DNA from: Klebsiella pneumoniae
GTDB lineage: Bacteria > Pseudomonadota > Gammaproteobacteria > Pseudomonadales > CAMAPQ01
Reading direction: 5' to 3'
Assembly: GCA_945860125.1 (NCBI GenBank)
Contig: CAMAPQ010000014.1
Coordinates: 1-44,572, forward strand
DNA length: 44,572 nt
A program made the translations under genes and the position numbers. Shown one piece after another: positions 1 to 44,572 of this stretch. The notes beneath the pieces were generated by a model. The model worked only from the letters and a program-made list of their open reading frames with translations. It made no database searches and was not told the DNA's origin. Position 1 is the stretch's first letter, and each line of letters starts with the position of its first letter.

Positions 1-2
1 AT

Positions 3-116
3 CTTCCTCCCTATAGTCCTGACTTAAATCCTATTGAGAAAAAGTGGTCTCAAGCAAAGTCTGTAAGGAGGCGAGATCGATGCGATGTGGATACTCTGTT
101 TGCCACTGGCTTTTAA
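3..116 (+). pseudogene. C-terminal fragment of IS630-family DDE transposase (cut by window edge)
   Basis: Frame 3 reads LPPYSPDLNPIEKKWSQAKSVRRRDRCDVDTLFATGF*, the characteristic IS630/Tc1 'LPPYSPDLNPIEK.W' C-terminal motif. Upstream part is outside the window, so intact versus truncated cannot be decided. Confidence 0.75.
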
Positions 117-345
117 TATGCCATTTTATAAGGTATCAGCTATATGCAATGAAATGCTCTGGCACTTTAAAAAATTACATCGTCACTGTAGTCTTGCCGA
201 AGAAAAAGCGTCCTCACTTGAGTTTTACCAAGCAGAAATTAAAAAAAATCTGCCTACTTTTGACTCATTGAGTAAAGGCGTTATGGTGGACCTGCCTACA
301 GCTTCAGAGGAAAAAGAACTCAAGCTATAGGCAGTGAAAATCTAT

Positions 346-981
346 CTACTGCTGGTTTCGAGGTTTAATTTGTACTTCAACACGTCTGTTCATTTGTTTA
401 CCCTGCTCCGTATCATTCGATGTAACAGGATAACGCTCACCATAACCCACAACATGCAAACGAGAAGCATCAAGACCCTGAGCGGTCAAATAATTTGCCA
501 CACTCCAAGCACGTCTTTCAGAAAGTTGCTGATTATAATTATCATCGCCAACACTATCAGTATGGCCAGTTACATCGACATTACTATTATTAAACTCTTT
601 CAAAACCTGACTGACAGAATTTAGCACACTATAAAATGAACCTTGAATATCGGAACTATTAGTTTGAAAGGTGAGGCTACCAGGCATATTTAAATAAATT
701 TGTTCGCCATCACGCGTTACGCTCACGCCAGTGTTTTGCAGCCTATCACGCAGTTTCTTCTCTTGATTATCCATATAAACACCCGCACCACCTGCAACAG
801 CAGCACCAATTAAAGCACCCTTGCCACGGTCATGCTTACTAGAAACAGCTGCACCTAAAATAGCACCAGTTGTTGCACCAATGGCACCTTTACTTATCTT
901 TTTTTCGCCAGTATAAGGATCGGTAACACAACCAGACATCATCAAAGAAGAACACAATACAGCGCACACTAGTCTTTTCAT
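346..981 (-). CDS. OmpA-family lipoprotein with glycine-zipper domain (YiaD-like)
   Basis: Lipobox (MSGC), glycine-rich GAIGATTGAILGAAV segment, OmpA C-terminal motif VTGHTDSVGDDNYNQQLSERRAWSVANYL...NRRVEV. Confidence 0.9.
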   Translation of the reverse strand: MKRLVCAVLCSSLMMSGCVTDPYTGEKKISKGAIGATTGAILGAAVSSKHDRGKGALIGAAVAGGAGVYMDNQEKKLRDRLQNTGVSVTRDGEQIYLNMPGSLTFQTNSSDIQGSFYSVLNSVSQVLKEFNNSNVDVTGHTDSVGDDNYNQQLSERRAWSVANYLTAQGLDASRLHVVGYGERYPVTSNDTEQGKQMNRRVEVQIKPRNQQ

Positions 982-1012
982 CTAAAGGTCTCCTAAAATA
1001 AAGCAATAAAAA

Positions 1013-1555
1013 ATGAAGGACGTTAGAATATCCACCATAGGATTAAATAAGGTTAATACCAGAATGTCAAAAAATGATTTAACTTACAAAATATCACCGC
1101 CATCGCCTTGTGTAGGTCTCTGCTCAACTACCTATGGTGATCAAATATGCAGAGGCTGCACACGATTCATGCATGAGATTATAAGCTGGAATCAATACAC
1201 GCCTGCAGAAAAAAATGCCACATGGCACAGGCTTGAGCAGTTTATTACACAAGTTTTATCAGACAAACTTATTGTTATAGACAAGGAACAACTAAAAAAT
1301 TTCCTACTCAAAAAAAATATTCGCTTTACCGAAACACTCAATGAATATAGTTTGGCATGGGAATTTATTAGATATCACACAAAAAATAGGCAGACGGCGA
1401 GTCATCTACTAGAGGCGCTTGATTACTTACTAATTATTAGTGCAGAACACCAAAAAGTTTCTGTTTCATCTTTTTTTCATACGACACAAGAAGACTTAAT
1501 TCATCTCGCTGAAGCGTATCATGCAAGGTATATCATCCCTGCAGGATACACTTAG
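1013..1555 (+). CDS. DUF1289 domain-containing protein with C-terminal extension
   Basis: SPCVGLCSTTYGDQICRGCTRF.HEI..W..Y Cys-rich motif typical of DUF1289; start may be 1064 (ATG TCA AAA). Confidence 0.7.
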   Translation: MKDVRISTIGLNKVNTRMSKNDLTYKISPPSPCVGLCSTTYGDQICRGCTRFMHEIISWNQYTPAEKNATWHRLEQFITQVLSDKLIVIDKEQLKNFLLKKNIRFTETLNEYSLAWEFIRYHTKNRQTASHLLEALDYLLIISAEHQKVSVSSFFHTTQEDLIHLAEAYHARYIIPAGYT

Positions 1556-1557
1556 CA

Positions 1558-2391
1558 TTAATAATTAACCTTATCGGCACCCTGCAAGTTTCTACCGTAA
1601 AAAATCTCTAGCATTTCTCGGCGCAAGCGCGTTCTTATATCTAATATTTGCTCAGGTGTTAGCTCATCAACGCCTAATCCAAATAAGTAATTATCAAGAT
1701 TAAACTCTTTGAGTAACATCTTTGTATGAAAAAGATTTTCTTGATAAACATTCACATCAATCATCTGATAAGCATCACGTGTATCTAAAGAAAGATAATT
1801 TTGAATAGAGTTAATTTCATGATCGATATAATGCTTTTTACCATCAATATCACGCGTAAAACCACGCACTTTATAATCAATAGTTACGATATCAGAATCA
1901 AAACAGTGAATCAGATAGTTTAGCGCTCTTAATGGAGAAATTAATCCGCATGTAGATACATCAATATCAACACGAAAAGTACTGATTCCATTATCAGGAT
2001 GGCTTTCAGGATAAGTGTGAACGGTAACGTGACTCTTATCTAAATGAGCAACAACCGTATCTGGAATGGGACCAGGCGCCTCACGCGTTTCATCTTCTCT
2101 TGGCGGTGTTTCATGCTCTGCAATCAACATTGTGACGCTTGCACCTTGAGGATCATAATCTTGGCGAGCAATATTTAAAATATTAGCACCCACAATGCGC
2201 GTCACTTCCGTCAAAATTTGGGTTAGACGCTCAGCGTTATAGAGCTCATCAATATACTCAATATACTCACGCCTATGCTGCTCTGTTTTGGCATAACAGA
2301 TATCGTAGATATTAAAGCTTAATGATTTTGTTAAATTATTAAAGCCATGCAGTCGAATTTTATCAAACTTACCAAAGAGTTTACTCTCCAC
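1558..2391 (-). CDS. speD: S-adenosylmethionine decarboxylase proenzyme
   Basis: E. coli-type SpeD motifs including [33 protein letters not shown] (pyruvoyl cleavage region). Confidence 0.93.
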
Positions 2392-2481
2392 TCTTGCTTA
2401 ACCCTCATCATAAACGTTACCTAGGAAACGACGAATTATCCTCGTTCATATTTTCCTTAAGCCTCTAAAAGCCTAAGAAAG

Positions 2482-2907
2482 CTAAACTGAAACACCTACA
2501 ATTTCAAAGCTATGCGTCATATTGACGCCACCCTTGCCTAGCATAATAGAAGCAGAACAATATTTTTCAGCAGAAAGCTGCACAGCTCTTTCTACCTGCT
2601 TTTCATTTAATCCGTTACCAGATACTTTAAAATGCAAATGAATGGCTGTAAAAACAGCAGGAACTGCATCAGCACGCTCCGCTTTTATATCAACCACGCA
2701 ACCTTCAATTGGCTGCCGCCCCTTTCTTAACATGGATACAACATCAAATGATGAACATCCACCTAAACTAACAAGTAATAGTTCCATGGGACGAAATCCT
2801 GCGTCCTGCCCGCCATGATCTGGAGGGCCATCCATAATCACCTGATGACCAGAGGAGGAAACACCCTTAAACTGAGTCTCTTGCAACCACTCAACTTTAA
2901 CTTCCAT
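2482..2907 (-). CDS. OsmC family protein
   Basis: PMELLLVSLGGCSSFDVVSMLRK...EKYCSASIML, OsmC/Ohr-type Cys motifs. Confidence 0.88.
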   Translation of the reverse strand: MEVKVEWLQETQFKGVSSSGHQVIMDGPPDHGGQDAGFRPMELLLVSLGGCSSFDVVSMLRKGRQPIEGCVVDIKAERADAVPAVFTAIHLHFKVSGNGLNEKQVERAVQLSAEKYCSASIMLGKGGVNMTHSFEIVGVSV

Positions 2908-3239
2908 CTAAATTTCACCTCCCCAATTGATAACGTTCTAAGTGCCTACCTAAGGGCTGCGAAGCGTATCAAACTTTTATCAAAAAATCGATACTATTGC
3001 CACCTGCCGCCATAAGCAAATTTCTTTTGAATTTTATTGGCACTTTTTGTACTAAAGAGGATAAACAATAACTTTTTATCATTACAGTTTGTTGAGGGCT
3101 ACAATGTAACGCACTGTGTCACGTAAAGCTGCAAGAAAATCAGCTAGACTAAAGCCTTCACCAAAAACATATTCTGACTCACTCGTTTTTGCTTGAGTTG
3201 CTAGAATAATTACAAATGCATTATTTAGGTAATATTTAC

Positions 3240-3878
3240 ATGAGCATAATCAAAAAAGCACCCAGCATAGACCCCATTATTGAGCAGTTTTTAAGCCAAT
3301 GTCACAGAAAAAAATACCCTGCTAAAAGCACAGTGATTCACGCAGGCGACCCTTCAACTGTATTGTATTATCTCGTTAAGGGCTCTGTTACCGTTTTAAT
3401 TGAAGATGAAGAAGGTCGAGAAATGATCATTGCCTACATTAATGAAGGCGAATTTTTCGGCGAAATGGGTTTGTTTGATGCGGAAGCCTGTCGAAGTGCC
3501 TGGATTAAAACAAAAACAGAGTGTGAAATTGCTGAAATTAGTTATGAGCGCTTCTTAATTATTACGAAAGACACCCCTGCCATACTATTTTCTTTAACCG
3601 TTCAGTTAGCCAAAAGACTACGCGCAACGACATCTAAAGTGGGCAATCTCGCTTTTCTAGATGTAACGGGGAGAATCGCACATACGCTGCTACAGCTGTG
3701 CAAAGAACCAGATGCAATGACACATCCAGATGGCATGCAGATAAGGGTAACACGTCAAGATATCGGTAAAATTATTGGCTGCTCACGAGAAATGGCAGGT
3801 AGAGTGCTAAAAACCCTCGAAGAACAAGGTTTGATTAACGTGAAAGGCAAAACAATTGTCGTGTACGGTACCCGCTAG
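3240..3878 (+). CDS. crp: cAMP-receptor-protein / Vfr-type transcriptional regulator
   Basis: Cyclic-nucleotide-binding domain ([11 protein letters not shown]....[16 protein letters not shown]) and HTH ([29 protein letters not shown]). Start chosen at the ATG at 3240 rather than the ORF-track start at 3216. Confidence 0.93.
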
Positions 3879-3911
3879 ATGAAGAGAACATATCGTCTCC
3901 TCATCTAGCGG
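3872..3911 (+). other. Perfect 11-bp stem-loop overlapping the crp stop codon (terminator-like)
   Basis: CCGCTAGATGA...TCATCTAGCGG inverted repeat with inner AGAGA/TCTCC near-pairing; crp TAG lies in the left arm; no U-run follows. Confidence 0.6.
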
Positions 3912-3956
3912 ATTAGGATTTAAATGCCTATTATTTAATAGCCTGTGTTTAATAGC

Positions 3957-5042
3957 CTACCCTTTGGTTAGCAACTCACGTAGATCAATAATTCCAGCAT
4001 TGGCGCGCGAAATATAATTCGCCATAACTAAAGAATGGTTTGCAAGCATGCCCATGCCGCTACCATTTAAGATAATAGGGCTCCATACTGTTTGCTGAGT
4101 CGCTTCAAGCTCTCTCATAATTTGTTTTAAGCTTACGAGTGCATTGCGTTTTTCTAGCACATCATGAAAATCAATCTCTACGGCCCGAAGTAACTGCAAT
4201 AAAGCCCAGGCACTGCCACGCGCTTCATAAAATACATCATCGACCTCAAGCCATGCCGTTTGCATTTCTAATTCTGGGGCTTTATAAGTTGAGCTTTTTG
4301 CATTGCTATCGCCTGCTAAGTCAACATTATGAGAAACGCGCCCCACACTTGAACTTAAGCGCTGAGAAAGACTACCCATTCTTGTTTCAACATCCTGTAA
4401 CCAGTTGCGTAAATTATCAGCACGCGCATAAAATTGCGCATCTTGATCATTGGTATCTGTTAATCGATTTAAATAATGATCTAACGCCTTAATGCCACGA
4501 CGATACTCCCCTTCACTATCCGGCAACCAAAAGCTCTCACTATCAAAATGAAATAATGGCTCGGCTACAATTAAATCAACATCTTCTGTCGATTGAGATT
4601 GTGAACGACTTAAATCTTTTCTTAAGGCACGCCCTAAATCGCGCACTTGCACTAACGCACCAAACTCCCAAGCACGCATATTATCCATCCAAATTCCGGG
4701 CAAAAAAACATCATTACTTAAATAGCCGCCGGGCTTACTTAATAAAGTCTCCATGATATTAATCAACGTACTTGTCGTGGCATAACCCACAACCATTTTT
4801 TGATTTTTTTCCTGCAAACGTGCAGTTACTTTATCCTGCACATTAAATAGGTCAGGCTCACCGCTCCACTTAATCGCTAAAACAAGAATAATAATGATAT
4901 AAGTGACCAACAAAGCAACAGTAACCTGCATCATCAAATGAGATGCCTTCAGCTTGTCCATATATCCTTTAATCATTACTTTCATAAAAACTCCTATATG
5001 TCTTATGCTTTGGGCTAAATTTAAAAAGATGAGGATCATCAC
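3957..5042 (-). CDS. DUF2333 family membrane protein
   Basis: N-terminal TM segment and conserved body (PGGYLSNDVFLPGIWMDNMRAWEFGALVQVRDLGRALRKDLSRSQSQS). Start may be internal (Met at about 4985). Confidence 0.75.
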   Translation of the reverse strand: MMILIFLNLAQSIRHIGVFMKVMIKGYMDKLKASHLMMQVTVALLVTYIIIILVLAIKWSGEPDLFNVQDKVTARLQEKNQKMVVGYATTSTLINIMETLLSKPGGYLSNDVFLPGIWMDNMRAWEFGALVQVRDLGRALRKDLSRSQSQSTEDVDLIVAEPLFHFDSESFWLPDSEGEYRRGIKALDHYLNRLTDTNDQDAQFYARADNLRNWLQDVETRMGSLSQRLSSSVGRVSHNVDLAGDSNAKSSTYKAPELEMQTAWLEVDDVFYEARGSAWALLQLLRAVEIDFHDVLEKRNALVSLKQIMRELEATQQTVWSPIILNGSGMGMLANHSLVMANYISRANAGIIDLRELLTKG

Positions 5043-5165
5043 AACATCTCATCAAACAGTAATTTGGTACTATACACTATCAATAAATGAATTTTATTAG
5101 ATTGAGATAGTCTCATTAAAGTAGGTACAGTTAATAATTGTAAGCCCCCTTGGGAGAGCAAAAGA

Positions 5166-7172
5166 ATGCTATTTAAACATTTAACACTCAGCATTTTTAG
5201 TCAGCATTCACACGCTACTAGACAATACCTAAAAGTAATGAGCATCATCACTTTTTTTGCATTCTGCATGCTTTCAATAACTCAATTTGCTATTGCAGAG
5301 AATCTAAATCCCTTTAGCGATAAAAATACACAAGAAGCGGTATCTCAAACTGAAGAAACAAACAACAATCAATTCCCTGCGTCAAATCAAACAGAATTTT
5401 TAACCGTTCACAACGCCTTTCAAAGCCATTTTTCAATTGATAAAGATAAGCAACAAATTTATATCAACTGGGATATCGCCGAAGGCTACTATCTTTATAA
5501 AAAACGCTTTAAATTTTCTACCGACCAAAGCGATACTGTAACGCTCCTTGAGCCTATCTACTCACCTGAACCAACAATTAAAGATGACGCCTATTTTGGT
5601 AAAACAGAGGTTTTCAAACATACCTTAAGCGTTACCTTGCCTTTTAAAGCAAACAAAGACGGCACATTTAACCTAACCACTACTTTTCAAGGTTGTGCAG
5701 AAAAAGGACTATGCTATCCACCCACGAAAATTATCCAAGTATTTGAAGTAAAAACTGATGAAACACAGCAAGCTGCCACCTCAGAAAATACCTCTATAAA
5801 AGCTGAAATAAAGAGCAATGTAAAACCAAAGCCTACACAGGCGCCCATCGCGCAAGCAAACAGCGCACAAGGGATTGCAGCTCAACTTGAAGAATCTAAT
5901 TTATTTGCGCGTCTATTACTTACCCTTATCTTAGGTATTGGCCTTACCTTTACACCTTGTGTTCTGCCTATGATTCCTATTCTATCTAGCATTATTGCAG
6001 GACAAAACCAAGCATCACAAAGCCGCACAAAGTCAACGAAAAAAGGCTTTGCTTTGTCCATGAGCTATGTTTTAGGCATGTCTCTGGCTTTTGCTTTATC
6101 CGGCGTTATTGTTGCGTATACCGGCGCTAAAATTCAGCTTTTTTTCCAAAACCCTGTTGTTTTAAGCGGCTTTGCTTTGATTTTTGTGCTGCTCTCTCTT
6201 TCTATGTTTGGATTTTATGAAATTCAGCTACCTCGTGCGTTACAAGATCGCCTATCAACACTTAATCAGAAGCAGCAAGGTGGCACTTACCTCGGCGTTT
6301 TTATGATGGGTATTTTATCTGCACTTGTTGTATCACCCTGCGTTTCAGCCCCACTAGCCGGCATTTTGTTGCTAATTGCAAAAGAAGGGAATTTATTACA
6401 AGGCGGTTTATCGTTATTTTCATTGGGATTTGGTATGGGGTTACCACTGCTTGTCATTGGTACAACAGGCGCGAATATCATGCCTAAAGCGGGTGGTTGG
6501 ATGGATGCCGTAAAAGGCACTTTTGGTGTTTTATTACTTGCGATTGGCGCATGGCTTATACGCTCTGTTCTGCCAGATGAAGTAATGATGTTTATTTGGG
6601 CAGCTCTTTTAATTATGCCCTCTATTTATATGGGTCTTTTTGAAACACCACACACACCATGGCAAAAATTTTGGAAAGGCTTCTCAATCTTATTATTTAC
6701 ATACGGCCTTATGATTCTAATTGGTTTAGGCATGGGACAAACCAACCCACTCCAACCTATCAAAATAACACCCGTCACCTCTGGCACACTACAAACACAA
6801 AACATGCCTTCTTCGGGGCTCAGCTTTAATAAAGTTCGTACGTTAGCTGAATTACATGCAGAGATTAATAAGGCTAAGACACTAAAAAAACCGATTATGG
6901 TAGATTTTTACGCTGATTGGTGCATCGCCTGCATTGAAATGGAGCATCAAGTTTTTAGTCAAAATGAGGTGATTCAAAAACTTCAACCTTACTACTTAAT
7001 TCAAGTTGATATTACTGATAATAATGAAGCAGATGCATTGCTTGATGAATTTAAACTCATTGGCCCACCAGCTATTCTTTTCTGGAATGCACAAGGCGAA
7101 GCCTTGACAGAAGCCACTATTTTAGGCTCAATGGATAAAAGCGCATTTTTATCACATCTTTCTCATTTGTAA
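5166..7172 (+). CDS. dsbD: Thiol:disulfide interchange protein DsbD
   Basis: N-terminal DsbD-alpha domain with GCAEKGLCYPP, multi-TM CcdA-like domain with FTPCVLPM and SPCVSAPLAG, C-terminal thioredoxin-like YADWCIACIEME. Confidence 0.93.
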   Translation: MLFKHLTLSIFSQHSHATRQYLKVMSIITFFAFCMLSITQFAIAENLNPFSDKNTQEAVSQTEETNNNQFPASNQTEFLTVHNAFQSHFSIDKDKQQIYINWDIAEGYYLYKKRFKFSTDQSDTVTLLEPIYSPEPTIKDDAYFGKTEVFKHTLSVTLPFKANKDGTFNLTTTFQGCAEKGLCYPPTKIIQVFEVKTDETQQAATSENTSIKAEIKSNVKPKPTQAPIAQANSAQGIAAQLEESNLFARLLLTLILGIGLTFTPCVLPMIPILSSIIAGQNQASQSRTKSTKKGFALSMSYVLGMSLAFALSGVIVAYTGAKIQLFFQNPVVLSGFALIFVLLSLSMFGFYEIQLPRALQDRLSTLNQKQQGGTYLGVFMMGILSALVVSPCVSAPLAGILLLIAKEGNLLQGGLSLFSLGFGMGLPLLVIGTTGANIMPKAGGWMDAVKGTFGVLLLAIGAWLIRSVLPDEVMMFIWAALLIMPSIYMGLFETPHTPWQKFWKGFSILLFTYGLMILIGLGMGQTNPLQPIKITPVTSGTLQTQNMPSSGLSFNKVRTLAELHAEINKAKTLKKPIMVDFYADWCIACIEMEHQVFSQNEVIQKLQPYYLIQVDITDNNEADALLDEFKLIGPPAILFWNAQGEALTEATILGSMDKSAFLSHLSHL

Positions 7173-7238
7173 TAATAAGCAAGCGAAAAAACAGATAACA
7201 ATCTAACCTTAATAAAGCGCTCATAAGAGGTTTTAGAT

Positions 7239-7880
7239 ATGACACCAAGACACCCAAAAGAAAGCATGCTCATTTGTTCGCTTACTCTGGGCAGTATTAT
7301 TTTTCTTAACCCTTTCACGTCCTTAAAAGCTGAGATTTATAAAAGCATAGGGCCGGATGGCAATCCTATATATACCGATCAACAGACTAAAAACAATACA
7401 GAAATCAAGCTTAACTCACTGCAAACACTTAAAGTAGAAAAAAGCAAAAACACACCCTCTGCTGTCTCTTCAAACGTAAACGCCAAACAAGATGATGCCA
7501 TTGCTAACTACTATAAAGCGCTAAGCATTACCTTCCCACAAAATGATACGGTCTTTACGCAAGAAACAAGCAGCATTACTTTTGTTGTCACTTTAAAGCC
7601 TAATTTAATGGGACAACATTACTTACAACTTACAAGCGGCGGGAAAGTAGTTGCAGGCCCTCAAGGCTCACTGAGCTTGAAAGTAGGTGGTTTAAATCGT
7701 GGCACACATACCTTTACACCACAAATTACCACAGAGACAGGGCGCGTACTTTTTTCAGGCAAAGGTTTGACCATACATGTTAAACAACACTCCCCTCTGC
7801 ACCCAAATAATGCTAACGCCCCAAAAAGTGCACCGAATGTAACACCCCCCCGCCTCCGCTCCCAGCCGCTAAAGTCTTAA
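7239..7880 (+). CDS. DUF4124 domain-containing secreted protein
   Basis: Signal peptide followed by AEIYKSIGPDGNPIYTDQ, the DUF4124 motif. Confidence 0.8.
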   Translation: MTPRHPKESMLICSLTLGSIIFLNPFTSLKAEIYKSIGPDGNPIYTDQQTKNNTEIKLNSLQTLKVEKSKNTPSAVSSNVNAKQDDAIANYYKALSITFPQNDTVFTQETSSITFVVTLKPNLMGQHYLQLTSGGKVVAGPQGSLSLKVGGLNRGTHTFTPQITTETGRVLFSGKGLTIHVKQHSPLHPNNANAPKSAPNVTPPRLRSQPLKS

Positions 7881-8007
7881 TATACCCTTCGCCATTGAAA
7901 ACACGGCATTGTTGGCAGCACTCATTCACCCCAATCACATAGTTTGTCTATGCTCATGGGGTTCTCTTGCTTGCCGCCTCGCCGTGGTTCCAGTGGCTTT
8001 GGGTATA
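7881..8007. repeat. ~127-bp imperfect palindromic element with TATACCC/GGGTATA ends
   Basis: Left arm TATACCC..CGCCATTGAAAACACGGC..GTTGGCAGCA...CACCCCAAT..CATAG and right arm complementary (CTATG..CATGGGGTTCT...TTGCCGCCTCGCCGTGGTTCCAGTGGCTTTGGGTATA). Confidence 0.75.
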
Positions 8008-8105
8008 GTCGCAATAGAGAAGGCACTCCTCAAATATTAGGGAGATCATTAAATGCATTCGCAAGGGGTATGTTTCTTGCTAAGCTTGCATTTTGCCCCT
8101 TAAGG

Positions 8106-9218
8106 ATGAACCAACAAGCTATGAATGCCCCTCTCAATGATCAATTTATTAAACTAATGATTGATAACCTCACCACAGCTGTGATACTCGTTGATCACAC
8201 ACTTAAAATAGAATACTTAAATGGCTCAACAGAGAACACATTTGCTATTAGCAAAAGTAAATTATTAGATCACCCCATTGAACTATTATTGAAAAATGAT
8301 CAAGAAACACTAACCATTCTCAGAAACGCCCTATTATCAGGGCATCCGTACACTAAAAGAGAAGTGTGTCTTTCTCTCCCCTCTCGTGTAAGTAAATGGG
8401 TTGATTTAAGCATCACGCCTCTTTTTTTAACAACGAAAGAAACCAAGCTGCTTGTTGAAATTCATAGTATTGAACGCATCATGAGAATCAGCCGCGACGA
8501 ATCACTATTTAGTACGCATCAAACAACTAAAGCACTCATTAAAGGTATGGCGCATGAAATTAAAAATCCACTCGGTGGGATTCGGGGTGCTGCACAGTTA
8601 CTCTCTAAAGAGTTAGAACAATCATCGCTAACCGAATTTACCGACGTCATTATTCGTGAAACAGATCGACTTAAAAATCTCGTTGATAAAATGTTAGGTC
8701 CAAGACATGTTCCCCATTTTCAATCTATTAATATACATCGTGTTATTGAGCATGCTTTAAATCTCATTGAAATTGAACAAAAACACTCATCAACACCAGC
8801 TATTAAATTTAATCGTGACTATGATGCAAGTTTGCCGGAAATTAATGCTGATTTTGAACAGCTTATTCAAGCAATTTTAAATATCTTAAAAAATGCTTGC
8901 GAAGCTTTAAATGAAAATAATATTTCATTGCCTAATATTCAGGTTAAAACACGAATTCTAAGGCAGTATACGATTAACAATAAAAAACATCGTTTAATCG
9001 TTCGTATCGACGTTATTGATAATGGCCCTGGCGTTCCGGAGGCACTTATCGAAAATATTTTTTATCCCATGATTAGTGGCAGACCAAATGGCACGGGATT
9101 AGGTCTTTCTATTTCACAAACGATTATTCAACAACATCAAGGAATTATAGAATGCAACAGCCAGCTAGGGCATACGCAATTCAGCATCTTATTACCTTTG
9201 GAGCGACATCATGACTAA
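8106..9218 (+). CDS. glnL: Nitrogen regulation sensor histidine kinase NtrB
   Basis: PAS domain, H-box GMAHEIKNPLGGIRGAAQLL, HATPase DNGPGVP...GTGLGLSISQTII. Start placed at 8106 (MNQQAMNAPLNDQFIKLMIDNL) because the ORF-track start at 7944 is inside a palindromic repeat. Confidence 0.92.
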   Translation: MNQQAMNAPLNDQFIKLMIDNLTTAVILVDHTLKIEYLNGSTENTFAISKSKLLDHPIELLLKNDQETLTILRNALLSGHPYTKREVCLSLPSRVSKWVDLSITPLFLTTKETKLLVEIHSIERIMRISRDESLFSTHQTTKALIKGMAHEIKNPLGGIRGAAQLLSKELEQSSLTEFTDVIIRETDRLKNLVDKMLGPRHVPHFQSINIHRVIEHALNLIEIEQKHSSTPAIKFNRDYDASLPEINADFEQLIQAILNILKNACEALNENNISLPNIQVKTRILRQYTINNKKHRLIVRIDVIDNGPGVPEALIENIFYPMISGRPNGTGLGLSISQTIIQQHQGIIECNSQLGHTQFSILLPLERHHD

Positions 9219-10659
9219 AGAAAATTCAGCTTGGATTATTGATGATGACCAATCGATTCGATGGGTGCTTGAAAAAGCTTTGCAGCGCGCCTTAATTAAA
9301 ACAGAAAGTTATGCTGAAGCTGAGAGCCCGCTAAGAAATTTACGCTTTAGGGAGCCTGAAGTTATTATCACCGATATACGCATGCCAGGAATGGACGGCC
9401 TTGCCTTTCTTGATAAGCTTAAGCAACGACACCCTCATATTCCCGTAATTATCATGACAGCACATTCAGATCTTGATAGCGCCGTTTCCTCCTATCAAGG
9501 GGGTGCTTTTGAATATTTGCCTAAACCTTTTGATATTGATGATGCCGTCAATCTTATTCACAGAGCAATTCAACGACATCAACAACAAAATACCAAGCAA
9601 TTTACACCATCACCTCAAGCGGGTGCACCTGAAATAATTGGCGAAGCGCCGTCAATGCAAGAGGTCTTTCGTGCGATTGGTAGACTTGCTCAATCAAACA
9701 TTACTGTCCTTATTAACGGACAGTCTGGCACAGGAAAAGAGCTGGTAGCCCGAGCGTTACATAAGCACAGCCCAAGAGCAACCAATGCTTTTATTGCCCT
9801 AAATATGGCAGCCATTCCCAAAGACTTAATTGAGTCAGAATTATTTGGCCATGAAAAAGGGGCTTTTACCGGCGCACATTTTTTCAGACAAGGTCGCTTT
9901 GAACAAGCACATCAAGGCACTTTATTTCTTGATGAAATTGGTGACATGCCTTTGGAAGCACAAACAAGATTACTGCGCGTTTTACAAGAAGGAGAATTTT
10001 ATCGCGTTGGCGGCCAAACACCGATTAAAGTTGATGTGCGATTTATTGCTGCCACACATCAAAACTTAGAAAAATTAGTTCAGCTAGGGACTTTTAGAGA
10101 AGATTTATTTCATCGTTTAAATGTTATTCGTATTCATTTACCTACACTGAACGAAAGACGGCAAGACATCATTAAACTTGCAAAATTTTTTCTGGTTAAA
10201 GCAGCACAAGAATTACGAACCACCGCTAAAACACTCAGTGCAGAGGCTGAAAAATTTTTAATGTATGCTGACTGGAAAGGTAACGTACGACAACTTGAAA
10301 ATACATGTCGCTGGCTTACCGTTATGGCCGCAGGTCATGAAATATTAGCAAGCGATATGCCGTCTGAATTACGCAACCAATCTTACTCAAACGACGGACA
10401 AAATTTCAGCTGGGATCAATCATTAAAACAATGGGCCATGAGTGCCTTAATGCAAAATCAAAGTAATATTTTGCATGCTGCTGTACCCATGTTTGAAAAA
10501 ACACTGATCGAAGTTGCCCTTAATTTCACAGGCGGAAAAAGAAGAGATGCCGCTGAACTTTTAGGATGGGGGCGCAACACACTCACCCGAAAAATGAAAG
10601 AACTCAATATGCATCCCGACTTTTTAGACTCAGAAGAAGAAACGTTGGATATGAATTAG
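9211..10659 (+). CDS. glnG: Nitrogen regulation response regulator NtrC (sigma54 activator)
   Basis: Receiver (DDDQSIRWVLEKAL, ITDIRMPGMDG), AAA+ sigma54 motif ESELFGHEKGAFTGA, C-terminal Fis-type HTH. Confidence 0.95.
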   Translation: MTKENSAWIIDDDQSIRWVLEKALQRALIKTESYAEAESPLRNLRFREPEVIITDIRMPGMDGLAFLDKLKQRHPHIPVIIMTAHSDLDSAVSSYQGGAFEYLPKPFDIDDAVNLIHRAIQRHQQQNTKQFTPSPQAGAPEIIGEAPSMQEVFRAIGRLAQSNITVLINGQSGTGKELVARALHKHSPRATNAFIALNMAAIPKDLIESELFGHEKGAFTGAHFFRQGRFEQAHQGTLFLDEIGDMPLEAQTRLLRVLQEGEFYRVGGQTPIKVDVRFIAATHQNLEKLVQLGTFREDLFHRLNVIRIHLPTLNERRQDIIKLAKFFLVKAAQELRTTAKTLSAEAEKFLMYADWKGNVRQLENTCRWLTVMAAGHEILASDMPSELRNQSYSNDGQNFSWDQSLKQWAMSALMQNQSNILHAAVPMFEKTLIEVALNFTGGKRRDAAELLGWGRNTLTRKMKELNMHPDFLDSEEETLDMN

Positions 10660-10672
10660 CTGTAGGCGTGCT

Positions 10673-13600
10673 TTAGCGACAAAACTGAAGTGTGGGCTGT
10701 GGATAAGCCAACACTTCAACCTCACCTAAAGACAAAACATCGCGCTCATCATTATTGCCTTGGCCATTACTACCAACCAATAGAGGATCGGATTGGCGAT
10801 TGATAATAATGTTGCGCCCCAATATCGGTGCATGAGTTAGCTCGACTAGATTCAAACTCAGCGTATCAGGCGATTGCAAAACATTATTGATATTAAGTAG
10901 TGGCGATTTAAACACTTGATTGTTGTCGGCATCCGTAATCGTCACTTGAATATCGCTCAAGCGTGCCTTACAGCAGTCCTGGCGATTATGTAAAACCACT
11001 GTATGTATTAAACGATTTTGATCCAAGGCCAAGCGCCAACTTGCTGAGCTTTGCCCTATAGCTGTGTGGGTAAAGTTATCGAAGCGACCATCAATGGCAA
11101 AACCAGCTGGAAATATATTATTGCCATAAGTAGATGATTGCGTTGCAGCGCCCAGTTGCGCAACATTTTGCTTTGCCGCACAGGCTTGCGTTGCTGGCAC
11201 TACAAGGCGAGACGCAAATACTTGAACCTCAGCCAATGACAATACATTGGCTTCACCGACATTACCCCCACCATTACTGCCCAACAACAGAGGATCAGAT
11301 GAGCGTACAATTTTTACTTGACGGCCAGTTACCGGTGCACCCGTTAATGCTATGAGGTCAATCACTAAACGATTCGGTGCTGCTTCGCGATTATGGCGAT
11401 TGAGAAAATGCGATTTGAACATTACCTGTTTGCCAGATGCATCGAGCACATACACGGTAATATCGCGTAATCTCCCACCACAGCAGCCAATGCGATTGTT
11501 TAATATGATTGAATGGATACTATAGCTTTGATCAAGCTCAAGCGACCAAGATGGGTTTGTTTGGCCTGTTTTAGTATGGGTGAAATTATTCAAGTCGCCA
11601 TCAATCGCTAAATTGGCAGTAAAACGTGTATCTTGATAATTCGATGATTGCGTAGCTTTGCCAAGCGGCGCCACATTTACAACTCGCGCAGTGATTGAAT
11701 CAGCAAACAGAGGATTCTTGCCTAAATCACGCTCATCTTGATCAAAAACGCCATCATTGTCGTGATCAATACCCATGCGCACCTCACTACCTTTGGGTAC
11801 GGCAGTATAAACCAAGGTATTACCCGCTTGGTTTTGTGTGCGAAGTTCATTAATGCTGACTATTTCTGTTTCGCGATCTGCCTGAAAGCGTTGACCACCA
11901 ATATAGGCATATCCACGTGTTTGGTTCTTGATCACGCCTTTAGCAATAATACCGATTGCGCCCGCATCTGCTAAATTAAGCAATTGCATCAGTTTTTCGT
12001 TCTGCGTGGCGTCGTTATTACCACTAAACATCACCTGAATACCAACAGCAGCATGCGTGTCTTTACTTTGGTTGCCTTCATTTAAACCTCGCGGCGTATA
12101 AGGAAAGCGCCCATTAAATGACAACATAAACGCCATCAAGTTATTGGAGCGTGATTCATTATGCGTAGAATCAAAACTGCCATCCTGCTGGAAACCAAAA
12201 CCAGAATTGCTCGCAGTGGCATCATCAAACCACAAACCAAAACGTTCATAAAAATTACGCCAAGTTGGCGGACGACGAATCAATTCGACACCAAATCCAC
12301 CACCGACACGCAATAGGTTTCCGCGACCACTATGGCCGTCGTGACAAGCGCGACAACTACCTTCAAACTGTTGTCGTCCGATATCAGCATTGCCAACACG
12401 ACTGACGCTGCCATGCGGGCCAGGAATTTGTACTTGCGTGGAATAATGATTATCAAGGTTACGATATGGATTTGGTGGAATATAAATTGAGTCTAAAAAG
12501 CTTTCAAAGGCCTTGGTATTAGCTAGCGTTGGCACAGCTAGCGCACCCTGTAGCGATTTAAACGCATCAGCAAAGTGGCCAAGATTGGCTTTATCGCCAG
12601 ACCAATGCATCGACGGATGACCAATAATATCTTGCAATGTCATCGTTAGAAGCGGGCCTTTCATCGGATGTTGTTGCACGTTGATAATGGGATTACCAAC
12701 GGTATCGCTGAATCCACGAATGCTGGCCATATTGCCAGCAGGATTGCCTAGATCCCAAGATAAACGATCAGTACGACCATCAATATGGCAGGAGGCGCAC
12801 GCAATATGCCCCAAGCCCGAACCGATTTGCGTGTCATATAAAAAAGCACGTCCCGCCTTAATAGCTTTTGGTGTTGGATCAAAAAAAGTTGCACGTTGTG
12901 TTTCACTGAATGACGTTAAGTTAATTTCCGAAATCTCAGCAGAGAATTTATTAAGTACAAACCCACGCGTGCCATTTGGGTGTAAAACAACCCCTGTAGG
13001 GCCTGTACCCAAGCGAATTTGATTTAATCGCTTGCCATTCTGATCAATGAGAATCAAGTTATTCGAGCCCATGCCGGTTATAAAAGCACGCTGACCATCT
13101 TTACTCCACGCAATACCACGCGGATCGCCAATCGACAGTTGCCGCGTTGCTTGGGATACGCTGCGTTGCTGATAATTAAGATGCGGGTTCAGATCAGTAA
13201 TTTTAGCCCGACCATCTGTAGATACTTGTGCCAAGTTAACACGCAAAAAAGTGCTTTGCAGGTTTGGTTCCCAGCGAATTTCATTAGTAGCATCGGTGCC
13301 AACAATTGCGATGCTGCCAGAAACTGGATTGACCGCTAACGCCATTAAGCTATTCATCAAGCGGCGCTGATAAGTTACGGTTAATACATTAGCGTCGATA
13401 ATCGCCAGGTCACGATCAGGCAAATCCCAACCAGCAACACGCCCACTACGACTGCCGCCTAATCCAGCTAGATCACCTGAAATAAACCGCGTCCAATCGC
13501 CTTGATTATCATCAAACCATTTACCGTCTTCGCTTTTACGCACAATCATGCTCACCGGCGGTGGCGCAATATTATTGGGATTGATGGCAGGTAGAAATTG

Positions 13601-14335
13601 TGTACCGCGATTTGGCGGTACATTAACGCCGCCGTAGGGGCCTTGTGGATGGCGCACTAAATCGACTTCAAAGCCATTTTGTTTTCCTCCAGTAACAAGC
13701 GTGGTGCCGTTTCCAGATTCAAAAATAGCAACATAAACTTTAGAACCATCAAGGCTAACCGCCAAAGCTCGAGGGTCTTCTCCATCAATCATGATGCGTT
13801 TTGGTGCAGCCAACATATTTTGTGGATCAAATACATTTAAACGATTAACTTGCGAAGCAGAAACAAATGCTCGCTGGGGTTTCCCTGCAAAAACAACATC
13901 TGCTGGTTCATCGTCAGTTGTTAAGGTTGCTATTACTTGTTGTGAATTGAGATCAATAACACTGATCGAGTCAGAAATATGATTTACCACCCACGCTTCG
14001 TTATTATTGCGAACGCGCACCGATACCGGATCTAAACCCACGGGAATCAATGCTCGTTGACGCAAAACACCACCCGCCGTATCAAACAGCAATAAGCTAT
14101 TATCAGCAGTATTCACCGCTAGAAGAGTATTGCCATCAGGCGTTATATCCAGCGGATGTACTTGCGGATTTTCCCAGTTAACAAAGTTTTCATTAGGGCG
14201 TTGCCAGGTGGTATCTGCCGATACCGTGCTCAATAAACTGGTGATGCCCTGAGTGGCAGCATAGCCGTGTGAATACACGCCAAGAAGAAAACAACTGATG
14301 ACAGATAAGATTAGGCGATTCAAAACTTGAGACAT
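10673..14335 (-). CDS. Secreted beta-propeller (YVTN-type) / di-haem c-type cytochrome protein with two tandem C-terminal F-type-lectin (fucolectin/discoidin-like) modules
   Basis: Signal peptide; repeated propeller-like blades (HPLDITPDGNTLLAVNTADNSLLLFD, IDLNSQQVIATLTTDDEPADVVF); haem motifs CASCH and CRACH; DHDNDGVFDQDERDLGKNP Ca-binding-like loop; two repeats ATQSSnY...AIDGxxxNFTHTxxGQ..SW.L.LDQ..xIH..xLxNRxxCCxxRLxDIxV. Confidence 0.8.
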   Translation of the reverse strand: MSQVLNRLILSVISCFLLGVYSHGYAATQGITSLLSTVSADTTWQRPNENFVNWENPQVHPLDITPDGNTLLAVNTADNSLLLFDTAGGVLRQRALIPVGLDPVSVRVRNNNEAWVVNHISDSISVIDLNSQQVIATLTTDDEPADVVFAGKPQRAFVSASQVNRLNVFDPQNMLAAPKRIMIDGEDPRALAVSLDGSKVYVAIFESGNGTTLVTGGKQNGFEVDLVRHPQGPYGGVNVPPNRGTQFLPAINPNNIAPPPVSMIVRKSEDGKWFDDNQGDWTRFISGDLAGLGGSRSGRVAGWDLPDRDLAIIDANVLTVTYQRRLMNSLMALAVNPVSGSIAIVGTDATNEIRWEPNLQSTFLRVNLAQVSTDGRAKITDLNPHLNYQQRSVSQATRQLSIGDPRGIAWSKDGQRAFITGMGSNNLILIDQNGKRLNQIRLGTGPTGVVLHPNGTRGFVLNKFSAEISEINLTSFSETQRATFFDPTPKAIKAGRAFLYDTQIGSGLGHIACASCHIDGRTDRLSWDLGNPAGNMASIRGFSDTVGNPIINVQQHPMKGPLLTMTLQDIIGHPSMHWSGDKANLGHFADAFKSLQGALAVPTLANTKAFESFLDSIYIPPNPYRNLDNHYSTQVQIPGPHGSVSRVGNADIGRQQFEGSCRACHDGHSGRGNLLRVGGGFGVELIRRPPTWRNFYERFGLWFDDATASNSGFGFQQDGSFDSTHNESRSNNLMAFMLSFNGRFPYTPRGLNEGNQSKDTHAAVGIQVMFSGNNDATQNEKLMQLLNLADAGAIGIIAKGVIKNQTRGYAYIGGQRFQADRETEIVSINELRTQNQAGNTLVYTAVPKGSEVRMGIDHDNDGVFDQDERDLGKNPLFADSITARVVNVAPLGKATQSSNYQDTRFTANLAIDGDLNNFTHTKTGQTNPSWSLELDQSYSIHSIILNNRIGCCGGRLRDITVYVLDASGKQVMFKSHFLNRHNREAAPNRLVIDLIALTGAPVTGRQVKIVRSSDPLLLGSNGGGNVGEANVLSLAEVQVFASRLVVPATQACAAKQNVAQLGAATQSSTYGNNIFPAGFAIDGRFDNFTHTAIGQSSASWRLALDQNRLIHTVVLHNRQDCCKARLSDIQVTITDADNNQVFKSPLLNINNVLQSPDTLSLNLVELTHAPILGRNIIINRQSDPLLVGSNGQGNNDERDVLSLGEVEVLAYPQPTLQFCR

Positions 14336-14528
14336 ACGCTTTTTTCTCTATTATGGATAATTTTAATGCCGCATTTTTATCATTAACGCAGCAGCGCAAG
14401 TAAGAGCCAAAAGCTATCACTTATGATAAGTCATGAGCAAGCATATAGGCTGTTTTAGGCTGTGATTTTTCTGACATTAAAAACACCACAAACGCTGTTT
14501 TTTTGGCTATGAATAACCCACAAAAATA

Positions 14529-14575
14529 GCAAGAAGACACTTCTTGTGTTTAACTGATAAAGTCGGCAAGGATGC
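14529..14575 (+). repeat. Copy A of a 27-nt + 11-nt repeated segment (GCAAGAAGACACTTCTTGTGTTTAACT ... GGCAAGGATGC)
   Basis: Exact 27-nt match to 17903-17929, followed by shared GGCAAGGATGC after a short variable gap. Confidence 0.9.
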
Positions 14576-14700
14576 ACCCAGCGCCAAAAAGCATTGAAAA
14601 CGAGAACGCGAAACCAAGCGAGCAAGACTGCAGACAAGTACAGCTACAGCAAAGCATCCTTATTCATGACCATCACGCAGGGCATAAATCGGAGATAAAT

Positions 14701-15723
14701 ATGGATACGCAAAACAACACCAGTATCACTCTCGATTCAATACCAGCAAATAGGCGGATTATCGAAGAATTATCCTCGCACAGGCTTATATCAACCGATG
14801 CCCGCGAATATGGGCTGCGATTGCTGTATCCATCGCAAAACTGGGGGCTTTGGGTTTCCAGAATGCTACTGGTGCTTGGTGTATCTCTAATTCTATCCGG
14901 TATAGTTTATTTCTTTGCTTTTAACTGGACAAAAATAACGGCGGGAATGAAGCTCGGCTCGATACAGGTTTCAATTCTAGGCTGCCTTGGCGCATCCTAC
15001 TTTTACGGATTACAGCGACTATCAGGAAAAGTTCTTCTACTCAGTTCTTCGGTGCTTGTGGGTGTATTTCTCGCCGTATTTGGTCAAATTTATCAGACAG
15101 GCGCAGATGCTTATAATCTGTTCATGATATGGGCTTTGCTGACATTACCATGGGTGATAATTTCAGAGTTTGCCGCGTTATGGGTAGTATGGCTAGTTAT
15201 TAGCAACACATTCTTGATTCTCTATTGGACTCAAGCCGCGTTGCCAGAGTACGAAACGGAAATGATGATTGTTTCCTATCTAGCTCTATTCAACGGGCTG
15301 TTCTTGGGACTTAGAGAATATTTCCTGACAAAAGGTTTGCATCGGCTGGAAGAACAATGGACGCGTGTGGTTCTTGTTGTCCCTATTCTTGTTTATGCCC
15401 TTATTCCGACCATCGCACTTATAGTGGAGCCTAGCCGTGTAACACATTCTATTGTTTTTGGTGCGTTGCTCTCAGCGGTGATTCACGCGGCGTTCTATAT
15501 CGTTTATCGCTTTAAGTTGCCCGATATGCGGGGATTGGCCGCGACTATTTTATCTGGCTGCATCATTTTAGAATCAGCGATCTTCAAGGCATTGACTGAG
15601 ATATTCCGCCATAGCGATGCCATTATGTGCCTGATGATGGGTGGCATCACATTGGGGGTTTTCACCCTTGCGATTATCAAGTTGCGGGTTATTGCAAAAG
15701 AAATAGAGGAAAAAAATGTCTAA
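14701..15723 (+). CDS. DUF2157 domain-containing membrane protein
   Basis: Multi-TM; SHRLISTDAREYGLRLLYPSQNWGLWVSRMLLVLGVSLILSGIVYFFAFNW typical of DUF2157. Start taken at 14701 (preceded by GGAGATAAAT). Confidence 0.8.
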   Translation: MDTQNNTSITLDSIPANRRIIEELSSHRLISTDAREYGLRLLYPSQNWGLWVSRMLLVLGVSLILSGIVYFFAFNWTKITAGMKLGSIQVSILGCLGASYFYGLQRLSGKVLLLSSSVLVGVFLAVFGQIYQTGADAYNLFMIWALLTLPWVIISEFAALWVVWLVISNTFLILYWTQAALPEYETEMMIVSYLALFNGLFLGLREYFLTKGLHRLEEQWTRVVLVVPILVYALIPTIALIVEPSRVTHSIVFGALLSAVIHAAFYIVYRFKLPDMRGLAATILSGCIILESAIFKALTEIFRHSDAIMCLMMGGITLGVFTLAIIKLRVIAKEIEEKNV

Positions 15724-16795
15724 ATACATGACCAATATCACTGCGCGAGGACTGCTTAGTTCTTGGCTAAATGCGGGATTGGTGCCGCAATCTGAAAGTG
15801 CTCAGCTGGAGGGCTTCATTGCCTCGCAGCAACAAGAAAAAGAACTGCCCCTTTACCTACGAATTCTGGTCGGCATCGGCGCATTCATTGCGTCACTCTG
15901 CTTTATTGGCTTCCTCAGCGTATCTAAGATTATCAATTTTAATTCCGAAGGTGGACTCATATTTTTGGGATTTATATTCGTTGGTTCCGCACTTTTTCTC
16001 GCAAAAACGTCAGGTGACAAAGATAATACCGTCAAACATAGTTTCCTAATTCAAACCTCATTCTGCGCGATGGGTGTAGGTAAAATCCTCTTTATAATGG
16101 GTTTTGCTGAAATGTTTGGAAGAGATGGTGGCTGGGGCGTGACGCTTTCAACGTTGCTAATCACCGTTGCAACCTATCATGTGTACCGCATGTCGATCGA
16201 TAGGTTCTTATCGACGCTTGCCATTTTTACCTCACTGTTGATCAACATTGTAAGTCAGCAATATTTTGGCACTTCTACAGAAATCGTGCTGAATCTGTTT
16301 TTCTTTATTCAAATCATCCTTGCCGCTGTTTTGCTCACGCATGGCAGAGTAAAAAGGGACTATATTCCGCTTGCCTATGCCACAGTATTTTCTCTTTGTA
16401 TAACCGTTATTTATTTCAAGCAAGCCTACAGCCTGACTTTTATCAACGCCCTGCTTACACTTTCACTCGTTGGGTTGATTGGCTGGGCAGCGGGTAATCT
16501 GGAAAAGCTAAAAACCGAGCCACTGATGCTTGCTTCGCTAGGCGCAGTATTGCTAGGGATTATTTCTGCACCTGGGGTGATTCTTTCCATATGTCTGATG
16601 GTGCTGGGCTATGCCAAGCATGAGAAGTTGCTACTACTCATGGGCATCTTGCTCATGCCCGTATTTATATCCCTCTATTACTACAATCTCGATATCAGCC
16701 TCACGGCAAAATCAGGGGTATTGATAGGAAGCGGTGCATTGTTATTGGCGGGGCGCGGATACCTTGCGGTAAAGCAATTAGATCGGGAGGTTTAA
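15716..16795 (+). CDS. DUF4401 domain-containing membrane protein
   Basis: Multi-TM protein overlapping the DUF2157 gene by 8 bp; order DUF2157-DUF4401-GDYXXLXY is a recognised trio. Confidence 0.75.
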   Translation: MSKYMTNITARGLLSSWLNAGLVPQSESAQLEGFIASQQQEKELPLYLRILVGIGAFIASLCFIGFLSVSKIINFNSEGGLIFLGFIFVGSALFLAKTSGDKDNTVKHSFLIQTSFCAMGVGKILFIMGFAEMFGRDGGWGVTLSTLLITVATYHVYRMSIDRFLSTLAIFTSLLINIVSQQYFGTSTEIVLNLFFFIQIILAAVLLTHGRVKRDYIPLAYATVFSLCITVIYFKQAYSLTFINALLTLSLVGLIGWAAGNLEKLKTEPLMLASLGAVLLGIISAPGVILSICLMVLGYAKHEKLLLLMGILLMPVFISLYYYNLDISLTAKSGVLIGSGALLLAGRGYLAVKQLDREV

Positions 16796-16796
16796 T

Positions 16797-17279
16797 ATGA
16801 AGAAAGTCATTTTTATTGCATCTACCTTGCTAGTTTTTGCCGCATTCAATTATGGCATTTTCCAAAAAGAGGAAATTAAGGCCAATGGCGAGATAGTGTT
16901 GCTAGAACTAGCACCTGTTGACCCCCGCTCGTTGATGCAAGGTGATTATATGCGGCTACGCTATGCTATTGAGCAAAACCAAATCAGCCAAGCAAAAGAG
17001 AAGCGCGGCTACATGGTAGTGGTTCTTGACCAGAATAAAGTTGCCACCTTCAAAAGTTTTTATGAAAAAGGAGAGCTAGCTGCTAACGAGAAGTTACTTC
17101 GTTATCATAATAAATATGACAAGGTACGAATTGTGCCTGACTCATTTATGTTTCAGGAAGGTCATGCAAAATTCTACGAACAAGCAAAATATGGTGTGTT
17201 CAAGTTTGATAAAAAGGGAAATCATTTATTGGTAGCATTAGCAAATGCTAATCTAAATTTAATATCCCCAGATATTTAG
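16797..17279 (+). CDS. GDYXXLXY domain-containing protein
   Basis: Contains the diagnostic motif DPRSLMQGDYMRLRYAI (GDYMRLRY). Confidence 0.9.
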   Translation: MKKVIFIASTLLVFAAFNYGIFQKEEIKANGEIVLLELAPVDPRSLMQGDYMRLRYAIEQNQISQAKEKRGYMVVVLDQNKVATFKSFYEKGELAANEKLLRYHNKYDKVRIVPDSFMFQEGHAKFYEQAKYGVFKFDKKGNHLLVALANANLNLISPDI

Positions 17280-17348
17280 CATGAATTGAAGCGAAGCATG
17301 ACATCTAGCCTGACACAGGGGGCATTCTGTATTTAATGATTTAACGCC

Positions 17349-17853
17349 AAAGGAAATGTATCACCAGGGGAGGCTAACAAAGATTTATTAATTGATTTTT
17401 TAAATAGCCTTTTTCAAGGTGAAGAAGTCATTAAAACAATGGAGTTTAAAAAGAAGGAACAATGAAGCGAATCAGATTTAGGAACAAAATCAACGTGGGG
17501 ATTGGGATTACAATTTAAAAGCCATGTATCTCGTGGCGATACTAGATTTTATTTTTGATGACGATAAAACAGACACTATTAATTATCGTTATGTTGTCAA
17601 ATTAACGGATATTGAAACCCAAAAGATTTTCTACGATAAACTCACGTTTATTTATCTTGAAATGCGGAAATTCATAAAAAAAGGCAAGCTGGAAAAATCG
17701 AGAGCCACGCTCCGTAGCCTGCTGCAAAAGAAATTTAAAGTGGTTTTGTCTGATGACATCAATCAAAAAATTGATCAAGCAAATCTTGCTCAGCTTGATC
17801 AATGGGTTGACGGTATTTTTGATGCGGAAAGTATAGATGGGTTGTTGAGATAG
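17349..17853 (+). pseudogene. Decayed Rpn / PD-(D/E)XK nuclease-family transposase gene
   Basis: About 17361-17464 reads SPGEANKDLLIDFLNSLFQGEEVIKTMEFKKKEQ*, then after an internal loss and frame break 17524-17853 reads MYLVAILDFIFDDDKTDTINYRYVVKLTDIETQKIFYDKLTFIYLEMRKF, both resembling consecutive Rpn-family segments. Confidence 0.75.
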
Positions 17854-17902
17854 TTTTTTTCACATTCGCTTCTAGGCTATAGAAAAAGAGCTCAATTAAA
17901 TG

Positions 17903-17945
17903 GCAAGAAGACACTTCTTGTGTTTAACTTAACAGGCAAGGATGC
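17903..17945 (+). repeat. Copy B of the 27-nt + 11-nt repeated segment
   Basis: Exact 27-nt identity with 14529-14555 plus GGCAAGGATGC. Confidence 0.9.
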
Positions 17946-17982
17946 CCCTACGATAACCCATCAAGGAAGGATCGTTACCATA

Positions 17983-20496
17983 ATGCCTCATATCATTTAT
18001 CAATTTTTTTTATTCATTTTTTTAGGCTTACTATTATCAGTATCGCCCTTTACTGTTGCCAATATTGATCTTCCTTTTAATACCCAGCCTCGCTCTGTTA
18101 ATGGGCAAATTGAATATTTTATTGATAAAAATAACGAGCACAATGTTGCTTATTTTATTCAGGAAAACGATTCTGCTTCCCATGAAAGTGATGCCTCTAT
18201 CAATACAGAGGAAGAAGAGAAAGAGCCACACGCAACAAAAAATACCCTCGTTGAATGGAAAAAAAATAGCACCTCCCCTCTTTTTATACCCGACGCCTCA
18301 AGCACGCTATGGATTAAAGCAGTTATTACCCCCCCTAAAAAAAATAAAGACATGCCACGTTATTTTTTAGTGCTTCACAACCCCCTCATTGAAACTGTTA
18401 ATTTATTTTATTACGGCGAAAACAACCAAGCCATTTCTTATTTTTCAGGCAACAAAAAACTTACAAATAATCAAAAAATTCCGCTCCCCTTTCTTTACTT
18501 TCCGCTTAGTCTTAATCAAGAAGAAGCCTCAACACTCTATCTTCAGATTCAAAGCAAACATCCTTTTTTCATCCCTCTTTCGCTTTACACTGAAAATGAT
18601 TTAATGCTCAAAAGCCGCTTATTCTTTTTTGCTTATGGTGCTATTTTTGGTCTGATGTTATTTTTCATTTATTATGCTTTTATTTATTTTAGAAAAAATA
18701 AATCGCTACTTTTTATATTTTCAGGGTGGAGCGCGTTACAGTTTCTTTGTTTTTCAACAACAAGCTCGTTGGGCGCTTATTTATTTTGGCCCTTTAATAT
18801 GCTGGAAATGTCTGTTTCAAACAGTGTTTATCTATTAAACATTATTCCGGCAAGCTATATGATTATTGAACATTTTATGATGCGAGAAACACATAAAAAA
18901 ATCACAGAAATTTTATTTGCTTTATCTGCTTTCAGTGCCTTTTATGCCTTGTTTATTTTAATTCTCCCTAGTTTTCAAGTGATTAAAATCATCAATACTT
19001 TGCTAGTTTTAATCAGTTTATTTTTCTCACTATTCTTACCTTTTCTTTTGCATAAAAAGAATAATTTCAAACAAAATTTTTATGTTTTTTTACTCTTCCC
19101 TCTTTCTTTAGTGGGGTATTTTCCTAATATTCTGCATCTAAATAACGCTTTACCTGCTTTTTCTTATGCGATTCTCGATAGTGCTCTTTTCAACTTTCAA
19201 CTTATTTTTTATGCTTTATTTACGATCATTCTGTTTATTTTTAGCTTTAAGTTAAATCGATCAACCGATCAAAAAACAATAGAGGATATTAAAGAGACAC
19301 AAAAAAATCTCGTGCTCTCCAACCGACATTTTGCATTTTATAATGAATTAAAAGATCGATTTTTAGGGAAAGTAGGCAATGAATTACTGCTGCCCATTGA
19401 AAAACTCGAATTTGAAATGAATGCACTTTGTTTGTCACCTACGCGGGCAAGCGAGATACCTTGGCAAGAGGAATGTCGGCAGCATATTACGCACCTTAAA
19501 AACACCATTTATGAGATTTATCACTATAGCCAGCTACAGACAGGCATGCTAAAAGCACAATCAGAACCTTTTTCTCTTTCAAAAACCTTAAAAATGATCA
19601 CAGAAAATTACACGCCTATTTTCCATCATAAAAACATTGCTTTCTCCATTGAAGTATCAGATAACGTTCCTAGTTACTTTATGGGCGATACTCAGATTAT
19701 CTTTCAAATACTAAATCATCTATTAGATAATGCTTCAAAATTCACTGAAAAAGGACAAGTGAAAATTTTAGTTCGCCGACAAGATAATGAAAAAAATACC
19801 CCACTTTCGACTATTCTATTTTCCGTTTCGGATACAGGAAAAGGGATGGAAAAAGAAAAAGTGAATCATATCTTTGAAACTTTTATGGATAAAGACTTTA
19901 TGTCATTAGCACGCACCCAAGGAATTGGTATCGGTTTAGCAACAAGCCTACACTTAGCCAAACTCATGCGTGGCGGTATTAATGTCATTTCCACCCCCAA
20001 CAAAGGCTCTGTTTTTACCGTTTCTTTACAGTTAGAAGAAGCGCCTAACGATATTAATTTAAATTTAGAATCACACAAAAAAATTGAGGCGCTTAAATCT
20101 CAAAAAATAAAAAAGAGTGATAGCGCCCTACTTAAAAAAGAACTGCCCATTATTACCGTTTATTATGAAACAGAGCTTGATTTAAAATTCATTAAAAATC
20201 TTATTACTGAAAACCAAGTACAAATGCTAATTACTAATGATTTTGATGAGCTAACAGAAAAATTAACCCAGAAAATACCAGACTTATTAATTGTAGATGT
20301 TTCAAAAAATGCAATTAAAGCGATAAAATGGCTTGAAAGCATTCAAAAAGCGCTGTCATTTAATGAACTAAAAGTGATCATTTTTACACAAATTAAAGAT
20401 GAACGTTTTAAGAAAAAATGTTTGGATTATGGGGTAAAAGAAATTTATCTAAAACCTGTGGATAAAAATCTGATTAGTAAAATTTTATCTTTATAA
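17983..20496 (+). CDS. 7TMR-DISM hybrid sensor histidine kinase-like protein with receiver-like C-terminus; phospho-acceptor His replaced by Asn
   Basis: Signal peptide, extracellular DISMED2-like domain, 7 TM segments, dimerisation-like KDRFLGKVGNELLLPIEKLEF, HATPase NHLLDNASKFT / DTGKGM / GIGIGLATSLHLAKLM, C-terminal PDLLIVDV...LKPV. Start at 17983 preferred to the GTG at 17920, which lies inside the repeat. Confidence 0.82.
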   Translation: MPHIIYQFFLFIFLGLLLSVSPFTVANIDLPFNTQPRSVNGQIEYFIDKNNEHNVAYFIQENDSASHESDASINTEEEEKEPHATKNTLVEWKKNSTSPLFIPDASSTLWIKAVITPPKKNKDMPRYFLVLHNPLIETVNLFYYGENNQAISYFSGNKKLTNNQKIPLPFLYFPLSLNQEEASTLYLQIQSKHPFFIPLSLYTENDLMLKSRLFFFAYGAIFGLMLFFIYYAFIYFRKNKSLLFIFSGWSALQFLCFSTTSSLGAYLFWPFNMLEMSVSNSVYLLNIIPASYMIIEHFMMRETHKKITEILFALSAFSAFYALFILILPSFQVIKIINTLLVLISLFFSLFLPFLLHKKNNFKQNFYVFLLFPLSLVGYFPNILHLNNALPAFSYAILDSALFNFQLIFYALFTIILFIFSFKLNRSTDQKTIEDIKETQKNLVLSNRHFAFYNELKDRFLGKVGNELLLPIEKLEFEMNALCLSPTRASEIPWQEECRQHITHLKNTIYEIYHYSQLQTGMLKAQSEPFSLSKTLKMITENYTPIFHHKNIAFSIEVSDNVPSYFMGDTQIIFQILNHLLDNASKFTEKGQVKILVRRQDNEKNTPLSTILFSVSDTGKGMEKEKVNHIFETFMDKDFMSLARTQGIGIGLATSLHLAKLMRGGINVISTPNKGSVFTVSLQLEEAPNDINLNLESHKKIEALKSQKIKKSDSALLKKELPIITVYYETELDLKFIKNLITENQVQMLITNDFDELTEKLTQKIPDLLIVDVSKNAIKAIKWLESIQKALSFNELKVIIFTQIKDERFKKKCLDYGVKEIYLKPVDKNLISKILSL

Positions 20497-20504
20497 AACC
20501 AAAT

Positions 20505-20520
20505 AGGACTTACGAAAAAC
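20505..20520. repeat. Orphan partial terminal repeat AGGACTTACGAAAAAC
   Basis: Near-identical to the TIR of the 101-bp element that starts 30 bp downstream. Confidence 0.65.
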
Positions 20521-20534
20521 TAAGAATTAGGATT

Positions 20535-20635
20535 AGGACTTACGCAAAACTGTTCCGGCAAGGCGTCACGATGAAGACAGTACAAGTCGTACGGCGAAGC
20601 GTGACAACGAAGCTGGGCAGTTGAGCGTAAGTCCT
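20535..20635. repeat. 101-bp MITE-like hairpin element, copy 1
   Basis: AGGACTTACGCAAAAC...GAGCGTAAGTCCT; aligned full length with copies at 22484 and 25400; flanks TAGGATT/AAGGATA (5 of 7). Confidence 0.88.
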
Positions 20636-22439
20636 AAGGATAACCCTTTAACCATTCATCCAACTTAATAGCAGGAATAGGCTGGCTATAATAAAAACCT
20701 TGTATCACATCGCATCCTGCCACGCGCAAAAACTCAAGCTGCTCTTCTGTTTCTACGCCTTCAGCAACAACAACTAAACCTAAACTATGCCCAAGACTAA
20801 TAATTGCTTTAGTAATAGAAGCACTGTCATGATCTGTTGTTACATCTTTAATAAAACTACGATCAATTTTTATCTTATGAATGGGGAATTTTTTCAAATA
20901 AGAAAGAGAGGAATAACCCGTACCAAAGTCATCAATAGAAAGACAAATACCCAGCTTGTTTAAATACTTCATAATATCAATAGCACGATCTACATCATCC
21001 ATTAAAGTACTTTCGGTAATTTCAAACTCAATCCATTCAGGCTTAACACCAGTTGCACTCAATGCCCTTTCAACAATCGTCAAAAACTCGACTTGTTTAA
21101 ACTGTAAGTATGAAATATTAATTGAAAGGCACACATCACTAAACTGACTTCTGTTTTCCCACTTTTTCCTTTCTTCAAAAGCATGATAAATAACCCATTC
21201 GCCAATGGATAAAATTAAGCCCGTTTCTTCTGCAATAGGAATAAATTCAGCAGGGCTTATTTTCGGTTTGGTAGGGTCTGTTCTATTCCAACGAAGGAGT
21301 GTTTCCATTCCTAGCACTTTTTCATTTGGCGCAGCAAGATAGGGCTGGTAATAAAGCTCAAGCTCATCTGCTTCAATTGCATTACGCAGCATATTTGCAA
21401 TATCTTGCTTACGCTGAATAATGGTATTCATAGCAGGATCAAAAATTTGAAATGAGTTTCCCCCTTTCTTTTTAGCGTAATCCAAGGCTAAATCAACGCC
21501 TTGGAATAATTCTTCAAAGCTTTTACCGTGCTTAGCAAAAAAAATAATGCCTATGCTAAGGCCGATAATAATTCTTTTATCCTCAACAATAAACGGCGCA
21601 CTAAATAAATCAATTAATTTCTTCGCATAATCTTCTACTTGTTGTTCATTGGCAACTTGCGGCATGAGTAAAGCAAATTCATCTGCACTTAATCTTGCTA
21701 ATAGCCCTTCTTCTGGCAAAAAAAGTTGGATCGCTTGAGAGACAGTACGAAGTAATTCATCACCTAGATTGTGGCCATAAATTTCATTTACTTCGCGAAA
21801 TTTATCCAAATTTAACAGTAATAACGCACCCTCTACTTTTAGACGATCATTGCGTAAAATCGCATGTTTTAATCGTTTTCTCACTAAGCTTCTAGTTGCT
21901 AAACCTGTAAGAGAATCATAATTATCGTAATCTTTAAGTTGTTTTTCAAAAGATTTATTATCGGTTACATCAAAACTAACCGAGATAACAGACTCTGATT
22001 CAGTAAGCCCCATGCGACAAAATGGCGTTTTATTGGTGCGTAATACACGACGCTCTTTGCCAGGCAAAAGATATTCTTCATCTAAAGTAGTTTTAATACC
22101 ATTACGAAGCGTTTGTAAATCCTGCTGCCATAAAACGGCTGTCGTAGGATATTGTTCAGATAATAATTCAAGCTCAACACCTAGTAACGTATTAACGCTT
22201 GGCGCACCGACAAATTGTGCCAGTTCATTATTACCCACAATAAATTGACCTGAGCGACTACGCACATACGCAGGGCCTGGGAATAAATCAATGAGGCTTC
22301 GCCATGCTTCAATAGGCAAATAATCAGCCATGAGCTGCATAGTGTGATCAAGACTTGCTATGTTTCCTGCGCTGGAATCTTCATCATTCTCTAACTGATC
22401 TAGCTGACTTAACTGATAAGAAGCGCTTTTTTCTTTCAT
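20634..22439 (-). CDS. PAS-GGDEF-EAL domain protein, probable c-di-GMP phosphodiesterase with degenerate GGDEF
   Basis: PAS-like region, degenerate GGDEF (LARLSADEFALLMP), EAL-type motifs METLLRW, FEITESTLM, IDDFGTGYSSLSYLKKFP, IKIDRSFI. Start moved to 22439 (MKEKSASYQLSQ) because the ORF-track start is inside the MITE-like element. Confidence 0.88.
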   Translation of the reverse strand: MKEKSASYQLSQLDQLENDEDSSAGNIASLDHTMQLMADYLPIEAWRSLIDLFPGPAYVRSRSGQFIVGNNELAQFVGAPSVNTLLGVELELLSEQYPTTAVLWQQDLQTLRNGIKTTLDEEYLLPGKERRVLRTNKTPFCRMGLTESESVISVSFDVTDNKSFEKQLKDYDNYDSLTGLATRSLVRKRLKHAILRNDRLKVEGALLLLNLDKFREVNEIYGHNLGDELLRTVSQAIQLFLPEEGLLARLSADEFALLMPQVANEQQVEDYAKKLIDLFSAPFIVEDKRIIIGLSIGIIFFAKHGKSFEELFQGVDLALDYAKKKGGNSFQIFDPAMNTIIQRKQDIANMLRNAIEADELELYYQPYLAAPNEKVLGMETLLRWNRTDPTKPKISPAEFIPIAEETGLILSIGEWVIYHAFEERKKWENRSQFSDVCLSINISYLQFKQVEFLTIVERALSATGVKPEWIEFEITESTLMDDVDRAIDIMKYLNKLGICLSIDDFGTGYSSLSYLKKFPIHKIKIDRSFIKDVTTDHDSASITKAIISLGHSLGLVVVAEGVETEEQLEFLRVAGCDVIQGFYYSQPIPAIKLDEWLKGYP

Positions 22440-22483
22440 AAACACCCGACAAAGGCAAACAATACGCTTTGTTATAATTCTAT

Positions 22484-22584
22484 AGGACTTACGCAAAATT
22501 GTTCCAGCAAGGCGTCCTGATGAAGACAGTACAATCTGTACGGCAAGGCAGGACAACAAAGCTGGGCGGTTTTGCGTAAATCCT
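22484..22584. repeat. 101-bp MITE-like hairpin element, copy 2
   Basis: Same orientation as copy 1; flanks ATTCTAT/GTTCTAT (6 of 7 identical). Confidence 0.9.
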
Positions 22585-22852
22585 GTTCTATTTTAATAAA
22601 GCGTAGACCATAAAAAAAAGAGTCACCAACTGTCAAAATTACGTTGCTTAGCATCAATTCTGTTTTTCTAAAAAAAAGTTATAGCAAAACAATCTTAAAT
22701 TTAACCCACCCTTTCAGCCCACCTAAATAACATCACCTATAGTTATTTCTAGTAATGAAATATTACTTACGAATGAGCAAACGAAAATTTAACTTATAAA
22801 TAAAGTTAAATAACAGATTAAGTTAATAAAAAACCCGTTGTTGGAGGTTTTC

Positions 22853-25333
22853 ATGCGAATAAAAAGACAGTTGAAGATGAACCGCTTAGCCTTAATCATT
22901 TCTACGCTTGCACTGAGCGCTTGTAGCGGCGGTGGCGGCGATATTACGACAGCAGCTAACACCTCTTCAGCTACACCCACTTCAACGACAGACACAGTTG
23001 CAGGGCTTAAAACAGTTGAACAAGTTGATGTTGTTTCTGCACAAGAATCTACTGCTACTGGAAAATCAATTCGTCGTGCTTTTGGTCGCGCGTTTACTGA
23101 TGCAGGAACGGATTACGTTACAGATGAACAGAATTATCACGTATGGCATCCCGCCTTAGAACCTATTGAAAGTGTTAATGGTATTCTTTGCTTCATTGGC
23201 CAAGTGAAAGCCAGTGAGTTGGTTAATACAGGGCCTTATATTGCTTTAGTAGATGATAGCAAATGTGAAAAAGGTGAGGGAAACAGTAGCGCTCAGGGTA
23301 ACCAATCTTCTTCATCAGAAGACAGCCTACCTAATTATGTCCAGGTGGTTGCTGATGCAACACGCACCAGTAGTAGTGCACCGATGGAAGTAAAAATATG
23401 GATTCCTGAAATGGAAATGGGTGACGGCGGTGAAGGCGGTGGCGGCCAAAGTGCTTTAATCAAAGCAAAAGTAACGGTTAAAGAAGCACCTTCGAGCGGT
23501 AAACCCTTGGGCGATTTTAGAATGGCTTTTGATTTTTCAACAGAAGAACTTGGCTCAATGGGTGGTGGTGAACTTGCTAGCGCTGAAAATGGCACTGATA
23601 CCGGTTTTACTTTTCGCGAAGCAATGACCATGGGGCCTATGAGTGAGTCAAGCAGTGCAAGCTTACTTGCTAAACCAGATGGCAGTTCCGGCACTGCCCT
23701 CACGTCAAGCGCAAGATCAGGTGGCGGCGGGGGATCAGAGGGTGGCACCTTTGGCTTAGCCTTTAACGAGGCAACGGTGCTCGGTAGAAAAGGCGCGAAT
23801 CCAGGAGCGATTGCAAGCCAAGCAGATGGTCAAGGTGCGTGCTTAAGCCGCACTGAGTTTGATGAAGCCGTATGGCGTTACAACTTATATAACAAAGCAA
23901 CAGGCGCCAGAGTCACTTTAAACTCAGGCTTCCCTTTTACCTATGAAGATACAAATGACGAAAATGAGAAGAAATTTGGTTATGTTGGCTACTGGGGCGT
24001 GTGGACGGAAGGCAATGACGACCTTAACGGCAAAACAATTACCAAACAAACTTTTGGTGAGCAAGGTGCGGCCTCTAATGAAACATTTACCGTTAGCACA
24101 GCACCTGGCAAGTTGATTAAATACACTGCCGCCAAAGCAACATTAGCTGAAATGGACGGTGTTCGCTTTAACTACTGGGATGAAACAACTCGCAGCAATG
24201 ACAATAACCCCAATAACGACTACGATCAATGGCTGGTTGAACTACAAAGCGGCAAGTTTATGGTCATTGCCGGCATAAACTGGAGCCATGACGGCCCGCC
24301 TGAAGAAACAGCTGTTACGCCAAGGGATATTACCCCTACTGACGAGACAGATGTGATTCATTTATGGTCAGAACAATTAGGCGGTGGTGTTGTCTATCGC
24401 GGTGCTGATACAGGACTTGTTTACCATACTCAAGAAGTTATGAGCAGTAGCGCGACTGATATTGATCTTTATTGTTATGAAAGATGCACCAAAGGCGACT
24501 TAACCGCAGTTGATCTTGAAACTTGGGATGATCCTTTCACCAACCCTATGTCCATGGTTGGTAGCGTGACCCCTGTCCATTACAAACTTAAACAAGCAAC
24601 GATGACACTTGTTAAAATCAATGGAGATAGCTCAGAAACAGTGGTTGATTACCCAACAGATGCCACTGAATCAAGTGCTTATGAATGGGGTGTTAGAACG
24701 GGACATTTAGTTGATAGCACGACTAATACGGCAATTTCCTCTAATCCTTGGGATATCTATAACCCAACGATTGTCAGTGTGTTCTACGAATGGGAAACAG
24801 GTGATAAAGATTGGAACAAGCTCACATTGGTTAAAAATGGTGCAGATGCTGTTCAAAGCTTCGATAAACCGATTCATTTGAGCTACACCCATTCAACAGA
24901 TAATGATAGAAGCGGCGATGATTCTTATGACGGTCAACGGTTCCTCTTATCTTACCAAGGCGATGGCCAGCTACACGGCATTCCTTTCGAAGCCAAAGTT
25001 AAATCAAGCGATGGCAAAAAGAATGAGGATAAAGAGAGTGAAGATAGACATGTTCGTTGGTACCCCGTTTTTAACTTAAATGATGGGGCGATACTGTCAA
25101 ATAGCGGCACTGAATATGTTGTGAAAGCAATTGATATTGAACAGATGATGTCTGAATCCACTGACACCGCCTGTAATACAGAGCTAGCCGCACAGTTCGA
25201 CAGTATGGCTCATACTCTACCGACAGGCTTCAGCGCAACTTATGCTACGGATATTTCATCAGTGGGTGATTTACCAACGCTTGAAGGCGATGACGCGGTG
25301 CCTAAAGTAATCGGTGGTGAAGTGCAAGAATAA
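22853..25333 (+). CDS. Large Gly/Ser-rich predicted lipoprotein of unknown function
   Basis: Signal peptide ending in a lipobox (LIISTLALSACSGGGG); start 22853 or 22874. Confidence 0.75.
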   Translation: MRIKRQLKMNRLALIISTLALSACSGGGGDITTAANTSSATPTSTTDTVAGLKTVEQVDVVSAQESTATGKSIRRAFGRAFTDAGTDYVTDEQNYHVWHPALEPIESVNGILCFIGQVKASELVNTGPYIALVDDSKCEKGEGNSSAQGNQSSSSEDSLPNYVQVVADATRTSSSAPMEVKIWIPEMEMGDGGEGGGGQSALIKAKVTVKEAPSSGKPLGDFRMAFDFSTEELGSMGGGELASAENGTDTGFTFREAMTMGPMSESSSASLLAKPDGSSGTALTSSARSGGGGGSEGGTFGLAFNEATVLGRKGANPGAIASQADGQGACLSRTEFDEAVWRYNLYNKATGARVTLNSGFPFTYEDTNDENEKKFGYVGYWGVWTEGNDDLNGKTITKQTFGEQGAASNETFTVSTAPGKLIKYTAAKATLAEMDGVRFNYWDETTRSNDNNPNNDYDQWLVELQSGKFMVIAGINWSHDGPPEETAVTPRDITPTDETDVIHLWSEQLGGGVVYRGADTGLVYHTQEVMSSSATDIDLYCYERCTKGDLTAVDLETWDDPFTNPMSMVGSVTPVHYKLKQATMTLVKINGDSSETVVDYPTDATESSAYEWGVRTGHLVDSTTNTAISSNPWDIYNPTIVSVFYEWETGDKDWNKLTLVKNGADAVQSFDKPIHLSYTHSTDNDRSGDDSYDGQRFLLSYQGDGQLHGIPFEAKVKSSDGKKNEDKESEDRHVRWYPVFNLNDGAILSNSGTEYVVKAIDIEQMMSESTDTACNTELAAQFDSMAHTLPTGFSATYATDISSVGDLPTLEGDDAVPKVIGGEVQE

Positions 25334-25351
25334 CAGCAGGTCAAACCTCTG

Positions 25352-25390
25352 GCCTCTCCCTGCCGCATACAGGTGAGAGGCATTTTTTTT
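25352..25390 (+). terminator. Rho-independent terminator after the lipoprotein gene
   Basis: GCCTCTCCCTG-ccgcata-CAGGTGAGAGGC hairpin followed by ATTTTTTTT. Confidence 0.88.
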
Positions 25391-25399
25391 GAAAGAAAT

Positions 25400-25500
25400 A
25401 GGACTTACGCAAAATCGCCCAGCTTTGTTGTCCTGCCTCGCCGTACAGCGTGTACTGTCTTCGTCAGGACGCCTTGTTGGAACAATTTTGCGTAAGTCCT
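25400..25500. repeat. 101-bp MITE-like hairpin element, copy 3 (inverted relative to copies 1 and 2)
   Basis: Reverse complement aligns with copies 1-2; flanked by exact 7-bp direct repeats AAGAAAT at 25393-25399 and 25501-25507. Confidence 0.92.
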
Positions 25501-25538
25501 AAGAAATTAGCTAGCATGCTGATAATACGGATAAAGAT

Positions 25539-25567
25539 CTGGATTCCCGCCTTCGCGGGAATGACGG
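25539..25567. repeat. Short palindromic repeat GGATTCCCGC-CTTC-GCGGGAATGACGG (REP-like)
   Basis: ATTCCCGC/GCGGGAAT 8-bp inverted repeat with 4-nt loop; resembles a dispersed intergenic repeat seen in many proteobacteria. Confidence 0.65.
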
Positions 25568-25597
25568 AATAAAAAAAGAAAAAAGAAAAAAGAAACT

Positions 25598-26632
25598 ATG
25601 CCATACATCCCATCACAGTCTATTGAACATGCTTTTTTTCGCTCCCTTTCTTTTTTATTTTATTTATGTTCTGCTGCCGCTTATTCAGATGAAAAAAATC
25701 ATTCAACCGAAAAGTATCGCCCTACGTTATTTAATTTTTTTAATTTGAATGATAATCATTATTTTAAATATCAAACAAAAGTACGCACAGGTTATTTAAC
25801 AGGCCAATTTAATTGGAATATTGCAGCAGATCTTTATGGAAAGGAAAACCCCAATATATTATCTGAGCTTACTTATAATAATTTAACCTCCTCAAATATT
25901 CTTTTATCAGAAACCTTATATTTTAAACCTCATTACTTAAAAGATTTTTTTATTCATGCAGAAGCCGAATACGGCAAAATTTATTCAGGTTTGATACAGG
26001 ATTCTGACTATGACGGCAATAATAAAAGCCAAGAATATAGCCGCTCATTTTCAGACCCCAAAGGCTCTGAAATAAAAAACTTTCTAGGTTCAGTGGGCGG
26101 CATTATCACTGAAACAGGTATACATAAGCTAAGTATTGAAGGCGGCGTTTCACTAAACCAACAGCATTTTCAGAAAAAAAATGGTGTGCAAGTGCTGTCT
26201 ACCTCATTAAGAACAGCGGATAATGGCGCCTTTTCAGGCTTAAACAGCACCTACAATGCAAACTGGCTAAGTGGTTTTTTAGGCCTGGAAGAGACACTTA
26301 AATTTAGAAAAGATAGCGTAAAACTGGGCGCCCGTTTTTTCTGGAGCGATTACCAAGCAATTGCCGATTGGAACTTAAGACGAGACTTTGCCCACCCACG
26401 CTCTTTTCAGCATGACGCAACAGGCAAAGGCATTTGTCTCAATGTGAGTTACCTCTACCCTTTATTTAAACAGTTTTTATTACAGCTTTCAGCAGAAAAA
26501 AGTCGCTTTGTAACGAACAGTGGTACGGATACTGTTTTCTTTAAAAATGGCGGGGTGGGGGTTACGAAACTTAATGAAGTGAACTGGGAAAGTATGAACT
26601 ACTCATTCGGTGTGAGTTATTTGTTTGAATAG
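25598..26632 (+). CDS. Predicted outer-membrane beta-barrel protein (omptin-like features)
   Basis: N-terminal signal-like segment; alternating aromatic/hydrophobic strands; conserved-looking AEYGKIYSGLIQDSDYDGNNKSQEYSRSFSD; C-terminal SMNYSFGVSYLFE ending typical of barrels. Confidence 0.6.
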   Translation: MPYIPSQSIEHAFFRSLSFLFYLCSAAAYSDEKNHSTEKYRPTLFNFFNLNDNHYFKYQTKVRTGYLTGQFNWNIAADLYGKENPNILSELTYNNLTSSNILLSETLYFKPHYLKDFFIHAEAEYGKIYSGLIQDSDYDGNNKSQEYSRSFSDPKGSEIKNFLGSVGGIITETGIHKLSIEGGVSLNQQHFQKKNGVQVLSTSLRTADNGAFSGLNSTYNANWLSGFLGLEETLKFRKDSVKLGARFFWSDYQAIADWNLRRDFAHPRSFQHDATGKGICLNVSYLYPLFKQFLLQLSAEKSRFVTNSGTDTVFFKNGGVGVTKLNEVNWESMNYSFGVSYLFE

Positions 26633-26637
26633 GTTCA

Positions 26638-26665
26638 TATACCCTCAATTACTTTGTTGGGTATA
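26638..26665. repeat. Short TATACCC...GGGTATA inverted repeat between convergent genes
   Basis: TATACCCTCAATTACTTTGTTGGGTATA, 7-bp perfect terminal inverted repeats sharing the ends of the 7881-8007 element. Confidence 0.6.
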
Positions 26666-26715
26666 GAGCTGGCCTGGGTGTGCTTGTATAAAAGCCCACC
26701 CAATCGCCCACAAGC

Positions 26716-28881
26716 CTACAGTTTTGCTGCCAACTCAGCGCCTTGGCGAATCGCTCTTTTTGCATCTAACTCGCCCGCTTCAAATGCACCACCAATCAGA
26801 TGTACATTAGGCGCTGTCGATAAAGTTGCAACCTGTGTGTTTAACTCATCATATAAACTTCTTTGTGAAGTTTGACCTGCACAAATAACAATCGTCTCAA
26901 TATTAAATAAGTGAGGTTGCCCCTTAATCAAAGTATGCAAGCCTTCATCATCAATTTTGAGATAAGACACATCAGAAAGCATTTCAACTTCTTTCTTTTT
27001 AAGATTCGTGCGATGAATCCAACCGGTGGTTTTACCCAAACCTGCCCCTACTTTGCTCGCTTTTCTTTGCAATAAATAAACTTGTTTATCACTTTTAGAA
27101 AACTCAGGTTGAATATCTTCAACACCGCCACGTGCTTTAAGCGACATATCAATGCCCCACTCTTTCATAAAGCTTGGCACATCTAAACTTGTTGGGGTTT
27201 CATGCTCGTTATGAGTAATGTATTCAGCAACATCAAAACCAATGCCGCCTGCACCAATAATTGCAACGGTTTTACCTACTTTAGCGCCTAAAAATACTTC
27301 CTGATAACTGAGCACTTTAGAATGCTCAATGCCGGGTAAATCTAAGTCTCTAGGCAATACACCACAAGCAACAACAATCTCATCAAAACCAATTTCGAGT
27401 AATTCCTGCGCAGTCACTTTTTTATTCAAAATTAATTTAACGCGATGCAGTTCAATTTGTTTTTTGTAATAACGTAATGTTTCATGAAACTCTTCTTTTC
27501 CAGGTACTTTTTTAGCATAATTAAATTGCCCGCCCACTTCAGCACTTGCCTCAAAGAGCGTTACATCGTGACCACGTAAAGCGGCAATCGTTGCAATAGA
27601 AAGACCAGCAGGCCCCGCCCCGACGACAGCCACTTTTTTAACTGTGACAGTCGGCAAATAATTCAGTTGCGTCTCATAACAAGCTCTGGGGTTAACAAGA
27701 CACGTATTCATCTTGCCCAAAAATGTATGATCCAAACACGCCTGATTACACGCAATACAGGTATTAATCTCATCTTCCCTACCCTGCTTGGCTTTAATAA
27801 CAAATTCAGGATCAGCCAAAAAAGGACGCGCCATTGAAATTAAATCAGCCTCTTCACGGTTTAAAATATCTTCTGCAACCTGTGGATGATTAATACGGTT
27901 ACAAGCAATAACAGGAATACTAACCGCTTGCTTTAATTGTTTAGTGACCCAAGAAAAAGCAGCGCGAGGCACCATGGTTGCAATCGTTGGAATACGCGCT
28001 TCATGCCAACCAATACCGGTATTTAGCAGTGTAGCGCCTGCTTGTTCAATAGCTTTCGCTAATTGGATATTTTCCTCAAGTGAAGAACCTTCCTCTACTA
28101 AATCCAACATTGAAATGCGGTAGATAATAATAAAATGCTCGCCTACGGCCGCTCTAATTCTTTTAATAATTTCAACAGGCACACGAATACGATTTTCAAA
28201 CGATCCGCCCCACTCATCTTGCCGATGATTCGTTCTTTTACAAATAAACTGATTAATGAAATACCCTTCAGACCCCATAATTTCAACACCGTCATACCCT
28301 GCCGCTTGAGCAAGTGAAGCACAATTTACAAAATCGTCAATTTGCTTACCCACTTCATCAGTCGAAAGCGCTTTAGGCTTAAAAGGATTAATGGGCGCCT
28401 GAATAGCAGAAGGTGCAACCAATTTTGGATTATAAGCATAACGGCCTGTATGCAAAATTTGCATGCAGATTTTACCGCCTTCCGCATGCACAGCATCCGT
28501 CACCATTTTGTGTTTAGCAACTTCATCATGATGATCAAGTTTTGCACCACCTTGCATCGCAGCCCCTTCAGCATTAGGGCCAATGCCGCCCGTAATAATC
28601 AACGCAACATCGGCGCGGGCGCGCTCTTTATAAAAAGCCGCCATTCTTTCAAAACCATTAGGCACTTCTTCAAGTGTGGTATGCATAGAGCCCATCACAA
28701 GTCTATTTTTTAGCGTTGTAAACTTAAGATCTAATGGCTGAAATATTTTGGCGTATTTAAGCGCAGCAGACTGGCTAGAAACGCCCTGAGTGGAAGTATC
28801 TTTGTTCGTGGCTTGGGTAACGTCTTGGGTAACGTCTTGGGTAACGTCTTGGGTAACGTCTTGGGTAAAAAGCGTGCTCAT
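26716..28881 (-). CDS. fadH: 2,4-dienoyl-CoA reductase (NADPH), FMN/4Fe-4S/FAD
   Basis: Old-yellow-enzyme barrel (LVMGSMHTTLEE, GAEGAAMQGG..., NQFICKRTNHRQDEWGGSFENR), Fe-S cysteines CIACNQACLDHTFLGKMNTCLVNPRAC, Rossmann VAVVGAGPAGLSIA. Confidence 0.9.
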   Translation of the reverse strand: MSTLFTQDVTQDVTQDVTQDVTQATNKDTSTQGVSSQSAALKYAKIFQPLDLKFTTLKNRLVMGSMHTTLEEVPNGFERMAAFYKERARADVALIITGGIGPNAEGAAMQGGAKLDHHDEVAKHKMVTDAVHAEGGKICMQILHTGRYAYNPKLVAPSAIQAPINPFKPKALSTDEVGKQIDDFVNCASLAQAAGYDGVEIMGSEGYFINQFICKRTNHRQDEWGGSFENRIRVPVEIIKRIRAAVGEHFIIIYRISMLDLVEEGSSLEENIQLAKAIEQAGATLLNTGIGWHEARIPTIATMVPRAAFSWVTKQLKQAVSIPVIACNRINHPQVAEDILNREEADLISMARPFLADPEFVIKAKQGREDEINTCIACNQACLDHTFLGKMNTCLVNPRACYETQLNYLPTVTVKKVAVVGAGPAGLSIATIAALRGHDVTLFEASAEVGGQFNYAKKVPGKEEFHETLRYYKKQIELHRVKLILNKKVTAQELLEIGFDEIVVACGVLPRDLDLPGIEHSKVLSYQEVFLGAKVGKTVAIIGAGGIGFDVAEYITHNEHETPTSLDVPSFMKEWGIDMSLKARGGVEDIQPEFSKSDKQVYLLQRKASKVGAGLGKTTGWIHRTNLKKKEVEMLSDVSYLKIDDEGLHTLIKGQPHLFNIETIVICAGQTSQRSLYDELNTQVATLSTAPNVHLIGGAFEAGELDAKRAIRQGAELAAKL
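28812..28868 (-). repeat. 12-bp in-frame tandem repeat (CTTGGGTAACGT x4 plus partial) encoding (TQDV)4-TQ
   Basis: Exact units at 28812, 28824, 28836, 28848, then partial at 28860. Confidence 0.95.
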
Positions 28882-29147
28882 ATTAAAACCTTATAGATAG
28901 CTAATATAAATATAAATATAAATAGGCCGAAATAGCCTTCACAAAAAGCAGAAATGAAATAAATTGCAACAAATATTACAGCGACAAGATAAAGACTAAA
29001 CAGATTTACAACAAAAGCAAAACAATCACAGACTTATAAGTCATTCACAAGCTCAATTAACAATCTATCCTAAAAACAGTGTCATTTTGATCAACTAATA
29101 ACCATTAATCAGCAACGATTCATCCGCAACAAAAAGAGGCAAAAGAG

Positions 29148-30242
29148 ATGCTATCTGTTTTATCAGCCAGAAGAACTGATGCAAGCTCAATACTCAACGC
29201 GATTAAAAAAGAATCACTCGCCCTGTTTTATCGTGCTGTATCCCTAACAAAAAGCGAGATTGCAGATATCTGTTTTACCCATGAAAAAGCAATCGTTTTT
29301 GAGTTAAGCTATTTTGATAGCATCAAAAAACTTGATGAGTTTAAAGCAAGAGCCGTTAGTAATTTTGAGGCAAATTACGCACATTCAACCGAAAAAGAAA
29401 TTGAAAAAAAAGCCCATTTACTCATGACACATTTTAAAACTCATCGTAAAAATGATAATCAAAAAAATGATATTTATACAGTTTTTGCTAAACAATTCGA
29501 ACAAAGCCATCATGAGTACACAAAAATAAAAGCAACACTGCAAGTATTTTTAAATGAACAACCCGACGCAAAAAATAACTTTAATACGGCAGCTATTAGC
29601 CCATCAAAATTTCTTCTGTATTTCTATCAAATTTTTCAAGATATCACATTAAATTCTCAGCAAAAAACCACCGTTTTTTTAATTCTCTGTAAAATGTATT
29701 TTGGCTTGCTTCATGCGTCATTTCATAAAGCACAAATCAACTATCACAGAATTTTAGTCGTAGAAAAAAAGAAAAAATATATAGCAAGCTCGACTGAAAT
29801 AACTCAAACCACACCACAAAAAATAGAAGCAGAAATAGGCGAATTTCAAGAAGCCGTTAGCCTTATTTTTAACCAATTTAATCCTCTGTCTTTAACACAT
29901 TCCTTTATAAGAGGGATTAAAGCATACTGGGTGAACTTATTAAAAATAATCTATATTAAATTCGGCTTTCACTCAAAAGAATGGCATATTGCCGTTAACT
30001 GCTTACGTTACATCGTACGCTCTATCGACATAAATTATTTACAGGAAAATCATGCCGCTTGGCAGCATGATTTTAACAAGCTTAAAAGTGACATAGATAC
30101 CCTATGTATTGCAGCAAAAATCAATAAAGAACCCACTGAAAAAATATTAAGTTCACTGAGCAATCTTCATATCCAAATAAGAATAAAATCGATCGAAAAT
30201 AAGCTGAACAATCAAGTGCAGCCCCTACAAAAAACAGCTTAA
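29148..30242 (+). CDS. Hypothetical alpha-helical protein
   Basis: Open 364-codon frame with Lys/Glu-rich helical composition; no family recognised. Confidence 0.6.
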   Translation: MLSVLSARRTDASSILNAIKKESLALFYRAVSLTKSEIADICFTHEKAIVFELSYFDSIKKLDEFKARAVSNFEANYAHSTEKEIEKKAHLLMTHFKTHRKNDNQKNDIYTVFAKQFEQSHHEYTKIKATLQVFLNEQPDAKNNFNTAAISPSKFLLYFYQIFQDITLNSQQKTTVFLILCKMYFGLLHASFHKAQINYHRILVVEKKKKYIASSTEITQTTPQKIEAEIGEFQEAVSLIFNQFNPLSLTHSFIRGIKAYWVNLLKIIYIKFGFHSKEWHIAVNCLRYIVRSIDINYLQENHAAWQHDFNKLKSDIDTLCIAAKINKEPTEKILSSLSNLHIQIRIKSIENKLNNQVQPLQKTA

Positions 30243-32719
30243 ACTTTAACTTTACTTTCACCAAAAGGTTTAAACCATAAAATAAGTTGAGGCAAAATAG
30301 TTAAAGAAGCAACGAGGGCAACAACCATCACAAGACTGGTAAAAAGACCAAAGTAAATGGTGGGAAAAAAGTTTGAAAAACCCAAAATTGAAAAACCAGC
30401 AATCACCGTAATTGACGTATAATAAACGCCTCTACCAATGCTTGCATGGCTTCTAAACATGGCTTTTTTATAATCACCACTCATTGCAAACTCTTCTTTA
30501 AAACGGTGAATATAATAAATAGCATTATCAACTGTAAAACCAATGCTAATAGCAGCAATGGTAATCGTCATTAAATCGAGCGGAATACCCACTAATCCCA
30601 TGGTGCCTAAAACAACTAAAGTCGCCCAAATATTAGGTAATAAGGCAATAATTGCCAAAGACAGCGAACGAAACATCACTAAAAACATAAAAAATATACT
30701 TAAAAAAGTGAAGCCAATTGTCGCAATTTGAGACTGATATAAACTTTGTAAAAGATTATTAAATAGTACCGCGATACCTACCAACTTTACTTTATCCTCA
30801 GGAAATTTAGCTTCATTAATGAGATGATTACGAATTTTATCAATAATTTCTTGCCTATTTAAACCCGCGACAGATTCAATAAAACGTATTGAGATACGAA
30901 AAGTTTCAGTTTTTTCATCAACGAAAGGATTTAACAATAAATCCTTAAGATTTTTTGGAAAAACAGTGCTCATAAAAGCAAGCTCAATCGCCTCAAGATC
31001 GCTTTTTTTAATCATTTCAGCTAACTCAACCGTGGTTGCAATAGACAATACTTTCCCCACTTCAGGTAACGACTCAAGATAATGATGGAAGCTTTTTATT
31101 TTATTAATATTCTCACTCGTAAAAATAGATTGTTCCTCATTATCAGCACAGGAATCATCAGAAAAACAATCTTCATCCTGATTATTTTTCTTAACTTCTC
31201 CCTCTTTTGAAAAATCTAAAATAATATCCATAGGCGTTGTTCCACCAAGATGGTTATCAATGACTTCCATGCCTTTATATATTTCAGTGTCTTTCTTAAA
31301 ATAATCAATAAAGCGATTATCAACAGATAAGTGCAGCACACCGTATAAAAATACGAGCGATGAAATAAGGGCAGCCCAAACAAAAAAAGGACCAAAATGA
31401 TCAGTGATTTTCGCAAAAGTTAAACTAAGCAGATCTTCTTTATCTGACTCTAAACGACCCTTGGATCGTTTCATTAACATCAATACAGCAGGGAAAGCAA
31501 AATAAACGACAAGATAAGAAAAAACTACCCCAACCGTCATCATGATACCAAAATCAATAATAGGCCGAATATTGCTCACCATCAGCGATAAAAAACCGAC
31601 AATATTAGTAAAAGCATTATAAAAAGAAGGTTGGGCCATTGACTCCATCGTCATGGTAACAAGAGACGATTGTCGCGACTCAGGATACATCGCTGCACAC
31701 TCACGATAACGTACGACAAGATGTACAATTAAAGACATCGTACTAATAAGAAGCAGCGAGATAAAATTAGAAGAAATGACGGTAACAGGAAAACGCACTA
31801 AACCAACAAATCCTGCCGATAAAATGCAAGTGAGAACACAACATAAAAACGGTAAGACCACCCATCTCGCACGTCTGAAAATTAAAGAAAGCGAACCCAC
31901 AATAAAACCTAAAACACCCACACCAAAAACTTTAATGTCAGATTGAATATAGCCGATCATATCGACAACAATCATGGGCACACCACCTAAATGCAGCACC
32001 CCTTGTGATTGAAATTCACTCATTACTAAACGAATATTTTTTACAACGCTATTTTGAATATTAATATTTTCAAAATTCAAATCTTTTATTTTATCTTCAA
32101 GATAGGCCAACTCCCCTTCTTCTTTTTTATTCAGACCGCTATTGGTTTTTTTATCTCTTAATGTTTCTCTTTCACTAATAGAAACACCTAAATCTTTAAC
32201 ACCATCAAAAATAATTTGAATTGCAAAAGTATCCGCCTCTTTGCTTAACAGCAGCTGCTTATAAAGAGGGTTACTCTGCATAGATTGCTTAGCTTTCGCA
32301 AGATCAACCCCTACAGAAGTGAGCGTTTCATTTTTTTCGCTCAAATTACTCAATGTTAAATCAGCTTGATTTAATAAAGGCACACTTAAAATAGAATTCA
32401 CTTCTTTTACACGCTTTACAGCGCTAATTTTATCTACCAAGCTTTTAAATGTTTGCAAACCTTCAGACGTGAAAGGGCTTTGATTAGGTTTGTAAGCAAT
32501 GACGAGATAATCATCAGAGGAAGGGAAAACTTTTTTTATTTCACGATAACTCGTTAGATCTCTATCATCCTCTAAAATCATAGAGTCTGCTGAAGCATCT
32601 AAATGAAAATCAGGTAAAAAGTAAATCATTGTGCCTGTTAATAAGGCAAATAAAATGAGTGTACGGATGGGCTTCTCAATGATCCACTCCCGATAATAAG
32701 TGACGAGAGATGCCTGCAT
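30239..32719 (-). CDS. MMPL/RND-superfamily transporter
   Basis: About 826 aa, two sets of TM bundles around large periplasmic loops (FLPDFHLDASADSMILEDDRDLTSYREIKKVFPSSDDYLVIAY; GLVGIPLDLMTITIAAISIGFTVDNAIYYIHRF). Confidence 0.87.
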   Translation of the reverse strand: MQASLVTYYREWIIEKPIRTLILFALLTGTMIYFLPDFHLDASADSMILEDDRDLTSYREIKKVFPSSDDYLVIAYKPNQSPFTSEGLQTFKSLVDKISAVKRVKEVNSILSVPLLNQADLTLSNLSEKNETLTSVGVDLAKAKQSMQSNPLYKQLLLSKEADTFAIQIIFDGVKDLGVSISERETLRDKKTNSGLNKKEEGELAYLEDKIKDLNFENINIQNSVVKNIRLVMSEFQSQGVLHLGGVPMIVVDMIGYIQSDIKVFGVGVLGFIVGSLSLIFRRARWVVLPFLCCVLTCILSAGFVGLVRFPVTVISSNFISLLLISTMSLIVHLVVRYRECAAMYPESRQSSLVTMTMESMAQPSFYNAFTNIVGFLSLMVSNIRPIIDFGIMMTVGVVFSYLVVYFAFPAVLMLMKRSKGRLESDKEDLLSLTFAKITDHFGPFFVWAALISSLVFLYGVLHLSVDNRFIDYFKKDTEIYKGMEVIDNHLGGTTPMDIILDFSKEGEVKKNNQDEDCFSDDSCADNEEQSIFTSENINKIKSFHHYLESLPEVGKVLSIATTVELAEMIKKSDLEAIELAFMSTVFPKNLKDLLLNPFVDEKTETFRISIRFIESVAGLNRQEIIDKIRNHLINEAKFPEDKVKLVGIAVLFNNLLQSLYQSQIATIGFTFLSIFFMFLVMFRSLSLAIIALLPNIWATLVVLGTMGLVGIPLDLMTITIAAISIGFTVDNAIYYIHRFKEEFAMSGDYKKAMFRSHASIGRGVYYTSITVIAGFSILGFSNFFPTIYFGLFTSLVMVVALVASLTILPQLILWFKPFGESKVKV

Positions 32720-32836
32720 AATTACTCCTTAACATCAAATAACTAGATCTTTCCAAAGGGAAAGTCTAGCTATGGTAGTTAAGTTATTTTTTAAATGCCA
32801 GTTTATGACTATCTTGTGATGAGAAAAGGGCAGGAG

Positions 32837-32875
32837 TACCAGCAATCGATAGGACAGGCGTTACCAGCAATCGAT
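32837..32875. repeat. 14-bp direct repeat TACCAGCAATCGAT (32837-32850 and 32862-32875) at the 3' end of the pilin gene
   Basis: Exact duplicate; second copy encodes the final pilin codons and stop. Confidence 0.9.
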
Positions 32876-33316
32876 TGGGGTTTTCAATCCTGTATTGGTA
32901 TAAGTCAAGGTTCTACACTCAACATCTTTGAATTGAGGATTAGTTGGCTTGGCAGCAAGTTGAATGGTGTATGACTGGGTTGTTGGTGGTACAGCGCTAA
33001 AGGTAGTTGGTGTAAAAGTTAAGGTATATCGCTCATTTACAGCGGCTGGTAAAGAATATTCATAGACTGTGGGCGCCGTACTTACGACCGTCGTCGTAGG
33101 CTTAGAATACGAGCCATAAATTGTGCGGTGCCTTTCCATTGCTTGCGCCATTTCCATAATAGAAGACTGCGCTTCCTGACGTCGACTTTTACGCACAGCA
33201 TTTGAATAACTCGGATAAACAATAGCGGCTAATATAGCAATAATTGCAATCACAATCATTAGCTCGGCCAGTGAAAAACCTTTAAAAGACTTCTTTATCT
33301 TCATTATTCTGTGCAC
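32861..33316 (-). CDS. pilE: Type IV pilin-like protein (PilE family)
   Basis: Prepilin signal KGFSLAELMIVIAIIAILAAIVYPSY, followed by C-terminal C...C pair (VECRTLTYTNTGLKTPIDCW). Met at 33304 is a plausible start. Confidence 0.85.
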   Translation of the reverse strand: MHRIMKIKKSFKGFSLAELMIVIAIIAILAAIVYPSYSNAVRKSRRQEAQSSIMEMAQAMERHRTIYGSYSKPTTTVVSTAPTVYEYSLPAAVNERYTLTFTPTTFSAVPPTTQSYTIQLAAKPTNPQFKDVECRTLTYTNTGLKTPIDCW

Positions 33317-33464
33317 CTAAACCAATTAAGCTGACAACTGACAAAAATGATTGCTTACTTCAATTGTAGTCGGCACTTACTACAGCGCGAGTGGGATCAT
33401 GCAACATTAGGTAAAAAATTGTGGCATTTATTTGAGTGTTAAGATTCAAATAAGAGCTTAAGTA

Positions 33465-33734
33465 TCACTGAAGAAAGCCTGAAAAAGTAAGACTTGCGAT
33501 TAAAATAGGCATACACACAAGAAATAAAATAAAAATTAAGGCAATTTGCACTAAAACAGAGAAAAAAATAAAAGAAGCCAAAAAGGCGTCACAGGCTTGA
33601 TTATGAAAATTATTTAAACCTGCGAATACATTTCGCAACCAAGGCATTGAAAGTGCTATATTATTTTTATTAAAGCTCATAACCCACCTCACCTTTTGCT
33701 TATTTAATAAATAGGATGAGTTCGAGTAAACCAT
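33465..33734 (-). CDS. Small hypothetical membrane protein
   Basis: Hydrophobic C-terminal region; start uncertain (possibly 33680). Confidence 0.4.
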   Translation of the reverse strand: MVYSNSSYLLNKQKVRWVMSFNKNNIALSMPWLRNVFAGLNNFHNQACDAFLASFIFFSVLVQIALIFILFLVCMPILIASLTFSGFLQ

Positions 33735-33965
33735 CTATTTTATTGTTTTTATTTACAGTCATTTTGACATATATCAAGCTAGGCAAGCAATAAAAAAAAC
33801 AGCCCTTTTGCCACAAAAAATTTAATAAAAAACTTAATCTAACCAACTGAATTCACTCATTAAAATCAACTCAAACAAAGTCATTGACCCTATGTTTATT
33901 CTCAGTTAGTGTTCGCAAAACCTATTTTTATGCCTCTTTAATCTATTGATGAAACGGAATGAACC

Positions 33966-34247
33966 ATGTCTGAAACTGAAAAATTCCAGTTTGAAAAAGC
34001 ATTATTATCTCTAGAACAAACAGTACATTCACTAGAAGAGGGTCATCTTGAGCTAGATGAATCTCTGAAAGCCTTTGAAAAAGGCATACAGCTTACAAGG
34101 CTTTGCCAGAAAGCACTGGATGACGCAGAGCAAAAGGTAAAAATTTTAATGGAAAATGGCGAACTTCAAGCTTTTCCTGAAAAAGAAGAGAAAAAAAGCA
34201 AAAAAAAAGAGAGCATTAATAGTAAGCCTGTTGCCCCACAATTATAA
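33966..34247 (+). CDS. xseB: Exodeoxyribonuclease VII small subunit
   Basis: FEKALLSLEQTVHSLEEGHLELDESLKAFEKGIQLTRLCQKALDDAEQKV, XseB signature; followed by ispA and dxs. Confidence 0.94.
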   Translation: MSETEKFQFEKALLSLEQTVHSLEEGHLELDESLKAFEKGIQLTRLCQKALDDAEQKVKILMENGELQAFPEKEEKKSKKKESINSKPVAPQL

Positions 34248-34268
34248 CTTGGGATACTTCCCCTTAAA

Positions 34269-35168
34269 ATGAATATGTTATCTGCCTCACCCGAACAGTT
34301 TTTAAGCACCGTCCAGCTTCGACTTCACGAACGTATTACCACTTTTTTAAATAGCCAGCCATTTCCAGCAGAACACTTAAAAGAAGCCATAGCCTACGTA
34401 TTGAAAAATAGTGGCAAGCATTTTCGACCTGGCTTAATTTATGCCTTAACGCAAAGCTGGGGTAGCCCCTTAGAAAAAGCAGATGATCTTGCCTTAGCGA
34501 TCGAATTAACTCACACCTATTCATTAGTGCACGATGACCTCCCTGCGATGGATAATGATGATCTCAGACGAGGAAAGGCAACATGCCATATCGCTTATGA
34601 TGAAGCGACAGCGATTTTAGTAGGCGATAGCCTTCAAGCATTGGCTTTTCAAATTATTGCAGACTCAGCTCACTTAACAGCCACACAAAAAGTGGCTGCG
34701 ATCAGCCAGCTTGCGACTTCTTCTGGCATGCAAGGCATGGTGGCAGGTCAAGCTTTAGATTTAAAAGAAACGGGGCACACCGCCTCACGCGAAAAAGTAA
34801 ATCTTATCCATCACCTTAAAACAGGAAAACTTATTTCATGTTGCATTGAAATGGGAATTATCGCCTGTGAAATTACGGATACAAAGGTGATGAGTCACTT
34901 AAGAAAATACGGTGAGCTCATTGGTCTTGCTTTTCAAGTACAAGATGACATTTTAGATAGCACAACCAGCACTGCTTTGCTTGGCAAACAAACAGGAAAA
35001 GATTTAAGCCAACAAAAAAATACTTACGTTTCAAGTTTGGGGCTCAAAAAAGCACAAGAAGAAGCAGAGAATCTCATTGCGTCTGCTGAAAAAGCGGTGA
35101 GTATTTTGGGCGAAAATAGCAGCCTGCTAAAAGCGCTCGCAAGGTTTGTCATTGAGCGCACAAAATAG
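34269..35168 (+). CDS. ispA: Farnesyl diphosphate synthase (polyprenyl synthetase)
   Basis: GKHFRPGL, HTYSLVHDDLPAMDNDDLRRGKAT, FQVQDDILD. Confidence 0.95.
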   Translation: MNMLSASPEQFLSTVQLRLHERITTFLNSQPFPAEHLKEAIAYVLKNSGKHFRPGLIYALTQSWGSPLEKADDLALAIELTHTYSLVHDDLPAMDNDDLRRGKATCHIAYDEATAILVGDSLQALAFQIIADSAHLTATQKVAAISQLATSSGMQGMVAGQALDLKETGHTASREKVNLIHHLKTGKLISCCIEMGIIACEITDTKVMSHLRKYGELIGLAFQVQDDILDSTTSTALLGKQTGKDLSQQKNTYVSSLGLKKAQEEAENLIASAEKAVSILGENSSLLKALARFVIERTK

Positions 35169-35266
35169 CCTTTTAATAGCTTCTATCTTATATTGCTACA
35201 AAGTGTTTAAAATAGCAGGCTTATTGTAGTTTAATTTTATATTTACTTATTTGATGTTTTAAAAGT

Positions 35267-37141
35267 ATGTTTACTGATATCCCTCTGACGCGTCCTCACA
35301 CACCGCTGCTGAATAAAATTCAAAAGCCAGAAGATTTACGTTTATTGCCATCTGATAAACTCACCGAACTTGCAAGAGAGTTACGCCTTTTTTTACTCTA
35401 TCTTGTAGGGCAAACAGGGGGGCATTTTGGTGCAGGCTTAGGCGTAATTGAGCTCACAGTTGCACTACATTATGTTTTTAATACCCCTTTTGATCGAGTG
35501 GTATGGGATGTGGGACATCAAGCCTATCCACATAAAATTCTAACCGGCAGACGAGAACAACTTTTTACCTTAAGACAACAAGAAGGGATTAAAGGCTTCC
35601 CATGCCGAGAAGAAAGTGAGTTTGATACTTTTGGTGTAGGACATTCAAGCACCTCTATTAGCGCGGCACTAGGAATGGCACTTGCCAACAAACTTGCTGG
35701 AATAAAAAGAAAATGTGTTGCCGTAATTGGAGATGGGGCCATGACTGCCGGCATGGCATTTGAAGCGTTAAATCATGCCGGTCATGAAAAAGCTAATTTA
35801 CTGGTGATTTTAAATGATAATCGGATGTCAATTTCAGAAAACGTTGGCGGTCTTTCCAATTATTTTGCGCGGATTCTTGCAAGCCGCACTTATCATTCTT
35901 TGCGCGAAGGCAGCAAGAAAATATTAGAAGGTAGCCCAAATGCTTTAAGCTTTGCCAAAAAAACAGAGGAACATTTTAAAGGCATGGTCTGTCCTGGCAC
36001 CTTGTTTGAAGAGATGGGATTTAATTATATTGGCCCTATTCATGGTCATGACATTGATCAACTTATTGAATCACTTGAAAAAATAAAAAATCGTCCAGGG
36101 CCGCAATTACTACACATCGTTACCCAAAAAGGAAAAGGCTTTCTTCCGGCAGAAGAAGATCCTATCGCTTATCATGCCCTGTCAAAAATTGAGCCGAAAA
36201 AAAAATCTACCACTACCGAACAACTCAAACCTAAATACTCAGATATTTTTGGTCAGTGGTTGTGTGATATGGCAGAAATAGATGGAAAATTAGTGGGTAT
36301 TACCCCTGCAATGAGAGAAGGTTCTGGGATGGTTGACTTCTCAAAACGTTATCCTGATCGATATTATGATGTAGCAATCGCAGAGCAGCACAGCGTTACT
36401 TTTGCAGCAGGCCTTGCGTGTGAGGGTTATAAACCTGTTGTTGCGATCTATTCAACTTTTCTACAACGTGCTTATGATCAACTAATTCATGATGTTGCCA
36501 TTCAAAATTTAGATGTTTTATTTGCAATTGATCGGGCGGGTCTCGTAGGAGAAGATGGGCCAACACACGCGGGTAGCTTTGATTTAACTTACCTTCGCTG
36601 CATTCCAAATATAATCATCATGGCACCTTCCGATGAAAATGAGTGCCGACAAATGTTATATACAGGCTTTAAGTATGCAGGCCCAGCAGCTGTTCGTTAT
36701 CCCAGAGGAACAGGAACAGGCGTGCAGATTGAAACCAAAATGTCTGCTATACCTCTTGGAAAAGCCATTATAAAACGAGAAGGTGCGCGAGTTGCTTTCT
36801 TAAGTTTTGGCTCAACACTCTCAGCCACATTAAAAGCCGCAGAAGTATTGAATGCAACAGTCGCTGATATGCGGTTTATTAAACCGCTGGATGAAAAAAT
36901 GATTGTTCAACTTCGTAAAGATTATGAGCTACTCGTCACCGTTGAGGAAAATACGGTAGCAGGTGGTGCAGGTTCTGCCGTGAGTGAGTTTTTAAATGAA
37001 AAGGGATTAAATGCGAGCCTTCTTCAAATAGGTTTGCCTGATAGATTTGTTAATCATGGCACTCATGCGCAAATGCTGAAAGCATGTCATCTTGACGCAG
37101 AGGGTATTCTAGAAAAAACAAACAGCAGGCTAAATTCTTAG
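35267..37141 (+). CDS. dxs: 1-deoxy-D-xylulose-5-phosphate synthase
   Basis: TPP-binding [18 protein letters not shown]...[40 protein letters not shown]. Confidence 0.96.
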
Positions 37142-37369
37142 CTTTTAATGCAACGAACTTGTTTTAAGTTATTCACAACTTTAACAAGCTCAGCAAAAAA
37201 TTACGTTCCTTAAATTGGAATTTTTGCAAAAGATAAGGGGTGATATAAAGAGTGAGAGATTTTGGTATTTTTTAAAATTCTGCAAGAATTTGCTCTTTCT
37301 TAGTTTTAGCTTAAAAAGCTAAGCTAAATTTTATTTTTAGAATAATGTCCATATTGAAAGACTCTAAAA

Positions 37370-37445
37370 TGGCGTCCCCTAGGGGAGTCGAACCCCTGTT
37401 ATCGCCGTGAAAGGGCGGTGTCCTAGGCCTCTAGACGAAGGGGAC
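37370..37445 (-). tRNA. tRNA-Glu (anticodon TTC), CCA encoded
   Basis: Reverse complement GTCCCCTTCGTCTAGAGGCCTAGGACACCGCCCTTTCACGGCGATAACAGGGGTTCGACTCCCCTAGGGGACGCCA folds as a canonical cloverleaf, anticodon loop CTTTCAC. Confidence 0.97.
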
Positions 37446-37673
37446 ATTTGCTCGTCGAGCGAGTTGCGCATTATGCGCAAATTTATTTATCTGTGCAAGC
37501 TCTTTTTATAACTTTTTTTCTAAAAAAAAACAAAATAATTTGCAGCAGAATTTGCTCTAAAAAATGCTATTTAAAAGATAATTAAAGAGAATAAAACTTG
37601 AGTTTATAAGATTGCTTTGCTTGAATAGGGATAATCATTTTATACGTATGAAAAGACGCTGCCTCCCAACTGA

Positions 37674-38642
<969 letters not shown>

Positions 38643-38645
38643 TTA

Positions 38646-39347
38646 GTGCTGCCCCTTCTTTCAGCAAAGATGATTTTTCCCCCCATAGAGAGCGCGCTTG
38701 AAGAACCTAACGGGCTTCTTGCTATGGGGGGTGACCTTTCTACTCAAAGGCTCCTTCTCGCCTATGCTTCAGGTATTTTTCCTTGGTTTGATGAACAACA
38801 ACCTATTCTTTGGTGGTCGCCCAATCCACGTGCGGTTATTTATCCTTCCGAACTAAAAATAGCAAAAAGCCTTAGGAGTATTTTGAAAAAAGGCTTATTT
38901 CACGTTACTTACGACACTGCTTTCTCTCAAGTTGTTGAGGCATGTCGTGCACCACGAAAAAATGCACAAGGCACATGGATTACTGAACAAATACAAAAAT
39001 CCTATAACGAACTACACCAACAAGGTTATGCGCACTCTATAGAATGCTGGCAAAAAAATAAGTTGGTGGGTGGGCTATATGGCGTTACTTTAGGGAAGTT
39101 ATTTTTTGGAGAGTCCATGTTTAGTTTTGCGACTAACAGTTCAAAAGTTGCTTTTGTTTATTTAGTACAACATCTTGCCTCTTTTGGTTTTCCACTGATT
39201 GATTGCCAAGTACCCAACTCACACCTTGAAAGCTTAGGCTCAACGACCATTCCAAGAAGTGAATTTAAAATACTCCTTAAACATTATGCTTCTTTTCCAC
39301 GAGACGATGCGCCGTGGCACACGCCTTTCAGTCTTTTTTTTGATTAA
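38646..39347 (+). CDS. aat: Leucyl/phenylalanyl-tRNA--protein transferase
   Basis: EPNGLLAMGGDLS..RLLLAYASGIFPWFDEQQPILWWSPNPRAV; GGLYGVTLGKLFFGESMFS. Confidence 0.95.
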   Translation: MLPLLSAKMIFPPIESALEEPNGLLAMGGDLSTQRLLLAYASGIFPWFDEQQPILWWSPNPRAVIYPSELKIAKSLRSILKKGLFHVTYDTAFSQVVEACRAPRKNAQGTWITEQIQKSYNELHQQGYAHSIECWQKNKLVGGLYGVTLGKLFFGESMFSFATNSSKVAFVYLVQHLASFGFPLIDCQVPNSHLESLGSTTIPRSEFKILLKHYASFPRDDAPWHTPFSLFFD

Positions 39348-39528
39348 TCAATTTCGTGGTTGCTATAAAAATCGCAGCAAGAGCGCTTAACAAGAGACGC
39401 AAAAAAATCGCCAATCTGAAAATAGAATAAATATTAATATTGGGAAATTACTCAAGACTCTTCTATTCTTGATCTTACTTTTTGAATATGTACTTTTTAA
39501 TTTTTTAGTTGAAAAACAAAAAAGGGTA

Positions 39529-40302
39529 ATGCAAGTCGTGGAGAATGAAACGTTGAATGAAGAACAATGGATTGCCGAGGCAAAAAAAGAAAGCACCAGC
39601 GCCAATTTAAATGACATAAAGTTTTTTATTACGCCGAGTCATAACTGTAGCTACTTACCACGCAAAGATGCAACGACTTTGTTTGTTGACCCTCGACTTA
39701 TCATCACGCCAGCTAATTATAGCTATATGTCTGATAGAGGGTTTCGGCGAAGCGGCGATTATCTATATCGCCCTCACTGCCAAAATTGTAACGCCTGCCT
39801 TCCCGTGAGAATTCCTACTTCAATCTTTAAGCATAACCGCAAACAAAAAAGAATTTGGGAGAAAAATAAGGATCTAGAAATCGCTTTTGTTTCGCCTTCT
39901 TATACAGACGAATATTTTAATCTTTATGCACGCTATATCAGTGAAAGACATAACGATGGTGATATGCATCCTCCCTCACCAGATCAGTTTCGTTCGTTCT
40001 TATTAAGCAAATGGAGTCATACTTATTTTTTAGAATTTAGACTTAAAAATGAACTGGTTGCTGTCGCAGTAACGGACATCTTAAATAATGGTTTTTCTGC
40101 TGTTTATACTTTTTACTCAACGCCTTTTCTAAAAAGAAGCCTAGGGGTTTATGCCATTTTAAAACAAATTGAAGAAGCAAAAAACCGTAACTTAGAATAT
40201 GTTTTTCTTGGCTATTGGATCAAAGCATGCAAAAAAATGAACTATAAAAGTGAGTTTAAACCCTTTGAAGTTTATGTGGATAATCAATGGCAACTTATTT
40301 GA
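39529..40302 (+). CDS. bpt: Aspartate/glutamate leucyltransferase (arginyltransferase family)
   Basis: HNCSYLPRKDATTLFVDP, SDRGFRRSGDYLYRPHCQNCNACLPVRIP, GYWIKACKKMNYKSEFKPFE. Start placed at 39529. Confidence 0.92.
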   Translation: MQVVENETLNEEQWIAEAKKESTSANLNDIKFFITPSHNCSYLPRKDATTLFVDPRLIITPANYSYMSDRGFRRSGDYLYRPHCQNCNACLPVRIPTSIFKHNRKQKRIWEKNKDLEIAFVSPSYTDEYFNLYARYISERHNDGDMHPPSPDQFRSFLLSKWSHTYFLEFRLKNELVAVAVTDILNNGFSAVYTFYSTPFLKRSLGVYAILKQIEEAKNRNLEYVFLGYWIKACKKMNYKSEFKPFEVYVDNQWQLI

Positions 40303-40400
40303 TGCGAATAATTAATGGTTTACTCTTTTCAATTAGTAGTTTTTAATGCAAAATCCGCAGTCTTGAAAATTTGCGCACGCGAGATAATAAGGATTGAAGT

Positions 40401-40619
40401 ATGTCAAAAGAAGATCTGATTGAAATGGAAGGTACTGTTACGGATACTTTACCCAATACAATGTTTAGGGTTCAGTTGGATAATGGTCACGTTGTAACGG
40501 CACATATCTCAGGAAAAATGAGAAAAAATTACATAAAAATATTAACAGGAGATAAAGTCAAAGTTAGCCTTACACCCTACGACTTAAGCAAAGGAAGAAT
40601 TACCTTCCGAGTGAAGTAA
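40401..40619 (+). CDS. infA: Translation initiation factor IF-1
   Basis: [70 protein letters not shown]. Confidence 0.97.
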
Positions 40620-40689
40620 GGCGCTACATCTCAGATCCTGCGCATAATCTCAGATCTTTGCATACTGGGCGCAAAGCAGGTGATCATTT

Positions 40690-40724
40690 ACGGCGCAAAG
40701 AAAATAACCGTAAAAATGCGCCGT
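40690..40724. terminator. Stem-loop between convergent infA and clpA
   Basis: ACGGCGCA ... TGCGCCGT perfect 8-bp inverted repeat in the convergent intergenic region; no clear U-run, so function uncertain. Confidence 0.45.
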
Positions 40725-40770
40725 CGTCGTTTTGTCAAAATTCTTCGTGCGAGCGCATTATAAATAACAA

Positions 40771-43089
40771 TTACTCATGCGCCTCATGAACAACTTCATC
40801 CGAAGCCTCGTAGACAAATTTTGGCTTATCTTCTGCTTCATCAAGCTGAACATGTACTTCGCCGCCACCTGATAACGCTCCAAACAAAATAGAATCAGCA
40901 AGTGGTTTTTTAATCTTTTCTTGTATCAATCTTGCCATAGGTCTTGCACCCATTTTGGCATCGTAACCATTATGCGCAAGCCAAGCACGAACATTGTCAT
41001 CAATTTTTACCTTTACTTTCTTCTCAACAAGCTGAGCTTGCAGCTCGCCTAAAAATTTATCTACCACACTGCGAATCACATTAAAATCAAGACCATTAAA
41101 CTGAATAATGCTATCTAAACGATTCCTAAACTCAGGTGTAAAAGTCTTTTTAAGCTTCTCAAGGCCATCTGATAAATGATCTTGGAACGTAAAGCCAATG
41201 GATGCGCGCCCCATTTCTTCTGCACCAGCATTAGTGGTCATAACAAGCACAACATTACGGAAATCAGCTTTTCTACCATTATTATCAGTTAAGGAACCAT
41301 GATCCATAACCTGCAATAAAAGGTTAAATACTTCAGGATGTGCTTTTTCAATTTCATCCAATAACAAAACACAATGCGGATGTTTTGTTATTGCTTCCGT
41401 TAAAAGACCGCCTTGATCATAACCAACATAACCTGGAGGCGCGCCAATCAATCGAGAAACCGTGTGACGCTCCATGTACTCAGACATGTCAAATCTAATT
41501 AACTCGATACCTAGAACACTCGCTAGCTGGCGGGTAAGCTCTGTTTTACCCACGCCTGTTGGACCTGCAAAAAGAAAACAACCCACAGGCTTCTCAGGCG
41601 ACTTTAAACCTGCACGAGAAAGCTTAATAGCGTTTGTTACCGCGCCCACAGCCACATCTTGACCATAAACACGACCTTTCAATTCAGTATCCAAATTCCT
41701 TAAAATTTCTTTATCTGAAGCTGACACATTTTTAGGGGGGATACGCGCAATTTTGGCGACAATATTTTCAATATCTGCCACATTAATTACTTTTTTACGC
41801 TTGCTCGCAGGCTGTAAACGTTGATAAGCACCCGCCTCATCAATTACATCAATGGCTTTATCAGGCAAATGACGATCATTGATATATCTCTCTGCAAGCT
41901 CAACCGCAGCAAACAGTGCTTTATCTGAATAACGAATTTGATGGTGATCTTCAAAACGCGACTTTAAACCTTTTAAAATCTGATAAGTTTCATCCACCGA
42001 AGGTTCTGGCACATCAATCTTTTGGAAGCGTCGGGCTAAAGCTCGATCTTTCTCAAAAATACCACGATATTCAGTATAAGTTGTTGAACCAATACATTTT
42101 ACCTGCCCTGAAGCAAGTAGCGGTTTTAGTAAATTAGAGGCATCCATTACGCCGCCGGAAGCTGCACCTGCACCAATGATGGTGTGAATCTCATCGATAA
42201 ATAAAATAGCATGGGTTCGACGCTGTAACTCTGCAAGCAAAGCCTTAAATCTTTTTTCAAAATCACCACGATATTTTGTGCCTGCAAGTAAAGCACCCAA
42301 ATCAAGCGTATAAACAGTACTCTGCGCAATTGCATCCGGCACTTTCTCTTCAACAATCATCTTGGCTAAACCTTCGGCTATTGCTGTTTTGCCCACGCCA
42401 GGCTCACCAACCAATAAAGGATTGTTTTTTCTTCTTCTACACAGAATTTGGATTGTTCTTTCAATCTCAGACTCGCGCCCAACTAAAGGGTCAATTCGTC
42501 CTACTGCCGCCAACTCATTTAAGTTTGTCGCATATGACTCAAGCGGACTTTTTGCTGAGCTTTCTTGACCTGCACTCTCCTCACTCTCTGGTTGCTCATG
42601 ATGATGAGAAGCATGTAAATCATGCCCAGGCTGATGATCATCAGCAACTTTCGTAATGCCATGAGCGATATAATTAACAACATCAATTCTGGCAACACTT
42701 TGCTTTTTAAGAAAATAAACAGCCTGGCTTTCTTGCTCACTGAAAATAGCAACCAGAACATTTGCACCTGTCACTTCTTTCTTACCAGAAGACTGAACAT
42801 GAAAAACAGCACGCTGTAATACTCGCTGAAAACCCAGCGTTGGCTGCGTTTCCCTATCAGCATCATGAGAAGGAATAAGGGGGGTTGTAGAATCAACAAA
42901 ATTTGTTAAATCTGCTCTTAATTCATCTAAATCAGTTCCTGCTGCTCTTAATACTTTAGCAGCAGCGTCATTATCGAGAAGAGCAAGCAATAGATGCTCA
43001 ACCGTCATATATTCATGCCGCTTCGATCTCGCTTGACGAAATGCAGAATTCAACGTGAGCTCTAAGTCTTTACTTAACATTTCCGTCAC
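40771..43089 (-). CDS. clpA: ATP-dependent Clp protease ATP-binding subunit ClpA
   Basis: Two AAA+ modules (GEPGVGKTAIAEGLA, GPTGVGKTELTRQLA), ClpA N-domain. Confidence 0.96.
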   Translation of the reverse strand: MTEMLSKDLELTLNSAFRQARSKRHEYMTVEHLLLALLDNDAAAKVLRAAGTDLDELRADLTNFVDSTTPLIPSHDADRETQPTLGFQRVLQRAVFHVQSSGKKEVTGANVLVAIFSEQESQAVYFLKKQSVARIDVVNYIAHGITKVADDHQPGHDLHASHHHEQPESEESAGQESSAKSPLESYATNLNELAAVGRIDPLVGRESEIERTIQILCRRRKNNPLLVGEPGVGKTAIAEGLAKMIVEEKVPDAIAQSTVYTLDLGALLAGTKYRGDFEKRFKALLAELQRRTHAILFIDEIHTIIGAGAASGGVMDASNLLKPLLASGQVKCIGSTTYTEYRGIFEKDRALARRFQKIDVPEPSVDETYQILKGLKSRFEDHHQIRYSDKALFAAVELAERYINDRHLPDKAIDVIDEAGAYQRLQPASKRKKVINVADIENIVAKIARIPPKNVSASDKEILRNLDTELKGRVYGQDVAVGAVTNAIKLSRAGLKSPEKPVGCFLFAGPTGVGKTELTRQLASVLGIELIRFDMSEYMERHTVSRLIGAPPGYVGYDQGGLLTEAITKHPHCVLLLDEIEKAHPEVFNLLLQVMDHGSLTDNNGRKADFRNVVLVMTTNAGAEEMGRASIGFTFQDHLSDGLEKLKKTFTPEFRNRLDSIIQFNGLDFNVIRSVVDKFLGELQAQLVEKKVKVKIDDNVRAWLAHNGYDAKMGARPMARLIQEKIKKPLADSILFGALSGGGEVHVQLDEAEDKPKFVYEASDEVVHEAHE

Positions 43090-43141
43090 CCTTTTATACC
43101 TTATATAAAAACGAAGCCACGCCTGTCTTAATTATATTGTT

Positions 43142-43510
43142 CTAATCTAAAACTGGCTCAATCTCGCACAATAGAGGATGCTGATTCTCCCTTGCATGCT
43201 GAATTACCTGCGTCGCTTTTGTTTCTGCTACATCCTTTGTAAAAATGCCGCACCGAGCCTTACCCTGCGTGTGCACTTCAAACATAATCTGTGCTGCTTT
43301 CTCTTTTGGCATACTGAAAAGATACTCCAAAACATGAACAACAAAATCCATTGGCGTAAAATCATCATTCAGCATTACAACACAGTACATGGGCGGTGGT
43401 TTCACTAGCTGAGCATTTTCTTCTAAGACCAGCTCATGACCAGATTCAACTCCAGGAGAATGACCATCCACCTGATTTAATACTAGATGAAAGAATGGGT
43501 TTTTACTCAT
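43142..43510 (-). CDS. clpS: ATP-dependent Clp protease adaptor ClpS
   Basis: [62 protein letters not shown]. Confidence 0.95.
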
Positions 43511-43802
43511 ATATAAATCTCATAAACCCTAGTTCAAAATATAAGCTTATTTACTAAAAAATGAGCGATTACTTAGTGTTAAGTTACACTTTACATGTTC
43601 ACCGATGAAGTTTAACAAAAATATTTTTATCCCTCATTAAAAGTAGACTACAATTCCGAAGATGCTGCAATTACCGACACTTATGTTGAAAATTTTACAG
43701 CATTTTTACTTTTTTAAACGTTTTTCATGCCCTTGAAATATTTGATTTTTTTTGTGTTTTCAGGGCTAGACGCAAAAAGGTAAACTCTGTATAACATCAT
43801 AT

Positions 43803-43829
43803 AAGAAGCCATGCTGGCTTCTTCTTTTG
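43803..43829 (+). terminator. Intrinsic terminator-like hairpin upstream of the cold-shock gene
   Basis: AAGAAGCC-atgct-GGCTTCTT then CTTTTG; no annotated gene ends here. Confidence 0.55.
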
Positions 43830-43965
43830 TTTAGGTTTGATGAGATATAAAGCATACATAAATTTTTATTTATCGTGCGCTTTTTGTTCGATCAAGGAAG
43901 TAATGGTGTTAACTTGTCTGGCAAGACTGAAAAAATATTCAGTTTAACCAAGAGGGATTATAAGT

Positions 43966-44280
43966 ATGGCAACTGGGAAAGTTAAATGGTTCAATAACGC
44001 CAAAGGATACGGTTTTATTCGTCCTGATAATGGTGGTGACGATTTATTTGTACACTACTCCTACATTAACATGGATGGTTATAAAACCCTTAAGGCAGGG
44101 CAAGAAATCTCTTACGATGAACGCGAAGCGCCTAAAGGGCAACACGCGGTTAATATTAGAGAAAGTGAAAACACCCTAGAGGCTAATGCACTAGTAAACC
44201 AAGAAAATGACCAGCTAACCATTCAAACTAAAATAGACGCAAAGCCTATAATAAAAATTGAAGAAAGGGAGACGGCATAA
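43966..44280 (+). CDS. Cold-shock domain protein with C-terminal extension
   Basis: MATGKVKWFNNAKGYGFIRPDNGGDDLFVHYSYI, RNP1/RNP2 motifs; about 35 extra residues beyond the CSD. Confidence 0.93.
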   Translation: MATGKVKWFNNAKGYGFIRPDNGGDDLFVHYSYINMDGYKTLKAGQEISYDEREAPKGQHAVNIRESENTLEANALVNQENDQLTIQTKIDAKPIIKIEERETA

Positions 44281-44313
44281 AGAAGCAGCTTTAATCATTT
44301 AGATGTTGGCTAT

Positions 44314-44371
44314 TTAGAATAACTAAACGTTTAGAATGCTAGCTGCTTAGAATACTAGCCACTTAGAATAG
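44314..44371. repeat. Degenerate 16-17-bp tandem repeat with TTAGAAT core
   Basis: TTAGAAT at 44314, 44331, 44347 and 44363. Confidence 0.7.
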
Positions 44372-44373
44372 AA

Positions 44374-44416
44374 AAAAGGGAGCAAGTACCGAACAAGCTC
44401 CCCCTTTATTTTTATA
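44374..44416 (+). terminator. Rho-independent terminator after the cold-shock gene
   Basis: AAAGGGAGC ... GCTCCCCCTTT followed by ATTTTTAT. Confidence 0.8.
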
Positions 44417-44531
44417 AAAAACTGTAAGTGATCACCCCTTGAAACTACATTGCCAAGCGTGATTTTTTCTTGCTATTTTTTCCAACTTGTATGACGCTAT
44501 GCCTTGTTGCTAAGTAACCAGGATCGTTACC

Positions 44532-44572
44532 ATGGAAAAGGCTGAAAAAATTAGGCTTTTAGAAAAAAAAGT
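44532..44572 (+). CDS. Possible start of a truncated CDS (MEKAEKIRLLEKK...) running off the window
   Basis: Open frame from ATG at 44532 to the window end; too short to assign. Confidence 0.3.
   Translation, partial: MEKAEKIRLLEKK

Follow-up and report, generated by a model that had tools for sequence, protein, structure and literature searches.

A hallmark of hydrazine synthase (HZS) is a third covalent haem bond via an extra cysteine, Cys165 of the gamma subunit; fused beta-gamma-like proteins have been described outside anammox bacteria, and in these a tryptophan replaces the active-site histidine of HZS (PMC12758564). For surface di-haem proteins of the CCP type, SACCP of Methylococcus is a precedent (PMC3912023). 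The fucose motif of F-type lectins consists of a histidine and RxDx4(R/K); in the eel lectin, three basic residues contact fucose and the aspartate braces the first arginine (PMC5712786). Here we describe a gene in the window (the whole stretch of 44,572 nucleotides that was analysed) whose 1220-residue product combines a propeller/di-haem core with two F-type-lectin-like modules. We consider it slightly better than an even bet that this protein is an extracellular, peroxidase-type, c-type di-haem redox protein tethered to glycan by its tandem lectins. The features of the locus are the following.

10673..14335, minus strand: whole ORF, a single gene of 1220 aa (ORF listing of the window)
14258..14335, minus strand: predicted signal peptide MSQVLNRLILSVISCFLLGVYSHGYA, residues about 1-26 (read from the sequence)
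12884..14188, minus strand: seven-bladed YVTN/Lactonase-type beta-propeller, residues about 50-484 (PF10282, TIGR02276, AlphaFold2, Foldseek)
11966..12883, minus strand: di-haem cytochrome c domain of the CCP/MauG superfamily, residues about 485-790 (profile against the PDB)
12785..12799, minus strand: haem 1 motif CASCH, residues 513-517, followed by WDLG (527-530) and HWxGD (577-581), invariant (alignment of relatives)
12341..12355, minus strand: haem 2 motif CRACH, residues 661-665 (alignment of relatives)
11726..11767, minus strand: Ca-binding-like DxDxDG loop DHDNDGVFDQDERD, residues 857-870, at the end of the core (alignment)
11207..11686, minus strand: F-type-lectin-like module 1, residues 884-1043 (Pfam, PDB profile, AlphaFold2, Foldseek)
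10676..11182, minus strand: F-type-lectin-like module 2, residues 1052-1220 (PDB profile, AlphaFold2, Foldseek)

The first-pass annotation had reported an ORF at 10673-14335; its length of 1220 residues stands and its strand is minus, a plus-strand reading having been rejected on account of 56 stops in the plus frame. All strings quoted there were found at their places in the translation, and the YVTN propeller, CASCH, CRACH and the DxDxDG loop were borne out by profiles, alignment and models.

AlphaFold2 predicted the propeller with a pLDDT mostly >90, and the best Foldseek match of this domain was HzsB (5c2v_B; E 2e-19, TMt 0.77); the model of the complete core, computed from an alignment with 88 relatives, reached a pLDDT of 91 and a pTM of 0.93. 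When the C-terminal half of the core was turned into a profile (44 relatives) and compared with the PDB, it matched CcpA-type 3o5c (6e-8), HzsC (5c2v_C; 8e-8) and the di-heme enzyme 6e1c (1.6e-5), and its alignment to CCP chains places the two CxxCH, at residues 513-517 and 661-665, at CCP positions. Both motifs are near-invariant across the 88 aligned relatives; in haem 2, Cys664 and His665 are kept in 88/88 and Cys661 in 87/88. Of 120 relatives, 118 have two CxxCH, 114 have WDLG and 114 have HWxGD; Trp527, Lys559, His577 and Trp578 are invariant or nearly so among the aligned relatives. The Ca-binding-like loop is likewise family-wide (Asp857 in 80 of 85 relatives).

The 1220-residue protein scores 20.7 bits for the Pfam family CCP_MauG (PF03150), below the cut-off of 25.6 bits, which counts against a tethered redox protein; the relative L115 scores 28.2 bits. 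Classical CCP membership was rejected because the curated cut-off is not reached and, judged by its sequence, the di-haem domain is a divergent branch of the CCP/MauG superfamily. The CCP/MauG context suggested by the first-pass annotation survives at the level of the superfamily, and the nearest solved architecture of the core is the HzsB+HzsC pair, not MauG alone. Identity with an HZS subunit was also considered. The NCBIfam equivalog scores for HZS lie far below the cut-offs (65.6 versus 560, and 43.9 versus 1250 bits), and the third haem-linking cysteine is absent, the mature core containing no Cys outside the two CxxCH. For these two reasons we rejected HZS subunit identity and regard the architecture as HZS-like. 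Trp578 appears to sit at the place of the HZS active-site histidine, which would make this a Trp-type rather than an HZS-type site.

The ORF stands alone, with DsbD and NtrB/NtrC-like genes on one side and DUF2157-type membrane proteins on the other; we take the former to be DsbD and NtrB/C from their translated sequences, as opposed to a profile search. The ntrC-like gene, which ends at 10659, is convergent with the ORF, and the DUF2157 gene, which starts at 14572, is divergent from it. Immediate neighbours of the gene are housekeeping genes, and no metabolic partner gene adjoins the ORF, again counting against a tethered redox protein. The same surroundings bear on a role as a MauG-like maturase, in which the core would oxidise a side chain on a partner protein at the surface, as in the pairs MauG/methylamine dehydrogenase and (as proposed) SACCP/MopE. 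Its place in the CCP/MauG superfamily and the surface di-haem proteins of Methylococcus (PMC3912023) speak for such a role, but no substrate gene adjoins the ORF among its housekeeping neighbours, and we consider it highly improbable. The GC content of the ORF (0.452) is above that of the window (0.393), but its GC3 lies inside the range of the neighbours, and horizontal transfer is not claimed from composition. A promoter and terminator scan returned signals at chance level and was uninformative. Elsewhere in the window, an 831-residue ORF with a TTG start (22838-25333, plus strand) is without a Pfam match at E 0.1.

Secretion, as put forward in the first-pass annotation, is supported by the N-terminal signal peptide. 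An atypical, lipobox-like VISC is found at residues 12-15; lipoprotein export through it was considered and judged less likely. The genome encodes CcmF and, indicating that a type II secretion system is present, GspD; DsbD is encoded within the window. By analogy with known biology, Sec would export the protein by way of its signal peptide, Ccm would attach the haems in the periplasm, and type II secretion would then probably carry the protein out of the cell.

The two tandem lectin-like modules had been proposed from their motifs, and both hold: each contains AIDG...NFTHT..GQ...SW.L.LDQ...NR..CC..RL, and the predicted structures are F5/8-type beta-sandwiches. Pfam detected two copies each of PF22633 (1.6e-21) and PF00754 (4.9e-19), of F5/F8-type C. 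In a single-sequence phmmer search of the PDB, F-type lectins came first among the lectin-like chains (3cqo, 5.5e-13; 1k12, 9.6e-8; 2j22); a profile built from the tail together with its relatives retrieved 3cqo (2.2e-58), 3le0 (5e-34), 2j1r (3e-32) and 1k12 (2e-25), and all known F-type lectin structures outranked CBM32 and the galactose-oxidase CBMs. AlphaFold2 modelled the tail as two beta-sandwiches (pLDDT 80), for which Foldseek ranked the tandem fish lectin MsaFBP32 first (3cqo; E 4e-22); single modules gave TMt values of 0.81-0.84 against fucose-binding modules. At the level of sequence and predicted structure, the Pfam, phmmer, profile and Foldseek results rule out a lectin match by chance.

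As the first-pass annotation had recognized, the fucose motif is complete in module 2 (His1090, Arg1118, Asp1120 and Arg1125; RQDCCKAR, 1118-1125, with vicinal Cys 1121-1122), and in module 1 glycine (Gly950) replaces the aspartate (RIGCCGGR, 948-955). Module 1 keeps the basic triad of His920, Arg948 and Arg955 together with the vicinal Cys 951-952. In both modules 27 residues separate the upstream histidine from the first arginine (His920/Arg948 and His1090/Arg1118), in agreement with the annotation and one more than the 26 left by His52/Arg79 in the eel lectin AAA. Because the aspartate of the eel lectin braces the first arginine while three basic residues contact the sugar, module 1 should be regarded as changed, not as plainly inactive, and the contrast drawn between a functional and a diverged site goes too far for a module that lacks the aspartate only. 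The h2DGx cation motif is fitted by AIDGD of module 1, and module 2 has AIDGR, with arginine at x. Identity between the two modules is 53%, and between them and the module of L117, a lectin-tailed relative described below, it is 54-57%; Cys1052 and Cys1219, which flank module 2, may clamp it. From these motifs, fucose binding is plausible for module 2 only, and we infer that the protein may be targeted to fucose. F5/8 modules also include some that bind other ligands (galactose, lipid or protein), which counts against a glycan tether. In another genome (G529, contig C22; L034, L039, L044, L047 and L049), two long proteins with frames of 1250-1267 aa each contain three tandem F-type lectin modules behind a beta-helix-looking region.

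Relatives were found by an alignment-based scan of genome contigs, a single-protein scan having given nothing. Of the 392 genomes from the same order, 106 contain a family match, as do 95 of the 369 from the class; many of these matches cover just the propeller. Relatives are encoded by 338 stretches of GTDB species genomes, and the best 80 of these 338 belong to Planctomycetota, Myxococcota, Verrucomicrobiota, Acidobacteriota, Bacteroidota, Actinomycetota and Proteobacteria. On one conserved core, the C-termini vary between dockerin-like EF pairs, Ig-like (He_PIG, Big_9), GlyGly-CTERM-like, TSP3-like, choice-of-anchor C and F-type lectin domains; the C-terminus of the family is an interchangeable slot. 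A member on plasmid NC_015708.1 of Pseudoalteromonas sp. SANK 73390 (H1, 94477-97065; aligned over 58% of the query at 28% identity) is consistent with mobility of the family.

The architecture is not unique: an F-type-lectin tail is found in three of about 120 relatives, identified with one lectin-tail profile that was seeded with these three proteins and with another that was not. L117 (Leucothrix MAG), the closest, has a family core 63% identical to ours and one F-type-lectin module, its N-terminus being cut off by the contig end; L088 (VITREO1 MAG) and L096 (Verrucomicrobiia MAG) likewise consist of the family core and one module each. Compared with the 1220-residue protein, all three have extra Ig-like, choice-anchor-like or PA14 domains. 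Among the 369 genomes of the class, a lectin tail on the propeller/di-haem core was found in the window's genome only. In the maximum-likelihood tree the 1220-residue protein pairs with L117 (99%), L088 lies among lectin-less Burkholderiales proteins and L096 stands beside a lectin-less Verrucomicrobiia protein; because well-supported branches separate the lectin-tailed proteins, the tail was gained or lost at least three times. The literature searched yielded no characterised protein with this lectin and di-haem fusion. The architecture is rare and recurrent, built from known domains within a large unstudied family.

These relatives also bear on what the tail binds. In the L117 module the vicinal cysteines and the aspartate are lost and RxD is eroded, and the L088 module is without the histidine; the sugar ligand, or binding itself, may accordingly have drifted, and with the motif core missing from the closest relative's single module, fucose is at most a plausible ligand. 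An alternative is that the tail is a mere anchor for retention at the surface or in a biofilm, its modules binding capsule or envelope of the producer itself, or a different, non-fucose surface ligand, with the core serving extracellular electron transfer or peroxide defence. The tail would then be equivalent to the GlyGly-CTERM, dockerin-like and Ig-like tails of relatives, and plain anchors do fill the slot in 40-47% identical gammaproteobacterial relatives; the erosion of the fucose motif in module 1 and L117 and the lack of a GH29 fucosidase in the host genome point the same way. Module 2, however, has the complete fucose triad, RxDx4R and the vicinal cysteines, and the motif of L096 is complete too, so that we hold retention by a mere anchor to be possible but rather doubtful.

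The window's own genome encodes, on another contig (C4, 41091-44900; L080:7092-10901, minus strand), a secreted fusion of 1269 aa consisting of galactose oxidase (AA5-type), PKD, YVTN propeller and di-haem (two CxxCH) parts. Its galactose oxidase half matches 9g8h in the PDB (6.5e-99), and what we take to be the copper-site Cys, Tyr, Tyr-His and His of Fusarium galactose oxidase align in it. A 2177-residue homologue in a Granulosicoccaceae MAG (G579, contig C66; L081:3498-10028) adds four PPC domains, an H-type lectin and an F-type lectin whose fucose motif is complete (SVTHT..NRSDCCSNRL). Open frames reaching both the galactose oxidase and the propeller/di-haem halves were present in 3 of 369 class genomes; a 2510-residue open frame in G434 (L170; contig C1, about 938530-942987) matches both.

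Such fusions raise the question of a glycan-modifying enzyme, in which the lectins would position the di-haem centre at a sugar polymer oxidised by that centre or by a partner oxidase, together with the galactose oxidase fusion. The presence of this fusion in the same genome and the two lectins of its Granulosicoccaceae homologue favour the idea, but the two genes lie on different contigs, the 1220-residue protein is without an oxidase domain, and we know of no CCP/MauG member that oxidises a sugar; we think it unlikely. Also in its favour, peroxidase systems reactivate copper radical oxidases, including fungal enzymes of the galactose oxidase class (PMC10928124), so that a di-haem half acting as built-in activator of the fused galactose oxidase is a testable idea. 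In its broadest form, to which we give little credence, F-type lectins would direct peroxidase-type propeller/di-haem units to fucosylated or galactosylated polymers, and there these units would oxidise sugars or keep galactose oxidase radical-active. If true, this would amount to a lectin-guided, self-activating carbohydrate oxidation machine.

Returning to the favoured glycan-tethered redox protein, the two lectin modules would hold the core on a host, algal, detrital or own capsular glycan, plausibly through fucose. The core would most likely act as a peroxidase/oxidase or an electron relay; electrons would move between the two haems, and peroxide would be reduced or a nearby target oxidised. 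The wider significance lies in a large, cross-phylum family of secreted propeller/di-haem proteins that is experimentally untouched and whose C-terminal slot is freely swapped. In a few lineages, apparently with more than one independent origin, an F-type lectin fills the slot, and the redox chemistry may there be aimed at glycans.

In comparison with known systems, the F-type lectins (AAA, 1k12; MsaFBP32, 3cqo; lectinolysin, 3le0; S. pneumoniae, 2j1r/2j22) resemble the tail in fold, sequence, vicinal cysteines, triad and tandem arrangement. The tail differs from them in its fusion to a di-haem redox core, the missing aspartate of module 1, the deviating cation motif of module 2 and extra loops, modelled with low confidence, around residues 1020 and 1190. 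The di-haem CCPs, MauG, MbnH and BthA share with the core two CxxCH, the conserved Trp/His between them and a secreted or periplasmic location, whereas profile similarity to them is weak and the N-terminal propeller and C-terminal slot set the protein apart. HZS beta-gamma (HzsB + HzsC, 5c2v; HzsBC fusion) has the same order of a propeller followed by a CCP-like di-haem domain, and CASCH....WDLGD is common to HzsC and the core; relative to HZS, the 1220-residue protein adds the C-terminal lectins. HZS beta-gamma-like proteins occur in organisms far from anammox.
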